DNA of 64,000 nucleotides from an uncultured Bacteroidales bacterium (GTDB lineage: Bacteria > Bacteroidota > Bacteroidia > Bacteroidales > Muribaculaceae). Positions within the stretch are counted from its first letter, which is position 1. The number at the start of each line of letters is the position of its first letter. The notes beneath the pieces were generated by a model, which saw only the letters and a program-made list of their open reading frames with translations, made no database searches and was not told the origin of the DNA. A program made the position numbers and the translations under genes. Positions 1-64,000 of this stretch are shown piece by piece. The stretch covers positions 248,001-312,000 of the forward strand of contig CADAZN010000001.1 of assembly GCA_902792435.1 (NCBI GenBank). Reading direction: 5' to 3'.

Positions 1-2
1 AT

Positions 3-146
3 CTCAAGGGCGACTATGACCACAACTTGGGATATGCTGTAATTGTTGCCATTCTTGCTCTCAAGAAAGACATAAAGCAAAACAACCGCATTCGCAACAG
101 GATTCTAAAGCCTATCTCACTCTCTATCAACACACAACATGACTAA
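3..146 (+). CDS. C-terminal 47 residues of a truncated gene, possibly hemerythrin-like
   Basis: The reading frame is open from the left edge to a TAA at 144-146 and encodes a basic, helical C-terminus. The stretch RIRNRILKP resembles the RIEDRILIP-like helix that ends hemerythrin-type di-iron proteins of Bacteroides, but the usual His and Glu-Asp ligands would be Asn and Arg-Asn here. I recall that in Bacteroides such genes often precede a LuxR-type regulator like the next gene, which is the main support. The stop overlaps the start of the regulator by eight bases, so the two are probably translationally coupled. The assignment is weak because only the tail is present. Confidence 0.45.
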   Translation, partial: LKGDYDHNLGYAVIVAILALKKDIKQNNRIRNRILKPISLSINTQHD

Positions 147-675
147 CGACCGTGTTATCATATCGACATCCAACACCCTCGAGGCGATAGGGCTGAGAGA
201 TGTGCTTAATACTGTTTTCGGAATTGCCACCCACATAGCTGGCAACGATTTCTTTATCAACTTCTCTCAAGCCACCGAGCCCGGCCTGTTCTTTATCGAC
301 ATCGAAACACTGATGGCGAACCTATCGTTCTTCTTGCCCCGCAAGAACAAGACCATTGTTGTCACAATAGGTAATAAAGATGTAGAAGACATTCAAACGC
401 TAAACATAAATGCCAGCGAGAATGATATTATCAATCGACTCAATCACATTCTTGAAGTAGCAAAAAAGGACGAGAAAAGCAATGAAGCTCTCTCATCGCG
501 TGAGATTGAGGTGCTGCGCCTAATTGCATCAGGTAAAATCAACAAGGAGATAGCATTAGAACTTAACATCAGCATCAACACCGTGCTCACTCATCGCAAG
601 AACATAACTTCCAAATTAGGCATAAAAAGTGTATCAGGACTCACCTTTTATGCCATGATGAATGGAATCATTTAA
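139..675 (+). CDS. LuxR-family helix-turn-helix transcriptional regulator
   Basis: This 178-residue protein ends in a clear LuxR/GerE DNA-binding domain at residues 117-178, with the typical SSREIEVLRLIASG start and a recognition region SINTVLTHRKNI. The first 110 residues have the size and strand/helix alternation of a receiver domain but lack an obvious phospho-acceptor aspartate pocket, so it is probably an atypical, phosphorylation-independent response regulator. The start codon lies inside the upstream reading frame (eight-base overlap), which suggests co-transcription with the truncated upstream gene. Target genes cannot be inferred. Confidence 0.88.
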   Translation: MTNDRVIISTSNTLEAIGLRDVLNTVFGIATHIAGNDFFINFSQATEPGLFFIDIETLMANLSFFLPRKNKTIVVTIGNKDVEDIQTLNINASENDIINRLNHILEVAKKDEKSNEALSSREIEVLRLIASGKINKEIALELNISINTVLTHRKNITSKLGIKSVSGLTFYAMMNGII

Positions 676-737
676 AATATTATAATTTTGTAGAAATATT
701 ATTGTGTTTTTTAGTAATTAGAATAATTTATTTTGAT

Positions 738-745
738 TACCTTTG
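738..745 (+). promoter_or_regulatory. Candidate -7 box (TACCTTTG) for the dCMP deaminase operon
   Basis: TACCTTTG fits the Bacteroidota TAnnTTTG box and sits about 85 bases before the deaminase start. No good TTTG is present at the expected upstream spacing, so this rests on the -7 box alone. Confidence 0.5.
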
Positions 746-831
746 TACCTGATTTTCAAAAAAGGAACAACCACTTTTTTTAGAATCACGAACTATCGAA
801 TTATTTTTCAGCGACTTACACCACATTCATC

Positions 832-1251
832 ATGGATAAACAAGAAATATTGGATTCCAGGTATCTAAGAATGGCTCAAATATGGGCCGAAAACTCTTAT
901 TGCAAGCGCCGCCAGGTGGGAGCACTCATCGTCAAGGACAAGATGATTATTTCGGACGGTTACAACGGCACTCCTGTTGGCTTTGAGAATGTGTGTGAGG
1001 ATGATGAAAACCACACCAAGCCCTACGTGCTACATGCCGAGGCCAATGCTATCACCAAAGTGGCACAAAGCAACAACAGCAGCAACAACGCCACATTGTA
1101 CGTTACTTCCTCACCATGCATTGAGTGCGCAAAGCTCATCATACAATCAGGAATCAAAAGGGTTGTTTTCAACGAGATTTACCGTCTCACCGATGGCATC
1201 GAACTTATGCAACGAGCTGGAATTGAGTGTATACAACTTGATATCGATTAG
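832..1251 (+). CDS. Deoxycytidylate (dCMP) deaminase family protein
   Basis: A 139-residue zinc-dependent cytidine/deoxycytidylate deaminase. The HAE motif at residues 68-70 supplies one zinc ligand and the catalytic glutamate, and PCIEC at 95-99 supplies the two cysteine ligands. The family converts dCMP to dUMP, feeding thymidylate synthesis in the cytoplasm; ComEB is the homologue in Bacillus. The length is normal for a bacterial dCMP deaminase. The S41 protease gene follows 27 bases later and is likely co-transcribed. A related CMP-type substrate cannot be excluded, but the family assignment is clear. Confidence 0.92.
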   Translation: MDKQEILDSRYLRMAQIWAENSYCKRRQVGALIVKDKMIISDGYNGTPVGFENVCEDDENHTKPYVLHAEANAITKVAQSNNSSNNATLYVTSSPCIECAKLIIQSGIKRVVFNEIYRLTDGIELMQRAGIECIQLDID

Positions 1252-1278
1252 TTAATCCCTTCACTTTTTTCAAAATAA

Positions 1279-2913
1279 ATGGAGAAAAGAAAAGACTATA
1301 GTGCTTGGCTTCCCCTTGCAATTGCCGTCTCAATTATAGGTGGCATTATCATTGGTATTTTCATGGGGAGTCCTTTCTCTAACAATAATTACTCTACTCA
1401 AAGCGACAGGAAGTTAAATACCATCCTGAATCTCATCACACAAGAATATGTTGACGACAGCATAAACACCTATGACTTGATTGAGATGTCGATTCCAGCA
1501 ATTCTTGCCAATCTCGACCCACACAGCTCCTATCTCACTGCCAAGGAGCTTCAAGCTGCTCAAGAAGAGCTTGACGGTAGTTTCTCGGGAATTGGAATAT
1601 CGTTCCAACTCATGAACGACACAATTGTTGTACTCGAGGTAATACCTGGTGGACCGAGCGATAAAGCAGGCCTCATGGCAGGCGATAAAATTGTATCGGT
1701 TGAGGACAGCACATGGGTTGGCTCTCAAATCGATGCCAACAAAGTGCGTGAACGCCTGCGAGGCGCAAAAGGGACAAAAGTGAAACTCGGCATTGTTAGA
1801 GCAGGCACTCCCAATAAGCTATCATTTGTTATCACTCGAGGCGACATACCTCTCAACTCGGTTGATTCTTACTACATGCTCGACAAGACAACTGGCTATA
1901 CTAAGGTATCTCAATTTGGCCGAAACACTTATAATGAATTTGTTAACGCACTAAATTCTCTCAAGAATCAGGGAGCCAAACGATTCATGATTGACCTGCG
2001 CGGTAATGGCGGAGGATATCTTGAGATAGCAATCATCATGGTCAATGAATTCTTGCCTAAAGGCCGATTGATTGTGAAAACCAAAGGTAGATACCGCCGA
2101 GACGAGACAACAGCCTACAGCGACGGCCGTGGACAATTCCAAGACCAAGAAGTAGTGGTACTCATCGATGAATTTTCGGCAAGTGCCAGCGAAATTTTTG
2201 CCGGCGCACTACAAGATAATGACCGCGGCCTAATAGTGGGATGCCGCTCATTTGGCAAAGGTTTGGTACAAAAGCAGTTTGACCTACCCGACAAAAGCGC
2301 CATAAGGCTCACTATTGCTAAATATTACACTCCTTCGGGACGTTGCATCCAGAAGCCTTACACCAATGGCGAGAGCGCTTACCAAAAGGACCTTCTTGAC
2401 CGATACAGTAATGGCGAGCTTTACAGCAAAGACAGCATAAAGATCGACAAGTCAAAAATTTTTGAAACAACTACTGGCCGCAAAGTGTATGGCGGTGGCG
2501 GTATCATACCCGATTTATTCGTCCCACGCGACACCACAGGTTTCACACCATATTATACCGCTGTTTTTGCCTCTGGACTCATTCAAGAATATTGCTTGAA
2601 ATATGTTACTGAACATCGCACTGAACTAAGCAAGATGAGTGATTACAAGCAACTACTTGACAAACTGCCATCAGACGACGACATTATCAACGATTTCGTC
2701 AAGTATGCAGCCAACAAGAACATTCCTGCGCAATGGTCCTACATTCACCAGTCTCAAAACAATCTCGTGAGTGTAATCAAGGCTCTTATAGCTCGTGACA
2801 TCTTTGGACAAAGTGTATACTACCCAATTATAAACCGCAAAGACAACACAATAGAAACTGCGCTCAAAGCCCTAAACAAGCACAAAGCAGCATTTCCAAT
2901 TACGAGCTATTGA
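1279..2913 (+). CDS. S41 family C-terminal processing peptidase (CtpA/Prc type)
   Basis: A 544-residue protease with one N-terminal membrane segment (about residues 11-30), which puts the rest in the periplasm. A PDZ domain covers about residues 95-175, and the S41 catalytic core follows. The motif FSASASEIFAGAL contains the probable nucleophile Ser302, and FGKGLVQ contains the general-base Lys327, with the 25-residue spacing seen in Prc-type proteases. These enzymes cleave near the C-terminus of periplasmic or envelope proteins. A C-terminal region of about 130 residues follows the core. Second gene of a two-gene unit after the dCMP deaminase. Confidence 0.93.
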   Translation: MEKRKDYSAWLPLAIAVSIIGGIIIGIFMGSPFSNNNYSTQSDRKLNTILNLITQEYVDDSINTYDLIEMSIPAILANLDPHSSYLTAKELQAAQEELDGSFSGIGISFQLMNDTIVVLEVIPGGPSDKAGLMAGDKIVSVEDSTWVGSQIDANKVRERLRGAKGTKVKLGIVRAGTPNKLSFVITRGDIPLNSVDSYYMLDKTTGYTKVSQFGRNTYNEFVNALNSLKNQGAKRFMIDLRGNGGGYLEIAIIMVNEFLPKGRLIVKTKGRYRRDETTAYSDGRGQFQDQEVVVLIDEFSASASEIFAGALQDNDRGLIVGCRSFGKGLVQKQFDLPDKSAIRLTIAKYYTPSGRCIQKPYTNGESAYQKDLLDRYSNGELYSKDSIKIDKSKIFETTTGRKVYGGGGIIPDLFVPRDTTGFTPYYTAVFASGLIQEYCLKYVTEHRTELSKMSDYKQLLDKLPSDDDIINDFVKYAANKNIPAQWSYIHQSQNNLVSVIKALIARDIFGQSVYYPIINRKDNTIETALKALNKHKAAFPITSY

Positions 2914-2996
2914 TGAAACGCATAGTGCCAATGGCTATGATTTTCATCCTTGAATATTAAAACTATATAAATTAATTAATACTTATCACATACTTT

Positions 2997-3027
2997 TTTG
3001 TGGTTTGCAAAAATTGTTGTACCTTTG
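2997..3027 (+). promoter_or_regulatory. Promoter of thrS-infC-rpmI-rplT
   Basis: TTTG at 2997-3000, exactly 19 bases, then TACCTTTG at 3020-3027: a full match to the Bacteroidota housekeeping promoter consensus. The inferred start lies near 3034, leaving an untranslated leader of about 58 bases. Confidence 0.8.
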
Positions 3028-3091
3028 CAGCTTGAAATTTGAACGTGCTTTTGTATGGCACAAGTAATAATCGACAAAATATCAATTTTTT

Positions 3092-5026
3092 ATGATCAAC
3101 ATTAAATTTCCTGACGGAAGTGTAAGACAGTATGAAAGTGGAGTAACTCCACTTCAAGTTGCTGAGAGCATTAGCTCAGGCTTGGCTCGCCAAGTGCTGG
3201 CCGCAAGCATCAATGACATGGAATGGGACATTTCTCGCCCGATTTGTAGCGACGGTGAGATAAAGCTCTTCAAATGGGAAGACCCCGAAGGCAAACACGC
3301 CTTCTGGCACACTTCGGCACACCTTCTCGCCGAGGCATTGCAAGAGCTGTACCCTGGTGTTCAGTTTGGTATAGGCCCAGCTATCGAGAACGGTTTCTAT
3401 TATGACATAGATCCCGGAGATAACGAGATTACCCAAGCCGATTTCCCCAAGATTGAGAAAAAGATGGCCGAACTCGTTGCCAAGAAAGAGGCGGTTGTAA
3501 GAGCCGACATATCAAAGGCCGACGCCCTTAAGTTTTTTGGTGACACTGGTCAAACCTATAAAATTGAGTTAATCAACGACTTGCAGGACGGAACCATCAG
3601 CACCTACACACAAGGCGCCTTTACCGACTTGTGTCGTGGTCCCCATATTCCAACCACAGCACCCATCAAGGCAATAAAAGTGTTGTCGCTTGCCGGAGCC
3701 TACTGGCGTGGCGACGAGAGCCGCAAGCAGATGCTTCGCGTGTATGCTATCTCATTCCCCAAGAAGTCGATGCTCGACGAGTATCTAGTTCTTCTCGAGG
3801 AGGCTAAGAAACGCGACCACCGCAAGATAGGTAAGGAGATGGAGCTGTTTGCCTTCTCTCAGCGCGTAGGTCAAGGTTTACCATTGTGGTTACCCAAGGG
3901 TGCTGCTCTGCGCAACCGCCTTCAGGATTATCTTGCCAAGATACAGAAGAAGTACGGCTACGAGCAGGTTATCACTCCACACATTGGCAACAAGAACTTG
4001 TATGTTACCAGCGGCCACTACGCAAAATACGGCAAGGACTCGTTCCAGCCCATTCACACTCCCGAAGAGGGCGAAGAGTACATGCTCAAACCAATGAACT
4101 GCCCTCACCATTGTGAAATTTACCGCACATTGCCACGCAGTTACAGGGATCTTCCTTTGCGATTTGCTGAGTTTGGTACTGTATACCGTTATGAGCAGAG
4201 TGGAGAGCTTCACGGCTTGACCCGCGTGCGCTCGTTCACACAGGATGACGCCCACTTGTTCTGTACACCCGAGCAACTCAAGCAAGAGTTTCTAAGCGTT
4301 ATGGATATCATCAACCACATCCTTGGTGTGTTTGGTTTTGAATATGAGGCGCAAATCTCGCTGCGTGACCCCAAGAACAAACAGAAATATGTGGGTAGTG
4401 ACGAGAATTGGGAGCGTGCTGAGCGTGCCATCGTTGAAGCTTGCGAGGAAAAAGGTCTTCCCGCAAAGCAAGTAGAAGGCGAGGCAGCATTTTATGGTCC
4501 TAAACTCGACTTCATGGTCAAAGATGCACTAGGACGTCGCTGGCAATTGGGAACTATCCAGGTTGACTATAACCTACCCGAGCGCTTCGAGCTTGAGTAC
4601 ACTGGTAGCGACAACGCAAAACACCGTCCTATCATGATCCATCGCGCGCCATTTGGCTCACTTGAGCGTTTCGTGGCCGTGCTGCTAGAGCACACTGCTG
4701 GCAAGTTGCCATTATGGCTTGCTCCCGAGCAAGTTGTTGTGCTCCCCATCAGCGAAAAATTCAACGACTATGCCGAGCATGTTGCCAAAGTCCTCAACGA
4801 TGCCGACGTGCGTACCATCATCGACAACCGCAACGAGAAAATTGGCAAGAAGATTCGTGACAATGAGCTCAAACGCATACCATATTTGGTAATAGTTGGT
4901 GAAAAAGAAGCTGCAAATGAAGAAGTTTCGGTAAGAAAACAGGGTGGAATTGATAAAGGTTCCAAAAAAATTACTACCTTTGCAGCCGAAATCACTCAAG
5001 AAGTGAACGAAATGATAAACTTATAA
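3092..5026 (+). CDS. thrS: Threonyl-tRNA synthetase
   Basis: A full-length 644-residue class II synthetase that charges tRNA-Thr. An N-terminal TGS domain (about 1-61) is followed by the editing domain with HTSAH (His73, His77) and CRGPH (Cys181, His185), which hydrolyses Ser-tRNA-Thr. The catalytic core carries the zinc ligand Cys337 in MNCPHH, motif 2 near [15 protein letters not shown], and motif 3 in [11 protein letters not shown]. The anticodon-binding domain occupies the last 100 residues. It is the first gene of the thrS-infC-rpmI-rplT translation operon; infC begins nine bases after its stop. Confidence 0.98.
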
Positions 5027-5035
5027 TATTACTGA

Positions 5036-5698
5036 ATGCAGAAAAAACCCTATTGGAGTGGCCCTAAAAAGCCAATGAGCGGTGGCCCAAAAGGCAAGAA
5101 AAACCGCAACCAGCGTGGTGGCAAAGCACAGAAGGAAGAACTTGCCATCAATGACGAAATCCGCGCTCCCGAAGTGCGACTTGTGGGTGACAATGTAGAA
5201 GAGGGTATTTATCCAATTCTCAAAGCACTCGAGATTGCCGAGGAACAGGAACTCGACCTCATCGAGATTGCACCTATGGCACAACCACCAGTGTGCAAGA
5301 TCATGGACTATCAGAAGTACCAGTTCCAGCAGCGCAAGAAACTCAAGGAGCAAAAGGCTAAGGCTACCAAGATTGTTGTCAAGGAAATTAGGTTTGGACC
5401 ACAAACCGACGAGCACGACTACAACTTCAAGCTCAAGCATGCCATCGGATTCTTGAAAGAGGGTGCCAAGGTTAAGAGCTACGTATTCTTCAAGGGACGT
5501 TCTATTCTGTTCAAGGAACAAGGCGAGGTGCTACTACTCAGGTTTGCCAACGACCTCGAGGACTATGCAAAAGTAGACCAGATGCCAGTGCTTGAAGGCA
5601 AGCGCATGACAATCATGCTATCGCCCAAGAAGCAGACCACCAAGAAGAAAGAGGCTCCAAACGAAGAAAAGCCTCAGGAGGAGAACGCCGCTGAGTGA
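5036..5698 (+). CDS. infC: Translation initiation factor IF-3
   Basis: IF-3 binds the 30S subunit and polices start-codon choice. The conserved core begins at about residue 38 ([16 protein letters not shown]) and includes [11 protein letters not shown] and the C-domain [21 protein letters not shown]. At 220 residues it is longer than the usual 170-180: a basic, glycine-rich extension of about 35 residues precedes the core, and a charged tail of about 20 follows it. The ATG at 5036 is nine bases after thrS; I kept it because the frame is open and dense in coding-like codons, but a later start near the core is possible. Confidence 0.95.
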
Positions 5699-5707
5699 TT
5701 TCTGCAA

Positions 5708-5790
5708 GAGTTATCAACTCGTTCATTGCGCCCTAAGGCGCACCACAACCGAAAAAACGGGGCATTAGGCTTGGTAAGTGCCTGGTCCCC
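5708..5790 (+). promoter_or_regulatory. Candidate r-protein leader of three hairpins before rpmI
   Basis: Three hairpins follow the infC stop: GAGTT/AACTC (5708-5720), GCGCC/GGCGC with a CTAA loop (5728-5741), and a longer one at 5759-5790 pairing GGGG with CCCC and AGGC with GCCT. The last is followed by a T-rich tract (5799-5811), so it could act as an attenuator or as a processing site. In other phyla L20 represses rpmI-rplT through an RNA leader in this operon; that this is the equivalent here is inference. Confidence 0.6.
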
Positions 5791-5826
5791 ATGATTAATA
5801 ATTATTTTTTTAAAACTATTTCAAAA

Positions 5827-6024
5827 ATGCCAAAAGTTAAGACTAATTCCGGTGCCAAAAAAAGGTTCACCTTTACCGGAACAGGGAAGATTAAAAGAAA
5901 GCATGCTTACAAGAGTCACATCTTGACAAAGAAGACTAAGAAGCAGAAGAGAAACCTCACCAAGGTGAGCATCGTTGACAAAGCTAACCTCAACTCTATT
6001 CGCGAGTTGCTCGTTAAGAAATAA
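5827..6024 (+). CDS. rpmI: 50S ribosomal protein L35
   Basis: A 65-residue basic protein beginning [14 protein letters not shown], the canonical L35 start. An in-frame ATG at 5791 would add 12 residues not found in the family and lies directly at the foot of the leader hairpin, so 5827 is preferred. The [20 protein letters not shown] core is typical. L35 is a component of the large subunit, encoded as usual between infC and rplT. Confidence 0.96.
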
Positions 6025-6158
6025 TTCAACGCAACACTGCAGTACAAGTTTCTAAACACTTTTAATCTAAAAGAGAATTTTATCATTTTTATTAACCGAA
6101 TGTTTAGCACAAAAGAGTAGCAAAAGCTGCCGCTAACGTTCACAATTCATTTAAAAAA

Positions 6159-6512
6159 ATGCCAAGATCAGTAAATCACGTTGCTTCAAGAGCAAAACGT
6201 AAAAAGATTCTTAAACTTACAAGAGGTTATTTCGGCGCACGCAAGAACGTTTGGACCGTTGCCAAGAACACTTGGGAAAAAGGTTTGACCTATGCTTATC
6301 GTGATCGCAAGAACAAGAAACGCAACTTCCGCGCATTGTGGATTCAGCGTATCAACGCTGCTGCACGCCTGGAGGACCTTTCTTACTCTAAGTTGATGGG
6401 CTTGATTCACAAGGCAGGTATCGAGATTAACCGCAAGGTTCTCGCCGACCTGGCAATGAACAACCCAGAGGCTTTCAAGGCTATCGTCGAGAAGGCCAAG
6501 AACGCTCAGTAA
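6159..6512 (+). CDS. rplT: 50S ribosomal protein L20
   Basis: A 117-residue protein with the normal L20 length and start ([19 protein letters not shown]), followed by [17 protein letters not shown]20 binds 23S rRNA early in large-subunit assembly and is an autoregulator of this operon in several bacteria. The 134-base gap after rpmI has no strong terminator. A terminator follows the stop at about 6560, and an independently transcribed RNA begins at about 6665. Confidence 0.97.
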
Positions 6513-6559
6513 TCAAGAGATTATCGTAACGAGCAACAACCGCGAGTAAACTTACCTCA

Positions 6560-6608
6560 AAAAAAGATGGACTTCCTCTCCCACACGAGATGAAGTTCAT
6601 TTTTTTTC
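6560..6608 (+). terminator. Terminator of the thrS-rplT operon
   Basis: TGGACTTC (6568-6575) pairs with GAAGTTCA (6592-6599) through one G-U pair; flanking A and T runs extend the stem, and a run of T follows. Confidence 0.75.
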
Positions 6609-6628
6609 TAAAAAAAGTAGGATAAAAT

Positions 6629-6659
6629 TTTGAGAATTCCCCTATTGTTGCTAAATTTG
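6629..6659 (+). promoter_or_regulatory. Promoter of the structured RNA downstream of rplT
   Basis: TTTG at 6629-6632, 19 bases, TAAATTTG at 6652-6659: a full consensus promoter reading into a stretch with no protein-coding frame. Confidence 0.82.
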
Positions 6660-6664
6660 CAATC

Positions 6665-6870
6665 ACAGGAGATCATTGAAACTTTGCCACATCAAAGCTG
6701 ATTGGGATACTCTTCAAATTTTTATGAAATGCCGAGAAAAGTATTCTTGTCAATGGCGGGCCTCAACCACTTAGTGGTGTCTTCGCGACCAGAGGATTAC
6801 AAAGACTTGGATACCCTCAAACCCTGTATTTATCGGAGTTTCATCACATCCCTTTGATGTGGCTTTATAT
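6665..6870 (+). ncRNA. Bacteroidales-1 type RNA, 6S RNA-like candidate
   Basis: About 200 nt with its own consensus promoter and a strong terminator but no reading frame. The ends close through a perfect 12-bp helix, GCCACATCAAAG (6686-6697) with CTTTGATGTGGC (6852-6863). Inside, ATGAAA..CCGA pairs with TCGG..TTTCAT, then GTATT/GATAC, GTC/GAC and CCTC/GAGG extend a rod with interruptions, topped by a CCAC-TTA-GTGG hairpin. From memory, the published Bacteroidales-1 motif has this combination: a Bacteroidota promoter, a terminator, and a position downstream of the L20 gene. The rod shape is compatible with 6S RNA, which binds RNA polymerase; that functional link is inference. Confidence 0.82.
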
Positions 6871-6873
6871 ATA

Positions 6874-6930
6874 AAGAGGATGCTTTATTGGCAGCATATT
6901 ACTGCTAAATAAGCATCCTCTTATTTTTTA
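6874..6930 (+). terminator. Terminator of the structured RNA; also serves the convergent gene
   Basis: AAGAGGATGCTT (6874-6885) pairs perfectly with AAGCATCCTCTT (6911-6922), with a small inner GCAG/CTGC stem and a following T run on the plus strand. It lies between convergent units and may act both ways. Confidence 0.85.
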
Positions 6931-6944
6931 TTATGGATAGATTA

Positions 6945-7646
6945 TTATTTGACGCGTATATTATATCCCAGTGTTACCATTATCGACATTGAAGAAGAAC
7001 CCTGGAAAGGATCGCTCTTGTGGTTACGGAAGATGTCGTTTAAGCCATAGTAGAAGCGTCCCTCAAGGTTAATGGCATGCTTGGGTGCGACATTCACCTC
7101 TAGGCCAAGAGATGCCGAAATACCATAATCAAACTTACTGTGAACAGGTAATGAAAACTGATCTGTTGGGTGAAAGTGAGTGGCAAAGTCCTCATTTTCA
7201 AGAGCGTTCTCATAATCAAAATTAGCACTTGTCTTCTCGCCTATCATCACTCCTATCTCAGGGCCAGCATTAAAGAAGAAACGAACTTTATCGCTGCCAA
7301 AGTAGATGTGTGTGAGCAATGGCAGCTGAAGATAAGATAACTGTCGCTTGAAACTATAAAAGTCTAGAGGTTCGAAATCCTCGTTCCAACCCCTTTGCTC
7401 AAAGTTCAGCTCAGCAATGAGTCCAAAGTGTTTCTCATTGATGTAACGCACCGATGCACCTAACATCATGCCACCAATCATCTTTTGAGGAACCGACGAC
7501 TGGAAATTTACCTTCGACAACGTCATACCGCCTTTAGCACCCACACTCACATTGTGATTGCTAAATAAGTCGGCAGCTACAACCGGTGTGGCTGTAGCTG
7601 TCGCTATAACAATAGCAGTAATAAATATTGCTAATTTCTTAATCAT
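6945..7646 (-). CDS. Outer membrane beta-barrel protein, PorT-like fold
   Basis: A 233-residue protein with a signal peptide (cleavage near residue 25, after VVAA), then alternating amphipathic strands ending in the aromatic/charged pattern of small eight-stranded barrels (VTLGYNIRVK). It starts GAKGGMTLSKVNF, a common opening for the Bacteroidota porin family often annotated PorT. Function beyond being an outer-membrane protein is unknown; a role in type IX secretion should not be assumed. Its start overlaps the end of the upstream LysM gene by eight bases, so the two are co-translated. Confidence 0.82.
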   Translation of the reverse strand: MIKKLAIFITAIVIATATATPVVAADLFSNHNVSVGAKGGMTLSKVNFQSSVPQKMIGGMMLGASVRYINEKHFGLIAELNFEQRGWNEDFEPLDFYSFKRQLSYLQLPLLTHIYFGSDKVRFFFNAGPEIGVMIGEKTSANFDYENALENEDFATHFHPTDQFSLPVHSKFDYGISASLGLEVNVAPKHAINLEGRFYYGLNDIFRNHKSDPFQGSSSMSIMVTLGYNIRVK

Positions 7647-9618
7647 TCAGGTCTTTAATTGTAAACTCTTTGTTAGGTGAGAGATGAACCATTCTAACCG
7701 ACTTGTTGATATAGCCAGCCCAGTTATTGACTCTCTCAAAATCAAAGTTGGTTTGAATGCCATCATATTCAGAATCCTTGCTACCAGGAACGATGCCTTT
7801 GGCATAAGCCTTTACAAGGAACATACCCAAATCAAAACCAGTTAAACTCATGTTTGGCATACTATTGGACGGAGCTACGCCAAAAGTGCTTTTATACTTA
7901 GCATTAAAGTCTTTCACCTGCTGATTATCTGGCATATAGAATCTTGAATAGATATAGGTGTCGATTGCCATCAGGTCTTCCTTGTACTTATTAATATACA
8001 TCGTGTACTCAGGATGTGCAAACAAAACCAAGTCGCAGTCAACACGTAGTTTCTTTGCCTCCTTAAGACCATTGACAAACTTCTTCAAGAAACTCTCCTT
8101 GCCATTAGCTGGAATAAATAGATAGCTAGATCCTGGCTCAAGATATTTCGACAGGTTCTTTCCTGTGAGTTCCGAAGCTATTGTTAATGTCTTGTTCTGG
8201 TGCTTAACCTCTGAAGCATGTTTCTTTATCTCGTCATAAATGTCCTTGTTATCCGACTCTGGATCATCAAGATAAACTAGTACATAATCTTTGAATTTCT
8301 TGTCGAGGCACTCATTGACTCTCGCAGTGAGATAGGAAGAAGGAATGTGAACTTGCATCACTCGGTTGTTGCTGATGTAGCTGTCATTCTTGGCGGTAAA
8401 GCAATTGAGCACGTCAATATTGTTCTCTTTACCATAATTCAAGATTTTTTCCAACTGATCTTGTTCAGATGGAGCAATGATGATATCACTCGTCTTCAGC
8501 TTGTCGAGCGCCAGAAGACTATCGGTTATTTCTTTGTTATTTCTAGTGTCGTAAACATTGAGGTTCAATGGCTTGTTCAACGTTGAACCGATGCTGTCGA
8601 GAGCAATTAGGAAGCCATTATAGAACTCCTCATAGTCCCTTGCATATTTGGGTTTAGTATCCATCGATGCAAAGAATGGGAGAAGAATACCAATGTCGAT
8701 GCTGTTGTTCTTATTAGGAGTGAGATAGTCGGAATAGATATCATCGAGCTTACCAGCGTAGACTTTCTCAAGTTGAGTTTCTGAGAGTTGTGATGTGCTG
8801 ACAACCTGCTTGTCTACAGCTTTGTGAGGAATATAGATTGTTTTCCCTTTTTTGAGCTTCTTTTGATCAGGGTTAGCATTCATGAGCTCTTCGACAGTTA
8901 TGCCATGAGCTTGAGCCACACTTTGATAGGTATCATCTTTAGCAACAACATAGGGAGTAAATTGGAAGATATCCTTGTCAACAACAACATTTTGTTCAGT
9001 GTTGGGAAGAATTCTTATCACATCGTTTTCAACCAAGTTGTTTCCCGAGATACCAGGATTCAGCTCAACTAGCTTTTCAATGGTGGTATTATACTTCTTG
9101 GCAAGCGAGAACAACGACTCTCCCTCAACTAGAGTGTGGTAAACATATTTCCCGCTTGCTGGAGCTTGTGGTATAATAATTTGGCTACCAGGTTTTAGCC
9201 CGCTTGCCAAATCAGGGTTAACTCTTAGCAACTCACTCTCGGTGACATTGTAGGCCCTAGCGATACCATACATGCTCTCTCCGCTCTTAACAATGTGAGT
9301 TACCACGTTATTAAGATTTGCAACATTCACTTTTTGTGGCGTAATGTTCTTGTTGCTACCATCGAAATCTTTTACTGGCAGGAAGATGAGCTGCTTGTTA
9401 ACCAAGCCGTTCTTAGCCGACGGATTATACTTGATGATGTCATCCTTGGTCACCCCAATTTTGTTGGCAATATCAAAGATTGTCTCATTCTTCTTTACCT
9501 CATAGTAATAATAGTTATCCTTACCCAGCTTTTTAGTTGGCAAGTTTAGTTTAGCACTCATTGGAAACGCCACAGCTCCCAAAAGAATGATAACCGACAG
9601 AATCTTCTTATTAATCAT
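7639..9618 (-). CDS. LysM-repeat protein with periplasmic-binding-protein-like C-terminal domain
   Basis: A 659-residue secreted protein: signal peptide (about 1-22), then four LysM repeats (about residues 42-85, 110-150, 163-205 and 225-265), each with a GES/NET..D.A..Y.VT core and ending in NP. LysM binds peptidoglycan glycan chains. Residues about 300-659 resemble a type 1 periplasmic binding protein (IGILLPFFASMD, later STFGVAPSNSMPNMSLTGFDLG), like the LpoA-type proteins that activate cell-wall synthases. It may therefore anchor to the wall and sense or regulate it; that is inference. It forms an operon with the overlapping barrel gene and has its own consensus promoter upstream. Confidence 0.86.
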   Translation of the reverse strand: MINKKILSVIILLGAVAFPMSAKLNLPTKKLGKDNYYYYEVKKNETIFDIANKIGVTKDDIIKYNPSAKNGLVNKQLIFLPVKDFDGSNKNITPQKVNVANLNNVVTHIVKSGESMYGIARAYNVTESELLRVNPDLASGLKPGSQIIIPQAPASGKYVYHTLVEGESLFSLAKKYNTTIEKLVELNPGISGNNLVENDVIRILPNTEQNVVVDKDIFQFTPYVVAKDDTYQSVAQAHGITVEELMNANPDQKKLKKGKTIYIPHKAVDKQVVSTSQLSETQLEKVYAGKLDDIYSDYLTPNKNNSIDIGILLPFFASMDTKPKYARDYEEFYNGFLIALDSIGSTLNKPLNLNVYDTRNNKEITDSLLALDKLKTSDIIIAPSEQDQLEKILNYGKENNIDVLNCFTAKNDSYISNNRVMQVHIPSSYLTARVNECLDKKFKDYVLVYLDDPESDNKDIYDEIKKHASEVKHQNKTLTIASELTGKNLSKYLEPGSSYLFIPANGKESFLKKFVNGLKEAKKLRVDCDLVLFAHPEYTMYINKYKEDLMAIDTYIYSRFYMPDNQQVKDFNAKYKSTFGVAPSNSMPNMSLTGFDLGMFLVKAYAKGIVPGSKDSEYDGIQTNFDFERVNNWAGYINKSVRMVHLSPNKEFTIKDLND

Positions 9619-9695
9619 TGTATATCAAGTAGTAAAAAGAGTTAATAATTCAAAGTGGAAAAAAGATTTTCATCTTAGAAAATCATCCTAAACCG

Positions 9696-9726
9696 CAAAA
9701 TTAGATAAAAAACAAAATAAAACAAA
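9696..9726 (-). promoter_or_regulatory. Promoter of the LysM/beta-barrel operon
   Basis: Read on the minus strand: TTTG (9723-9726), 19 bases, TAATTTTG (9696-9703). The inferred leader is about 70 bases. The rest of the 9619-9974 gap is AT-rich, with nothing else recognised except the candidate box for the rightward gene. Confidence 0.78.
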
Positions 9727-9898
9727 AAATATGACCTTTTTTTTATTATGTTGGCACTATTTAATATGGTCATATGAATGAAAAATCTAGAGGGAGAAAA
9801 GTTCTTGAATAATGATTTCCAAAGTTCTTTGGTAAAGGATTGCATAAAACATTTATTTTTGGTTCATTCTTTATGGTGATTACTTCATTATTTTTTCG

Positions 9899-9906
9899 TA
9901 AATTTG
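9899..9906 (+). promoter_or_regulatory. Candidate -7 box for the glycogen operon
   Basis: TAAATTTG about 70 bases before the synthase start. The upstream -33 position reads only a poor TTATGG-like match. Confidence 0.55.
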
Positions 9907-9974
9907 CACTTTCAAATTAATACACACTAAATTATTGCAATAAAAAGTTTAAATAAGGCTTGCAAGCAACAACT

Positions 9975-11600
9975 ATGATAGACCTATTATTTGAAACAAG
10001 CTGGGAAGTTTGCAACAAGGTTGGTGGCATCTATGCAGTGCTGTCGACGAAGGCTAAGACGCTGCAGTCGACTTACAAGGATCAAGTTATCTTCATTGGT
10101 CCCGATTTGTGCTGCGAGTCACCATTTTTCACCGAGAGCAAGAGCTGGCTCAACGATTGGCTGGGCCAATGCAATCTGCCACCAGGCATGACCGTTAGAG
10201 CCGGCAGGTGGAATGTTCCCGGAAAGCCTTTGGCGCTACTTATCAATTATAACAGCCTTTATGTCTATAAGAACGAGCTTTATGGCATGATGTGGCGAGA
10301 ATATGGCGTTGACTCTTTGCATGGTTATGGCGACTATGATGAGTCATGCATCTTCTCCTATGGCGCAGGGCTAGTGATTGAGAGCATCGTCAACTACAAA
10401 AAAGCTCAAAAGGTGGTAGCCCATTTTGATGAATGGACCACAGGAATGGGTTTGCTCTATGTAAAAAATCGCCTGCCCCAAGTAGCTACTGTATTTACTA
10501 CTCATGCTACAAGTATAGGTCGCAGCATATGTGGGAATGGCAAGCCTCTCTATGACTACATGTCAGGATACAATGGTGACCAGATGGCTGGTGAGCTCAA
10601 CATGGAATCGAAGCACTCGTTAGAGAAATGTGCTGCCCATGAGGCCGATGCCTTTACCACTGTGAGCGATGTTACAGCTCGCGAATGCGAGCAGTTGCTC
10701 GAAATCCGACCAATGGTCACGCCCAATGCATTTGAGCAAAACTACGTTCCTAAAGGAGCGAAATATACAGCCACCCGCAACGCTTCGCGCAAGCGTCTGC
10801 TTGAAGTGGCAAGCGCATTAATCGGTGAGCATTTCACCAACGACGCAATGCTCATTGCCACGAGTGGACGTTGCGAGATGCGCAACAAGGGCATTGACCT
10901 TTATCTTGATGCGATGAATGTTCTAAGGCACATGCCTGAGAATACCCTGAACCGCAAAGTTGTGGCATTCATCTTGGTTCCCGGATGGGTTAATGAAGCA
11001 CGCCATGATTTGAAAGACGCAGTGAATAAGGGGCTGGCCGTTGGCCTGTTCAATCCCATTATAACTCACACCATCCACAACGAAGACAGCGACGCCATTT
11101 ATGGCAAGATGAATTATCTTGGATTCCGTAATCAAGCCGGCGAAGAAGTCACTGTTATCTATGTCCCATCTTACCTCAATGGCGATGATGGCATTTTCAA
11201 CATGAATTACTATGACCTGCTCACGGGCTTCGACCTGTCGGTATTCCCATCTTATTATGAACCTTGGGGATACACACCTCTTGAGAGCGTGGCAATGGGA
11301 GTTCCTACTATTACCACCAATCTAGCAGGTTTCGGGCAATGGGTAGAGAAAAATCTTGGAAATAATGAGCTGAAGACAGGCGTCAAAGTGATACATCGCA
11401 ACGACTCTAATTATGACGAGGCTCTTAAGCAAATAGTTGACACTATTATCGCTATAGACGCAATGAGTGACCGCGATCATCAAAAGCTGAGACGAGCTGC
11501 CAAAAGCACCTCAAAACTTGCTACATGGGAGCACTTCATGCCGCATTATCTCCATGCCTACGAGATAGCGCTTGAGAAAGCACTAACGCGTATTAAATAA
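9975..11600 (+). CDS. Glycogen synthase, GT3 (eukaryote-like) family
   Basis: A 541-residue glycosyltransferase that extends alpha-1,4-glucan chains from a nucleotide sugar. It opens with MIDLLFETSWEVCNKVGGIYAVLSTK, as in yeast and animal glycogen synthases, and carries the C-terminal donor-site motif PSYYEPWGYTPLESVAMGVPT with the acidic residue conserved in GT-B enzymes. The ATG at 9975 gives this canonical start; an upstream TTG would add five unlikely residues. The gene precedes a glycogen phosphorylase by 61 bases, a pairing that couples storage and breakdown of glycogen. GT3 rather than GT5 is typical of Bacteroidales. Confidence 0.92.
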   Translation: MIDLLFETSWEVCNKVGGIYAVLSTKAKTLQSTYKDQVIFIGPDLCCESPFFTESKSWLNDWLGQCNLPPGMTVRAGRWNVPGKPLALLINYNSLYVYKNELYGMMWREYGVDSLHGYGDYDESCIFSYGAGLVIESIVNYKKAQKVVAHFDEWTTGMGLLYVKNRLPQVATVFTTHATSIGRSICGNGKPLYDYMSGYNGDQMAGELNMESKHSLEKCAAHEADAFTTVSDVTARECEQLLEIRPMVTPNAFEQNYVPKGAKYTATRNASRKRLLEVASALIGEHFTNDAMLIATSGRCEMRNKGIDLYLDAMNVLRHMPENTLNRKVVAFILVPGWVNEARHDLKDAVNKGLAVGLFNPIITHTIHNEDSDAIYGKMNYLGFRNQAGEEVTVIYVPSYLNGDDGIFNMNYYDLLTGFDLSVFPSYYEPWGYTPLESVAMGVPTITTNLAGFGQWVEKNLGNNELKTGVKVIHRNDSNYDEALKQIVDTIIAIDAMSDRDHQKLRRAAKSTSKLATWEHFMPHYLHAYEIALEKALTRIK

Positions 11601-11661
11601 GAAAACACGTTAAGAACAAATATATTTCACACACAAGAAAAACAATTATACACAAGAATAT

Positions 11662-14217
11662 ATGAAAATTAAAGTTAGTAATTCCAATTCTCCAGTTTGG
11701 AGAAATCTTACAGTGAAAAGTGAATTGCCCGCCAACCTGAAGAAGCTTGACGAGCTTTCTAAAAACCTGTGGTGGGTGTGGAACAGCGAGGCAAAGTCAA
11801 TGTTCCATCATCTCGACCGCGAGCTGTGGCGAGCATCGGGCGAAAACCCAGTAATGATGCTTAACAAGATGCCAGCTTCCAAGCTTGAAGAGCTTAGCAA
11901 AAACGCCGAGCTGGTAGCAAAAATCGACACCATTTATGAGCATTTCAAGGAATATATGGACCAGCCCATGCGCAACGAGTTCCCCTCGGTGGCCTATTTC
12001 AGTATGGAGTATGGACTGTGTAACGCTCTGAAGATTTACTCGGGCGGTTTGGGAATTCTTGCCGGTGACTATATTAAAGAAGCCAGCGACCGCCGCATCG
12101 ACATGACCGCTGTGGGTTTCCTTTATCGCTATGGCTATTTCACCCAGACTCTCTCGATGGATGGCCAGCAAATCGCCAACTACGAACCCCAGAACTTCAA
12201 CCACCTGCCCATTGAGCCTGTTATTGACAAAGATGGCCAGCAAATGGTGCTTGAGGTGCCCTACCCCGGCCGTGTTGTGTATGCCAACATCTGGAAAGTT
12301 AACGTTGGCCGCATGAAACTCTACCTGCTTGATACCGACCTCGACAAGAATAGCGACTTTGATCGCTCTATCACTCACCAACTTTATGGTGGCGACTGGG
12401 AGAACCGCATCAAGCAAGAGTACATGCTTGGCATTGGCGGCATTCTCATGCTCAAGAAGCTTGGCATCAAAGCTCAAATTTATCACTGCAACGAGGGACA
12501 CGCTGCATTGCTCAACTTGCAGCGACTTGTCGACTATGTTCAGGACGAGGGCTTGACCTTCAACGAGGCTCTTGAGGTAGTAAGAGCTTCTTCGCTCTAC
12601 ACTGTTCACACTCCCGTGCCCGCTGGACATGACTACTTCGACGAGGGTCTATTTGGTCGTTACATGGGTGAGTTCCCCGCCAAACTCGGCATCACTTGGA
12701 ACGAGCTCATGAACATGGGCCGTGAGAACCCCGACACCCAGGAAAAATTCTCGATGAGCGTCTTCGCTCTCAACACCACTCAAGAAAGCAACGGCGTGAG
12801 CTGGCTGCATGGCGAGGTGTCGAAGAAGATGTTTGCTGGGGTATGGAAGGGATATGCTCCCGAGGAGTCGCACGTTGGATATGTCACCAATGGTGTTCAC
12901 ATGCCCACTTGGGCTGCTTCGGAGTGGAAGGAATACTATGCTAAGGTGTTCGGCGCTAATTATCTCGACAAGCAAGAAGACATGGCAACTTGGGCACCCA
13001 TCCAGAACGTTCCCGACGAGGAAATCTGGGACCTGCGCATGCAGCTCAAGAACAAGTTCATCAACTTCGTTAGACGTGACTTCCGTGCCACTTGGCTCAA
13101 GAACCAAGGCGACCCAACTCGCATCATGTCGATTGTTGACAAAATCAACCCTAACGCGCTTCTCATTGGCTTCGCTCGTCGCTTTGCCACCTACAAGCGT
13201 GCCCACTTGTTGTTCACCAACCTTGACCGCCTATCGCGCATCGTCAACAACGAGAAGTTCCCAGTGCAGTTCATCTTCGCTGGCAAGGCTCACCCTGCCG
13301 ACGGCGCTGGCAAGGACCTCATCAAGCGCATCGTGGAGATTTCCAAGATGCCTGAGTTCTTGGGCAAAATCATCTTCCTTGAGAACTACGACATGACCGT
13401 TTCAAAGCGCCTTATCACTGGTGTTGACATCTGGCTCAACACTCCAACCCGTCCTCTCGAGGCTTCGGGCACCAGTGGTGAAAAGGCCGAGATGAACGGA
13501 TTGCTCAACTTCTCAGTACTCGATGGATGGTGGTACGAAGGCTATCGTGAGCGTGCCGGATGGGCATTGACCTCACACCGAACCTACACCGACCAGAGCA
13601 TGCAGGACAAGCTCGACGCTGCTACTATCTACTCGATGCTCGAGAACGAGATTATCCCTCTCTACTTCGCTAAGAACTCTAAGGGATACTCGCCAGAGTG
13701 GATTCAGTACATCAAGAACTCTATCTCTCAGATTGCGCCCAACTACACAATGTCGCGCATGATGAAAGACTACATCGACCGCTTCTACAACAAAGAGGCT
13801 GCGCGCAGCAAGAAGCTTCGCGCCAACGACTACGCTCTCGTACGCGAAATCGTTGCTTGGAAAGAGCATGTAGCTGAAAATTGGGACAATGTAGCAGTTG
13901 AGGACATGCAGCTCAGCGACTCATTCTACGACATCTCAATCAATCACGGCAAGGTTGAGGCAACCGTAAAGGTCAACACTGCAGGACTGGGAAGAAGCGT
14001 AGGACTTGAGCTTGTGGTTTACCACGATGTTGACGGCGAGACCAAGTTCCACAGCACTCTGCCTATGAAGGTTGTTGAGGAAGACGGAGATATCCTTACC
14101 TATAAGCTTAACGACCGCATTAAGGACACTGGCATCTTCAGGCTCTCATTCCGTGCATATCCATGGAACAAGAATTTGCCTCACCGCCAGGACTTCGCCT
14201 ACGTGAAGTGGTTCTAA
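11662..14217 (+). CDS. glgP: Alpha-glucan (glycogen) phosphorylase with N-terminal DUF3417
   Basis: An 851-residue GT35 enzyme releasing glucose-1-phosphate from glycogen or maltodextrin. The N-terminal 120 residues match the DUF3417 domain of the Thermus/Mycobacterium-type phosphorylases ([17 protein letters not shown]). The catalytic core has [18 protein letters not shown] and the PLP-lysine region [19 protein letters not shown]. About 120 extra residues after the core (from about 730) form an unassigned beta-rich tail. It is the second gene of the glycogen operon and is followed by a strong terminator. Confidence 0.94.
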
Positions 14218-14241
14218 TAACAACCCCATAAATTCCAATCA

Positions 14242-14280
14242 CATGCCCCGCCCACTAAAGCGGGGCATGTTTTTTATTTT
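14242..14280 (+). terminator. Terminator of the glycogen operon
   Basis: CATGCCCCGC (14242-14251) pairs perfectly with GCGGGGCATG (14260-14269), followed by a run of T. Confidence 0.92.
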
Positions 14281-14326
14281 ACAATTTTAGGATACGCTTT
14301 TTAATATTCCTCTTAGGTAGATATTT

Positions 14327-14357
14327 TTTGTTATCCAATGGTTTTTTTGTAATTTTG
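14327..14357 (+). promoter_or_regulatory. Promoter of tsaB
   Basis: TTTG (14327-14330), 19 bases, TAATTTTG (14350-14357). Its position excludes any start codon for tsaB upstream of about 14364. Confidence 0.82.
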
Positions 14358-14375
14358 TGCCACAATTTAGAAACT

Positions 14376-15068
14376 ATGGCAAATATTCTGAATATAGAGA
14401 CATCTACCGCGGTGTGCTCGGTAGCGTTAGGTAGTGAAGGACAGGTGATTGACCATCACGAGAATTATGACGGAATGAATCACGCCACACTCCTGAGTCA
14501 ATACATCAAGGACGCCCTGGATACCGCTAACCGCAATGAGCTGAAACTCGACGCCATTGCAGTGAGCATTGGTCCTGGCTCCTACACAGGATTGCGCATT
14601 GGGCTCTCTCAGGCCAAAGGACTTGCCTTCGGTCTTGACTTGCCGCTCATCGGCGTCAACACGCTGCAACTGCTCACCGTGTCGGTGATGTTCCAAGAAT
14701 TTTTTGACGACGACGTAATTTTTGTGCCTATGATTGATGCTCGACGCATGGAGGTGTATACCGCAGCCTATAACAGCGCTCTTGAGGATGTAGTCACTCC
14801 ACAGCCCATGATTCTTGATGAGAACTCTTTCAGTGAACTACTTGACAAGCATCAGCTCGTGATGGTGGGAAACGGTGCCGCGAAGGCTAAAAATGTGATA
14901 ACCAGCCCCAATGCACGCTTCTTCCCCAACGTCAAGCCAGTGGCAGTCGACATGCTGGCATTGTCGGAGAAAGCATTCCGTGAAAAGCGCTTCATTGATG
15001 TGGCTTATTCCACCCCACTTTACTTGAAGGACTTTCAAGCCACCACACCCAAGAAAAAAGTGCTTTGA
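14376..15068 (+). CDS. tsaB: tRNA threonylcarbamoyladenosine biosynthesis protein TsaB
   Basis: A 230-residue ASKHA-fold protein beginning MANILNIETSTAVCSVAL; with TsaD and TsaE it makes the t6A modification at position 37 of ANN-decoding tRNAs. SIGPGSYTGLRIGLSQAKGLAF is the conserved TsaB loop. An in-frame ATG at 14328 falls inside the promoter, so 14376 is the start. It appears to be a single-gene unit; a further -7-like box follows its stop. Confidence 0.94.
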   Translation: MANILNIETSTAVCSVALGSEGQVIDHHENYDGMNHATLLSQYIKDALDTANRNELKLDAIAVSIGPGSYTGLRIGLSQAKGLAFGLDLPLIGVNTLQLLTVSVMFQEFFDDDVIFVPMIDARRMEVYTAAYNSALEDVVTPQPMILDENSFSELLDKHQLVMVGNGAAKAKNVITSPNARFFPNVKPVAVDMLALSEKAFREKRFIDVAYSTPLYLKDFQATTPKKKVL

Positions 15069-15093
15069 CACCCTTTTTCTCAACAATTATTTA

Positions 15094-15101
15094 TAACTTT
15101 G
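15094..15101 (+). promoter_or_regulatory. Candidate -7 box for the DUF4290-rimM-proS operon
   Basis: TAACTTTG about 29 bases before the DUF4290 start. The -33 element is not clear at the usual spacing. Confidence 0.5.
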
Positions 15102-15129
15102 CACATTGTATTATACTATATAACAAAGC

Positions 15130-15723
15130 ATGCTTACTTACAACTCACAACTCAAAAAACTGGCTCTGCCAGAATATGGGCGAAACATACAGCAGATGGT
15201 GGACTATTGCTGCACTATTGAAGACCGCGAGGAACGCAACAAGTGCGCCTATTCTATCATCAACACCATGAGTAACCTCTTTCCACAGCTCAACCAGGAA
15301 GCCGACTTCAGGCACAAGCTCTGGGACCACTTGGCAATAATGAGTGACTTCAAGCTCGATGTTGACTACCCCTATGAAGTTGTCAAGCCCGAGAATCTTG
15401 AGACCAAGCCACAACCTGTGGGCTACAAGTTGGAGTCAATCAAGATGCGCCACTATGGCAAGATTGTTGACCAAATGATACAGCGCGCTTGTGAGTATCC
15501 CGAAGGTGATGAGAAAGAGGCCCTGGTGATGCTCATTGCCAACCACATGAAGAAGCTCATTTATCAAATAAACAACGAGGATGTGGAGGATGCCAAAATA
15601 TTCAAGGATTTAGAGTTCTTCTCAAAAGGACAGATAAAGATTGACCCCGCCACCCACTCGCTGCATGAGTTTAAGATAGCGCCAGTGCAACAGCAATCAT
15701 CGAAGAAGAAAAAGAAAAAATAA
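15130..15723 (+). CDS. DUF4290 family protein
   Basis: A 197-residue cytoplasmic protein conserved in Bacteroidota; function unknown. The diagnostic N-terminal run LPEYGRNIQQMVDYC and the downstream FRHKLWDHLAIMSDFKLDVDYPYE fit DUF4290. It is helical and charged, with a C-terminal tail ending in six lysines. It is first in an operon with rimM (six bases downstream), an OmpA-like gene and proS, a context suggesting a link to translation or ribosome maturation, but this is only guilt by association. Confidence 0.9.
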   Translation: MLTYNSQLKKLALPEYGRNIQQMVDYCCTIEDREERNKCAYSIINTMSNLFPQLNQEADFRHKLWDHLAIMSDFKLDVDYPYEVVKPENLETKPQPVGYKLESIKMRHYGKIVDQMIQRACEYPEGDEKEALVMLIANHMKKLIYQINNEDVEDAKIFKDLEFFSKGQIKIDPATHSLHEFKIAPVQQQSSKKKKKK

Positions 15724-15729
15724 CGCCCA

Positions 15730-16254
15730 ATGATAAGCAGGGAAGAAATAACATGCATAGGTCATTTCAACAAGACCCACGGCATCAATGGCGAAATCTC
15801 GGCTACAATCAACTCACCACTCAATGTGATGGATGATTGCAAGTGCCTGGTGTGCAACATTGATGGCATTTTCGTCCCCTTCTTCCCAAGCAATGTGAGA
15901 CAAAAGACTAGCGAGTCGATGCTGATAACCATCGATGGCATCACCAATGAGACCGAAGCCGAGATGCTTGTAAATAAAGACATCTTTGTGCTCACCAGTG
16001 ACTATGCCTCCAAGGTCAAAGACGATGATGAGGTTCCTGTTGACTTTTTCGTTGGTTTCGACACACTTGTCAACGACGAGCTGCACGGCAAGGTGACCAA
16101 CATCGACGACTCCACAGCCAATGTGCTCTTTGTCATTACCCTCGATGACGAGAAGGAACTTCTCGTTCCAGCCGTCGACCAATTTATCTCGGAAATCGAT
16201 ATCGACAAGAGATTTATTAGCTTTGATATCCCTCAAGAACTTTTAGAACTATAA
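15730..16254 (+). CDS. rimM: Ribosome maturation factor RimM
   Basis: A 174-residue protein needed for late assembly of the 30S head domain, where it binds S19. The N-terminal RimM domain starts IGHFNKTHGINGEISA, and the C-terminal PRC-barrel domain runs from about residue 95 (DFFVGFDTLVNDELHGKV) to FISFDIPQELLEL. Length is normal. In many bacteria rimM sits with rpsP and trmD; here it is between DUF4290 and an OmpA-like gene. Confidence 0.95.
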   Translation: MISREEITCIGHFNKTHGINGEISATINSPLNVMDDCKCLVCNIDGIFVPFFPSNVRQKTSESMLITIDGITNETEAEMLVNKDIFVLTSDYASKVKDDDEVPVDFFVGFDTLVNDELHGKVTNIDDSTANVLFVITLDDEKELLVPAVDQFISEIDIDKRFISFDIPQELLEL

Positions 16255-16268
16255 CAATAAGCACCACA

Positions 16269-16910
16269 ATGAAAAAGAAGACTACATTTATCGCTATGCT
16301 CTTTGCGTTGTCGTTGATAACAACAACGCCTGCTGCCTCTCAAAACTACTCCCCTAGAACATTAGAGGAGGCGATCAACAACCCCGAGATTAAAGACAGC
16401 AAACTCAAAAGCGATATTGTTGATCAGCAAAACCATATCGCCAAGAGCATTTATGAAAACAACCATAATCTCATAGTGTCTCCTACTCGCAATGAAGAAG
16501 TGATTCTAGTTAGAATTCCTGCCGATCAGCTTTTTGCTCCCAACGAGACTGAAATGATGGATGGAGCCGCCGAAAGGATTCTGGAGAAATTCACTCCGTT
16601 AATGTCACGACCCGATTATTACCGCATTGCTCTTGCAATGTATCACGATGACAACGGAGGAGAGACCTACTCTGAACAAATAACCCAACAACGCCTTCAA
16701 AGTGTTGTGAACTGGTTCATGGCCAACACAAACAACGGCAAATACATTTCCTATTTTGCAATGGGCAACAAAAATCCCATTTTCCCAATGAATGACTCAA
16801 TGCAGCACCGCCGCTTGAACCGCCGCCTTGAGATTTATATCATCCCTGGTGAGGCTATGATTCAACAGTCTAAAAACGACAAGAAAAAGAATAAGAATAA
16901 AAAGAAATAA
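16269..16910 (+). CDS. Secreted OmpA-like domain protein
   Basis: A 213-residue exported protein with a signal peptide (about 1-24, ending AAS). Residues about 85-190 look like an OmpA C-terminal domain: LFAPNETEMMDGAAERILEKF, then QQRLQSVVNWFM and HRRLNRRLEIYI, matching the motif pattern that contacts peptidoglycan. The first 60 mature residues are unassigned, and the C-terminus is a lysine/asparagine-rich tail. It lies 14 bases after rimM and 24 before proS, so it is probably co-transcribed with them although functionally unrelated. Confidence 0.8.
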   Translation: MKKKTTFIAMLFALSLITTTPAASQNYSPRTLEEAINNPEIKDSKLKSDIVDQQNHIAKSIYENNHNLIVSPTRNEEVILVRIPADQLFAPNETEMMDGAAERILEKFTPLMSRPDYYRIALAMYHDDNGGETYSEQITQQRLQSVVNWFMANTNNGKYISYFAMGNKNPIFPMNDSMQHRRLNRRLEIYIIPGEAMIQQSKNDKKKNKNKKK

Positions 16911-16934
16911 TCATATAATCAACACATTAATATA

Positions 16935-18416
16935 ATGGCTATAGAAATCAAAGATTTAACCAAGAGAAGCGTAAACTACTCACAATGGTATAACGACCTA
17001 GTAATAAAAGCCGACCTTGCCGAGCAGTCGGCCGTGCGAGGCTGTATGGTAATCAAGCCCTACGGCTACGCCATCTGGGAGAAGATGCAACATCAGCTCG
17101 ACAAGATGTTTAAAGAGACTGGTGTACAGAATGCCTATTTCCCATTACTCATACCCAAATCGTTCTTGAGCCGTGAGGCCGAGCATGTTGAGGGATTTGC
17201 TAAAGAATGTGCTGTGGTGACTCACCACCGCCTCATGAATGCTCCCGATGGAAGCGGCGTGGTAGTTGACCCCGAAGCAAGGCTTGAAGAAGAACTTATC
17301 ATTCGACCCACCAGCGAGACCATCATCTGGAACACCTATCGCAACTGGATCAACTCTTACCGTGACCTGCCACTGCTCATCAACCAGTGGGCAAACGTTA
17401 TGCGTTGGGAGATGCGCACTCGCATGTTCCTGCGCACCGCCGAGTTCCTGTGGCAAGAGGGCCACACCGCCCACGCCACCAAAGAAGAGGCACAAGAAGA
17501 AGCAATCAGAATGCTGAACGTATATGCCGATTTCGCCGAAAAATATATGGCTGTGCCTGTAGTGAAAGGTGTTAAGTCGGCCAACGAGCGTTTTGCCGGC
17601 GCGCTTGAGACCTACACCATCGAGGCTATGATGCAAGATGGCAAAGCTCTCCAGTCGGGAACTTCGCACTTCCTGGGACAGAACTTCGCCAAGGCATTTG
17701 ACGTGAAGTTTGTCAACAAAGAAAACCAGCTCGACTACGTATGGGCTACCTCTTGGGGCGTTTCAACACGACTCATGGGCGCTCTCATCATGACCCACAG
17801 CGATGACAACGGCCTCGTGCTGCCACCAAAATTGGCTCCTATCCAAGTAGTAATAGTTCCAATCTACAAGACTCAGGAGCAACTCGACGAGATCAATGCA
17901 AAGGTCAATCCCATTGTGGAGAACCTGCGCAACATGGGCATCTCGGTAAAATATGACAACGCCGACAACAAGCGTCCTGGATTCAAGTTTGCCGATTATG
18001 AGCTCAAGGGCGTGCCCGTACGTCTTGTGCTGGGCGCTCGCGACATCGCCAACGGCACCATCGAGGTAATGCGCCGCGACACTCTCGAGAAGTCAAGCAC
18101 CTCGCTCGACGGCATTGAGGACACCGTTAAGAATCTCCTCGACGACATTCAGGCCAATATCTTTAAGAAAGCCTACGACTTCCGCCAGAACATGACCTAC
18201 AAGGTTGACACCTACGAGGAGTTCAAGGAGCAGATTGAGAAAGGCGGATTCGTTCTTGCACACTGGGATGGCACTCCTGAGACTGAAGACCGCATCAAGG
18301 AGGAAACCAAAGCAACGATTCGCTGCATTCCTCTGGATGCCGAGCCTGAAGATGGCGTTGACATGCTCACAGGCAAACCATCGAAATGCCGCGTAGTCTT
18401 CGCCCGCAACTATTAA
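16935..18416 (+). CDS. proS: Prolyl-tRNA synthetase, archaeal/eukaryotic-like short form
   Basis: A 493-residue class II synthetase of the type 3 form, which lacks the large bacterial editing insertion. It carries [33 protein letters not shown] (motif 2 region [14 protein letters not shown]) and motif 3 ([13 protein letters not shown]), and ends in the short Tyr-terminated zinc-like domain (RVVFARNY) typical of this form. It charges tRNA-Pro. Last gene of its operon, followed by a terminator. Confidence 0.97.
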
Positions 18417-18438
18417 CACATAGAAAACATAATATATT

Positions 18439-18475
18439 AAGGTCGCAGCAATAGTGTTGCGGCCTTATTTTCTTA
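18439..18475. terminator. Terminator between convergent proS and helicase genes
   Basis: AAGGTCGCAGCA (18439-18450), loop ATAG, TGTTGCGGCCTT (18455-18466): twelve pairs including two G-U pairs, followed by a T-rich tract on the plus strand. It may act for both convergent genes. Confidence 0.85.
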
Positions 18476-18488
18476 TTGTAATACTTAC

Positions 18489-20576
18489 TTATTTTTTCTT
18501 GCGGCGCGGTTTTTTGGATTGCTGTTGCTTGCGCATTTGCTTGGCAATGTCGCGGTATTCGTCGGCAACGTCGTCGAGCCCTATTTTATCATATACTCTG
18601 GCTAGGGCGAGAACAGGCTCGATGGCAGTGCGTGAGGCGCGTGTCGCGCGTTTGTAGAGCTTGACAGCCTCGGTTATGTCCTTTTCCTTCTCTCTTATAG
18701 TGGCCAAAGCCATAAGGGCTTCGTAGCAGTTTTTATTATTGCTGAGAATTTCGTTGAGCTGGTTTTCGGCCATATCGGTTTCCCCTATCGCTTCCAACAG
18801 ACGAGCCTTTCCTAGCATTGCTGGCACATAGTGCTCGCTGAGGCGCAATGCCTTGTTATAGTTGGCAAGTGCCGACTTCACAGCGATCTCGTCGAGTCGA
18901 GGCTTAGCGCTGCCATAGGCGACTTCATCTTCCTGCGCCAGCTGACCCATTCCCAGAGATTGGTCTCCCATCGCAGTGAACTCAGCAGCCAGGTCGTTGA
19001 GCTTCTTGTTTTGTGCATCGATAACATCCTCCAAGTTCTGAATCTTGTCCTTCAATTGATTGAACTTGTTAAACTTGACCTTTATGAGCCGCTTGACAAC
19101 AGGATTAGTGATCACGTTGTGAATCTCCATAGCCTGAATGAAGCAATCGACACATCTTGAGAAGTCGTCATGCTCAAATGCTATCGACGCCATTGCATAG
19201 AGCCCGTTGGCCTTCTCAACCAGCATTGCATCGTTGATAACGGCTTGATTGTTAAACTGCCTACTGAAATCAACAATAGCTGTATTGACAATAATATCTC
19301 GCTCGGACAACGGCTTTAACAGCGTGATGCCCTCGAGCGAAGTGCATCGCGACAAGGCTACATAGGTTTGACCGCTCGAGAACGCACCACCAGCAAAGTC
19401 AATGACGATGTTGTTGAACGTGAGTCCTTGACTCTTGTGCACGGTGAGCGCCCAAGCCAGCTTGATGGGATATTGCCTGAAAGTGCCTACCACATTCTCA
19501 ACAACTTTTTTCTCTTTCTCGTCATAAGAATACTGCACGTTTTCCCAAACTTCCTGTTCCAGCACATAGCTTCCGCCATTCTCAAGTTCCACAACAATGC
19601 CATCTTCGTCAACAGTCAGCACTTTTCCCAATGTGCCATTCACCCATCGGCCTTCCTTGTCGTTGCGAATAAAAATCACCTGCGCCCCTCGCTTGAGAGT
19701 GAGTTCCTTGCTTGTGGGGAGATCGTTGTCGGGGAAGACATCGGTCACAACTCCAGTAAAGGTATACTCAGGAGTTTCCAATGCCTGCATGTGAGCATCG
19801 TTGATTGAGTCGACCGTATCGCGACGCGTGGCGAGAGTCATTACAAACTTCTCGTCCACTTCCTTGTAATCGGCATCATATTGACTGTTAAGCAGCTGAA
19901 TGTCGCTCTTGCTAGCGTGGCTTACTCTCACCCTGTCAAGGAGCGCGATAAAGCTACTATCTGTCTGCCGGTAAATCTTGCGCAACTCAATAGGAATAAG
20001 TCCTAATCGTCCAAACACCTTGGCATTAAAGAAAAAGAACTGATTGTAGTATCGTCGCAGGATGTCGCGCATGTCGCGAGTGACAACTGGCTCAAGCTGA
20101 AAGATGTCGCCCACAAAAAGCAGTTGCTTGCCACCAAAAGGCTCGCGCATATTGCCTGAATAAATCCTCAACACCTTGTCGATGAAATCGATAATGTCGC
20201 AACGCACCATTGAAATCTCGTCGATAATAATGAGCTGCAACTTCTTGATGAGCTTAACCTTTTGAGCCGAATAACGCAATGTCTTGCGGATGCGACGTGG
20301 GGAGAAATCGGGGTCATCGGGTAGCAGAGGCTTGAACGGAATCTTGAAAAACGAGTGCATCGTCTGGCCTCCCACGTTCACAGCAGCGATGCCAGTAGGC
20401 GCTAGTACCACGTGCTCCTTATTGGTATTGGCACAGATATACTTTAGAAAAGTGCTTTTACCCGTACCAGCCTTGCCCGTGAGAAATACCGACCGACGAG
20501 TGTTGCGAATCAAGTTCCAGGCATTCTGGAACTCGAGGTTGTCAAGGTCGATATTTTCAAGATTAACGATGCTCAT
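18489..20576 (-). CDS. PIF1/RecD2-like DNA helicase with C-terminal TPR region
   Basis: A 695-residue superfamily 1 helicase. Walker A is GKAGTGKST at residues 34-42, Walker B is IIIDEISMV, and the late motif AWALTVHKSQGLTFNNIVID followed by YVALSRCTSLEG is the helicase C-terminal signature. Residues about 455-680 contain tetratricopeptide-like repeats (NYNKALRLSEHYVPAMLGKARLLE; YEALMALATIREKE), an unusual addition suggesting protein partners. The protein ends in a basic tail (KKPRRKKK). It probably unwinds DNA or RNA-DNA at replication or repair sites; the exact role is unknown. Monocistronic, with its own consensus promoter. Confidence 0.9.
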   Translation of the reverse strand: MSIVNLENIDLDNLEFQNAWNLIRNTRRSVFLTGKAGTGKSTFLKYICANTNKEHVVLAPTGIAAVNVGGQTMHSFFKIPFKPLLPDDPDFSPRRIRKTLRYSAQKVKLIKKLQLIIIDEISMVRCDIIDFIDKVLRIYSGNMREPFGGKQLLFVGDIFQLEPVVTRDMRDILRRYYNQFFFFNAKVFGRLGLIPIELRKIYRQTDSSFIALLDRVRVSHASKSDIQLLNSQYDADYKEVDEKFVMTLATRRDTVDSINDAHMQALETPEYTFTGVVTDVFPDNDLPTSKELTLKRGAQVIFIRNDKEGRWVNGTLGKVLTVDEDGIVVELENGGSYVLEQEVWENVQYSYDEKEKKVVENVVGTFRQYPIKLAWALTVHKSQGLTFNNIVIDFAGGAFSSGQTYVALSRCTSLEGITLLKPLSERDIIVNTAIVDFSRQFNNQAVINDAMLVEKANGLYAMASIAFEHDDFSRCVDCFIQAMEIHNVITNPVVKRLIKVKFNKFNQLKDKIQNLEDVIDAQNKKLNDLAAEFTAMGDQSLGMGQLAQEDEVAYGSAKPRLDEIAVKSALANYNKALRLSEHYVPAMLGKARLLEAIGETDMAENQLNEILSNNKNCYEALMALATIREKEKDITEAVKLYKRATRASRTAIEPVLALARVYDKIGLDDVADEYRDIAKQMRKQQQSKKPRRKKK

Positions 20577-20598
20577 AAATCATTACAAAAATAGCTTT

Positions 20599-20629
20599 CA
20601 AAATTAGAGAAAAAGTCAGAGATGGCAAA
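20599..20629 (-). promoter_or_regulatory. Promoter of the helicase gene
   Basis: Minus strand: TTTG (20626-20629), 19 bases, TAATTTTG (20599-20606). It begins where the terminator of the upstream porin gene ends. Confidence 0.8.
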
Positions 20630-20663
20630 AAAATAAGAGAGGCATTTATTAACAATGCCTCTC
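20626..20663 (-). terminator. Terminator of the FadL-like porin gene
   Basis: GAGAGGCATT (20637-20646) and AATGCCTCTC (20654-20663) form a perfect 10-bp stem; on the minus strand it is followed by TTATTTTTTT. Confidence 0.9.
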
Positions 20664-20688
20664 ATATTCCAAATTATGGTTCGGTTTA

Positions 20689-22284
20689 TTAGAATCTGAA
20701 ACCTAAAGTCAACGACACCTTATTATTATTGTCTTTCACTTCCTCGCCAACCTCGCCAGGGAATGCATGATACTGGCTGGTGCGAGTTTGGTGAACGTAG
20801 GCAGCGTCGGCATAGAACTTCTTGTAACGATAACCAACACCACAGGTGATGTATTGGTTGCTCTTGTCGTACTGATACATATAGTTGCTCGATACAACAT
20901 CAACATCATTGTTGGCAACCTCCTTAACTACGTCCTTCACTGGAGAAGTCTGGTAAGAATAACCTGCACGAACACTGAAGCTTGGAGTTACACGATATTC
21001 ACCACCCACACGCATGATGTGTGATGCTTGAAGCTGGTCTTTAATCTTGTACTCAGTATCTGCATAGTTATAGCCACCTTCATCACCACAACGAACTGTG
21101 TTGGCACCAACATACTCATAGTCGAAGCTAATCATACCCTTGTTGCTGGGAACCACTGCAAGGCTACCAATGAAGCGCCATGGAGTCTTAATGGTGTAGC
21201 GATACTCGTCGTAGTATCCCTCTTCACCTGTCTCATAGTGTCCACGATACATATTATCATCCAAATTGGCTTGCAGGTCAAAACCACTCTGTACCTTGTA
21301 AAGGTCTTTCATATCATAATAGGTGGGAGTGTGGAAAGCAGCACCAATGCGCAATTGATTAATAGGCTTAACAATAACACCCATCTTGAAGTTGTAACCT
21401 GTACCGCGAGTCTCCTGGTAGGACTGGAAGTCAAATCCTCCATAACCCTTAGTTGTGCTACCATCATCATAACGGTAGTCATAAATCTCAGCATCGTAGA
21501 GATCCTCACCATAGTACTGATAACTATCAAAACGCAGGTCGGTGATGCCAAAATTCAAACCCCAGTAGAACACGTTCTTGAAGTTACCACCAAGAGTGAT
21601 ATTATACTCGTCGGTGTGTCCCTTCTCTTCAACATAGAAATTGACGTCACCATTAGTGTTGAAATCGGGATTTGACATGCCCTTGAACGAGCCATCCAAA
21701 TTGCTGTTAACCAGGTAAGATTGATAAGCAAGGATGCCCAACCAAGGCGCGCCGCACTGGTAGAAAATATTGCCATCATAGGCATCAACCGACAAGTCAT
21801 CATCTATCCAGTTGCCATTGTTCAAGTTATCGGCAATCTTGTTAGTGATAGATTGATTGGTGTTATAACCACCCTGATAACGACGGTTGAACGAGTTGAT
21901 GCGGTTGAACGAGAACCCCCAGTTGAAATATTTAAAGAAATCACTGTCAATTCTCATCGAGCCAACATAAGACACGTTGTTGAACCAGAATTTAGTGTCG
22001 GTCAACTTTTGACTGTCAGAGCTCTTGGTCGAGAGGAAATTAAGGTTCATGGTTGCCGAGATGTCGCTGCTGCGGAACACACCAATACCACCAGGGTTGA
22101 TAGTAACTGCCGATGCGTCACCACCCAGAGCGCCAAAGGCACCAGCCATAGACATGTAACGTGAAGAACCACTCAACTCAGTTTCCGACATCTTTAGAAC
22201 GTCAAATGTTGCCTGAGCGCTTGCCATGAGCGAAATACCGCACATAAGCATTGAAATATATAATTTTCTCATTTTTATAATCAA
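20689..22284 (-). CDS. Outer membrane transport protein, OmpP1/FadL family
   Basis: A 531-residue exported barrel protein. After the signal peptide (ending SAQA) comes SGSSRYMSMAGAFGALGGDASAVTINPGGIGVF, the FadL-type N-terminal plug signature that in E. coli gates long-chain fatty-acid uptake. Many alternating strands follow, and the protein ends with a C-terminal aromatic (SLTLGFRF), as expected of a barrel. In Bacteroidales such proteins are often labelled hemin receptor without proof; a hydrophobic substrate is the more conservative guess. An internal ATG four codons in is an equally good start. It follows the Trp/Gly-rich gene by 45 bases. Confidence 0.85.
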   Translation of the reverse strand: MIIKMRKLYISMLMCGISLMASAQATFDVLKMSETELSGSSRYMSMAGAFGALGGDASAVTINPGGIGVFRSSDISATMNLNFLSTKSSDSQKLTDTKFWFNNVSYVGSMRIDSDFFKYFNWGFSFNRINSFNRRYQGGYNTNQSITNKIADNLNNGNWIDDDLSVDAYDGNIFYQCGAPWLGILAYQSYLVNSNLDGSFKGMSNPDFNTNGDVNFYVEEKGHTDEYNITLGGNFKNVFYWGLNFGITDLRFDSYQYYGEDLYDAEIYDYRYDDGSTTKGYGGFDFQSYQETRGTGYNFKMGVIVKPINQLRIGAAFHTPTYYDMKDLYKVQSGFDLQANLDDNMYRGHYETGEEGYYDEYRYTIKTPWRFIGSLAVVPSNKGMISFDYEYVGANTVRCGDEGGYNYADTEYKIKDQLQASHIMRVGGEYRVTPSFSVRAGYSYQTSPVKDVVKEVANNDVDVVSSNYMYQYDKSNQYITCGVGYRYKKFYADAAYVHQTRTSQYHAFPGEVGEEVKDNNNKVSLTLGFRF

Positions 22285-22329
22285 TTTCTTGTTCTTATAT
22301 ATGATGTGAATATCTCCTGTTCATTTACA

Positions 22330-23499
22330 TTAACGACGTCCGCCATGGCTACCGCCGCCTCCGCGACTGCCGCCACCTGAGAAGCCACCGCCTCCACCGT
22401 GACTGCCGCCTGAGAAACCACCACTGCTACGGCCGCCTGAGAAGCCACCGCTGCTGCGGCTGCCACCTGAGTAGCCACCGGTGCTGCGGCTGCCACCTGA
22501 GTAACCACCTGTGCTACGGCTGCCTGAGTAGGTGCGTGGAGTAGATGGTGTGCCATAAACACCTGTTGAGGTAGAACCGCCAGAAGTGCGTCCACCACCA
22601 ATAGAGCCACGAGAAGTGCGTCCACCGGGTCGCATTGTAGAGGTGCGGCCAGTGTTGCCACCATAGGTGCTAGCAGTGCCAATATTGCCGTGGTTGATAG
22701 GACGGTCGCCACGATTCATGCTACGTCCATTGATGCCACGACCAGGAGCACTTGCATAACCATGACCAGTGTTGCCACGATCTCCATGATAGTTCATACC
22801 TGGACGGCGACCGCGTACACCACCCTGGTAACGTCCACCATGGGCATATCCACCGTTATACCAGCCATTGTGCCAGCCACTATGCCAACCACTATTCCAG
22901 CCATACCAGCCGCCCCAAGGACGTCCCCAGTAAGACCATGGGTGATAGCGATAACCGCCATACCATCCCCAATCATACCAGCTGCTGTAGTACCAAGGGC
23001 TGCTATACCAACCCCAGCCCCAGCTGTACCATGGGTCATAGTAGGCCGAACGCCATCCCCATCCCCAAGATGGTCCCCATCCCCAAGTGGTACCAACGAT
23101 TAGGTTGACTGTTGGAGTGTTGTCAAAGTAATATTCGATAAGATCGGGGTCGTTAGAGCGAATCACGATTTCAGGATTGTGATAACGCTCAATGCGACGA
23201 GTGTTGGCAAATGCCTCGTCTTCAACATAAACGGTGTCATCTTCGGCGTAATAACGGTCGGTGCGACGGTTATACTCATCGATGTCACGTCCGTTAACAA
23301 CTCCATTTAAAGGAGTTACCGTTGTCGTCATCTCGCCGTAATAAGTGTTAGGCATAGTTGACTTACGAGTCACTTTAACCTTTGTCGTGCTTGGTTCAGA
23401 ACTGCCATCGTAATAGATGTCGTCCTCATAGTTTTGTGCCATGGCGCATCCACAACCGAGCAACATGGCAGCAATAAGAGACAAAAATTTGTAGTTCAT
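22330..23499 (-). CDS. Secreted Trp/Gly/Tyr-rich protein with Gly-Ser-Arg repeat tail
   Basis: A 389-residue exported protein of unknown function. The signal peptide ends AMA-Q or, alternatively, at a lipobox-like LLGC. Residues about 30-135 are an ordinary acidic region (AEDDTVYVEDEAFANTRRIERYHNPEIVI); about 140-230 are dominated by Trp, Gly and Tyr (WGWGPSWGWGW, WYSSPWYYSSWYDWGW); the rest is Gly/Arg/Ser-rich, ending in GGYSGGSRST-type repeats. Such composition suggests a disordered, aromatic-rich cell-surface or envelope protein. It is transcribed with the FadL-like gene 45 bases downstream. Confidence 0.78.
   Translation of the reverse strand: MNYKFLSLIAAMLLGCGCAMAQNYEDDIYYDGSSEPSTTKVKVTRKSTMPNTYYGEMTTTVTPLNGVVNGRDIDEYNRRTDRYYAEDDTVYVEDEAFANTRRIERYHNPEIVIRSNDPDLIEYYFDNTPTVNLIVGTTWGWGPSWGWGWRSAYYDPWYSWGWGWYSSPWYYSSWYDWGWYGGYRYHPWSYWGRPWGGWYGWNSGWHSGWHNGWYNGGYAHGGRYQGGVRGRRPGMNYHGDRGNTGHGYASAPGRGINGRSMNRGDRPINHGNIGTASTYGGNTGRTSTMRPGGRTSRGSIGGGRTSGGSTSTGVYGTPSTPRTYSGSRSTGGYSGGSRSTGGYSGGSRSSGGFSGGRSSGGFSGGSHGGGGGFSGGGSRGGGGSHGGRR
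22333..22530 (-). repeat. Tandem 30-base repeats encoding GGYSGGSRST-like units
   Basis: The 3' end of the Trp/Gly-rich gene consists of near-identical 30-base units that decay into shorter Gly/Ser/His units toward the stop, a pattern made by recent in-frame duplication. Confidence 0.85.
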
Positions 23500-23582
23500 A
23501 ATATTCTTTTTTTAATTAATATTTCTATGTTATTTAAAATTAAACTATAAACGCAATATAAAGTTTAATTCTAAACATCATG

Positions 23583-23590
23583 CAAAACTA
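23583..23590 (-). promoter_or_regulatory. Candidate -7 box for the Trp/Gly-rich gene
   Basis: TAGTTTTG on the minus strand, about 85 bases before the start. No convincing -33 element. The rest of the divergent 23500-23830 gap is AT-rich; a TTACTTTG at 23773-23780 is a weak candidate for the rightward cvfB gene. Confidence 0.45.
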
Positions 23591-23830
23591 CATAAAGTTT
23601 TTGAATTATAGGAACATATCATAACATAAAAACTAAAAAAGAATTGATTTTCTTCTTTAATTACATCCTTTAAATAACGAGACCTCTAAAATACTGCATG
23701 GAAAAGCACAAATTTAACATTATTTAATAGTACAAACCACTTCCTATCACAATTTAGCACTTGAATATTTTGTTACTTTGCATTGTGATTAGTGATAACC
23801 AATTCTGAAAACTGATAACTGACTACCCAC

Positions 23831-24658
23831 ATGAAGCTTGGAGAATATAATAAGTTAATGATTAACCGGTTTGTTGATTTTGGTGCATACCTAATTGATG
23901 AACAAGGAAATGAAGTGCTGCTGCCAAAACGATATTTGAGCGGCGAAGAAGAGCTTGATGACTATCTCGAGGTCTTTGTATATAACGATTCAGAGAATCG
24001 CCCTGTGGCAACCACCGAGCGACCATTCGCTACTGTTGGGCAATTCTGCCTGATGAGAGTAAAAGCGGTGAACGCCATTGGTGCTTTTCTTGACTGGGGC
24101 CTTGTTGCCAAAGATTTGCTGGTGCCATTCCGCGAACAGCGCGTGAGGATGCAGGCTGGTCGCAGCTACATAGTCTATGTCTATCTTGATCCAAGCAGTG
24201 AGCGCATTGTGGCAAGCGCAAAGCTTGACAAGTTCCTAGGCAACACTCTCCCCGACTACTATCATCGCCAAAAAGTTGACGTGCTAATCACACAGCAACT
24301 TGAGATTGGCTACCGTGTGATTCTTGATGGGAAATTTTGGGGCATGATTTATAATAACGAGCTCTACCAGCAGGTCAATATTGGTGAACATCACATTGGC
24401 TTTATCAAGCAGGTGCGCGATGATGGCAAAATTGATGTCACTTTAGCCAAAATAGAGAAAATGCGCATTGATGATGTTGCCGACGATATTCTCAACTACT
24501 TGCAACAAAACGGAGGCTCAATGGCGCTAAACGACAAGTCGTCACCCGAGGAGATTCTGCGCACTTTCAACTGCAGCAAGAAAGATTTCAAGAAAGCTCT
24601 GGGACTTCTCTATAAGCAGCACAAAGTATCACTGGGCGACAAGGTGACTCTCGTTTAG
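23831..24658 (+). CDS. cvfB: CvfB/YitL-family S1 RNA-binding protein
   Basis: A 275-residue cytoplasmic protein of three S1-like OB folds and a C-terminal winged helix. The opening LGEYNKLMINRFVDFGAYLIDEQGNEVLLPKRYLSG, the second S1 domain (AVNAIGAFLDWGLVAKDLLVPFREQ) and the closing SPEEILRTFNCSKKDFKKALGLLYKQHKV fit the CvfB family. Members bind RNA and influence virulence factor expression in Staphylococcus; here a general RNA-binding role is all that can be said. Monocistronic, with a bidirectional terminator 25 bases after the stop. Confidence 0.92.
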   Translation: MKLGEYNKLMINRFVDFGAYLIDEQGNEVLLPKRYLSGEEELDDYLEVFVYNDSENRPVATTERPFATVGQFCLMRVKAVNAIGAFLDWGLVAKDLLVPFREQRVRMQAGRSYIVYVYLDPSSERIVASAKLDKFLGNTLPDYYHRQKVDVLITQQLEIGYRVILDGKFWGMIYNNELYQQVNIGEHHIGFIKQVRDDGKIDVTLAKIEKMRIDDVADDILNYLQQNGGSMALNDKSSPEEILRTFNCSKKDFKKALGLLYKQHKVSLGDKVTLV

Positions 24659-24683
24659 AAAGAACATCGATGAATTAAAACAC

Positions 24684-24720
24684 AAAGAACCAGTGTCATG
24701 TGGCACTGGTTCTTTATTTA
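24684..24720. terminator. Bidirectional terminator between cvfB and the cohesin-like gene
   Basis: AAAGAACCAGTG (24684-24695) pairs perfectly with CACTGGTTCTTT (24704-24715); T-rich tracts occur on both strands. Confidence 0.92.
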
Positions 24721-24742
24721 TTGTGCTTTGCAAGAGTGCCAT

Positions 24743-27484
24743 CTACTCACCCATCAGGATGTTGTAGATTACCGTTACATCGGCACTGGTGATTGAGCCG
24801 TCGCCGTTGACGTCGCTAGTAGCGATGAATGTTTCGTCGCCGCTAAGGAGATAGTTGTAAAGTGCAGTGATATCGGCACTTGTCACCACTCCGTCGCAGT
24901 TCACATCACCATAGACATGGTCACTGCCCTTGACAACTGTAACAACCACAACAAAGTCAGGGACAGAGATTTCGGTGAGCGCATCGGCAGTAGTCATCGT
25001 CACATTCTTCACCGTGAACTGGGTGGTTCCAGTAAAGCTTTCAATGGCAGCCATGTCGATGTTCATGATAGCACCGCTATTACCTACGAAATCGGATGTT
25101 GGGAAGCTCACCGCAACAATGCGAATGTCACCATTAGCCTTTGGATTGGCTATGACATAATGATTATCGCTCATTCGATCAGTGAGTTGAATACTATAAT
25201 CGCCATTGTCGGCTTGAGGAATAGAAAGCTCTGAAGGCAATGCAATATCAAATTGTACTGCAGCAATGTTGGTAATCTCGTTATCCATCACTACTGGCAC
25301 ACTCACGGTGTTACCGGCTTGAATGCTGAAGTCGTCGATGTAGAGAGTATCAACTGGCACATAAGGTCCGCTTGCAGTAACCACAACTGCAAAGTCATCG
25401 ATATTGATGTCCTCAGCATCGGTCTTGAGCACCACATTCTTCACGTTAATTACAGCAGAGCCGGTAAATTCCCTCACAGCATTGACTTTCAAGAACATAA
25501 TGTTCCCATCGTCACCAGTAAATGCGGCAACAGGATTACTCGATTCCTCAACGTGCAACAATAAGCCTTGCTGGGTAATGGTCACCATGTGCCCATTGGC
25601 ACGCTCTCCAAGCCTTGCTTGGCTAGCGACTGATAACTCTTGAGGCACTTCAAGGTCAAATTCAACGGCATTAACCTCAACGGTCTCGTTGGTGAGCACT
25701 ACAGGTACTTGAGTAGAGCGCCCTGGTGCAATAGTGAAATCGCTGATAGAGAGATTGTCGCTTGGAACATATACGCCATTGGCTGTGACATTCACATCAA
25801 AGTCATCAATCAAAGTCTCGACCTCGTCGGCACTCGTTAAAACAACATCGGTGGCATGGATTGTTGCTGTCCCTGAAAAGTTGCGGCTAGCGGTGACATT
25901 GATATACATCACCTCGCCAGAGTTTCCCGAGAAATTGGCTACTGGGTAGCTAAAAGCGGCAATTGACACGATGTTTCCATTAGTGTTAGCCATCACCTGG
26001 TGGCTCTCAGTCTTGCGATCGCTAAGTGTTACGCCATGAGCGGTTAAGCCATCAGGCATCTCCAACTTGATCTGGAAACCAGCAACAGGTGTAGCCTCAT
26101 TGTCCATAATCACCGGCACTTGAAGGGTTTGTCCAGGGGTAATCTCAAAATCGTTGATATAGAATAGATTCTCTGGCACAAACACTCCATCGGCAGTGAC
26201 TGTAACATCAAAATTGTCGAGAGTTGTAACATCACTGTTAGGCTCCAGCAAGCGAACATTGCTCACATTGATTACAGCCTGACCTTCAAAGGTGCGGTAG
26301 GCAGCAACCTCGATGTTGAGAACAGCGCCCGAGGTGCCTGTAAAGAGGCGGCCATACTTACCCTTAACCTCCACCTTATAGCTATTATCGCTAAGTGCAG
26401 TGATATTCAGGTTGTGATTAGGCGCACGATCGGTAAGCTCGAAGGCATCATCAGCGACTGTCAGTCCCTCGGGAATGGTCATCTCAAAACTGATGCCGCT
26501 AAACTGAGTCACCTCATTCTCCAGCAACACTGGCATGATTTTAGTCTTGCCTGGCTTAACTGAGAAGTCCTCGATAATCAGATGATCGCTTGGGACATAT
26601 ACGCCATTGGCGGTAACGTTAACATCAAAGTTATCAATAGGGCTCTCGTGAGCGTCACTCGTAGAGAGCACGATATTACAGAACGAAATCACAGCACTTC
26701 CAGTAAATGACTTGCTAGCCGTGAAATCAATGTAGAGTATATCGCCACTATCGCCGCTAAAGTCGGCTGTGGGGAAACCAAATGCCACCACGCTCCAATG
26801 ATCACCATTGTAGTTAGCAACCAATTGGTGAGTCTCGCCCTTGCGGTCGCTAAGGGTAAACGAGCTGGCAGTTGTAGTAATTCCTGAAGGCAAATACATG
26901 TCAAACTGGAAACCTGCTATTGTGCTAGCATTGTCAAGAACCACAGGCACCCGCAAAGCAGTTCCTGGGGCAATCTCAAAATCGTTCATATAGAACTCAT
27001 TGCCCAGAACAATAAACCCTTGAGCTGTTACGGTTACTGCAATATCGGGGTGGCTATGTTCATGTGCGTCGGCAGTGGTGAGTGCAATGTTCTTCACGTT
27101 GATAACCGCTTGACCTTCAAAGCCAGGAGCGGCCACTACATCGATAGTGAGCACTGCCCCACTCTGCCCAGTGAAATTGGTGGCAGGGAAGCTGAACGCC
27201 ATCACCGTCGTGTGGTCGCCGTTAACATTCGTCATGAGTTGGTGCGAACTTGATGCACGCTCACCCAGCTTGAACCCACCCTCGGCTACGCTTAGTCCCG
27301 TAGGCATATAAAGGTCAAATTGGAAGGCGGCAAAGTCAGTATCGGGATTATCGAGCAAGACAGGCACAGTAATCGTGTCGCCCGCTTGAATCGAGAAATC
27401 GTCGATGCGCAACTCATTAGCCGCCTGAGCATGTAAAGCTCCAGCCACCAACATTAAAGTTAAAATATGAAACAGCTTTTTCAT
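24743..27484 (-). CDS. Secreted scaffoldin-like protein: six cohesin-like modules plus dockerin
   Basis: A 913-residue exported protein. A signal peptide (1 to about 21, LHAQA) is followed by six modules of 136-148 residues (about 22-160, 161-299, 300-438, 439-575, 576-711, 712-859). Each opens with (I)-x-DF-x-I-x-PG-x-T-x-x-VPV-x-x-DN, then a F(Q/E)(F/I)D-x-x-(L/M)P-x-GL strand, a D/ERx(S/A)-x-(S/N)H turn and an FTG-x-(S/D)G-x-(I/V) strand, the order of strands seen in cohesins. Residues 860-913 are a type I dockerin with two calcium loops (DVNCDGVVTSADI and DVNGDGSITSADV). Cohesins bind dockerins in cellulosomes; here partners are unknown. No sorting tail is visible. Last gene of a three-gene operon. 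Confidence 0.85.
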   Translation of the reverse strand: MKKLFHILTLMLVAGALHAQAANELRIDDFSIQAGDTITVPVLLDNPDTDFAAFQFDLYMPTGLSVAEGGFKLGERASSSHQLMTNVNGDHTTVMAFSFPATNFTGQSGAVLTIDVVAAPGFEGQAVINVKNIALTTADAHEHSHPDIAVTVTAQGFIVLGNEFYMNDFEIAPGTALRVPVVLDNASTIAGFQFDMYLPSGITTTASSFTLSDRKGETHQLVANYNGDHWSVVAFGFPTADFSGDSGDILYIDFTASKSFTGSAVISFCNIVLSTSDAHESPIDNFDVNVTANGVYVPSDHLIIEDFSVKPGKTKIMPVLLENEVTQFSGISFEMTIPEGLTVADDAFELTDRAPNHNLNITALSDNSYKVEVKGKYGRLFTGTSGAVLNIEVAAYRTFEGQAVINVSNVRLLEPNSDVTTLDNFDVTVTADGVFVPENLFYINDFEITPGQTLQVPVIMDNEATPVAGFQIKLEMPDGLTAHGVTLSDRKTESHQVMANTNGNIVSIAAFSYPVANFSGNSGEVMYINVTASRNFSGTATIHATDVVLTSADEVETLIDDFDVNVTANGVYVPSDNLSISDFTIAPGRSTQVPVVLTNETVEVNAVEFDLEVPQELSVASQARLGERANGHMVTITQQGLLLHVEESSNPVAAFTGDDGNIMFLKVNAVREFTGSAVINVKNVVLKTDAEDINIDDFAVVVTASGPYVPVDTLYIDDFSIQAGNTVSVPVVMDNEITNIAAVQFDIALPSELSIPQADNGDYSIQLTDRMSDNHYVIANPKANGDIRIVAVSFPTSDFVGNSGAIMNIDMAAIESFTGTTQFTVKNVTMTTADALTEISVPDFVVVVTVVKGSDHVYGDVNCDGVVTSADITALYNYLLSGDETFIATSDVNGDGSITSADVTVIYNILMGE
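24908..27421 (-). repeat. Six tandem cohesin-like modules (protein-level repeat)
   Basis: Six units of about 410-445 bases in the scaffoldin-like gene. Units 1 and 6 and units 2 and 4 look most alike at the start of each module (DDFSIQAG; NDFEIAPG/NDFEITPG); unit 3 and unit 5 are the most diverged. Confidence 0.8.
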
Positions 27485-27524
27485 ATCTAAAAGCGCTTTT
27501 CAAATTTCAAATAAGGAGTGCCAA

Positions 27525-29246
27525 TTATTTTACAAGCACCTTCTTGCCATTAATCACATAAACACCAGTAGGGAGCCCCTTAGTAGCCTCGGATGGATTA
27601 ACACCTTGACGCACTAGAACGCCCTTCATGTCATAGACATCAACACCCTTGGCATCACTGCCAACTTGAGAGATTGCAGTAACAACAGGAGCATTGGCAG
27701 TAACATTAGGCAGCACGCTCTCCACCTCATTGCTCTGAGTGAAGAAGATGTCGCTGATGATTATGTTCTCGTAAGCATCGAGTGAAGCATTGGCCTTAAC
27801 CTTGAGTGTGATAATTGCATCGCTACCAGTAACAATCTCATCATTGTTGATAGAGAAACCTAGCAAACGAATTGAACCATCGGGGTTAGCACCAGTCATC
27901 AACGTGTGAGAAGCGGCACGACCTGTGAGCTCTGCTCCCTCAAGTGTGAGGCCTTGTGGCAAAGTCACATCCATCTGGAAGCCAGCATAAGGCGTAGCAT
28001 TATCGAGATTTATCGCAATAGTGCCAATTGCTGGGTCGTAGTCGCCGATGCTCAACACATCGTTGGTAGCAGCCTTTGGAGCCATCAAAGCAGGCGCCGA
28101 ACTGTTGCCCACTGCGATATTGGCGATTGCAATTAGGTCGGTGATGTTGATTGAGCCGCTTGCATTCACATCGGCAGCTTCCTCAACAAACACCTCGGGA
28201 GTGATGCCCACAATATAATTGGCAACGCACATAACGTCGGTGACATTAACTTTCTTATCGGAGTTAACATCACCTGGAATGGGTTGTTCTTCAAATGGCA
28301 ATGTGCCAGTTTCAAGGACAATCTTAGCATTACCACCAATGAATCCCATACCGTCGCGAACAGGGTCGGCAAGTGTGATATTACCCATATCAAACACTGT
28401 CTCACTGGTCACTACAGCTTGAGCATCTTGATTAGTAAGCACATCGGCATAACCATCGGCGTTCTGCTCCCAGTTGTAGAGACCAAAATGATAGGTGATA
28501 CCGGTCTGGTTGTCCTTATAATCGGCAAGTACCTGATTGGGGTTTACCCATGTGTTCTTTTCCTCACCAGGTGTAAACTCAGGCACAAACCCATAATCAA
28601 GGAAATTGTAGATAGTCACCTTATTATTATAGTAGTAGAGATAAACAGGGAACGATGCCACCTCGCCTGTGTTATAAACGTGATCACTACTGTCGAAGTC
28701 GACCTCATCGTAGGTCATAGTAGCATTGCTAGCAATGAACTGCGTGAACATGCCGTTGTCGTACATCGCACCAGCGTTCACATAGGTGTCATTGTCAGGG
28801 TCATAATAGATTAGAGCCAAGTTCCATGTGGTAGAAATTGTGAAACCACTAGAGTTGACACGGCCCGAAAGAGTGGTGTTCAGCACTGTGTTAACATTGC
28901 TATTGTCAACTACCGATTGAGCAACAACATAGAGATAGCATGTGTATTGCTCATATTGGTAAGTATAAACACTTTGAGGCAAGAACTGGATGGTATTAGC
29001 ACCCCAATTCACGCTGAAAGTGAGGTCGCTACCTTGAGCGAAATAGTTAGACACCGTCACGCGACTGGTGCCTCCTGTGTAGGCCATCGACACGCGGTTA
29101 GAGCCAATGGTGCCACCCGTTTGGATGTCACGATCCATCTCGATGTTGATGCTTGCGAGCTTCTCGGCAGTGAATGCCGAAGCCGCCCACGACAGATTTG
29201 TCGTGGCAAACGCAAGCAATAAGATTGCAAAAAGATGTTTTTTCAT
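27525..29246 (-). CDS. Secreted protein with beta-rich domain, dockerin, cohesin-like module and sorting tail
   Basis: A 573-residue exported protein. Signal peptide 1 to about 22; a beta-rich domain (about 23-320) whose repeated SNYFAQGSDLTFSVNWGANTI and YNFLDYGFVPEF parts are reminiscent of lipocalin-like folds; a dockerin at 326-380 (DVNSDKKVNVTDV and DVNASGSINITDL); a single cohesin-like module at 397-519 (IGDYDPAIGTIAINLDN, FQMDVTLPQGLTL, GRAASHTLM); and a C-terminal tail at 526-573 (VDVYDMKGVLVRQG, GLPTGVYVINGKKVLVK) of the type IX sorting kind. Carrying both binding partners in one chain is unusual. It lies 24 bases after the 641-residue gene and 40 before the scaffoldin-like gene, so it is in the same operon. 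Confidence 0.83.
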   Translation of the reverse strand: MKKHLFAILLLAFATTNLSWAASAFTAEKLASINIEMDRDIQTGGTIGSNRVSMAYTGGTSRVTVSNYFAQGSDLTFSVNWGANTIQFLPQSVYTYQYEQYTCYLYVVAQSVVDNSNVNTVLNTTLSGRVNSSGFTISTTWNLALIYYDPDNDTYVNAGAMYDNGMFTQFIASNATMTYDEVDFDSSDHVYNTGEVASFPVYLYYYNNKVTIYNFLDYGFVPEFTPGEEKNTWVNPNQVLADYKDNQTGITYHFGLYNWEQNADGYADVLTNQDAQAVVTSETVFDMGNITLADPVRDGMGFIGGNAKIVLETGTLPFEEQPIPGDVNSDKKVNVTDVMCVANYIVGITPEVFVEEAADVNASGSINITDLIAIANIAVGNSSAPALMAPKAATNDVLSIGDYDPAIGTIAINLDNATPYAGFQMDVTLPQGLTLEGAELTGRAASHTLMTGANPDGSIRLLGFSINNDEIVTGSDAIITLKVKANASLDAYENIIISDIFFTQSNEVESVLPNVTANAPVVTAISQVGSDAKGVDVYDMKGVLVRQGVNPSEATKGLPTGVYVINGKKVLVK

Positions 29247-29270
29247 TGTTTTGATGTATTTATGATTTGG

Positions 29271-31196
29271 TTATTTATAAAGTTTCTTAGATGTGGTGCA
29301 ATTACCATTGTCATAAGTAGTAACAACAATGTTCACACCATTGAACGGAGTAGCGCTCTCAATGCCTAGCAAGTTGTAATACTTAATGTCAACCACTTTG
29401 CCAGTATTCTCAACAGCGTTGATTGCAGTGGGCACGTCTATCAAGCGTAATGGATAAACAACATACTCGGCCGAAAGGTCACCAGTAACAGGAGAGCTCT
29501 GGTTGCCGTCTTTAAGAAGCTGAGCGTTACTAGTTGCCGGTGCCATTTTTCTCAATATTGCGTCAAACTCATAGACATATCCATCATTAGGATTCCCTGC
29601 AGGAAAATAATCCCAGTTAACCTTGATGCCACCTGAAAGGTTATCGACATTGCCGTCGCTCATAGTATAGAAATTGCCATCGGTAGCATTATAGCATGCC
29701 CATGTTATGAAAGCATATTCCTGCACCTTTGGAGCCACGAAGAAGAAATGGCTAGTTGGCACATAATAATCCTCGTTAAAACTTGGCATGATATATATGT
29801 TGGGCTCGTAAAGGCTGGCATTGCCTACCACTGGAGTCGAAGTCACTGCGATAGTGGGGTTAACCTTGTCAACAAGTTTGCCAGTAATGCTCTTGCCCTT
29901 GATGATCTTACCTAAATAGTTGTCGGGATCAGAAACACCAGTGAGCATCACCCAGTTGCTTTGGTCAAAATCAGCTACTGGCTGCAGTTTAGTGTTACCC
30001 ATATACTCAGCTTCAATTCTACCAAGGAAGTCGATTTGGCCATCGCTAATATGTGATGGGTACTTATATTTTCCCATATCTTTTGCGAAGAGCACGTTGC
30101 CCAAAGTCACGGGATAGTTATTATAAGAGGGGCCAAGTCGGCAAGAACCATTAACATAATCCCATCCACCCTGGTCGTTATTATTTGCCAAACCACTAGT
30201 GAGACTGAAATAGTTCTTGTTGTTGTCACGGCCATCAAAATTTACAAAAGCACTGTAATGCACGCCATCGGTAGTCTCCATCGGCTGACCAACAGTAGGA
30301 TTCCAATCGTTGTTATTTGCTTGGCCAAGTACATAGTAAGTAGGATATGAACCATTGTTTACAAAGCCTGTAATATCCTGAGAGCATTGCGAAACTGTGA
30401 GTGCATTAGTGCTAAGATCCAAGTCAAGTTTATAACGACCCTTTTCAATCATAAAGGCGTTTTGATTCCGGCTCACCCCCATAGGAGCACTCAGCACGCC
30501 GTCAACAGTAGCAACGCCCACAAGGTCGTCATAAACCTCATAATCCTCGCCAACTGTTCCATCGTTGACAATATCGACGAGATCGGTTTTGATAATTGTC
30601 ATCTTTGAGCGTTCAAAATACTCAACCACACGAGAACTACTGGGTGTATACCAATAAGTACCTTGAGCAATCACACATCCCCAAGGGTTATCAAGTGTTA
30701 TCTCTCCTTTTTCTAAATCAATTGTTCCATTACAATCAGTTCCTCCAGAATAAGTATAGTAGACTCTCTCATTATAGATAGTGGTAACTCCTTGTGGATA
30801 ATAGACCATGTGAGCAACAAGAGCATGTTGATAGCCGGTCCAACTAAATTTTGTCGTTTTGCCTAAATAGGCAACTCGCCATGTGAAAGATGCTTTTGTA
30901 TCACTCTCCCAAGTAAGTGATGTAACACTTGCTCCATAATTAATAGGCAAATTCACAACTGCCGAAGAAGTATTTACAATATCAGTATTCCTATAAAAGT
31001 TATTAAATGTCAATTGCTGGGTTGATGAATCCCAAACAACAGTTACGGTATTAGTCCTCACAACTTGACCATTTCGATAGTCTTCTTGCAAGAAATCCTG
31101 AGTAAATGATGCTGGTTGTGCATTTGCAATATTTGTCGCAAATGTTGTGAGCAAAGCGACAAATAAAGATAAAGATAAGGTAAAGAATTTTCTCAT
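29271..31196 (-). CDS. Large secreted paralogue with inserted carbohydrate-binding-like region
   Basis: A 641-residue exported protein, unrecognised as a whole. The signal peptide (ending NANA) is followed by QPASFTQDFLQEDYRNGQVV, nearly identical to the start of the 270-residue protein at 31346-32158, and the likeness continues to about residue 195 (CNGTIDLEKGEITLDNPWGC). Residues about 196-590 have no counterpart there; YYVLGQANNNDWNP and TTDGVHYSAFVNFDG resemble SusE/SusF-type starch-binding modules, so carbohydrate binding is possible. The last 50 residues (KYYNLLGIESATPFNGVNIVV) match the tail of the paralogue and look like a sorting domain. First gene of the operon. Confidence 0.78.
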   Translation of the reverse strand: MRKFFTLSLSLFVALLTTFATNIANAQPASFTQDFLQEDYRNGQVVRTNTVTVVWDSSTQQLTFNNFYRNTDIVNTSSAVVNLPINYGASVTSLTWESDTKASFTWRVAYLGKTTKFSWTGYQHALVAHMVYYPQGVTTIYNERVYYTYSGGTDCNGTIDLEKGEITLDNPWGCVIAQGTYWYTPSSSRVVEYFERSKMTIIKTDLVDIVNDGTVGEDYEVYDDLVGVATVDGVLSAPMGVSRNQNAFMIEKGRYKLDLDLSTNALTVSQCSQDITGFVNNGSYPTYYVLGQANNNDWNPTVGQPMETTDGVHYSAFVNFDGRDNNKNYFSLTSGLANNNDQGGWDYVNGSCRLGPSYNNYPVTLGNVLFAKDMGKYKYPSHISDGQIDFLGRIEAEYMGNTKLQPVADFDQSNWVMLTGVSDPDNYLGKIIKGKSITGKLVDKVNPTIAVTSTPVVGNASLYEPNIYIMPSFNEDYYVPTSHFFFVAPKVQEYAFITWACYNATDGNFYTMSDGNVDNLSGGIKVNWDYFPAGNPNDGYVYEFDAILRKMAPATSNAQLLKDGNQSSPVTGDLSAEYVVYPLRLIDVPTAINAVENTGKVVDIKYYNLLGIESATPFNGVNIVVTTYDNGNCTTSKKLYK

Positions 31197-31219
31197 AAAT
31201 GTATAAAAATACGAATTGC

Positions 31220-31227
31220 CAAATTTA
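31220..31227 (-). promoter_or_regulatory. Candidate -7 box of the cohesin/dockerin operon
   Basis: TAAATTTG on the minus strand, about 24 bases before the 641-residue gene. The -33 region reads TTTTC, a partial match. Confidence 0.5.
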
Positions 31228-31282
31228 AATTAGAGAAAAACATGAAAACTCTTCATATTTATACCCCCTATATCAGCAATAA

Positions 31283-31328
31283 GAGGGTGTGCCAAAATGC
31301 AAGCTAACCGGCATTTCGAAACACCCTC
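31283..31328 (-). terminator. Terminator of the 270-residue paralogue gene
   Basis: Two nested stems: GAGGGTGT (31283-31290) with ACACCCTC (31321-31328), and AAATGC (31295-31300) with GCATTT (31311-31316). It separates the small paralogue from the downstream operon. Confidence 0.75.
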
Positions 31329-31345
31329 CTATTGATGCAAATATA

Positions 31346-32158
31346 CTATCTCATTAACTGCTTTGAAACAGTCTTTTGACCGTTGCTGTACTCCTTAACG
31401 ACGATGTTCAAGCCATTGAAAGGCTGAGTCGACTCTACGCCAAGAGTGTTGTAGTAACGAGTGTTCATTAGTTGAGCGCCAGCGTTGACATCCTCGATGC
31501 CAGTTGAAGTGCGTTCCATGAGAGAGTTCTCAAAATACTCAATAACGATAGATGCACTCATGTTGTTCCAGTTGTTATTACCCACAACGCATCCCCAAGG
31601 ATCGGTGATTTCGATTGTTCCGGCAGCAACATCGATAGTGCCGTGGCAATCTTGTCCACCATAATAGGCATAATAACTACCGGGATCAACATTATTATTG
31701 ATTGGGTCATAAATTCTTACAGGATTTGAAACATGCTGGAAGCGAGCCACAACAGCTGCCTTATAGGTGCGGAAGGAGGAATAAGAGAAAGGTAGATTGG
31801 CAAACACATCGCTTTGGCCCATGGAGCAGGCGCGCCATGTGAAATTAGCCTTTGTGTCGCTCACCCAAGTCAAGGTTGTTGGGCTTGAAGTATCGGTTGC
31901 ATAAGATGGGAAAACGAGGTTAATGACTTGATCATTCACCATATCGTTAGCATAAAAATTGTTGAATGTCAACACACCTGCATCCTTGTCCCAAACCACA
32001 TTGAGAGTGTTAGTCCTAACAACATTGCCATCACGAAAGTCTTGTTGATGGAAATTGCTATTAAACGATGCGGGCTGTGCATTTGCTTTAAAGCCCGTGT
32101 TACCCAATGCAACAAGCAAAAGGGTCATAATTCCTGATAGAGTAATTAATCTTTTCAT
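31346..32158 (-). CDS. Small secreted paralogue with sorting tail
   Basis: A 270-residue exported protein of unknown function. Signal peptide 1 to about 27 (FKANA), then QPASFNSNFHQQDFRDGNVV and a beta-rich domain to about residue 215 containing VVWDKDAGVLTFNNFYANDM and DTKANFTWRAC. It shares this domain and the C-terminal tail (RYYNTLGVESTQPFNGLNIVV, then lysine/glutamine-rich end) with the 641-residue protein but lacks the central 390 residues. It has its own promoter and terminator, so it is a separate unit beside the operon. The pair looks like a gene duplication followed by domain insertion or loss. Confidence 0.8.
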   Translation of the reverse strand: MKRLITLSGIMTLLLVALGNTGFKANAQPASFNSNFHQQDFRDGNVVRTNTLNVVWDKDAGVLTFNNFYANDMVNDQVINLVFPSYATDTSSPTTLTWVSDTKANFTWRACSMGQSDVFANLPFSYSSFRTYKAAVVARFQHVSNPVRIYDPINNNVDPGSYYAYYGGQDCHGTIDVAAGTIEITDPWGCVVGNNNWNNMSASIVIEYFENSLMERTSTGIEDVNAGAQLMNTRYYNTLGVESTQPFNGLNIVVKEYSNGQKTVSKQLMR

Positions 32159-32224
32159 ATCAATACCTTTTAATTGTTAAAAAATTTTGGTTTATATCTT
32201 TTTAGTACATTATTTAAAAACAAG

Positions 32225-32256
32225 CAAAGTTATAAATTGTCATTAACACAAGCAAA
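32225..32256 (-). promoter_or_regulatory. Promoter of the small secreted paralogue
   Basis: Minus strand: TTTG (32253-32256), 20 bases, TAACTTTG (32225-32232). Leader about 60 bases. Confidence 0.72.
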
Positions 32257-32344
32257 TTTAGAAAGATTTTTTTTTATAAAAAACGATAGGGACGAATATT
32301 TATTCCAGATATATGCAGAAATTTCCACTCAACATAAAAAGGTT

Positions 32345-32375
32345 TTTGTAATATCAACGATTTTGTTTAAATTTG
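32345..32375 (+). promoter_or_regulatory. Promoter of trpS
   Basis: TTTG (32345-32348), 19 bases, TAAATTTG (32368-32375). The leader is about 33 bases, too short for a T-box or attenuator. Confidence 0.82.
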
Positions 32376-32414
32376 CACTTTATTATTTAGAAACAATTAA
32401 TCAAAAACAATAAT

Positions 32415-33506
32415 ATGAAAAAAGTTATTCTTACTGGCGACCGCCCAACAGGCAAGCTCCACCTAGGGCACTATGTGGGTTCTCTGCGCCGACGTGTAGA
32501 ACTACAGAACGCAGGAGATTATGAGAAAATGTTTGTTTTTATGGCCGATGTTCAGGCGTTGACCGACAATGCCGACAACCCTGAGAAGATTCGTCAAAAC
32601 ATAATAGAAGTGGCACTTGACTACCTCTCGGCCGGCCTTGACCCAGAGAAGTGCATAATCTTCATCCAGAGCCATATTCCCGAACTTGCCGAGCTCACCA
32701 CCTACCTGATGAACCTCATCACTGTGAGCCGCGTAGAGCGCAACCCCACTGTTAAGACCGAAATCAAGATGCGCAACTTCGAGGCAAACATACCATTAGG
32801 TTTCTTCTGCTATCCCGTTAGCCAAGCAGCCGACATCACATTGTTCAAGGCAGATATCGTGCCTGCTGGCGAGGACCAAAAACCAATGCTTGAGATTACT
32901 CGCGAGCTAGTGCGTCGTTTCAATAGCACCTATGGCGAAGTGCTTGTGGAGCCCGATATCATGCTTCCCGAGAACGAGACTGCACGACGCTTGCCCGGAA
33001 CCGACGGCAAGGAGAAAATGAGCAAGAGCTTGGGCAACTGCATCTACCTAAGCGATGACGCCGACACCGTATGGCAGAAGGTTCGCTCCATGTTCACCGA
33101 CCCCAACCACTTGAACGTGAGCGACCCCGGCACAGTGGAAGGAAATGCAGTATTCACCTATCTTGACGCTTTCTCAAAGGACGAGCATTTTGCCAAATAT
33201 CTGCCTGAGTACCAAAACCTCGACGAAATGAAAGACCACTACCGTCGCGGTGGACTCGGCGACATGAAATGCAAGAAACTCCTCAACAGCATCCTAAACG
33301 AGATGCTCGAGCCCATTCGCCAACGTCGTCATGAGCTGCAACAAGACATTCCCGAAATCTACAACATCTTGCGCCGTGGCACCGAAAAAGCTCGCGAGAC
33401 TGCAGCCAAGACTATGGACGAAGTGCGCAATGCAATGAAGATCAATTATTTTGAAGACAAGGAACTCATCAACCAACAAGCTGAGTATTTCAAGAATCTT
33501 CAATAA
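32415..33506 (+). CDS. trpS: Tryptophanyl-tRNA synthetase
   Basis: A 363-residue class I synthetase charging tRNA-Trp. The HIGH-like motif is LHLGHYVG near residue 17, and the KMSKS loop is [10 protein letters not shown] at about 197-206. [25 protein letters not shown] is the standard N-terminus. Length is slightly longer than the usual 330-340 because of a C-terminal helical extension. The glycerophosphodiesterase gene starts 18 bases after its stop and is probably co-transcribed, with no obvious functional connection. Confidence 0.97.
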
Positions 33507-33524
33507 TAAAATTTAACACCTAAC

Positions 33525-35429
33525 ATGAAAAAGACATTATTTGCTCTTCTTGCCCTGACTTGTGTAATCGATGTTTGGGCATGGAAGCCTATCTTTATTG
33601 GCCATCGCGGCAGCTACATGGGCGTGATGAACACTGTTGAAGCCTACAACAACGGCGTAGACCATTACGGATATCAAGGGCTTGAGTGCGATGTGCGCGT
33701 CACAGCCGACGGTTACTATGTGATTAGTCACGACGAGACCACCAACGCGGTGGGTGGCAACCTCACCGTAGCCAATGCCACCCTGGCCGAACTACAGGCC
33801 GAGACCTACACGCAAACTCGCGGCGGTGTGACCTATACAGGCCACATATGCACAGTTGCCGAATATCTTGACATCTGCGCAGAAAAAAACGTGATTCCAG
33901 TTGTTGAACTCAAATGGACAACAGGAATCAACAACAACGACATGAGCAAGTTCCCCGGCTTGGCAGCACTAATTGAGGAAAAAGGCTTGACAAACAAAGC
34001 CATAATCCTCACGTCGATGCGCAATTCGCTGGAATATGTGCGCACCAACTTTCCTGCCCTCAAATGCCAATTCTTGTGCAACAGCAACTGGGCGACCCAC
34101 TTTGAGTGGATTGTGCAATGGGGCCTGATGCCAAGCATCCAAGCTGGATGCCTTGACAAATATACAGTGAAAAAGTTTCATGACAAAGGTCTTGAAGTTG
34201 CTGTTTGGACAGTAAACTCACTGGCGAACTATAAGCTTTATGGCGAAATGGGAGTGGCAATGATTACTTGCGACTACCTCATGCCTAGTGAGATGCCTGA
34301 ACTTGAAGACATCGACTGGAATTCTATTGTCGAGCCACAGGAGCCTCTTGAAGTTGTCGTTGACACATTGTTCTCTTATACTCGTGAAAAAGGAAACCTC
34401 CCCGCAAATTTTCCCTCGGGGCTTGATGCCGACGCCTCGCCCTACAAATCGGCACAGCAAGCCGCAATATCAAATGATGGTGTGTTCTATGCCAACAACT
34501 ACACCACAAGCACACTTGTGATACTCAAGCCCGACGGAACAATAAGCGAGGCACCAGGCACCAGCAGCCATGGTATATGCTTCGACGGCGCAGGAAACCT
34601 AATACAACGCAACGACGGTGTCACCAAGAATCCATGTTCTATCCTTATCTACCCTGGCGGTGACATTAGCACCACACCCATTGATGTAGAATTTGAACTT
34701 GACGAAGAAGGCCAAACCAACTTCATAAGCGCCATTGGCGATGTGATGAGCGAAGAAGGTGGTTATGTTTACCATTATCAGAACGGTAGATCTTATGTTT
34801 CCCTCGTCAAAATTGTTAATGGCGAACTTGAAGACATCGAAACGACCGATGCCGTATCATTTGCCGGCTCAACAGCTGGAGTGATTTATCCCATCGACAA
34901 CGACCCTTATCATTTCATTTATCAAGTGAGAAACCAAGGCTACAACCTCTACAACGGCAGTGACAAGGGCAAGTACATCCCCGGTTCGCTCACCACAACT
35001 CCACCCAACAGCAACTCGTCGGTGGGTGGTGCCTATTTTGTTCTTGATGGTCACGAGATGTTTCTCTATACCAGCGGAACAAACTACAATGGGGGCTTCA
35101 CGATTCGCGACATGAGTGCCGAAGCTGCAGCGGTAGCCACAATTCCGCCCATGGGCTCAGGAGGCTATTCGGCCAACCCATCGGTGGGCTCATTCTTTAA
35201 CGTGGTACCCGAAAGAGGCAAGAGCGTGATAGTCTATGAATACACAATGGGAAACGGTTATGCTGCCTATCGTGTCCATACCACCGACTATACTGCAATC
35301 GACGGCATTAACGTTGACACCCCTTCTACACAAGACAACAACTACTATGACCTCACAGGCCGCAAGATGAACGGAGGCATACCTTCAGGCATTTACATCC
35401 ATAACGGCAAAAAGGTCATCGTTAGATAA
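33525..35429 (+). CDS. Secreted glycerophosphodiester phosphodiesterase with long C-terminal extension
   Basis: A 634-residue exported enzyme. The signal peptide (1 to about 19) precedes a GDPD TIM barrel to about residue 270 with the catalytic set His27-Arg28 (GHRGS), Glu54 and Asp56 (LECDV) and His69 (ISHDE). It should release glycerol-3-phosphate from deacylated phospholipids or similar diesters. Residues about 290-600 are a beta-rich region with phrases such as VILKPDGTISEAPGTSSHGICFDGAG that suggest a propeller or sensor fold. The protein ends in a sorting-type tail (YYDLTGRKMNGGIPSGIYIHNG), like the secreted proteins in the neighbouring block, so it is probably cell-surface bound. Confidence 0.88.
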   Translation: MKKTLFALLALTCVIDVWAWKPIFIGHRGSYMGVMNTVEAYNNGVDHYGYQGLECDVRVTADGYYVISHDETTNAVGGNLTVANATLAELQAETYTQTRGGVTYTGHICTVAEYLDICAEKNVIPVVELKWTTGINNNDMSKFPGLAALIEEKGLTNKAIILTSMRNSLEYVRTNFPALKCQFLCNSNWATHFEWIVQWGLMPSIQAGCLDKYTVKKFHDKGLEVAVWTVNSLANYKLYGEMGVAMITCDYLMPSEMPELEDIDWNSIVEPQEPLEVVVDTLFSYTREKGNLPANFPSGLDADASPYKSAQQAAISNDGVFYANNYTTSTLVILKPDGTISEAPGTSSHGICFDGAGNLIQRNDGVTKNPCSILIYPGGDISTTPIDVEFELDEEGQTNFISAIGDVMSEEGGYVYHYQNGRSYVSLVKIVNGELEDIETTDAVSFAGSTAGVIYPIDNDPYHFIYQVRNQGYNLYNGSDKGKYIPGSLTTTPPNSNSSVGGAYFVLDGHEMFLYTSGTNYNGGFTIRDMSAEAAAVATIPPMGSGGYSANPSVGSFFNVVPERGKSVIVYEYTMGNGYAAYRVHTTDYTAIDGINVDTPSTQDNNYYDLTGRKMNGGIPSGIYIHNGKKVIVR

Positions 35430-35475
35430 ACCCTAATGACCGATTCGGGATAAACCCAACTACCAACAACGAAAC

Positions 35476-35524
35476 GAAGACGGTTCTCTAGCCATTAGCG
35501 GGAAAACCGTCTTCTCTGCATTAA
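35476..35524. terminator. Hairpin between convergent GDPD and Sel1 genes
   Basis: GAAGACGGTT (35476-35485) pairs perfectly with AACCGTCTTC (35515-35524) around a 29-base loop. No long T run on either strand, so the terminator call is moderate. Confidence 0.65.
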
Positions 35525-35537
35525 TGAGGAAAAGTTC

Positions 35538-36296
35538 TTACCACGTCTCGCGTATTCTCATGAGAATGTTTTGTGCCAGTTTATGTCCCTGGCGAGAGGC
35601 TTCCTTTAACCACTTTTTAGCCTTATGAACATTCTTTGCCACACCTTCGCCAGCGGCATAGCACAGGCCAAGCATATACTGAGCGTCGGCATCGCCTTGA
35701 AGGGATGCCTCACGGAACCAATAGGCCGCCTCTTTCTTGTCCATGTCAACGCCTTCACCCAGTTGGTAACAGCTGCCCAAATTGAACTGGGCGCCAGGGC
35801 AACCCTGCTTAGCGGCTCGGCGATACCATCGCACGGCAACCTCCTGGTTCTGTGCTACTCCTCCATTGCCATAGTCAAAAATTTTACCTATCACAAACTG
35901 CGCTGAAGGTTCACCGAAATAGGCTTGTAACATAGCCATCTCATAGGCTTTCTTATATAGGGAATTGGCTTTCCCCATATTAACCGAGCAGCCTTTGCCT
36001 GTCTCGTAGCAATAGGCTAAGAAATAGAGTCCAGCAGGATAATCCTGTTCTGCCGACTTCATAGCCCAGACAAAAGCCAGCGAATCATTCTCCTCAACGC
36101 CATAACCACTGTGATAGCAGCTAGCGAGCTGACACTGTGCCTCGGCGTCGCCGTTGCATGCGAGCTGATAAGAGTTAAGAGCTTTGCCATACATCGCTTC
36201 AGGCGCCTTGTTATCTCCCTCATGCAATGCCAACATTGTGGCACTACACGAGAACAAAAACAATAATATTGCTCCTAAACGACGCATGGAACGCAA
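35538..36296 (-). CDS. Exported Sel1-repeat protein
   Basis: A 252-residue protein with an N-terminal signal sequence and about five Sel1-like repeats (A-x-(A/C)Q-x-x-LG-x-CY-x-x-G-x-GV pattern, e.g. GAQFNLGSCYQLGEGVDMDKKEAAYWFREAS). Sel1 repeats are alpha/alpha solenoids that scaffold protein complexes, often in the periplasm. It lies 13 bases after trxA on the same strand, and dnaE-trxA-sel1 seems to be one transcript. Specific partners are unknown. Confidence 0.86.
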   Translation of the reverse strand: MRSMRRLGAILLFLFSCSATMLALHEGDNKAPEAMYGKALNSYQLACNGDAEAQCQLASCYHSGYGVEENDSLAFVWAMKSAEQDYPAGLYFLAYCYETGKGCSVNMGKANSLYKKAYEMAMLQAYFGEPSAQFVIGKIFDYGNGGVAQNQEVAVRWYRRAAKQGCPGAQFNLGSCYQLGEGVDMDKKEAAYWFREASLQGDADAQYMLGLCYAAGEGVAKNVHKAKKWLKEASRQGHKLAQNILMRIRETW

Positions 36297-36309
36297 TCAT
36301 TGTTAGAGA

Positions 36310-36624
36310 TTACAGCAGAGCCTCAATCTTAGCTTTGAGAGCTTCTTTTGCAATAGAGCCTACATTGCGATCCTGCAACTCTCCATTCTTGAAGAAAAGG
36401 ATTGTGGGTATGTTGCGAATGCCATATTCAGCCATGAAGTCGCCTCCTTCATCCACATCATACTTGCCAATCTCAACTTTGCCTTCAAACTCTTGAGCCA
36501 GCTCGTCAACGATTGGCGACACAGCCTTGCATGGTCCGCACCACTCGGCCCAGAAATCAACTACTACGGGAGCTCCCGATTTGATTACCTCATTAATGTT
36601 TTCGTCGGTAAATACTTTTGCCAT
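36310..36624 (-). CDS. trxA: Thioredoxin
   Basis: A 104-residue cytoplasmic thioredoxin with the redox site WCGPC at residues 28-32 and cis-proline region RNIPTILFFKNG. It reduces protein disulfides and supplies electrons to enzymes such as reductases. Length and sequence are canonical. It lies 27 bases downstream of dnaE. Confidence 0.96.
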   Translation of the reverse strand: MAKVFTDENINEVIKSGAPVVVDFWAEWCGPCKAVSPIVDELAQEFEGKVEIGKYDVDEGGDFMAEYGIRNIPTILFFKNGELQDRNVGSIAKEALKAKIEALL

Positions 36625-36651
36625 AATTGTTTAAGTTAAATATTATTATTG

Positions 36652-39600
36652 TTATTCATTAATTACAGTATATTTTACACTTAGGTCGTCGAGTTGTTCT
36701 AAGAATTCTCTAGTGAGCGGCAGTTTCAAGTCAGAACGCATGTCAACATATCGGTTGGTGGCAAGGTCATGAATTCTGAATATCATCTCACACTTGGAGT
36801 CGCTCTTAGACTTGAGTTGCTCCTTGATAATATTGCTAATCTCAAGCTGATTCTCATTCAAGTTAAAGCGAATGGCCTTTACCATCTTTCCTTTCAAGTC
36901 CTTGAGGAATGCAATATTGCTCACTTGAAGATTAATCTTGTCGTTATAGCGATTCTTGACATAAGCACATCTAACCGCAATTGCCGTGCCAGGAATACAA
37001 TAGTTGCGATAGTTGGCAAACACCTTGTCAAAGAGCATAAACTCGGTGCTTCCCGTCTTATCTTCAATCTTGAGAATACCGAAGTTGTTGCCGCGCTTAG
37101 ATGGGCGCTCGGCGAAGTCGGTCACCACGCCACCTAGCACAAATTCATGTCCCACTCGGCTACTACCCTGCTCAGTAAAGTCCTTGATGGTGGAGTTGCA
37201 ACCAAACTTTAACTCCATAAAGAATGGGTCAAGTGGATGGGCCGACAAGTAGATTCCCACCAAATCACGCTCCCTCGAGAGTTTCTCAATAGTGGGCCAT
37301 TCTTCAACCTTGGGGATAGCAGGCTTGGAGGTGAGCTCGTCCATTATGTCGCCAAACAGTGTGTTGGCCTGACGGCTCTTATCGAGTTGATACTGCTGGC
37401 CATAGTGCAACAGCACCTCGCTGAAGTCCTCTCCCTTGGAGTTCTTCTCAAAGAACGCCTCACGCTGAATGCCGAAACTATCGAATGCTCCCGAGAGTGC
37501 CAATGCCTCAATAGCACGTCGGTTGCATGCCGTTAGGCTCACGCGCTCCACCAGGTCAAATATATCCTTGAACGGACCGTTCTTCTCACGCTCGGTAATA
37601 ATCGCGTCAACCGAGTTAGAGCCAAATCCCTTGATACCGTTAAGGCCAAAGCGTATCACGCCCTCCTTGTTGGCGCTGAACGACTTGTAGCTCTCGTTGA
37701 TGTCAGGTCCCATAACTTTCACACCAATCGCCTTGCACTCGTCCATGAACTTTGTCATTTTCTCAACGTCGCCCGAACGGCTCAATACAGCAGCCATATA
37801 CTCGCTGGGATAGTTGGCCTTGAGATAAGCCGTTTGATAAGCCACCCAGCTGTAGCAAGTTGCATGACTCTTGTTGAAGGCATAAGAGGCAAATGCTTCC
37901 CAGTCGCTCCATATCTTCTCTAGAGTCTTGCGATCATGGCCTCTATCCTCACCACCTTGCAAGAACTTGGGTTTAAGCTTGTCAAGCTTATCCTTCTGCT
38001 TCTTGCCCATCGCCTTGCGAAGCACATCACTCTCACCACGAGTAAAACCAGCCAGTTGTCGCGACAGAAGCATCACTTGCTCCTGATAAACGGTGATGCC
38101 GTAGGTGTCCTTGAGATATTTCTCCATCTCGGGAAAATCGTAGGTAATAGGATCGCGACCATGCTTGCGGGCAATGAACTGCGGGATGTAGGCCATAGGT
38201 CCTGGACGATAAAGAGCATTCATCGCAATCAGGTCCTCGAATGTGCTGGGTTGCAGCTCGATAAGGTACTTTTGCATACCTGCCGACTCAAACTGGAACG
38301 TGCCAGTAGTCCTACCCTCGCAATATAGCTGATAGGTTTTCTTGTCATCAATAGGAATCTTCTCAATATCGATGTCGATGCCATGGGTCTGCTTGATGTT
38401 GGCCAATGCATCTTTGATGATTGACAAGGTCTTAAGACCCAGGAAGTCCATCTTGATAAGTCCGGTCTCCTCGATTACACTGCCTTCATATTGTGTGACA
38501 ACCAGTCGAGCGCCTTCTTTGTCTTCCTTATCGATAGCAGTGCTCACTGGCACCCAATCGGTAATGGGGTCGCGGCCAATGATAACGCCACAGGCATGAA
38601 CACCAGTGCCACGCACGTTACCCTCGAGTTTCTCGGCAAACCTGATAGTGTCGCCCACAATTGGATTGGGGTTGTCAAGCTCCTGACGGAACTCGGGGAA
38701 ACACTTCAGGCAATTCTTAATTGTAATCTTATAGTTTTTGCCTTCCTCATCTTCGGGCATCTCGTTAGGACGAGAAGGAATAAAATTAGCCAAACGGTTG
38801 CTTTCGGGGATTGGCAAGTCATGAACACGTGCCACGTCTTTTATCGCCATCTTGGCTGCCATAGTGCCGTAGGTAATGATGTGGGCAACTTTCTCGGCAC
38901 CATATTTCTCGGTAACATATTTGAACACTGCGGCACGACCGTCATCATCAAAATCAACATCGATATCAGGCAACGAAATGCGGTCGGGGTTCAAGAAACG
39001 CTCAAAAAGCAAGTCATATTTTATTGGGTCTATCTTAGTGATTCCCAGGCAGTAGGCAACTGCTGAGCCAGCAGCCGAGCCACGACCGGGACCAACAGCA
39101 CATCCCAGCGATGGAGCAACCCTGATATAGTCCTGAACAATCAGGAAGTAGCCAGGAAATCCCATTTTCTTGATAGTATCGAGCTCAAAGTCGATGCGCT
39201 CGCGATGCTCTTCATCCATGTCGGGCCAACGCTCCTTGGCTCCTTCATACACCAGATGCCTTAAATAGTCATCCTCATTATCAAAGCCATCGGGTATGGG
39301 GAAGTCGGGCAAAATGGGCTTGTGGTTAATAGAATAAATCTCCACCTTGTCAAGAATCTCGGTAGTGTTCTCCAAAGCCTCAGGAATATCGGCAAAGAGC
39401 TCGTTCATTTCTTCTTGAGTTTTAAACCACTCCTGCTTGGTGTAAAGCAACGTGTTCTCCTCACCCATGCGGCGTCCTGTCGAGAGCAGCACCAATCGCT
39501 CGTGAGCATCGGCATCGTCCTCATTCAGGAAGTGAGAGTCATTACTGCAAATCACCTTAACTCCCAGCTCCTTGCTCAGTTGAAGCAACACTTCATTCAC

Positions 39601-40305
39601 CTCCTGTTGTTTCTGGAAGGTCTCATGATTAGCGTTGGGCACTGTTGCCTTATGGCGCTGAAGCTCTAGGTAATAGTCATCGCCAAACACACCTTTATAC
39701 CACTTAATCACCTCACGGGCTCCGTCAATATCTCCGTTCATTATCAACTGTGGCACCTCGCCGCCCAGGCAAGCCGAGCAACATATTACGCCCTCGTGAT
39801 GAGCCGCCAGCTCGTTGTGATCGGTACGGGGGTGACTATAGAATCCATCGGTCCAAGCATTCGAGACAATCTTAATGAGGTTGTGGTAACCTTGCAGGTT
39901 CTTAGCCAGCAGGATTAAGTGACGTCCTATGTCTCGCTTGTCGGTGTGGGTGTGCATATCGGTGTTAGCGACATAAGCCTCACAACCAAAAATGGGTTTA
40001 AACAGCTTTTTCTCTTGCTCATTGATATCAATTCGCAAGTTGGCAACAACATCTTCATCGGGATAATCCTTTGCCTGTTCTTCTTCAATTTTTTTCTTTA
40101 AAGCTTTTATTGCATCGTTTACATCCGAATTCTTTTTATTGACATAATCGTGCAGCTCCTTGATGCCAAACATGTTACCATGGTCGGTAAGCGCAACACC
40201 ACGCATACCATTGGCAATTGCCTTGTCGACAATGCCTTTCACGGGTGCCTGGCCGTCGAGCAGCGAGTATTGAGAGTGAACGTGAAGATGGATAAATGGA
40301 ATCAT
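36652..40305 (-). CDS. dnaE: DNA polymerase III alpha subunit
   Basis: A 1217-residue replicative polymerase of the DnaE type (no embedded exonuclease). The PHP domain begins FIHLHVHSQYSLLDGQAPVKGIV and contains ALTDHGNMFGI; the palm catalytic aspartates are in PDIDVDFDDD; the fingers, a helix-hairpin-helix region and a C-terminal OB domain (about 1000-1100) follow. The intact PHP histidines and aspartates suggest a possible proofreading activity, as in some DnaE1 enzymes. First gene of dnaE-trxA-Sel1, with a consensus promoter about 110 bases upstream. Confidence 0.97.
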   Translation of the reverse strand: MIPFIHLHVHSQYSLLDGQAPVKGIVDKAIANGMRGVALTDHGNMFGIKELHDYVNKKNSDVNDAIKALKKKIEEEQAKDYPDEDVVANLRIDINEQEKKLFKPIFGCEAYVANTDMHTHTDKRDIGRHLILLAKNLQGYHNLIKIVSNAWTDGFYSHPRTDHNELAAHHEGVICCSACLGGEVPQLIMNGDIDGAREVIKWYKGVFGDDYYLELQRHKATVPNANHETFQKQQEVNEVLLQLSKELGVKVICSNDSHFLNEDDADAHERLVLLSTGRRMGEENTLLYTKQEWFKTQEEMNELFADIPEALENTTEILDKVEIYSINHKPILPDFPIPDGFDNEDDYLRHLVYEGAKERWPDMDEEHRERIDFELDTIKKMGFPGYFLIVQDYIRVAPSLGCAVGPGRGSAAGSAVAYCLGITKIDPIKYDLLFERFLNPDRISLPDIDVDFDDDGRAAVFKYVTEKYGAEKVAHIITYGTMAAKMAIKDVARVHDLPIPESNRLANFIPSRPNEMPEDEEGKNYKITIKNCLKCFPEFRQELDNPNPIVGDTIRFAEKLEGNVRGTGVHACGVIIGRDPITDWVPVSTAIDKEDKEGARLVVTQYEGSVIEETGLIKMDFLGLKTLSIIKDALANIKQTHGIDIDIEKIPIDDKKTYQLYCEGRTTGTFQFESAGMQKYLIELQPSTFEDLIAMNALYRPGPMAYIPQFIARKHGRDPITYDFPEMEKYLKDTYGITVYQEQVMLLSRQLAGFTRGESDVLRKAMGKKQKDKLDKLKPKFLQGGEDRGHDRKTLEKIWSDWEAFASYAFNKSHATCYSWVAYQTAYLKANYPSEYMAAVLSRSGDVEKMTKFMDECKAIGVKVMGPDINESYKSFSANKEGVIRFGLNGIKGFGSNSVDAIITEREKNGPFKDIFDLVERVSLTACNRRAIEALALSGAFDSFGIQREAFFEKNSKGEDFSEVLLHYGQQYQLDKSRQANTLFGDIMDELTSKPAIPKVEEWPTIEKLSRERDLVGIYLSAHPLDPFFMELKFGCNSTIKDFTEQGSSRVGHEFVLGGVVTDFAERPSKRGNNFGILKIEDKTGSTEFMLFDKVFANYRNYCIPGTAIAVRCAYVKNRYNDKINLQVSNIAFLKDLKGKMVKAIRFNLNENQLEISNIIKEQLKSKSDSKCEMIFRIHDLATNRYVDMRSDLKLPLTREFLEQLDDLSVKYTVINE

Positions 40306-40412
40306 ATGTTGTACCTAGATATTAATGTGTTTTATTATTATTAAGTCGTTAAGCGTGATAACATTACAATCCTCACTAAGGGCAAGGACCGAAAGGTGTG
40401 CTTTATCGTGTG

Positions 40413-40444
40413 TAAAGTTACAGCAAAACATCCCCTTTAGCAAA
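40413..40444 (-). promoter_or_regulatory. Candidate promoter of dnaE-trxA-Sel1
   Basis: Minus strand: TTTG (40441-40444), 20 bases, TAACTTTA (40413-40420). One mismatch in the -7 box. Confidence 0.6.
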
Positions 40445-40485
40445 ATATTTCCTCAATAAGTTATTAACAATTTACATCCACACGA

Positions 40486-40680
40486 GTGCATGGCGCCTCG
40501 CGGGGGCATGCCCAGGAGAGTTTAGCACTCTTAAAATTAAATAGTTTAAATTACGATAAATATCAAGCAGTTAAGTCCTCTATAATTCAAGCTAGTTTAC
40601 CCGAAAGTTTACTAGAACAAGAAATACATACTAATGTTATAGAAAAAGATAATATAATAAAGAACTTGACAATTTTTTGA
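40486..40680 (+). pseudogene. AT-rich small reading frame, possible gene remnant or short gene
   Basis: Within the 461-base gap between dnaE and the NagB-like gene lies a 64-codon frame whose second half (LNYDKYQAVKSSIIQASLPESLLEQEIHTNVIEKDN) reads like a real helical protein with TTA/ATA/AAT-rich codons unlike the GC-richer neighbours. Its 5' part crosses a GC-rich patch (40483-40520) with a GAGTGC/GCACTC inverted pair and a GGGCATGCCC palindrome. It could be the end of a decayed foreign gene or chance. I do not recognise it. Confidence 0.3.
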
Positions 40681-40719
40681 AAAAGTTTTGGAATAGCGGC
40701 ATAACCCATGAGAGCAAAC

Positions 40720-40748
40720 AATAAAAGCGCCCTGGGGTGAGGGCGCTT
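40720..40748 (-). terminator. Terminator of the xth/NagB-like operon
   Basis: AAGCGCCCT (40725-40733) and AGGGCGCTT (40740-40748) form a perfect 9-bp stem; on the minus strand TTTTATTGTTT follows. Confidence 0.88.
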
Positions 40749-40766
40749 GAGATTGTGCATTATGAA

Positions 40767-42764
40767 TTATGCATTATGGAAGTTGTACTGAACAAAAGCC
40801 TCGATGGCTTCATAGCTTGCGAGGCCCAGTCGGCTATAGAGCTCGGCAGTCTCCTGGTTGCGCTTGAGCGAGCGTTGCCAGTTGAGGTCCTCATCTTCGG
40901 GGTCGATAAAAGGTGCATCGTGCACCTGCGACTGGTGCTTGAGAATAGCATCGCGCTTGTATTGGAACTCCTCGGGACTCATGGGAACTGCCATCTCAAT
41001 GTGGTCAATGTCCCACTCGCCCCACAAGCCACGATACATCCACACCCGGCAGTCCTGCATAAACTGTGAATCTTTAAGCTCATCAATCGCAGCAAGCACC
41101 ACATTAGCAGCAGGCTCGTGGATGCCATAAGGGTCGTTCAAGTCGTCGGCAAAGAAAATTTGATGTGGCTGGATGCGCTCTATCAATTCTTTAACAGGCA
41201 ACACATCGGCCTCGGTGACGCGCCCCTTGCCAAAAGGCGAGTCGACATAGAACGGCAATGCCAGTTCGTGAACATTTTCCTCAGCTATTCCCAAATATCG
41301 ACAGCTGGTAATGCCCTCGCACACAAATATCTCGCCCTTGCAAAAACGCACCTCAGCAACATCGGCGTCGCCAGGCATCTTGTTGCGGAGACTCTCCTCA
41401 ATAGTCTCAACCACAGCTCGTTGCTGGTCGCTGTAGTAGCCATTGTTAAGAGCCACACGTTTTGACACCATCACATAGCGTTTCATATCTTCATCACTAA
41501 CCATGATGTCGCCCGAAGTCACATAGGCGACATGCACCTCATGTCCCTGCTCCACCAGTCGGCGCAACGTGCCGCCCATAGCAAGAATCGCATCGTCGGG
41601 ATGAGGGCTGAATGCTAGAATCCGTTTAGGATAAGGCACGGCACGTTCTGGGCGATAGGTGTCGTCGGCATTAGGTTTGCCACCTGGCCATCCAGTGATA
41701 GTGTGTTGAATGTCATTGAAAATTTGAATATTTACATTATATCCTGAGCCATAAACGGCCACGAGCTCACTCAAGCCATAGTCATTATAGTCTTTATTTG
41801 TGAGTTTGAGAATGGGCTTGCCAGTTTGTTCACTCAACCACACCAACGCACGGCGCAACAGTGTGCGATTCCATTCACAAGAAGTCACTTTCCAGGGATA
41901 GTTGATGCGAGTAAGAGTTGATGCCGCGTCAAGGTCTATTACCAACTGCACGTCATGATGCATTTGAAGAAACGATGCAGGATATTGGTCGGTGATATTG
42001 CCTTCAATAGTGTTGAAAACAGCCTTGGCACTTCCTTCGCCCCATGCAGCGCTAATGATTCGACGAGCATTGAGAATGTTGCTGATGCCCAAGGTAACTG
42101 CAGTCTTTGGCGATTGTTCACACTGGTAGCTGTCGGCAATGCGAGTGCGCGTCTCGCCAGTGAGCGACACCAGGCGGCAAGATGACATACTCGTCGATCC
42201 GGCCTCGTTAAATGCCAATCCGCCATTCTTAGTGAGCTCACAAATCACAAGGTCGAGACCTCCATACTCATCTATTTCGGTCTCATAAGCCTTACACAGC
42301 TTGAACACATCCTCTTTAGTAGCTTCGGCGCTAAATGTGTGGATGTTCTCAGGGAAGATGTCCACCTTGTTGAGGAAACCGTCGCTCAAGCGCTTGAGAG
42401 TGCTTTGTCCATCATCGACAGGCACACCTAGACCAAGCTCGGTCATGTTGAACACAACCACGTTGTTGAAGCTCACCTTGTCGGCAAAATACATCTTCAC
42501 CAGCTCGCCATAGATGTCCATAGCACAACGACCTGCGCCAAGTCCCAACACACAGCGGCCTTTCTCACGCACACACTCTTGGATAATGCACGCAACTTCT
42601 TGTGCTGCCCAGACGGCACCCTCAATGGGAGTTTCCATCACCTTTGTTGGCACTTTTTCATAACGGGTGAGCGAGATTAGCTCCACCTCGCTCTCGGGCT
42701 TGTAGTATCGTTTCGACACTTGTTCAAGCTTTATGTGTGAACTCAAGTCAAATTTCATATTCAA
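40767..42764 (-). CDS. Glucosamine-6-phosphate deaminase-like protein fused to PIG-L deacetylase domain
   Basis: A 665-residue two-domain protein well known from Bacteroidetes as an uncharacterised NagB-like protein. Residues about 40-330 are NagB-like (CVLGLGAGRCAMDIYGELV, sugar isomerase fold). Residues about 388-620 are a PIG-L/LmbE N-acetylglucosamine deacetylase domain with the zinc motif PHPDD and a later H-EPAAN histidine (YGIHEPAANVV). The pair suggests linked deacetylation and deamination of amino sugars, but the NagB half departs from true NagB and activity is unproven. It is the last gene of the DUF4250-membrane protein-xth unit, 36 bases after xth. Confidence 0.88.
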   Translation of the reverse strand: MNMKFDLSSHIKLEQVSKRYYKPESEVELISLTRYEKVPTKVMETPIEGAVWAAQEVACIIQECVREKGRCVLGLGAGRCAMDIYGELVKMYFADKVSFNNVVVFNMTELGLGVPVDDGQSTLKRLSDGFLNKVDIFPENIHTFSAEATKEDVFKLCKAYETEIDEYGGLDLVICELTKNGGLAFNEAGSTSMSSCRLVSLTGETRTRIADSYQCEQSPKTAVTLGISNILNARRIISAAWGEGSAKAVFNTIEGNITDQYPASFLQMHHDVQLVIDLDAASTLTRINYPWKVTSCEWNRTLLRRALVWLSEQTGKPILKLTNKDYNDYGLSELVAVYGSGYNVNIQIFNDIQHTITGWPGGKPNADDTYRPERAVPYPKRILAFSPHPDDAILAMGGTLRRLVEQGHEVHVAYVTSGDIMVSDEDMKRYVMVSKRVALNNGYYSDQQRAVVETIEESLRNKMPGDADVAEVRFCKGEIFVCEGITSCRYLGIAEENVHELALPFYVDSPFGKGRVTEADVLPVKELIERIQPHQIFFADDLNDPYGIHEPAANVVLAAIDELKDSQFMQDCRVWMYRGLWGEWDIDHIEMAVPMSPEEFQYKRDAILKHQSQVHDAPFIDPEDEDLNWQRSLKRNQETAELYSRLGLASYEAIEAFVQYNFHNA

Positions 42765-42800
42765 TTATTATATGACTAGAAAATCTAGTGAAAAGTAATC

Positions 42801-43559
42801 TTAAAACTCAATATCTAGTTCCACAGGGCAGTGGTCGCTGCCAAATATCTCGGTGTGAATCTTAGCGTCGACCATCTTGTCGCGGGCATCGTTACTCACC
42901 AAGAAGTAGTCGATGCGCCAGCCAGCATTCTTCTCGCGTGCTTTGAAACGATAGCTCCACCATGAATAAACGCCTTCAACATCGGGGTTGAAATGACGCC
43001 AGCTATCGGTGAAGCCAGCATCCAGCAGCGTCGTCATCTTCTCGCGCTCTTCATCGGTAAAGCCAGCATTCTTGCGGTTAGTCTTGGGGTTCTTGAGGTC
43101 AATCTCGGTGTGAGCCACGTTCAAGTCGCCACACACTATCACAGGTTTCTTCTCGTTGAGCTTGAGCAGATAGGCCCTGAAATCATCCTCCCATTTCATG
43201 CGATAATCAAGGCGACGCAAGCCATCCTGACTATTGGGCACATAGACGTTAACAAGATAGAAATTCTCCATCTCGAGAGTGATGACTCTGCCCTCGTGGT
43301 CATGCTCATCGATGCCAATGCCCAAAGTCACGTTCAAAGGTTCCTTGCGGGTGAAGATTGCCGTACCTGAGTAGCCTTTTTTCTCGGCATAGTTCCAATA
43401 GCTGCGGTAACCGTCAAATTCTAGGTCGAGCTGACCTGCCTGCATCTTGGTCTCCTGAAGGCAGAAGAAGTCGGCGTCAAGCTTCTTGAAAATCTCGACG
43501 AAGTCTTTGCCCACTACTGCGCGCAAGCCGTTTACGTTCCAAGAAATGAGTCGTGTCAT
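42801..43559 (-). CDS. xth: Exodeoxyribonuclease III
   Basis: A 252-residue Mg-dependent AP endonuclease/3'-exonuclease of base excision repair. It has the family N-terminus RLISWNVNGLRAVVGKDF, LQETKMQ (metal-binding glutamate), VVCGDLNVAHTEIDL, SWWSYR and the closing SDHCPVELDI. Length is normal. The start codon overlaps the stop of the upstream membrane-protein gene in an ATGA arrangement. Confidence 0.95.
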   Translation of the reverse strand: MTRLISWNVNGLRAVVGKDFVEIFKKLDADFFCLQETKMQAGQLDLEFDGYRSYWNYAEKKGYSGTAIFTRKEPLNVTLGIGIDEHDHEGRVITLEMENFYLVNVYVPNSQDGLRRLDYRMKWEDDFRAYLLKLNEKKPVIVCGDLNVAHTEIDLKNPKTNRKNAGFTDEEREKMTTLLDAGFTDSWRHFNPDVEGVYSWWSYRFKAREKNAGWRIDYFLVSNDARDKMVDAKIHTEIFGSDHCPVELDIEF

Positions 43560-43879
43560 TGCTCGTCGTCGGTTTTATAGTCTTCTTGCTCGTCAACTAT
43601 CTCACCCTCCTCAATAGCCTTGTCAACAGCATCTTCCTTGGCGGCGTTCTCAAGTATCTCACGCTCGATGCGGCGGTTCTCCTCGTGTTCAATCTTGCGG
43701 GCTTTAACAAACATCCAAAGCGAAACAACGAGTGCCGCAAGTGCTATCATTGCTCCAACGGCAAGTGCCCAGTAAGGCAACTTATCGGTGGTTCCCAAGT
43801 AGAGAAGAGCTAAGCACAGCAACAAGCAAAGGATGTCGAGAAAAAACGCATGGCGCATGAGTGATTTTGAATTATTCAT
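43556..43879 (-). CDS. Small membrane protein with two transmembrane segments
   Basis: A 107-residue protein, unrecognised. Two hydrophobic helices (about residues 10-28 and 36-54) are separated by a short turn (LGTTDKLPYW), followed by a charged, helical, glutamate-rich cytoplasmic tail (REILENAAKEDAVDKAIEEGEIVDEQED). Its stop overlaps the xth start by four bases, so expression is coupled to a DNA-repair gene. Confidence 0.78.
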   Translation of the reverse strand: MNNSKSLMRHAFFLDILCLLLCLALLYLGTTDKLPYWALAVGAMIALAALVVSLWMFVKARKIEHEENRRIEREILENAAKEDAVDKAIEEGEIVDEQEDYKTDDEQ

Positions 43880-43900
43880 AACAATATTTTTTGTGAGTTT

Positions 43901-44083
43901 TTAATAAAATCGATTGTTAAGGGCACTATACTGCATCCCTATATCTCGCAACTTTGCTTCAAGCTCGGCACAGTTGATGCCAAGATCGGAGCAAAGCTCA
44001 TCAAGAGAACTATAGCGGTCACGCAACAACGTGTTGACATAGCTCACAAGGATAAACGGATCTTGCGGAAGGGCATTTAGCAT
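43901..44083 (-). CDS. DUF4250 family protein
   Basis: A 60-residue protein matching DUF4250: LPQDPFILVSYVNTLLRDRYSSLDELCSDLGIN followed by a short helix. Probably a small helical (perhaps HTH-like) cytoplasmic protein; function unknown. First gene of the unit with the membrane protein, xth and the NagB-like gene. Confidence 0.88.
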   Translation of the reverse strand: MLNALPQDPFILVSYVNTLLRDRYSSLDELCSDLGINCAELEAKLRDIGMQYSALNNRFY

Positions 44084-44112
44084 TATTACCTATTATTCTT
44101 TATTACAAGTCA

Positions 44113-44143
44113 CAAAGATAAACAATAATTACAAACAAACCAA
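44113..44143 (-). promoter_or_regulatory. Candidate promoter of the DUF4250-xth-NagB-like operon
   Basis: Minus strand: TTG (44141-44143), 20 bases, TATCTTTG (44113-44120). Confidence 0.62.
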
Positions 44144-44221
44144 TTTTTTCAAAATAAATCACTAATTTTAGATAAATTAGGCTGCGCCTCGGAAACAAAA
44201 AATAAAAAATTCATCTTTGAT

Positions 44222-44252
44222 TTTGAATTTCTCTCGGCTTGCACTAATTTTG
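44222..44252 (+). promoter_or_regulatory. Promoter of dgt
   Basis: TTTG (44222-44225), 19 bases, TAATTTTG (44245-44252). Confidence 0.82.
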
Positions 44253-44277
44253 CATGTTATTTTAAAAATGAAATATT

Positions 44278-45612
44278 ATGGCAACTCGAATGAACTGGGA
44301 ACGACTGATTTGTGACACACGCTTGGGACTTGAGCATTATAAGGATGGCAAAAGTGGGGTGCGAAGCGACTTTGAGCGCGATTATGACCGACTAATTTTC
44401 TCGTCGCCCTTCAGGCGCTTACAAAATAAAACGCAGGTGTTTCCACTGCCTGGCAGCATCTTTGTGCACAACCGCTTGACCCACAGCCTTGAAGTGTCGT
44501 GCGTGGGACGTTCGCTTGCCAACGAAATAGCCATCAGGCTACATGAGCGACACTTAGACAAGCCCTGGCGCGACAAGCTTTGGAACATGGGTGAGATTGT
44601 CGCTGCTGCATGCTTGGCACACGACCTGGGGAACCCTCCATTCGGGCACTCGGGTGAAAAGACCATTGGCGAGTTCTTCAGCAGTGGTAATGGCAAGGTT
44701 TTCAAAGACCGACTCACTCCGCAGCAATGGGCCGACCTCACACACTTCGAGGGTAACGCCAACTCGTTCCGAACTCTCGTCCACCAGTTCAAGGGTCGCC
44801 GTCCTGGAGGTTTCGCCATGACCTACTCCACTCTGGCCTCAATAGTGAAATACCCTTACTCTTCGAGCCATGCCGGCGAGAAAGGCAAGTTTGGTTTCTT
44901 CACCACCGAGAAGGAGACTTTCGAGAAAATCGCCGACGAGTTGGGCATGATAAAGCTTGAAGAAGAGCGATATTGCCGCCATCCTCTAGTCTATATGGTA
45001 GAGGCTGCCGATGATATCTGCTACCAAGTTATGGACATTGAAGACGGTCACAAACTAAAACTCCTTTCAACCGAGGAGACTATCGACCTTCTCACTAGCC
45101 TCTTTGATGATGAGCGCAAAGAACACATGCGCGAGGTCATGGAAAATGTGGCCGACCCCAACGAGAAAATCGTGTATCTGCGCTCGTGCGTTGTGGGGCT
45201 GCTCGTGCAAGAATGCGCCAAGACTTTTGTGGAACACGAGGACGAGATTATGGAAGGACGTTTCAACGGCTCACTTATCGACAACATCTCGCCTCGGCCC
45301 AAAGATGGCTACAAGCGATGCAGCGACTTAGCATTCAAGAAGCTTTACCGCGCAGGATATGTGGTTGACGTGGATCTTGCCGGTATTAGAATCATAAACT
45401 TACTACTCGACAAACTCACCCAAGCAGTGCTGCACCCCGAGACAAACTACTCGCAACTGTTGCTCAACAAGTTCCCACAGCAGTATGACGTCCACGCCAC
45501 AACCCTGTTTGAAAAAATCCAAGGAGTTCTTGACCACATCAGCGCTATGACCGACGTCTATGCCCTCAACCTTTACCGTCAGCTCGACGGCATAAGTCTC
45601 CCCACAGTATAG
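44278..45612 (+). CDS. dgt: Deoxyguanosinetriphosphate triphosphohydrolase (dGTPase)
   Basis: A 444-residue HD-domain enzyme that removes triphosphate from dNTPs, helping set nucleotide pools. The N-terminal substrate motif SSPFRRLQNKTQVFPL precedes the first HD histidine in RLTHSLEVS; AACLAHDLGNPPFGHSGE holds the HD pair; MVEAADDICYQVMDIEDG holds the final metal aspartate. Length fits the dGTPase family. Monocistronic, with its own consensus promoter. Confidence 0.95.
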   Translation: MATRMNWERLICDTRLGLEHYKDGKSGVRSDFERDYDRLIFSSPFRRLQNKTQVFPLPGSIFVHNRLTHSLEVSCVGRSLANEIAIRLHERHLDKPWRDKLWNMGEIVAAACLAHDLGNPPFGHSGEKTIGEFFSSGNGKVFKDRLTPQQWADLTHFEGNANSFRTLVHQFKGRRPGGFAMTYSTLASIVKYPYSSSHAGEKGKFGFFTTEKETFEKIADELGMIKLEEERYCRHPLVYMVEAADDICYQVMDIEDGHKLKLLSTEETIDLLTSLFDDERKEHMREVMENVADPNEKIVYLRSCVVGLLVQECAKTFVEHEDEIMEGRFNGSLIDNISPRPKDGYKRCSDLAFKKLYRAGYVVDVDLAGIRIINLLLDKLTQAVLHPETNYSQLLLNKFPQQYDVHATTLFEKIQGVLDHISAMTDVYALNLYRQLDGISLPTV

Positions 45613-45722
45613 ACACAAAGAATCATTTCCTATCACAAGCAACCTATCAGCTAACTCTGATATTAAGCAGAATTGTTGATAAAAAAAGTGTTGAAAACGA
45701 GAGGAAATGATTATTTTTTGAT

Positions 45723-45730
45723 TAAATTTG
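45723..45730 (+). promoter_or_regulatory. Candidate -7 box for the S9 peptidase gene
   Basis: TAAATTTG about 62 bases before the start. No clear -33 element at 19-20 bases. Confidence 0.55.
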
Positions 45731-45791
45731 CAAATTAAAGATTGTAAGTAATAAAATTAACTACAATAATAACTTCATTAACAACTATTTC

Positions 45792-48107
45792 ATGAAACTA
45801 TTAAAATCGACTATTATGGCTTCGTTAGCTGCTTTGATGGCATTGACTGCCTGTAGCACAGCCTCCAACGGAGGAAACGAAGGTGGAAATGCTGCTGGCG
45901 GACAAGCCATTGAAATCAAAGACGGGAAATTCACTCCCGAGGTAATGTTATCACTAGGACGAGTGAGCGACCCTCAACTCTCGCCCGACGGCACCCGCAT
46001 TCTCTTTAACGTGAACTATCAAGACGTGAAAGAGAACAAAGGAAATGCCGACCTTTGGATTATGGACGCCGACGGTAAGACTCCTGCCGTGAACTTGACC
46101 AATAGTCCTGGCAGCGAGAGCAATGCCGTTTGGATTAATGAAGGCGCAATGATTGCATTCATGTATCGTGATCCAGCTAAGGAAGATTCTAAACCTCAGG
46201 TATGGGTGATGAAAGCCGATGGTAGCGGGCGCACACCTGTCAGCGAGATGGAGAATGGCATTGAGGGATTTTCTATTTCTCCCGATGGCACCAAGATTCT
46301 TCTTATCAGCACTGTTCAATATGGTAAGACTCAGCCCCTCGACAACTATCCCGACCTTGATAAGGCAAAAGCTCGTCTCATCGATGACTTGATGTACAAG
46401 CACTGGGACGAGTGGGTAACAGCTGTACCACATCCTTTCGTTGCTGACTTCACAGGCAACGCTGTCAAAGATCCAAAAGACATTCTCGAAGGAACTCAGT
46501 TTGAATCGCCAATGCGCCCCTGGGGTGGTGTTGAGTCGTTTGCTTGGACTGCCGATAGCAAAAAGGTAATCTACACCTGCCGCAAAAAGACTGGCAAAGA
46601 TTATGCTTTCTCTACCAACAGCGACCTCTACCTCTATGACATAGCAAGTGGCAAAACTGAGAAAAACCTTACTGAAGGCATGATGGGCTACGACACCAAT
46701 CCACGCGTCTTCAAGGACAAAGTCGCCTTCCTCTCAATGGAGCACGACGGCTATGAGGCCGACAAGAACCGGATTTTCCTGATGGACCTCAAGAGCGGAG
46801 AGAAGAAAGACCTCACCGAGAACTGGGACTATAGCGCCGACGACCTCGCTTGGTCGCCCGACGGCAAGTTCATCTATTTCCTTGCACCCTATCAGGGAAC
46901 TATCCCAATGTTCCGCATCAACATCGAAAATCAGCAAGTTGACACCATCAATCCTGGAATCAACGACTGGCATGACTATGCTGCCATCGTTCCGATGAAA
47001 GACGGTAAAGTGCTGACCCTGCGTCACAACTATGCAGAGCCCAACGAGCTCTACACCGTTGAGATGGGCAAAGAGCCCGTTAAGCTCACCAGCATCAACG
47101 ATGACATCCTGGGCAAGGTAGATTCTATCTCAATGCGCAAGGAAATTGTTAAGACCACCGACGGCAAGGACATGACAGTGTGGGTAGTGTTGCCACCCAA
47201 CTTCGATCCTAATAAGAAATATCCATCAATCTTCTTCTGCGAGGGCGGTCCACAATCACCAGTTAGCCAGTTCTTCTCTTATCGCTGGAACTTCCGCCTT
47301 ATGGCAAGCCAGGGATATGTAGTAATCGCTCCTAACCGCCGCGGCCTGCCCGGCTTCGGCACCGAGTGGAATGCTCAAATCAGTGGCGACTACGGAGGCC
47401 AGAACATGAAGGACTATATGAGTGCAGCTGAATATATGAAGCAGCAGCCTTACATCGACGGTGACAAGATGGGTGCTGTAGGCGCCAGCTATGGTGGCTA
47501 TTCAGTTTACTGGCTTGCCGGTAACCATAACAACACCTTCGCTTGCTTCCTCGCTCACGCTGGCATCTTCAACCTCGAGGCACAATATCTCGAAACCGAG
47601 GAGCTGTGGTTCACTCAGTGGGATCTTGGTGGTCCTTGCTGGGAGAAAGACAACGCAGTGGCTATGAAGACCTACAACGAGGCCAATCCTAAGAACTTCG
47701 TCCAGAACTGGAACACTCCTATCATGATTACAGCTGGCGAACTTGACTACCGCATAGTCTTCACTCAGGCTTGTCAAGCATTTGACGCAGCTCAAATTCG
47801 CGGCATCCCATCACGCATGCTCCTCTTCCCCGAGGAGAACCACTGGATTCTCAAGCCACAAAACGCTCTCATGTGGCACCGCGAGTTCTTCCGCTGGCTC
47901 GACACTTGGCTCAAGCCAGGTAGCGAAGCTGCTAAGGCTTATATCGCTCAGCAAGACTCTATTGCAAAAGCAAGAGTTGAGAAAGCATTCGGTGAGCCAA
48001 CTCCAATGCCAAAGACTCAAGAAAATCTCAACATCACCAACCCTGATTTGAAAGCCTATTTCGACAAAGCCAAAGCTGCTAAATCGGAGGCTCCCAAGGA
48101 GGAATAA
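45792..48107 (+). CDS. S9 family peptidase, predicted lipoprotein
   Basis: A 771-residue prolyl-oligopeptidase family serine peptidase (dipeptidyl-aminopeptidase type). The signal peptide ends in the lipobox LTAC with the probable lipidated Cys21. A beta-propeller covers about residues 50-440 (repeated LSPDGTRI, ISPDGTKI, WSPDGKF). The C-terminal alpha/beta hydrolase has the nucleophile in GASYGGY, the acid in GELDYRI and the base histidine in EENHW. It should cut oligopeptides, probably in the periplasm or at the outer membrane. A lysine/alanine/glutamate-rich tail follows the catalytic domain. Confidence 0.93.
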   Translation: MKLLKSTIMASLAALMALTACSTASNGGNEGGNAAGGQAIEIKDGKFTPEVMLSLGRVSDPQLSPDGTRILFNVNYQDVKENKGNADLWIMDADGKTPAVNLTNSPGSESNAVWINEGAMIAFMYRDPAKEDSKPQVWVMKADGSGRTPVSEMENGIEGFSISPDGTKILLISTVQYGKTQPLDNYPDLDKAKARLIDDLMYKHWDEWVTAVPHPFVADFTGNAVKDPKDILEGTQFESPMRPWGGVESFAWTADSKKVIYTCRKKTGKDYAFSTNSDLYLYDIASGKTEKNLTEGMMGYDTNPRVFKDKVAFLSMEHDGYEADKNRIFLMDLKSGEKKDLTENWDYSADDLAWSPDGKFIYFLAPYQGTIPMFRINIENQQVDTINPGINDWHDYAAIVPMKDGKVLTLRHNYAEPNELYTVEMGKEPVKLTSINDDILGKVDSISMRKEIVKTTDGKDMTVWVVLPPNFDPNKKYPSIFFCEGGPQSPVSQFFSYRWNFRLMASQGYVVIAPNRRGLPGFGTEWNAQISGDYGGQNMKDYMSAAEYMKQQPYIDGDKMGAVGASYGGYSVYWLAGNHNNTFACFLAHAGIFNLEAQYLETEELWFTQWDLGGPCWEKDNAVAMKTYNEANPKNFVQNWNTPIMITAGELDYRIVFTQACQAFDAAQIRGIPSRMLLFPEENHWILKPQNALMWHREFFRWLDTWLKPGSEAAKAYIAQQDSIAKARVEKAFGEPTPMPKTQENLNITNPDLKAYFDKAKAAKSEAPKEE

Positions 48108-48140
48108 TGTTGATTTGAGATAACCAAGCTAAAATAACCA

Positions 48141-48177
48141 AAGAGGTGCGTCAATTGTTGTGATGCACCTCTTTTTT
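48141..48177 (+). terminator. Terminator of the S9 peptidase gene
   Basis: AAGAGGTGCGTCA (48141-48153) pairs with TGATGCACCTCTT (48161-48173) with one G-U pair, followed by TTTT. Confidence 0.9.
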
Positions 48178-48282
48178 AACTCAACATCATCAATTGACAC
48201 CAATCTCAACAGGCTTTGATGTAGCTTATCCAACTCACCAAAAGTATCTCTCATGAAAAAAACTGACCACTGATAATCGAAA

Positions 48283-48306
48283 AGTGAAAACTTTTCACTA
48301 CCTTTG
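48283..48306 (+). promoter_or_regulatory. pheS promoter region with operator-like palindrome
   Basis: AGTGAAAA-C-TTTTCACT (48283-48299) is a perfect 17-base inverted repeat ending on the first base of a TACCTTTG -7 box (48299-48306). No TTTG occurs at the -33 position, so the palindrome occupies the place of the spacer and part of the upstream element. A regulator binding there would block transcription; none is identified. Confidence 0.6.
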
Positions 48307-48341
48307 CATGATTTTTCAAGAACTTTTCAATAACGCTATAT

Positions 48342-49382
48342 ATGTTACTAGAGAAAATCGAAGCTTTAAAGGCACAAATCAATGATTTGAAAGCCGACAA
48401 CAGCGAGGCTCTGGAGGCCCTGCGCATTAAATACTTGAGCAAAAAAGGTGAGGTAACTGCTTTGTTCAACGAGTTCCGTAATGTGCCAAACGATCAAAAA
48501 CGCGAGTTTGGACAACGACTTAACGAACTCAAGACTCTTGCCACCGAGAAAATCAACTCATTAAAAGAGTCTTTCAAGGATAAAGAGGTTGCTACCAACA
48601 AGATTGATATTACCCGCCCTGCCTTCCCTGATGAGATTGGCACCCGTCATCCCATCTCAACAGTTCGCAAGGAAATCATCGACATCTTCTCTCGACTTGG
48701 GTTCACCCTGGCCGATGGTCCTGAAGTAGAGGATGATATGCACGTGTTCACTTCGCTGAACTTCGCTGCCGACCATCCTGCTCGCGATATGCAAGACACA
48801 TTCTTCATCAACGAAGACAAGAGTGGCGACGTTACCCGCAACATCGTGCTCCGCAGCCACACTAGTTCGGTTCAGTCACGCGTGATGAAGAGCACTCAAC
48901 CACCCATCCGCATCATCTGCCCAGGCCGCGTTTACCGCAACGAGGCAATCACTGCGCGTGCCCACTGCTTCTTCCACCAGATTGAGGGTCTGTACATCGA
49001 CAAGAATGTATCGTTTGCCGACCTCAAGCAAGTGCTGCTTTACTTTGCTAAGGAACTCTTTGGCCCTGACACTAAAATCCGCCTTCGTCCAAGCTACTTC
49101 CCATTCACTGAGCCAAGTGCCGAGATGGATGTATCGTGTATGTTGTGCGGTGGCGAGGGCTGCAGTTTCTGCAAGCACACCGGTTGGGTAGAGATTCTAG
49201 GCTGCGGCATGGTAGACCCCAACGTGCTTGAACTTTGCGGCATCGACAGCAAGATTTACACTGGCTACGCATTTGGCGTGGGCGTTGAACGCATTACCAA
49301 CCTCAAATATATGGTAAAAGACTTGCGCATGTTCAGCGAGAACGACGTGAGATTCTTGCGTGAATTTGAGCACACTCACTAA
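48342..49382 (+). CDS. pheS: Phenylalanyl-tRNA synthetase alpha subunit
   Basis: A 346-residue class II catalytic subunit, which with PheT charges tRNA-Phe. An N-terminal coiled coil (about 1-85) binds tRNA. HPISTVRKEIIDIF, motif 2 (RVYRNEAITARAHCFFHQIEGLYID) and motif 3 near AFGVGVERITNLKY define the core. A Cys-rich insertion, CMLCGGEGCSFCKHTGW, resembles a small zinc ribbon, common in Bacteroidota PheS. pheT is not nearby, so alpha and beta are separately encoded here. Confidence 0.97.
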   Translation: MLLEKIEALKAQINDLKADNSEALEALRIKYLSKKGEVTALFNEFRNVPNDQKREFGQRLNELKTLATEKINSLKESFKDKEVATNKIDITRPAFPDEIGTRHPISTVRKEIIDIFSRLGFTLADGPEVEDDMHVFTSLNFAADHPARDMQDTFFINEDKSGDVTRNIVLRSHTSSVQSRVMKSTQPPIRIICPGRVYRNEAITARAHCFFHQIEGLYIDKNVSFADLKQVLLYFAKELFGPDTKIRLRPSYFPFTEPSAEMDVSCMLCGGEGCSFCKHTGWVEILGCGMVDPNVLELCGIDSKIYTGYAFGVGVERITNLKYMVKDLRMFSENDVRFLREFEHTH

Positions 49383-49408
49383 AGAACAGTTTCACTAAAC
49401 ACAGATAA

Positions 49409-49437
49409 GAGGGGGAGTTGCGAAACAGCTCCCCCTC
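49409..49437 (+). terminator. Hairpin after pheS
   Basis: GAGGGGGAGTTG (49409-49420) pairs with CAGCTCCCCCTC (49426-49437) through one G-U pair. The following bases are A-rich rather than T-rich, so it may stabilise or partly terminate the transcript before nth. Confidence 0.55.
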
Positions 49438-49457
49438 AAAAATAAGGAGCACACATT

Positions 49458-50090
49458 ATGACCATCAAAGAACGCTACGAGGCAATTATCGAATATTTCA
49501 AGCGTGAGAATCCATCACCAACCACCGAGCTACATTTCAACAATCCATTTGAGACGCTGGTAGCTGTAATCCTCTCGGCTCAGTGCACCGACAAGCGTGT
49601 AAACATGGTCACTCCTGCCCTATTCAAGGCCTATCCCACTCCACAAGCTATGGCAGCTGCCACTCCTGATGACTTGCTTCATTACATTAGCAGTGTGTCC
49701 TATCCCAATAACAAAGCTCGCCACCTGCAAGCGATGTCGGCAATGCTCGTTGATGAGTTCAACGGAGAAGTGCCAAGCACTATGGAAGAGCTAACTAAGT
49801 TACCCGGCGTGGGACGTAAAACTGCCAACGTGATTATGGGCGTAGTGTTCCATAAGGCCGCAATAGCTGTCGACACTCATGTGTTCCGTGTATCTAACCG
49901 TACAGGTTTAGCTAATGGCAAAACCCCGCTAGAAGTGGAGAAGGCACTCACGCGCCACATCGCTGAGGAAGACCGTTACAATGCTCACCATTGGATATTG
50001 CTGCATGGACGATATGTGTGCAAGGCTATTAAGCCCAATTGCCTGAAATGCGGAATAAAACAATACTGTAAGCACTACAACAAGAAATGA
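49458..50090 (+). CDS. nth: Endonuclease III
   Basis: A 210-residue DNA glycosylase/AP lyase that removes oxidised pyrimidines. The helix-hairpin-helix LPGVGRKTANVIMG contains catalytic Lys121, and AVDTHVFRVSNR contains Asp139. The C-terminal pattern C-x6-C-x2-C-x5-C (VCKAIKPNCLKCGIKQYC) binds a [4Fe-4S] cluster. Its stop overlaps the next start in ATGA, coupling it to the CCA/alkyltransferase gene and so grouping two DNA-repair activities. Confidence 0.96.
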   Translation: MTIKERYEAIIEYFKRENPSPTTELHFNNPFETLVAVILSAQCTDKRVNMVTPALFKAYPTPQAMAAATPDDLLHYISSVSYPNNKARHLQAMSAMLVDEFNGEVPSTMEELTKLPGVGRKTANVIMGVVFHKAAIAVDTHVFRVSNRTGLANGKTPLEVEKALTRHIAEEDRYNAHHWILLHGRYVCKAIKPNCLKCGIKQYCKHYNKK

Positions 50091-52009
50091 ACACCAGCAA
50101 AGAAAACATATTAGAACATCTGTCAAACCCAGTGTTTAAACTCGTGGGCGAGGTTGCCGACGAGATGCAACGTGAATGCTATGTAGTGGGCGGGTATGTG
50201 CGCGACATCTTCCTTGAACGCAAGTCCAAGGACATAGATTTTGTAACTGTGGGAAGCGGCATTGAAGTAGCTGAGAATGTCGTGAAGAAGATAGGTCGCA
50301 ACAAGTCGCATCTTGCAGTGTTCAAGACTTATGGCACCGCACAAGTCAAGGTGATGGGTGTGGAGCTGGAGTTTGTGGGAGCTCGTCGAGAGTCCTACAT
50401 GCGCAGTAGCCGCAACCCCATTGTGGAAGACGGCACCCTCCATGATGACCAATTGCGACGTGATTTTACCATAAATGCGATGGCTATTTGTGTTAACCAC
50501 GACAATTGGGGCAAAGTGCTCGACCCGTTTAATGGAATAGAGGACATGAAACGGCGATTAATACGCACTCCTCGCAATCCTGACATCACCTTCAGCGACG
50601 ACCCATTGCGCATGATGCGCGCAGTGAGATTTGCCACTCAATTGGGTTTTGAGATTGAAGACGGCACTTTTGCTGCCATCAAGCGTAATGCTGGCCGCAT
50701 AAAGATAATAACTCGTGAACGCATTGCCGACGAGCTAATGAAGATTATGCGTTCGTCAAAGCCCTCGCGTGGATTCTTCCTGCTTGACAAGAGTGGATTG
50801 CTACAGCTCATCTGCCCTGAGATTGCCAACTTGAAGGGCGTGGAAACCGTGAATGGCCGCGGCCATAAAGACAATTTCCTGCACACAATGCAAGTGCTTG
50901 ACAACGTAGCTGCCGAGAGTGACAACGAGTGGCTGCGCTTGGCCGCTTTGTTCCATGACATTGGCAAGCCATCAACTAAGCACTGGGACGACAAGCAAGG
51001 CTGGACTTTCCACAACCACAACTTCGTGGGCGAAAAGATGGTGCCACGCATTTTCGCCAAAATGCGCTTACCGCTCAACGAGCACATGAAATATGTGAAG
51101 AAACTCGTGGGACTGCACATGCGCCCCATCGCATTGGTTGAGGAAGAGGTTACCGACTCGGCCGTTCGCCGCATGCTATTTGAAGCTGGTGATGACGTCG
51201 ACGACATGATGATACTGTGCCGTGCCGACATCACAAGCAAAAATCAGGAAAAAGTAAAGCGTTTTCGTGAAAACTACGAGCTTGTAAAACAAAAAATCAT
51301 TGATATAGAGGAAAAGGACCGCGTTCGCAATTTCCAGCCACCAGTTGATGGCGGTGAGATTATGGAGACCTTTGGACTTGTTCCTTCGCCACCAGTGGGA
51401 GCCATTAAAGATGCTATCAAAGACGCCATCCTCGATGGCGTAATAAGCAACAACTATTCCCAAGCCTACTGTTTCATGATGAAGAAAGCCCAAGAGCTAG
51501 GAATTGAGGCGGTAAACAACGGCAATCTAAACCACGTTGCAATCGACACGGTGATAGGAAAGATTGCAATCGCTGCTAGCACACAGGGCATTGTCGCAAT
51601 TGAGTTTGGAGAAGCCGATTTTGCGGCTCTTGCCAAGAAGTTGAAGTTGAAAATAGTTAATACTTCTACCCCATTGCTCGACAATTGCGTCAAGCAACTC
51701 AATGAGTACTTTGCAGGCGAGCGCAAACAATTCTCGCTGCCATTGCATCTCACTGGCACCGATTTCCAAAAGAAAGTGTGGGAAACACTGATGACCATCC
51801 CTTATGGTGAAACCATAAGTTACAAAGAGGAATCACAGCGCATGGGAAACGAGAAAGCGATCAGGGCCGTGGCACAAGCTAATGGCGCCAATCCAATTCC
51901 CATAGTCATTCCTTGCCACCGCGTAATCAACGCCGACGGAAGTCTTGGAGGTTTTTCCAGCGGTACCGACAAAAAACAAGCCTTGCTCAAACTTGAACAA
52001 GGCGAGTAA
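50087..52009 (+). CDS. CCA tRNA nucleotidyltransferase fused in frame to O6-alkylguanine-DNA alkyltransferase
   Basis: A 640-residue chimeric protein. Residues 1 to about 471 are a CCA-adding enzyme: YVVGGYVRDIF, the metal-binding KDIDFV (Asp49, Asp51), RRDFTINAMA, the HD domain (LAALFHDIGKPSTKHW) and the usual C-terminal helix (MMKKAQELGI). A short link (about 472-481) leads to a full-length alkyltransferase domain of about 160 residues starting HVAIDTVIGKIAIAAS, with the helix-turn-helix FQKKVWETLMTIPYGETISYKEES and the active-site PCHRV (Cys610). The frame is open throughout. It would mature tRNA 3' ends and repair O6-methylguanine. I know of no such standard fusion; a sequencing frameshift at the link cannot be excluded. 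Confidence 0.88.
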   Translation: MNTSKENILEHLSNPVFKLVGEVADEMQRECYVVGGYVRDIFLERKSKDIDFVTVGSGIEVAENVVKKIGRNKSHLAVFKTYGTAQVKVMGVELEFVGARRESYMRSSRNPIVEDGTLHDDQLRRDFTINAMAICVNHDNWGKVLDPFNGIEDMKRRLIRTPRNPDITFSDDPLRMMRAVRFATQLGFEIEDGTFAAIKRNAGRIKIITRERIADELMKIMRSSKPSRGFFLLDKSGLLQLICPEIANLKGVETVNGRGHKDNFLHTMQVLDNVAAESDNEWLRLAALFHDIGKPSTKHWDDKQGWTFHNHNFVGEKMVPRIFAKMRLPLNEHMKYVKKLVGLHMRPIALVEEEVTDSAVRRMLFEAGDDVDDMMILCRADITSKNQEKVKRFRENYELVKQKIIDIEEKDRVRNFQPPVDGGEIMETFGLVPSPPVGAIKDAIKDAILDGVISNNYSQAYCFMMKKAQELGIEAVNNGNLNHVAIDTVIGKIAIAASTQGIVAIEFGEADFAALAKKLKLKIVNTSTPLLDNCVKQLNEYFAGERKQFSLPLHLTGTDFQKKVWETLMTIPYGETISYKEESQRMGNEKAIRAVAQANGANPIPIVIPCHRVINADGSLGGFSSGTDKKQALLKLEQGE

Positions 52010-52030
52010 TTATATTTGATCTGAACGATT

Positions 52031-52489
52031 TTAGATAATTGTGAGAAGCACTGGTATAGGAATTCGACCAGTTATCGTATAGAGAATGTCGCTGTTATAG
52101 GTACTGCGACCACGATAGACGTGCTTGCCAGTCACAGTGTTCATTATGTCGCTAATATAGGTGCTGCGACCTTCGTAAATATACTTTCCATCCCAAGTTG
52201 CAATGATGTCACTAATGTAGGTGCTTCGTCCTTGGTAAAGGTATCGTCCATCCCAAGTTCCCATTATATCACTAATGTAGGTGCTTCGCCCAGCATATAA
52301 ATACTTTCCATCGTAAGTTAGAAGAATGTCGCTATTATAAGTGCTGTTGCCCTTGTAGAGGTAGCGGCCATCCCAAGTTGCAATGATGTCGCTAGTGTAG
52401 GTGCTGTTACCACGGTAAATGTGAGATGCTGCTTGCGCCTGAATTGTCACAGCAATCATTGCCACGAGTAATATTAGTGCTTTTTTCAT
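52031..52489 (-). CDS. Small secreted protein made of six 20-residue repeats
   Basis: A 152-residue exported protein: signal peptide 1-21 (IQAQAA), then six consecutive repeats of exactly 20 residues (23-142) with consensus (Y/H)-(L/I/V)-Y-x-G-(N/R)-STY-x-SDI-(I/L/M)-x-T-x-(D/T)-G-(R/K), and a hydrophobic 10-residue end (IPIPVLLTII). The regular length and alternating pattern suggest a beta-solenoid or stacked hairpins. Function unknown. Its start overlaps the end of the GtrA gene (ATGA), and it closes the long rny operon. Confidence 0.85.
   Translation of the reverse strand: MKKALILLVAMIAVTIQAQAASHIYRGNSTYTSDIIATWDGRYLYKGNSTYNSDILLTYDGKYLYAGRSTYISDIMGTWDGRYLYQGRSTYISDIIATWDGKYIYEGRSTYISDIMNTVTGKHVYRGRSTYNSDILYTITGRIPIPVLLTII
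52064..52423 (-). repeat. Six tandem 60-base units
   Basis: Each repeat is 60 bases with no insertions or deletions; units 3, 4 and 5 share the longest identical blocks (GRSTYISDI coded almost identically), indicating recent duplication. Confidence 0.88.
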
Positions 52490-52962
52490 GATTCTTGTAT
52501 TATAGAGTTATCTTCTTTTTCTTTGAAAGTCACAGTGCGGTTATACACATAGTTGGCAATGGTGTAAACAACCATTGAAATTACCATTACAATATTCTGT
52601 CCGGCTTTTTCCATTGGGAGGAAAGGAATTGTGTCGACAGGTAGATGCTTCCACCCCAATCCCTCAAGAAGGAACAGACTCACACCACCTTGTAGCAACC
52701 AGCAGATGAAGAAACCGCAGACAAATAGCAGTGCCTCTCGCTTGAGGTTTTTCTTGGTCTTGAACACCCAATTTCGGTTCCATACAAAGCTATTAATGAC
52801 ACCCAATACATATCCAATGATATTGGAGGGGCCATATGGCACACCCAACTTGGTGTTGAGCAAATAGAACGACACAGCTGTGATGGCAGTGTTCATCACA
52901 CCTATCACCCCATACTTGAACAGCTGGACTATAGTTTTCTTGGCGTTGTCTTTAGATATCAT
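52486..52962 (-). CDS. GtrA family membrane protein
   Basis: A 158-residue protein with four transmembrane helices (about 10-32, 40-58, 75-95 and 118-140). FKYGVIGVMNTAITAVSFYLL and GYVLGVINSFVWNRNWVF are the family signatures. GtrA-like proteins help flip undecaprenyl- or polyprenyl-linked sugars across the inner membrane for envelope glycan modification. The gene starts 12 bases after the HAD gene and overlaps the repeat-protein gene. Confidence 0.9.
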   Translation of the reverse strand: MISKDNAKKTIVQLFKYGVIGVMNTAITAVSFYLLNTKLGVPYGPSNIIGYVLGVINSFVWNRNWVFKTKKNLKREALLFVCGFFICWLLQGGVSLFLLEGLGWKHLPVDTIPFLPMEKAGQNIVMVISMVVYTIANYVYNRTVTFKEKEDNSIIQES

Positions 52963-52974
52963 CGTTTTAACAAT

Positions 52975-53631
52975 CTATCGTAATGATTTGGTATTTAAGA
53001 AACAGGTAGTCATATCTTCAATAGTGGAGAACTTCCACTCAGGATTAATGCAATTTCCAAATCCCCATGTGGCATAAGTGAAAGGCAAAGATGCCGCATG
53101 GCACTGATCGCAGTCGGCCTGTGTATCACCCACATAGGTTGGATGCTTGAGTGAATATTCACTGACCATATAGAGCAGATTGTCGCACTTCTCTACGGGA
53201 CGCTCTCCTTGCGTGAGCAATCCCTCAAAAAGATGGGCTGTTCTTGTGAAATTCACAAAGTTGCGTAATCCCCTAGGCGAACAATTGCTGAGCATAAACA
53301 ATCGGAACTTGCCATGCAGCTTCTCGAGGCACTCTTTCACGCCAGGATAGAGCACGCCACCAAGCGATGGCATCATCATGTTCTCATATTCACCTAGTCT
53401 TGTCAAAAAAACATCATTCGACACAGGCAATTCATCACCAAGCAGATTCATCATTATTTGCTCAAGACTCATGCCCATGTAATGCACGAGATCGTCTCCT
53501 GAGAACGCTGCTTCAACCCCAAAAGATTTGCAAGTAGCATTCCATATCTTGGCATAGGACTCAGTAGCATTCCACAAAGTGCCATCCATGTCAAAAATTA
53601 TAGAGTCGATATAGTCAAGGCTATGATTCAT
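52975..53631 (-). CDS. HAD-superfamily phosphatase
   Basis: A 218-residue cytoplasmic hydrolase. Motif I is IIFDMDGTLWNATES (nucleophile Asp and acid Asp), motif II is FMLSNCS, motif III is a lysine in VEKCDNL, and motif IV is YVGDTQADCDQC. It belongs to the phosphoglycolate phosphatase-like group (subfamily IA, cap between motifs I and II). The substrate is unknown. It sits between gldH and gtrA, each 11-12 bases away. Confidence 0.9.
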   Translation of the reverse strand: MNHSLDYIDSIIFDMDGTLWNATESYAKIWNATCKSFGVEAAFSGDDLVHYMGMSLEQIMMNLLGDELPVSNDVFLTRLGEYENMMMPSLGGVLYPGVKECLEKLHGKFRLFMLSNCSPRGLRNFVNFTRTAHLFEGLLTQGERPVEKCDNLLYMVSEYSLKHPTYVGDTQADCDQCHAASLPFTYATWGFGNCINPEWKFSTIEDMTTCFLNTKSLR

Positions 53632-53642
53632 GGCGACAAGAG

Positions 53643-54113
53643 TTATTTGCTCGGTGAAACAATTATGCCTATATCCAACAGGTTTTTCACCACATCACAG
53701 TTGTTCATGGCTTGCCACACCACAATAGAACCCACCTGTGAAGGGGTCACACCTTGAGCTATCACCAAACTAGACTGATAAATAGCCCCAAATCCTGAGC
53801 CTTTCCAATTGCCATAGCCGTCACTAAGCTCGAAATCGATATTGCTACGGCTCACATTCTTCACACTGTCAATTAGGTCAACCACAAGGCTCAAGTTACT
53901 ATATTGGTAGTCGTTGTTGTGACGCACGGCAAGTTCTATGTCATAAGTTTGTGTCGAGTCGGGATACTCTGGAGTGAACTTAATCGACATCCCCTTGTTC
54001 CAGCCGTCGTCGGGCAGAGTCTTGAAATGCGCCGACTTGTCCTGACCAAACGAGCAAGCGTTCAGACAGGACAAGGCACACAACATTATTGCCACCATAG
54101 CAACAATATGCAT
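53643..54113 (-). CDS. gldH: Gliding motility lipoprotein GldH-like
   Basis: A 156-residue lipoprotein from the start MHIVAMVAIMLC; the lipobox LNAC marks the lipidated cysteine. A longer frame from 54176 would run into ricT and add 21 non-signal residues, so 54113 is preferred. DDGWNKGMSIKFTPEYPDSTQTYDIELAVRHNNDYQYSNL fits GldH, which is needed for gliding in Flavobacterium but is widely kept in non-gliding Bacteroidales. It is 19 bases after ricT. Its presence alone does not show gliding or type IX secretion. Confidence 0.88.
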   Translation of the reverse strand: MHIVAMVAIMLCALSCLNACSFGQDKSAHFKTLPDDGWNKGMSIKFTPEYPDSTQTYDIELAVRHNNDYQYSNLSLVVDLIDSVKNVSRSNIDFELSDGYGNWKGSGFGAIYQSSLVIAQGVTPSQVGSIVVWQAMNNCDVVKNLLDIGIIVSPSK

Positions 54114-54132
54114 CGATAATATATTCTTGGCT

Positions 54133-55521
54133 TTAATTGTCACTGTTATTTCCTCTGGATTGTGACTTATCGCCACGATTATTAGATGAGTTTTTGGGGC
54201 GCTTATCGGGATTGCGTGGACGGAACTCTTTCAAGCCTGTGGGCTGCGAGGGAGGTGGCCCTTGCATGCGACGATTGTCACGTCCCCTGCCAAAATCGGG
54301 ACGGCGACGATTCTTATCGCTAGCAGGCTTTTCCTGCTTGGGCTTCTCAGCTCGCTGTTTGTCTTTGTTAGACACCGTTGGCTGTGGCCCCTTAGCGCTC
54401 TTTTTCTTTTTCTTCTTTTTCTTAGTGTTATCAAAGCGGCTAATGCTGTCTTGCCCCACAAGATCACCATAAGCGCTACGCTCAACCTTTACTTCATAGT
54501 CCGAACCTTGCAAATGCTCGGGTTTCACGCCCTCCTCATTGAGTGCGATAATCTCTCTTACTCGCTCTGGAGAAATAGTGACCAAGTCGGTAGGTACGCC
54601 CTTCTCGGTCGAATATGTCATCTCTCTCTTAAGAATATCGGTCTTGAAGTGATAGTATGTCTTGTCTTGAGTTTCAAGTGCAACATCACGCCTTGGCAAC
54701 GATTTTGATGCCTCAACATAGGTGTCGACCTCAAAGTTGATGCAACACTTGAGTTTAGCGCACTGTCCGGCAAGCTTCTGAGGATTGAGCGACACCTCTT
54801 GATACCTTGCTGCGCTTGTAGCTACCGACACAAATGTGCTCATCCAGCTAGCACAACACAGAGGTCGTCCACAAGGGCCAATTCCACCAATGCGGCCAGC
54901 CTCTTGACGCGCACCAATCTGCTTCATCTCCACACGAATCTTAAACACCTCGGCAAGCACTTTAATTAGCTGACGGAAATCGACACGGCCATCGGCAATA
55001 TAATAGAAAATCGCCTTGTTGCCGTCACCTTGATACTCCACGTCGCCAATCTTCATCTCAAGACCCAAGTCCTTGGCAATCTTGCGAGAGCGTATCATAG
55101 TGTCAATTTCCTTAGCCTTAGCCTGCTCAAAACGCTCAAGGTCGGCGGGCTTTGCTTTACGGAAGATGCGCAAGATCTCGGCATCAGGACGCAACCTGGT
55201 GCGCTTCATTTGAAGCTTCACCAAGTTTCCCGTCAGAGCCACTGTACCTATATCATGCCCCGGATTAGCCTCGACGGCAACAACATCGCCCTGCTTGAGG
55301 TCGAGATGAGCCGAGTTTCGGTAAAATCCGCGTCGGGTGTTCTTGAAATGCACCTCGACAATGTCGAAGTCATTCTTCCCACCAGGCACATCATCAAGCC
55401 AGTTGTAGCTGTTGAGGTTGCAACGAATGTCACAACTCTTTCCACAGCCACCCTCGCAATTGACGCATGCGCTGGCACTAGGTTGTTCCTGCGGTGTTAT
55501 TTGATTATTAATCTCGTCCAT
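54133..55521 (-). CDS. ricT: PSP1-domain protein, RicT (YaaT) family
   Basis: A 462-residue protein. An N-terminal cysteine cluster (CVNCEGGCGKSCDIRC), the PSP1 core (about 60-340) with CGRPLCCASWM and KLKCCINFE cysteines that can hold an iron-sulfur cluster, and a disordered lysine/arginine/glycine-rich tail of about 100 residues with an eight-lysine run. In Bacillus subtilis RicT works with RicA and RicF to control RNase Y; here ricT lies 11 bases after rny, a strong hint of the same partnership. RicA and RicF homologues are not seen in this window. Confidence 0.92.
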   Translation of the reverse strand: MDEINNQITPQEQPSASACVNCEGGCGKSCDIRCNLNSYNWLDDVPGGKNDFDIVEVHFKNTRRGFYRNSAHLDLKQGDVVAVEANPGHDIGTVALTGNLVKLQMKRTRLRPDAEILRIFRKAKPADLERFEQAKAKEIDTMIRSRKIAKDLGLEMKIGDVEYQGDGNKAIFYYIADGRVDFRQLIKVLAEVFKIRVEMKQIGARQEAGRIGGIGPCGRPLCCASWMSTFVSVATSAARYQEVSLNPQKLAGQCAKLKCCINFEVDTYVEASKSLPRRDVALETQDKTYYHFKTDILKREMTYSTEKGVPTDLVTISPERVREIIALNEEGVKPEHLQGSDYEVKVERSAYGDLVGQDSISRFDNTKKKKKKKKSAKGPQPTVSNKDKQRAEKPKQEKPASDKNRRRPDFGRGRDNRRMQGPPPSQPTGLKEFRPRNPDKRPKNSSNNRGDKSQSRGNNSDN

Positions 55522-55532
55522 GACGCAGGTCT

Positions 55533-57074
55533 TTATTTTGCGAAGCTCACGGCACGTGTCTCACGAATGACGGTGATGCGCACCTGTCCTGGGTAGGTCA
55601 TCTCGTCTTGAATCTTCTGAGCTATCTCGGTCGACAGTTTCTCGGTCTCTTGATCGGTAATCTTATCGGCACCAACAATCACGCGAAGCTCACGTCCAGC
55701 CTGAATAGCATAGGTCTTAACAACACCAGGATAAGACATTGCCAACTTCTCAAGGTCGTTAAGTCGCTTGATATAGGCTTCAACCACCTCACGACGGGCA
55801 CCTGGGCGAGCACCAGAAATAGCATCACACACTTGTACGATAGGCGCATAGAGACTTGTTGCCTCTTCCTCGTCGTGGTGAGCACCAATAGCATTGCAAA
55901 TGTCGGCTTTCTCTTTGTATTTCTCAGCGAGCTTCATACCAAGCTGTGCATGTGGCAATTCGGGCTCATCATCGGGCACCTTGCCTATATCATGCAATAA
56001 TCCTGCACGGCGTGCCTTCTTAGGATTCAAACCAAGCTCACTAGCCATCACGGCACACAAGTTGGCAGTCTCACGAGAGTGCTGCAGCAAGTTCTGGCCA
56101 TAGCTAGAGCGATATTTCATCTTGCCAATGAGACGAATGAGTTCAGGATGCAAGCCGTGGATACCCAAGTCGATAGCAGTGCGCTTACCAGTCTCGATGA
56201 TTTCGTCCTCAACCTGACGGCGAACTTTAGCAACAACTTCCTCGATGCGAGCAGGATGTATGCGACCGTCGGCAACCAACTGATGCAGTGCCAAGCGTGC
56301 AATCTCACGACGAACTGGGTCAAAGCTCGAGAGCACGATAGCCTCGGGAGTGTCGTCTACAATAATCTCAATGCCAGTTGCCGACTCCAAAGCGCGAATA
56401 TTGCGACCCTCACGACCAATAATGCGTCCCTTCATCTCATCGTTATCGATGTGGAACACAGTCACAGCATTCTCAATAGCAGTCTCGGTGGCAACGCGTT
56501 GGATAGTAGCCACGATAATGCGCTTAGCTTCCTTGTTGGCAGTAAGCTTAGCATCGTCCATGATATCATTGATGTAGCTGGCTGCAGCAGTCTTTGCCTC
56601 ATCTTTGAGCGACTCAATGAGTTTCTCCTTGGCTTCCTCGGCCGACAGACCACTCACGTGCTCCAAAGTGTCACGCACCTTCATCTCCATCTTGTCAACC
56701 TCTTTCTTGCGATCTTCAAGAACTGCCAACTGGTTATCGAGATTGACTTTCAGCGTATCGGTCTCATTCTTCTTGCGCTGCAACTCCTGTTGCTGCTGAT
56801 TAAGCTGTATCTCGCGCTGTTTAAGTTTTGCTTCACTCGACTGAACCTTGGCAAGACGTGCATTCGCTTGCTTCTCGCTCTCGCTCTTGATGGCAAGACC
56901 TTCTTCCTTGCCTTTGAGCACTTCGTTATTCTTTAAAACTTCGGCTTCGAGTTTAGCTTTCTCAACAATCGTGTTGGCCTGAGATTTAGCACTTCGTTTA
57001 GACAACATGCTAGCCACAATGGCGCCAATAGCCAAAGCCACGACTGCAACTAAAATATAAATAACTATTTCCAT
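55533..57074 (-). CDS. rny: Ribonuclease Y
   Basis: A 513-residue membrane-anchored endoribonuclease that starts mRNA decay. It has an N-terminal transmembrane helix (about 3-24), a long coiled coil (about 30-190), a KH domain ([22 protein letters not shown]) and an HD domain ([22 protein letters not shown]), and ends [14 protein letters not shown] as usual. Transcribed before ricT and after zapA, with a structured 170-base gap upstream. Length is canonical. Confidence 0.97.
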
Positions 57075-57103
57075 TATAAAAAATTAAATATTTAAAAATT
57101 AAA

Positions 57104-57240
57104 TGCACTGCTCGTCGCAAGACACACCGCTGTAATAGCGGCCCTTGCTCAAGAGTAGTGCAGGAACCTATTAATTCAATATTCTCTAACGCCTCAGTAT
57201 CAACTTGGTAAACCCAACTGACCAAGCCTCACCTAAGCGT
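57104..57240 (-). ncRNA. Structured RNA segment between zapA and rny
   Basis: On the minus strand a first domain (57189-57240) pairs ACGCTTAG with CTGAGGCGT around an inner CTTGGT/ACCAAG hairpin. A second, 59-nt hairpin (57104-57162) pairs TGCACT-x-CTC with GAG-x-AGTGCA, GCAAG with CTTGC and CCGCT with AGCGG, and is followed by a T-rich tract (57076-57103). It could be a terminator with an upstream leader, a processed small RNA, or a regulatory leader of rny. In proteobacteria the 6S RNA gene lies directly after zapA, so this is worth comparing; two separate domains argue against 6S. Confidence 0.55.
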
Positions 57241-57244
57241 CTTG

Positions 57245-57544
57245 TCACATCTTCAATACCACCTCATTGAGAGATTCCTCAAAGGTGGTAATAAACTTGT
57301 TGACAGCGACATTTTGATTATAGGACTTAGAATAAAGTCGCGCAAACTGAAAAGCAACCATTGCCATGACACGTTGCGACGAATTGTTGCCTTCAAACCT
57401 GTCAATCCATTTGTTCCACAAGGTGTTAACAAGCTTTTCCGCCTCGCGGTAGCTTGCCTCCTCGTCGCTAGAGATGGTGAGCGCAATGGGCTCAACATCG
57501 GCAATTCTAATCAATATATTTTGAGTCTTTTCTTGTGTTGCCAT
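57245..57544 (-). CDS. zapA: Cell division protein ZapA
   Basis: A 99-residue protein beginning TQEKTQNILIRIADVEPIALTI, then a helical half that dimerises and crosslinks FtsZ filaments at the division ring (MVAFQFARLYSKS). The length and the paired arrangement with an upstream coiled-coil gene (nine bases away) are typical of Bacteroidota zapA loci. Confidence 0.9.
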   Translation of the reverse strand: MATQEKTQNILIRIADVEPIALTISSDEEASYREAEKLVNTLWNKWIDRFEGNNSSQRVMAMVAFQFARLYSKSYNQNVAVNKFITTFEESLNEVVLKM

Positions 57545-57553
57545 AATCTTGCA

Positions 57554-57847
57554 TCATTCATTAAGTTGAGCGATGCATTTGTCAATGTCCCGCACTAAAG
57601 TGGAGATAGTGGTTCTGGCTTTATCCACCTCATCGAGATTGGGAGCGACAACTCGTGCCATCTTCAGATACTCATTTTCTTGTCGCAATAGCTCATTGTC
57701 TCTCTTTATTTGCTCTATCTCTTTAACAAGTTGCTCTTTCTCGCTGTTGATCTCATCATTAGTTCTTTCGAGCGCATGATATTTCTCAACCAAGATATTG
57801 CTCTTGTTGATGATTCGTTCCAGCGTTTGTTGCAACTCATTTGCCAT
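57554..57847 (-). CDS. Coiled-coil protein upstream of zapA
   Basis: A 97-residue protein almost entirely coiled coil (heptad-rich from about residue 5 to 70: LERIINKSNILVEKYHALERTNDEI, KEQLVKEIEQIKRDNELLRQENEYL), with a short C-terminal helix. Size and position recall ZapB-like division proteins that link to ZapA, but sequence alone does not prove it. Probably the first gene of the operon running through zapA, rny, ricT and gldH. Confidence 0.8.
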   Translation of the reverse strand: MANELQQTLERIINKSNILVEKYHALERTNDEINSEKEQLVKEIEQIKRDNELLRQENEYLKMARVVAPNLDEVDKARTTISTLVRDIDKCIAQLNE

Positions 57848-57865
57848 AGCTCTCCAAAAATTTCA

Positions 57866-57873
57866 CAAAAGTA
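57866..57873 (-). promoter_or_regulatory. Candidate -7 box of the zapA-rny operon
   Basis: TACTTTTG on the minus strand about 20 bases before the coiled-coil gene, with CTTG 18 bases upstream. Confidence 0.5.
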
Positions 57874-57967
57874 CAAATATTTTCTCTACTTCAAGTCAAA
57901 TTAATTATTATTTTTATAATTTTTATAAAAAACTATGGTTTTTCTCCAATTTCGCCGAAATTCTACT

Positions 57968-57975
57968 TATTTTTG
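57968..57975 (+). promoter_or_regulatory. Candidate -7 box for the TIM-barrel gene
   Basis: TATTTTTG 20 bases before the ATG at 57995. Its position rules out the in-frame ATG at 57935 as the start. Confidence 0.55.
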
Positions 57976-57994
57976 CAGAAAAAATCAGAGACCA

Positions 57995-58588
57995 ATGTTA
58001 CAATACTTGATAAGCGGGAACGAGTTAGATGAGATAATCAACATTGCAGAACAAGCCCTAAACAACGGATGCCGATGGATAAGATTAGACCTCAGCAAAG
58101 TGAAGAACAGCGAGATTGAGCCCTCAATCAAAGCCTTGAAGGAGAAATGCGATGAATGTGAGGCGTATCTTTCATTAGATAACGACGTAGAGACTGTAGC
58201 CCAACTAAAAGTATCAGGTACTCATTTGGGTGTTAAGGACTTATCTAAACTTGTTGATATCCGCAAAGAACTAGGCGAGGAACCAATAATGGGGCTCACA
58301 ATTGAAGATTCGGCACAAGTTCCATTTTTGCCGCGAACAGCAATCGACTATATAGCTGTAAATGGCTCTGACTTAGAGAATTGCCGCGAAGTTGTTAAAC
58401 AAATGCGTGACAGCAACTTGGATGAGCCAGTAGTGGCCACACTCACTCCCGGCATTAGCCTTGACGAACTTATGGCAACAGGTGTTGACGGCATCGCACT
58501 TTGCAACAGCAGTACCCCACCCTCCATGTTGCAAGAAATACTCAAGGCGCTGGACACTATTGTGAAACAACGCCTTGACATGCTATGA
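57995..58588 (+). CDS. TIM-barrel protein, thiamine-phosphate synthase-like
   Basis: A 197-residue protein beginning MLQYLISGNELDEIINIAEQALNNGCRWIRLDLSK, with regular beta-alpha units and a late GVDGIALCNS strand, like the ThiE/TenI fold. The ThiE pyrophosphate-binding glycines and Lys are not clearly conserved, so enzymatic identity is unsure; it may be a paralogue lacking thiamine activity. The start at 57995 follows a -7-like box and gives a family-like N-terminus. It converges on the zinc-ribbon gene with only five bases between stops. Confidence 0.75.
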   Translation: MLQYLISGNELDEIINIAEQALNNGCRWIRLDLSKVKNSEIEPSIKALKEKCDECEAYLSLDNDVETVAQLKVSGTHLGVKDLSKLVDIRKELGEEPIMGLTIEDSAQVPFLPRTAIDYIAVNGSDLENCREVVKQMRDSNLDEPVVATLTPGISLDELMATGVDGIALCNSSTPPSMLQEILKALDTIVKQRLDML

Positions 58589-58593
58589 AATAG

Positions 58594-59379
58594 TTACCTC
58601 CCAACTTCTTCTCGAGACATAACCATCACATCTCCCTTCTTTACATACAAATAGTCGTGGGCTGTTTCCAACACGTAGTATTCACCATTATCATTGTATT
58701 CGTCAGCAATTATAGTACCCCTCGAGACCTTTTTATACGGGATATAGGGTGCCCCCTCGTCAGCATTGCTCTCCAAGTAGATGGTGGTCTGTGGCATATT
58801 GGCGACAAGCACTGAGCTTCCTCTACCATAGTACCATTTCACATAGCCCAAATACTTGTTGGACACCCAGCCTTCTACATCTCCTTTACGAACCCTACTC
58901 CATCTAGATCCTTTCTTAATCAACACTCCATAACCAGGCCAGTTATATAATTCTTTAATCTCTCCTAAAACCACTCCTTCCATCGATGGCTTGCTCCTAA
59001 TATTCAAGAAATTATCGTCGCTGGTGGTATACACCAACGTAAACACGTTACCATTTAAGATTGAACTCTTCTCATAACTAGCTTGTCGGGGAGCTTGCCC
59101 TATAACTGAATCATTGACTACGGCTGAATCTTGAACTATGGTTTCTGTGGAAGCAGATGTTTCGGAGTTGTTAGCACTATTGGATTTATATAACAAAATA
59201 CCGATGAGAGCCAATGCTGCAATCAGTGCAATCACTGCTAGGATGATTGTAATGTTATGCCGGTTATTGGCATTGTTATTGGGGTTAGTGTAAGTTTTGA
59301 GGACGTAACCACAATTTGGGCAGGCATCAGCTCTGTCGGAGATTATGTGCCCACATTCAGGACATTTGTATAGTGCCAT
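58594..59379 (-). CDS. Zinc-ribbon membrane protein with extracytoplasmic SH3-like domains
   Basis: A 261-residue protein. An N-terminal zinc ribbon (CPECGHIISDRADACPNCG, four cysteines), an Asn-rich linker, one transmembrane helix (about 44-66), then an extracytoplasmic part with an SH3b-like domain (about 115-180: NIRSKPSMEGVVLGEIKEL, GSRWSRVRKGDVEGWVSNKYLGYV) and a second beta-rich stretch to the end. SH3b domains bind cell-wall or envelope ligands; the ribbon would be cytoplasmic. Probably a sensor- or scaffold-like envelope protein; no direct function known. Confidence 0.82.
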   Translation of the reverse strand: MALYKCPECGHIISDRADACPNCGYVLKTYTNPNNNANNRHNITIILAVIALIAALALIGILLYKSNSANNSETSASTETIVQDSAVVNDSVIGQAPRQASYEKSSILNGNVFTLVYTTSDDNFLNIRSKPSMEGVVLGEIKELYNWPGYGVLIKKGSRWSRVRKGDVEGWVSNKYLGYVKWYYGRGSSVLVANMPQTTIYLESNADEGAPYIPYKKVSRGTIIADEYNDNGEYYVLETAHDYLYVKKGDVMVMSREEVGR

Positions 59380-59434
59380 AGTTTATGTTTTTTGTGTGAC
59401 TTATGGGAAAGATTGGCTTTGACCATTATTAAAA

Positions 59435-59475
59435 CACAGGCGGCGCATAGTTTGCTAATTATTACACCGCCTGTG
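59435..59475 (-). terminator. Terminator of the ribonucleotide reductase gene
   Basis: CACAGGCGG (59435-59443) and CCGCCTGTG (59467-59475) form a 9-bp stem; TTTTAAT follows on the minus strand. Confidence 0.78.
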
Positions 59476-59495
59476 ATTATTTGAGAATTTCGGCA

Positions 59496-62054
59496 CTAGC
59501 CGCAACGGGATGTTCCGCAGTTAGTGCAGATTAAGCATCCTTCCTGGTAGACAAGACTCTCTTGTCCGCAGTTGGGACACGTCTGTCCACTTAACTTGGT
59601 ACCGTTGGGTAAGTACTTCTTAAGTGCACGCTCTACACCCATTTTCCAAGTATTAATACTCTTATTGTCAAGCTCAAGGCTAGCAACAAGTTTAAGTACT
59701 TGTTCAATAGGCATTCCATATCGCAGCACACCCGAGATGAGCTTAGCATAGTTCCAGAACTCAGGGTTGAACTTCTCGCTCAGTCCCTCGATAGTGGTCT
59801 TGAAGCCACGCTTGTTAATGAACTGGAAGTCATAGCGTTTCTCGCCATTCTCATTCACCGCCTTGATAATCTTACCCTTAGTCACCGACTTTGGACAGAA
59901 AATACCCTCATCGTCATCGGCAATACCAGTGAAGATTTCATAAGGACGATTGTCGATAAGTCCGATGAATGCAATCCACTTCTCCTTATTGTTCTGGAAT
60001 CGAACCACATCGGCCTCAAGCTCTACAGGACGCTTGAGAATGTGCTCCTCCTCGGCCATGTAGTGAGCCTTCTTCTCACCTTTCTTTTTCTTGTTTTTGC
60101 CATCGCCCGAAAGCGAGATGAGCACGCCGCTGCGTGAGCCGTCACGATATACAGTGCAGCCCTTGCATCCTGAACGCCAAGCCTCAACATAAAGTTTGCC
60201 CACCATCTCCTCACTGATGTCGTTAGGAAGATTGATTGTCACACTGATGCTGTGGTCCACCCACTTTTGAACTGCTCCTTGCATACGCACCTTGTTGAGC
60301 CAGTCCACATCGTTGCTAGTAGCCTTGTAATAAGGCGAACGAGCTACCAGGTCCTCGATTTGTTCTTGGGTGTAATCGTGACGAACCTCTAAACCATTGG
60401 CTTCCATCCAAGTAATGAACTTGTGGTGATAAACAATGTATTCCTCGAAGGAATCGCCCGACTCATCAACGTAGTCGACACGCACGTCCTTATCGCTAGG
60501 ATTCACCTTGCGACGACGCTTGTAAACAGGAAGGAACACAGGTTCGATGCCCGAAGTTGTTTGCGTCAAAATACTCGTTGTACCTGTTGGCGCAATGGTA
60601 AGACACGCTATGTTGCGACGTCCATATTTTACCATCAAGTCATAAAGCTCGGGATCGGCCTCCTTGATGCGCAGGATGAATGGATTATTCTCCTCGCGCT
60701 TAGCATCATAAATCTCGAATGCGCCACGCTCACGCGCCATGTTGACAGATGAACGATAAGCAGCAAGAGCTAGAGCCTTGTGAACAGATACCGAAAACTC
60801 GGTAGCCTCATCAGTGCCATAAGTGAGCCCCATAGCAGCCACCATATCGCCCTCGGCAGTTGTTCCCACACCTGTGCGGCGTCCCTTCAAAGTCTTGTTA
60901 CGAATCTTTGTCCAAAGGTTTAACTCGGTTTGTTTAACCTCTTCGGTTTCAGGATCTTGCTTGATTTTAGCGAGAATTGCCTCAATTTTTTCCATTTCAA
61001 GATCGATGATATCATCCATCATGCGCTGCGCATAGCCAATGTGCTCAGCAAACTTCTCGAAATCGAAATAGGCATCCTTAGTAAATGGATTCACGACATA
61101 GCTATAGAGATTAACAGCAATGAGTCGGCAGCTATCATAAGGACACAGAGGAATCTCGCCACAAGGATTGGTTGAGATGGTGCGGAATCCAAGGTCGGCA
61201 TAACAGTCGGGCACAGCCTCACGTGTGATAGTATCCCAGAAAAGAACACCGGGTTCGGCACTCTTCCAAGCATTGTGAACAATCTTGTTCCAAAGCTTGG
61301 TAGCATCAATCTTTTTGGTATAGGTAGGATTCTCGGCGTCGATAGGATACTGCTGGGTGTATTCGGTTCCGTCGACTGCAGCCTGCATGAATGCGTCATC
61401 GATGCGCACCGAAACATTTGCTCCTGTCACTTTTCCCTCGGTCATCTTAGCGTCGATAAACGATTCGCTATCAGGGTGCTTGATGCTAACAGTGAGCATC
61501 AGGGCGCCACGACGGCCATCTTGAGCAACCTCGCGAGTAGAGTTGCTGTAACGCTCCATGAAAGGAACAAGACCAGTAGATGTTAATGCCGAATTTTTTA
61601 CTGGAGAACCCAATGGACGTATGTGCGACAGATCATGCCCCACACCACCGCGACGCTTCATGAGTTGCACCTGCTCCTCGTCAATCTTGATGATACCTCC
61701 ATAAGAGTCGGGTTGGCCATCAAGTCCAATCACGAAGCAGTTAGACAAGGAACCAACTTGATAATTGTTTCCAATACCAGCCATTGGGCTACCCTGGGGA
61801 ACAATGTAACGGAAGTTCCTAAGCAACTCAAAAATTTGCTCCTCACTCATGGGGTTTGGATACTTTTTCTCTATTCTCGCAATCTCGCTGGCAATACGAT
61901 GATGCATGTCGTCAGGAGTCTTCTCATAAAGATGGCCAAAAGAATCTTTAAGAGAATACTTAGTCGCCCAAACACGTGCCGCGAGTTCATCGCCCTTAAA
62001 GTACTCTAACGAAGCGTGATAAGCCTCGTCATAGGTGTAAGTTTTCTTTTCCAC
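59496..62054 (-). CDS. nrdJ: Adenosylcobalamin-dependent (class II) ribonucleotide reductase
   Basis: An 852-residue B12-dependent RNR that makes deoxyribonucleotides without oxygen. The first redox cysteine is in GSLSNCFVIG, RRGGVGHDLSHIRP is the substrate-loop region, NPCGEIPLCPYDSC contains the active-site cysteine, and APTGTTSILTQTTSGIEPVF the phosphate loop. The C-terminal tail (CPNCGQESLVYQEGCLICTNCGTSRCG) is a zinc/redox ribbon. Length fits class II enzymes of Bacteroidales, where it serves anaerobic growth and depends on cobalamin supply. Confidence 0.95.
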   Translation of the reverse strand: MEKKTYTYDEAYHASLEYFKGDELAARVWATKYSLKDSFGHLYEKTPDDMHHRIASEIARIEKKYPNPMSEEQIFELLRNFRYIVPQGSPMAGIGNNYQVGSLSNCFVIGLDGQPDSYGGIIKIDEEQVQLMKRRGGVGHDLSHIRPLGSPVKNSALTSTGLVPFMERYSNSTREVAQDGRRGALMLTVSIKHPDSESFIDAKMTEGKVTGANVSVRIDDAFMQAAVDGTEYTQQYPIDAENPTYTKKIDATKLWNKIVHNAWKSAEPGVLFWDTITREAVPDCYADLGFRTISTNPCGEIPLCPYDSCRLIAVNLYSYVVNPFTKDAYFDFEKFAEHIGYAQRMMDDIIDLEMEKIEAILAKIKQDPETEEVKQTELNLWTKIRNKTLKGRRTGVGTTAEGDMVAAMGLTYGTDEATEFSVSVHKALALAAYRSSVNMARERGAFEIYDAKREENNPFILRIKEADPELYDLMVKYGRRNIACLTIAPTGTTSILTQTTSGIEPVFLPVYKRRRKVNPSDKDVRVDYVDESGDSFEEYIVYHHKFITWMEANGLEVRHDYTQEQIEDLVARSPYYKATSNDVDWLNKVRMQGAVQKWVDHSISVTINLPNDISEEMVGKLYVEAWRSGCKGCTVYRDGSRSGVLISLSGDGKNKKKKGEKKAHYMAEEEHILKRPVELEADVVRFQNNKEKWIAFIGLIDNRPYEIFTGIADDDEGIFCPKSVTKGKIIKAVNENGEKRYDFQFINKRGFKTTIEGLSEKFNPEFWNYAKLISGVLRYGMPIEQVLKLVASLELDNKSINTWKMGVERALKKYLPNGTKLSGQTCPNCGQESLVYQEGCLICTNCGTSRCG

Positions 62055-62106
62055 TGTTTATATAAGTTTTTGTTAATTATTTGCAATATTTTTTGCGCAC
62101 AGCATG

Positions 62107-62114
62107 CAAAATTA
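62107..62114 (-). promoter_or_regulatory. Candidate -7 box of nrdJ
   Basis: TAATTTTG on the minus strand about 53 bases before the start, with no good -33 element. The leader is too short and unstructured to show a cobalamin riboswitch. Confidence 0.5.
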
Positions 62115-62191
62115 GTTACAATAAAGTTAGAATAAAACAATTGTTAATAACTTTATGGGTAAAAGTTATCAACACCCCCTGTCGTGAGGTT

Positions 62192-63619
62192 TCACCACTT
62201 CTCAGTAAAACTAGTGCGCCCTTTATAATCAACAGTTTTCACTTTCTCCAGCCAACGAATAATAAGGTCGCTAGTTGTAATCGTTCCACGTTCTCCTTGG
62301 TCCTGACGAGGAGAGTCGGCAATCGAAGCGATATAGTTGTTGGCCATAACACGGTATTTTTTCTTCATGTCAAGCTTCTTTCCATCTGGACCAAAAAGCT
62401 CTAGTTTCTTGATTGCACTTTTGCTTGAGTCGCTATAGGTCACAACCGCTGTGCATCCGCTGGTAATTGGGAACCTGTTGCGGTCGGCTTTAAAACAAGC
62501 TATGAGCATGTCGCTAAGTTCCTTTCCCGTGAGATTCATGACAACAGCAGTGTTCATGAATGGGTCAAGGTTGAGGATATCCTTTACAGTTATGGGACCG
62601 ACAGGGAAGACATCGTAGCGCACTCCACCATAGTTTTCGATTGCAATGTCGCAGTTACACTCCGCAGCCCAAGCATCGCACATCATCACTCCGAGGGCGT
62701 CATAAGTAGTGATGTCGCTCGCCATGCGCCCTACTTCACGTTCCATCTCCGGACTATTCTTGAAGTGATTGAGTAGCGCCTCGGCAGCTTCACTACGCCT
62801 AGTCGTTTTGTCGATGAAAATGTTCTCGGCTTTTTTATTCACCACTTTGCCATTCTCAACCTCCAAAGTTGTTAAAGTAACTCGAGGCAATTGATATCCA
62901 TTTTGTGTTATCAACACACCATTGTGCATCTCCCCTCCCTCAAGCTGAGTGTGAGAGTGGCTGCTTACTATAAGGTCATAATACGAGAACTTTTTCGCCA
63001 AGTCTAAGTCTACCTCATAGCCCACATGAGTCAAGAGCACATTCACGTCGCATTGGTGGGTGAGCCATTTATACTGCGGAATAACATCTTCAGGCTGCTG
63101 AAACGATAATCCTTTCACGTTGTCGGGATGAGTGTCGGGTATTCCAAGAGTTCCCACTTGAGTTATTCCCAACACACCCACCTTCACACCTTTCACATCA
63201 AACACTTGATATGGCACCACGTGGATGTTAGATTCGGGTGGGCAAGTGATATTCGCTGCTAGATACTCGAAATTTGACAAAGCGGTCATACTTGCCAGCC
63301 CTTCAACTTTAGAGTCATACTCATGATTTCCAAGCGCAGAAGCATCAAACCCGATAATGTTCATCATCGAAATCATAGGATAGGACACAGGCTCGTAACG
63401 GTCGTTATAAGGGTTGCCAGTGCGGTTATCGCCAGCCGAGAGCACCAACATTGTTGGGTCTATAGCCCTTAAACTATCAACAATAAATGCAAGTTGTGGC
63501 ATCTTTTCAAGAGCTGAGTGCATATCATTAGTTGACAAAATGCGAATCGTCTCGCCATGCGCTGAGCTAAAAACTGAAACTAAGAGAAAACAGATTATTG
63601 ACAAAAAATTCTTTTTCAT
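62192..63619 (-). CDS. Secreted 5'-nucleotidase/metallophosphatase (UshA family)
   Basis: A 475-residue exported enzyme with a signal peptide (1 to about 22). The metallophosphatase half has STNDMHSALEKM, LSAGDNRTGNP, ALGNHEYDSK and VSSHSHTQLEGG, supplying the two-metal site. The C-terminal substrate domain (about 275-475) has IENYGGVRYDVFPVGPITV and SGCTAVVTYSD. It should dephosphorylate extracellular nucleotides for salvage. Length is near the family norm. It lies four bases after the small upstream gene on the same strand. Confidence 0.92.
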   Translation of the reverse strand: MKKNFLSIICFLLVSVFSSAHGETIRILSTNDMHSALEKMPQLAFIVDSLRAIDPTMLVLSAGDNRTGNPYNDRYEPVSYPMISMMNIIGFDASALGNHEYDSKVEGLASMTALSNFEYLAANITCPPESNIHVVPYQVFDVKGVKVGVLGITQVGTLGIPDTHPDNVKGLSFQQPEDVIPQYKWLTHQCDVNVLLTHVGYEVDLDLAKKFSYYDLIVSSHSHTQLEGGEMHNGVLITQNGYQLPRVTLTTLEVENGKVVNKKAENIFIDKTTRRSEAAEALLNHFKNSPEMEREVGRMASDITTYDALGVMMCDAWAAECNCDIAIENYGGVRYDVFPVGPITVKDILNLDPFMNTAVVMNLTGKELSDMLIACFKADRNRFPITSGCTAVVTYSDSSKSAIKKLELFGPDGKKLDMKKKYRVMANNYIASIADSPRQDQGERGTITTSDLIIRWLEKVKTVDYKGRTSFTEKW

Positions 63620-63623
63620 ATTA

Positions 63624-63824
63624 CTATACGTTTTTTATTTTTAATATTTGCTTGTCGGTTAATGGCGCTGCACAATCCAGCAAATGCCCCCATCGGTCGG
63701 TCACTACAAAAGATGCCACAGTGTTTATATCCAAGCCTTTACGTACCGCATATCGCAAAACCACGTCACCCACTGTAGCCCCCTTAAAAATTCTTATTGA
63801 GCAATCATTCACTCTAATTATCAT
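63624..63824 (-). CDS. Small beta-grasp-like protein next to 5'-nucleotidase
   Basis: A 66-residue protein, unrecognised: MIIRVNDCSIRIFKGATVGDVVLRYAVRKGLD opens like a ubiquitin/TGS-type beta-grasp fold with a hydrophobic helix, followed by a TDRWGHLLDCAAPL strand-turn. It has no secretion signal. Only four bases separate it from the nucleotidase, so the two are one transcript, but a functional link is unproven. Confidence 0.7.
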   Translation of the reverse strand: MIIRVNDCSIRIFKGATVGDVVLRYAVRKGLDINTVASFVVTDRWGHLLDCAAPLTDKQILKIKNV

Positions 63825-63871
63825 CTATCATATATTAAATAAGGTGTAACTTCACATCAATTTATCACTCG

Positions 63872-63879
63872 CAAATTTA
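63872..63879 (-). promoter_or_regulatory. Candidate -7 box of the nucleotidase operon
   Basis: TAAATTTG on the minus strand about 48 bases before the small gene; the -33 position is only T-rich. The remaining bases to 64000 are AT-rich with no supported gene. Confidence 0.55.
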
Positions 63880-64000
63880 CAAAAATTTTTCATTCAATAA
63901 AAATATTTATCTAAATCAATTTATAAATTATGACAACAACTAATAAAACAGAATTAATACAACTTGAAAAGTAGATTTAAGGTTGTGTGAATAAATTATT

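Follow-up and report, generated by a model that had tools for sequence, protein, structure and literature searches.

Analysis of a 64,000-nucleotide stretch of DNA from an uncultured gut Bacteroidales (the window) revealed a cluster of four genes, all on the minus strand, between positions 24743 and 32158. The first three open reading frames (ORFs), 24743-27484, 27525-29246 and 29271-31196, are separated by gaps of 40 and 24 bases, and their positions confirmed the arrangement of three co-oriented genes with gaps of 24 and 40 bases given in a preliminary description of this DNA. A fourth co-oriented gene, 31346-32158, lies 149 bases upstream of the third ORF and is the first gene of the cluster. 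The features identified are as follows.

24682-24717, no strand assigned: bidirectional terminator-like hairpin (14 pairs) in the gap separating scaA from the convergent gene 23831-24658
24743-27484, minus: ScaA-like putative scaffoldin of 913 aa with six cohesin modules and a C-terminal dockerin (ORF, repeats, Pfam, predicted fold)
24755-24913, minus: C-terminal dockerin of ScaA, cargo class (Pfam and class comparison)
24929-25351, minus: predicted cohesin module 6 (Pfam Cohesin 25.9 bits; modelled jointly with the dockerin)
25364-25759, minus: predicted cohesin module 5 (no Pfam match when searched alone)
25772-26170, minus: predicted cohesin module 4 (no Pfam Cohesin match when searched alone)
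26183-26587, minus: predicted cohesin module 3 (no Pfam match when searched alone; aligns with modules 1, 2 and 6)
26600-27001, minus: predicted cohesin module 2 (Pfam Cohesin 21.4 bits, below cut-off)
27014-27418, minus: predicted cohesin module 1 (Pfam Cohesin 25.1 bits)
27525-29246, minus: putative anchor protein of 573 aa with an N-terminal region, a dockerin, one cohesin and a T9SS type-A-like tail (ORF, Pfam, fold)
27549-27680, minus: T9SS type-A-like sorting tail (TIGR04183 19.2 bits in one scan and 22 in another; cut-off 23)
27687-28061, minus: single predicted cohesin module of the anchor, about aa 398-517 (no Pfam match; cohesins head the fold search)
28122-28277, minus: anchor-class dockerin (Dockerin_1 at aa 324-375, Pfam E 2.3e-10; class split)
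29271-31196, minus: secreted protein of 641 aa (ORF; no Pfam family)
31346-32158, minus: shortened paralogue of the third protein, 270 aa (both ends alike)

Terminator-like sites in the region showed no excess (5 against 6.3 in shuffles), and the promoter-like sites (18 against 16.8) were uninformative. The third gene had been called carbohydrate-binding-like; its protein matched no Pfam family at E<=0.01, so that the label is unsupported and a carbohydrate-binding role was dropped. The fourth protein shares 43% and 48% identity with the third at the two ends, and both bear tails similar in look to the T9SS-like tail of the anchor; by eye, the tail of the third protein is also like those of the coh-DOC-coh anchors of L196, L198, L199, L202 and L204. 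The fourth gene is likewise adjacent in the relatives L109 and L110, where the order of the cluster is kept, as it is for its last three genes in L189.

Six repeats were identified in ScaA, starting at aa 25, 164, 302, 441, 578 and 714, together with a Sec-like N-terminal signal (heuristic) and Dockerin_1 at aa 858-910 (Pfam, E 3e-13). With the cohesin fold predicted as described below, this bears out the earlier view of the first gene as six cohesin-like modules plus a dockerin. The orthologues in L109, L110 and L189 are 72-83% identical, and no T9SS tail was found in ScaA. Among the features that define a cellulosome, a non-catalytic scaffoldin with tandem cohesins is found in ScaA, the dockerin being the sole other domain over its cut-off, and dockerin-borne enzymes are encoded in the same genome; a scaffoldin-borne, substrate-binding CBM was not found in ScaA (Pfam scan, E<=1).

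When the seven window modules were each searched alone against Pfam Cohesin (PF00963) at E<=1, three matched (25.1, 21.4 and 25.9 bits), two above the cut-off of 24.1 bits and one below it, while four gave no match, so that the earlier cohesin-like label was backed by Pfam for three modules and not for the other four. Cohesin was also absent from the list obtained with whole ScaA at E<=1, a scan which alone would have wrongly rejected the finding. In the genome-wide PF00963 search the ScaA modules scored above the cut-off, with 24.4 bits singly and 37.9 when neighbours were added in. One member of alignment A3, identified through that search as the C22 protein, matched Cohesin with E 3.5e-18.

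Foldseek comparison of the predicted model of ScaA module 6 plus dockerin (pLDDT 88.7) with the PDB indicated that all 50 listed matches were cohesins or cohesin-bearing chains by title; the top match had E 7.9e-9 and TM (target) 0.77, and the C. perfringens cohesin-like modules 2jh2 and 2vo8 were among the close folds. The result for the anchor model was less clean, 38 of the 50 listed matches being cohesins (one titled only 'protein-protein interaction module') and the remaining 12 other folds, namely integrins, pilins and a cellulase/CBM chain. The natural fused module-dockerin chains of ScaA and the anchor were modelled with pTM 0.72-0.73. With a profile of the 15 modules of the genome, six sequences in the PDB matched at E<=1; cohesins made up the first five (E 0.009-0.32), two of them from R. 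flavefaciens by title (5n5p, 5m2s). The window modules are cohesins by predicted fold, and their sequences place them as divergent cohesins, mostly missed by Pfam. The fold search does not point to the unrelated immunoglobulin-like fold that the preliminary description held up as a possible refutation.

In the second gene, whose orthologues are 77-88% identical, the dockerin and the cohesin module noted earlier were both recovered, whereas the sorting tail was recovered only as a TIGR04183 match below cut-off. Genome-wide (2.96 Mb, same organism as the window), 15 cohesin modules were located in seven ORFs, comprising three scaffolds and four anchors with dockerin, cohesin and tail. The scaffolds are ScaA, a two-cohesin protein on C9 and a three-cohesin protein on C22, and each adjoins an anchor. 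T9SS genes are present (SprA, 2718 bits; PorV, 430 bits), and type-A tails (TIGR04183) were found at 23 places, 12 of them above cut-off. Both C19 anchors exceeded the 23-bit cut-off (26.1 and 25.0 bits), the C22 anchor tail scored below it (15.4 bits), and the C9 anchor gave no TIGR04183 match, its tail being recognised by eye only. No SLH domain appeared in the lists for the anchors of the window, C9 and C22, or in the tallies that include the C19 anchors. A trade-off between dockerins and T9SS tails was considered and left no sign: 8-16 tails were counted in six genomes of the genus and 0-52 in 93 others, with no more than 52 candidates scored, so that the tail number of the genus is not unusual.

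The earlier proposal of a cohesin-dockerin assembly system was strongly favoured by the genome-wide search for dockerins, in which 99 of 107 matches lay above the Pfam cut-off, 150 of 159 candidates having been scored. The Pfam tallies took in 96 of the 99 dockerin ORFs, omitting the short or partial L076, L082 (89 aa) and L084 (104 aa), and PF00404 matched 94 of the 96 at E<=1e-3. Five columns of the calcium loops held Asp in every one of the 88 near-full dockerins aligned (those below 50 residues were omitted from these counts), and the two F-hands within cargo dockerins shared 64.5% mean identity in 81 of 82 copies. By sequence these are canonical dockerins, with two calcium-binding F-hand repeats and Asp ligands. 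A Sec-like signal (heuristic) was found in 92 of the 96 dockerin ORFs with a readable start; the protein ends no more than 11 residues past the dockerin in 71 of the 99 ORFs, and the dockerin begins within the first 90 residues in 16. Two classes of dockerin are formed, cargo/scaffold and anchor, although the split is not clean and one C19 anchor dockerin bears cargo-type recognition residues. The two scaffold dockerins showed a mean identity of 62.5% to the 82 cargo dockerins; since the ScaA dockerin is of the cargo class, its sequence does not single out the anchor cohesin over the scaffold cohesins as its target.

Pfam family lists indicated that the dockerin cargo consists chiefly of adhesin-like LRR proteins, peptidases (C10, S8 and M6), CotH, FGE-sulfatase-like proteins and alpha-amylases, and also includes CBM26 proteins, amidases and GH53. 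At E<=1e-3 these lists hold all but 1, 11 and 3 families of groups A1, A2 and A3, respectively, A2 being whole at E<=1e-10. Cellulases (GH5, GH9, GH48) were not among the families listed for 96 of the 99 dockerin ORFs. Many of the tagged proteins are adhesin-like or proteolytic, none was seen to be cellulolytic, and most do not themselves carry a T9SS tail.

The module profile matched 37 of 37 genomes of the same genus, which carry 29-89 dockerins each, and 2 of 24 other genomes of the order. Outside the genus, modules and dockerins were both found in 49 genomes, modules only in 13, dockerins only in 40 and neither in 155 (Fisher p 1.1e-16 for co-occurrence, kinship ignored), and 85 of the 89 dockerin-bearing genomes of the family carried only 1-3 dockerins. 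G061, of the same family, carries at least 21 dockerins with no cohesin module by the A5 module profile or PF00963; dockerins can thus abound without a visible cohesin. An anchor with dockerin and cohesin adjoins an ORF that holds between one and six cohesins in 16 of 20 stretches from relatives, picked from the best matches. Among the four nearest TrpRS relatives, L111 and L112 have full 10-kb flanks in which no cohesin was found. L109 was omitted from alignments A6 and A7, being from the same genome as L190. Chance or contamination is unlikely because the distribution spans a genus, and was rejected because the gene order is kept and all 37 of the genus genomes have the modules.

The predicted cohesin fold, the 99 dockerin matches and the genus-wide presence support the earlier proposal of a cell-surface cohesin-dockerin assembly in Bacteroidales. 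We consider it probable (roughly 70%) that this is a T9SS-anchored, cellulosome-like surface assembly and not a cellulosome sensu stricto; we infer the physical binding, its stoichiometry, the surface location and the crossing of the outer membrane by tail-less dockerin proteins. The cluster would be the core of the assembly in a Bacteroidales genus. The anchor would be exported and held on the cell surface through its T9SS-like tail, displaying one cohesin, and ScaA would dock by its C-terminal dockerin with this cohesin or with that of a different anchor. With its six cohesins, ScaA could then carry as many as six proteins out of some 90 that are secreted and bear a dockerin, with the choice of partner set by calcium-loaded dockerins of the two classes, cargo/scaffold and anchor. 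More tentatively, the dockerin may be the general surface-display tag of a Gram-negative genus for these roughly 90 secreted proteins, held, and perhaps exported via the T9SS pore, by a small number of tail-bearing cohesin anchors and multi-cohesin scaffolds, T9SS tail and dockerin forming a two-tier sorting code; this we regard as possible but rather doubtful. The system also raises the new question of the route by which some 70 proteins with a terminal dockerin and no T9SS tail pass the outer membrane.

In the glycosidases of Clostridium perfringens, cohesins and dockerins serve as pairwise bridges. Such a non-scaffold use, in which secreted proteins are bridged in pairs or the modules bind within one chain and no large assembly forms, would agree with the many proteins in which both modules share a chain and the linkers are short, with the 1-3 dockerins of most dockerin-bearing family genomes outside the genus and with the C. 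perfringens modules among the close folds. We think it unlikely, because a scaffold accounts better than a bridge for the six cohesins in tandem in ScaA and the 99 dockerin matches of the same genome, and because anchor-scaffold pairs recur across the genus. The 71 ORFs that end at the dockerin leave no room beyond it for a T9SS tail, and G061 has dockerins without visible cohesins, as might be expected if the C-terminal dockerin were a calcium-folded export or retention signal replacing that tail, with the cohesins binding something else. This reading is improbable, since the dockerins retain the two-fold symmetry of those that bind, the position of the 16 N-terminal dockerins fits a tag for docking but not a sorting signal at the C-terminus, and modules and dockerins co-occur.

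CBMs and cohesins belong to a common fold superfamily, and the likeness of the modules to cohesins might lie in fold only, the modules being general beta-sandwich domains (carbohydrate-binding or immunoglobulin-like) and the dockerins calcium-binding spacers. The four modules without a Pfam match and the 12 non-cohesin matches of the anchor model are in line with this. Against it, the matches listed for module 6 plus dockerin were all cohesin chains, the module profile independently, if weakly, ranked cohesins as its first five PDB matches, and modules and dockerins are both present in 37 of 37 genus genomes; this reading is very unlikely.

Ruminococcus cellulosomes are anchored by sortase. 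As far as the available descriptions of those of R. champanellensis, R. flavefaciens and Ruminococcus ERACg_42 go, scaffoldin dockerins plug into other scaffoldins, and cohesin-dockerin proteins occur with LRR and peptidase proteins bearing dockerins, as in the present genome. They are Gram-positive systems with cellulase cargo, whereas no cellulase is among the families listed here. Ruminococcus bromii is Gram-positive. Its amylosome, in the excerpts available, is a cohesin-dockerin assembly with amylase cargo as here, including GH13 with CBM26, and R. bromii Amy proteins were among the PDB matches to the dockerins; in the present genome, in contrast, amylase domains occur in only 4 of the 96 scanned dockerin proteins.

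No description of this system was found in open PMC text. Among the closest known systems, on the accessible part of the report, is the cellulosome-like complex of Ca. Stygibacter (Cloacimonadota; PMC8542988), with one 3,755-aa scaffoldin bearing CBM2/CBM3 and four named enzymes. The present system, set against that part of the report, differs in its multi-cohesin scaffold without tail or CBM, in tails placed on separate dockerin-cohesin anchors, in its 99 dockerin matches, and in its other phylum and genus-wide presence.

Dockerins or cohesins in Bacteroidetes MAGs, the same phylum as here and possibly overlapping organisms, are mentioned in the available portions of PMC7260996, PMC5830445 (RUG606), PMC6071333 (bin 136) and PMC12997984 (78 UHGG MAGs). 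These portions give domain counts, with no analysis of Bacteroidetes architecture, anchors or cargo. Bacteroidetes MAGs with dockerins and no recognisable cohesin are described in the text available from PMC7260996, as is a rumen gene catalogue of >12,000 dockerins in which roughly three in four of the proteins have no CAZyme domain; dockerin-cohesin co-presence is called surprising and in need of study in that of PMC12997984. Since the modules appear to be divergent cohesins that Pfam largely misses, the module profile may supply the partner that surveys did not see, that is, sockets (cohesins) in a group where earlier surveys, in the portions available, saw only plugs (dockerins). The cohesin-dockerin question thereby becomes testable, as direct assays are possible with purified modules, named anchors and dockerins from both classes. 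Ca. Paraporphyromonas polyenzymogenes (PMC5831590), in the part of that report available, is a rumen Bacteroidetes that uses T9SS for large secreted enzymes, including multimodular cellulases, and unlike the present organism is reported there to be without cohesins and dockerins. RUG606 is called Prevotellaceae in the accessible text of PMC5830445, and so are several of the nearest TrpRS records of the present genome.

Analysis of the window and of its source genome (2.96 Mb in 56 contigs, 93% complete, the window being part of contig C1) confirmed the cohesin/dockerin operon proposed in the preliminary description and indicated that the system is larger than claimed, being genus-wide, dockerin-rich and T9SS-linked. 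Four co-oriented genes in the window are bounded by one convergent gene and by a divergent trpS, which was assigned by eye from its sequence.

Features of the window cluster
31346-32158, first gene of the cluster, 270 aa
29271-31196, second gene of the cluster, 641 aa
27525-29246, window anchor gene, 573-aa product with a dockerin, a cohesin-like module and a T9SS-like tail
24743-27484, ScaA gene, 913-aa scaffoldin-like product in which six repeats, each about 138 aa long, precede a C-terminal dockerin
24682-24717, terminator-like hairpin of 14 pairs after the last cluster gene (ScaA)

Elsewhere in the window, positions 33525-35429 encode a secreted protein of the GDPD family that has a long extension at its C-terminus and a tail judged T9SS-like by eye, and positions 18489-20576 encode TPR-like repeats fused to a RecD-like helicase (NCBIfam matches, all under the cut-offs). 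The 389-aa protein encoded at 22330-23499 has a signal-like start, a Trp/Tyr/Gly-rich middle and a Gly/Ser-rich tail, and no Pfam family was found for it at E<=1.

The cohesin assignment held in part when modules were scanned singly against Pfam: three of the seven window modules matched the Cohesin profile at E<=1 (two passed the cut-off), and the other four had no match. ScaA was over the Cohesin cut-off in the profile search of the whole genome. A profile built from all 15 cohesin-like modules seen in the genome (A5) gave six matches among PDB sequences at E<=1, of which the top five were cohesins (four 'putative cellulosomal scaffoldin' entries, two of these R. flavefaciens by title, and one from Archaeoglobus) and the sixth was no cohesin by name. 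The predicted fold agreed with the assignment: cohesin chains made up all 50 Foldseek matches listed for an AlphaFold model of ScaA residues 708-913, which cover module 6 and the dockerin (23 sequences, pLDDT 88.7, pTM 0.72). For the dockerin-cohesin-tail part of the window anchor (22 sequences, pLDDT 84.2, pTM 0.73), cohesins ranked first and 12 of the 50 matches listed were integrins, pilins or a cellulase/CBM chain. Two third-strand residues, a Gln and an Asp, were invariant across the 23 rows of a further alignment (A6), not across all 15 modules of A5. HMMER alignments put the invariant Gln on a strand-3 cohesin position which we take to be a dockerin contact in clostridial type I cohesins, and from this we infer that the module Gln may occupy a dockerin-contacting position.

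The preliminary description had suggested that the cargo would be encoded outside the operon. The genome-wide dockerin search gave 107 matches, of which 99 passed the cut-off, and these include partial and overlapping ones. Our own profiles, applied to stretches fetched around the matches, identified 99 separate ORFs containing a dockerin, whole or partial, and seven ORFs that together hold 15 modules. In 71 of the 99 ORFs the protein ended with the dockerin (<=11 residues beyond it); another 16 had it starting in the first 90 residues, and in the remaining 12 it was internal. Where the start of a dockerin ORF was readable (96 cases), our own heuristic, not SignalP, assigned a Sec-like signal to 92; it also flagged a lipobox-like motif in 5. 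Alignment of 88 near-full dockerins showed that the calcium-loop Asp is invariant at columns 2, 6, 13, 33 and 44. A dual binding mode of dockerins is known from clostridia, and the mean identity of 64.5% between dockerin halves (81 cargo copies) fits it. Cargo dockerins (n=82) shared a mean identity of 59% among themselves and 62.5% with the scaffold dockerins of ScaA and of the C22 scaffold, while anchor dockerins (n=5) shared 37% with cargo and 36% among themselves; this class split is not clean, since in one of the five, belonging to a C19 anchor, the recognition residues resemble those of cargo.

Scanning of 96 dockerin proteins, scaffolds and anchors included, gave counts that are lower bounds, since up to 25 families were listed per protein group: LRR_5 in at least 18, C10 peptidase and CotH in at least 8 each, FGE-sulfatase in at least 7, CBM26 in at least 5, alpha-amylase in at least 4, S8 in at least 3 and M6 in at least 2, with single proteins carrying GH53, endonuclease and PAP2 among the families listed. 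None of GH5, GH9, GH48, GH10 and GH11 was among the families listed for these 96 proteins. Families at E<=1e-3 beyond those listed numbered 1, 11 and 3 in protein groups A1, A2 and A3, respectively, and in A2, which had the most, the same GH families were absent from the complete list at E<=1e-10. Contig C38 (33.5 kb; L087, L088) carries 10 dockerin ORFs, several of them adjacent, and forms a dockerin-cargo island; their families were tallied only as part of a 23-protein group.

The system is predicted from sequence and models to operate like a cellulosome. It differs from the cellulosome in three features: no cellulase was among the families listed for the cargo, ScaA showed no CBM at E<=1, and no SLH domain was listed for the anchors. 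For this reason we file it under cohesin-dockerin assemblies, not as a cellulosome.

The literature search covered open PMC text, where the present cohesin-dockerin system was not found described, although counts of the domains and some hints were. One paper reports Bacteroidetes MAGs that have dockerins but lack recognisable cohesins, and its authors guess that the cohesins of these MAGs may be too distant for recognition (PMC7260996). Others report a protein with two cohesins in RUG606, Prevotellaceae (PMC5830445), tandem cohesins in bins, one of them a dockerin-rich Bacteroidetes bin (PMC6071333), and both domains in 78 Bacteroidetes MAGs (PMC12997984), or call undefined what dockerins do in the PULs of rumen Bacteroidetes (PMC7480376). 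A Cloacimonadota scaffoldin is described as carrying a surface-attachment CTD (PMC8542988, section 7), so the idea of T9SS-type anchoring for a scaffoldin has a precedent. A distinct group of rumen cohesins, credited to Bensoussan et al. 2017 in a passage of PMC5742341, may include the present module type.

Further scaffold and anchor sets were identified on other contigs of the source genome.

Scaffold and anchor sets outside the window
C9 anchor, 1624-aa LRR protein, dockerin-cohesin with a tail by eye, adjoins the 424-aa scaffold
C9 scaffold, 424 aa, two cohesins and a partial dockerin at the end
C22 anchor-like S8 subtilase, L077:1453-5826, 1457 aa, adjoins the 1132-aa scaffold
C22 scaffold, 1132 aa, three cohesins
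C19 anchors, two in tandem, dockerin-cohesin-tail

The C22 subtilase itself looks like an anchor: its dockerin is weak and of the anchor class, its T9SS-like tail scores below the cut-off, and a diverged stretch was judged cohesin-like by eye alone. Among 20 stretches from 16 relatives, picked from the best A5 matches, 16 showed an anchor with dockerin and cohesin adjoining an ORF with one to six cohesins; the remaining four comprised a cut contig, a fused protein, a two-cohesin anchor in which our profile found no dockerin, and different genes of G039, a genome of another Bacteroidales family.

SprA and PorV are encoded in the source genome. The TIGR04183 profile matched tails at 23 places at E<=1 and exceeded its cut-off at 12; both C19 anchors were over it, and the window and C22 anchors below. 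The genus has an unremarkable number of T9SS tails. ScaA and most cargo carry no tail, and the surface-assembly model would also require their exit from the periplasm.

A5 matches were found in all 37 genomes of the genus and in 2 of 24 from other families of the order. In the same 61 genomes, dockerins numbered 29-89 per genome in the genus, most of these counts being lower bounds because scoring covered at most 87 candidates per genome, and 0-2 elsewhere, except for 38 in G039, which also had 24 A5 module matches. On contig C25 of G039 (L208), a 2466-aa scaffold ORF with 8 modules and a 1239-aa one with 5 modules end, by eye, in T9SS-like tails, and the G039 set is apparently a separate version of the system.

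Across 297 genomes of the family, modules occurred in 40/40 of the genus and 62/257 others, and dockerins in 40/40 and 89/257. The 257 non-genus genomes divided into 49 with both, 13 with modules only, 40 with dockerins only and 155 with neither (Fisher p 1.1e-16, kinship ignored). G061, from another genus of the family, has at least 21 orphan dockerins and no cohesins by A5 or PF00963; it is either a clear counter-example or a genome whose cohesins are still more divergent. In G334, 14 matches by A5 and none by Pfam show that Pfam can miss every module of a genome.

The nearest named TrpRS records were from uncultured Prevotellaceae, Bacteroidales and Porphyromonadaceae MAGs (94-97%), the others being mostly Prevotella, Xylanibacter and Segatella (78-87%). 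Two of the four nearest by TrpRS (L111 and L112) have full upstream flanks in which cohesin is absent, and the operon lies beside trpS in two of the 80 TrpRS-fetched loci (L109 and L110, likewise among the four nearest), many of the 80 having short flanks.
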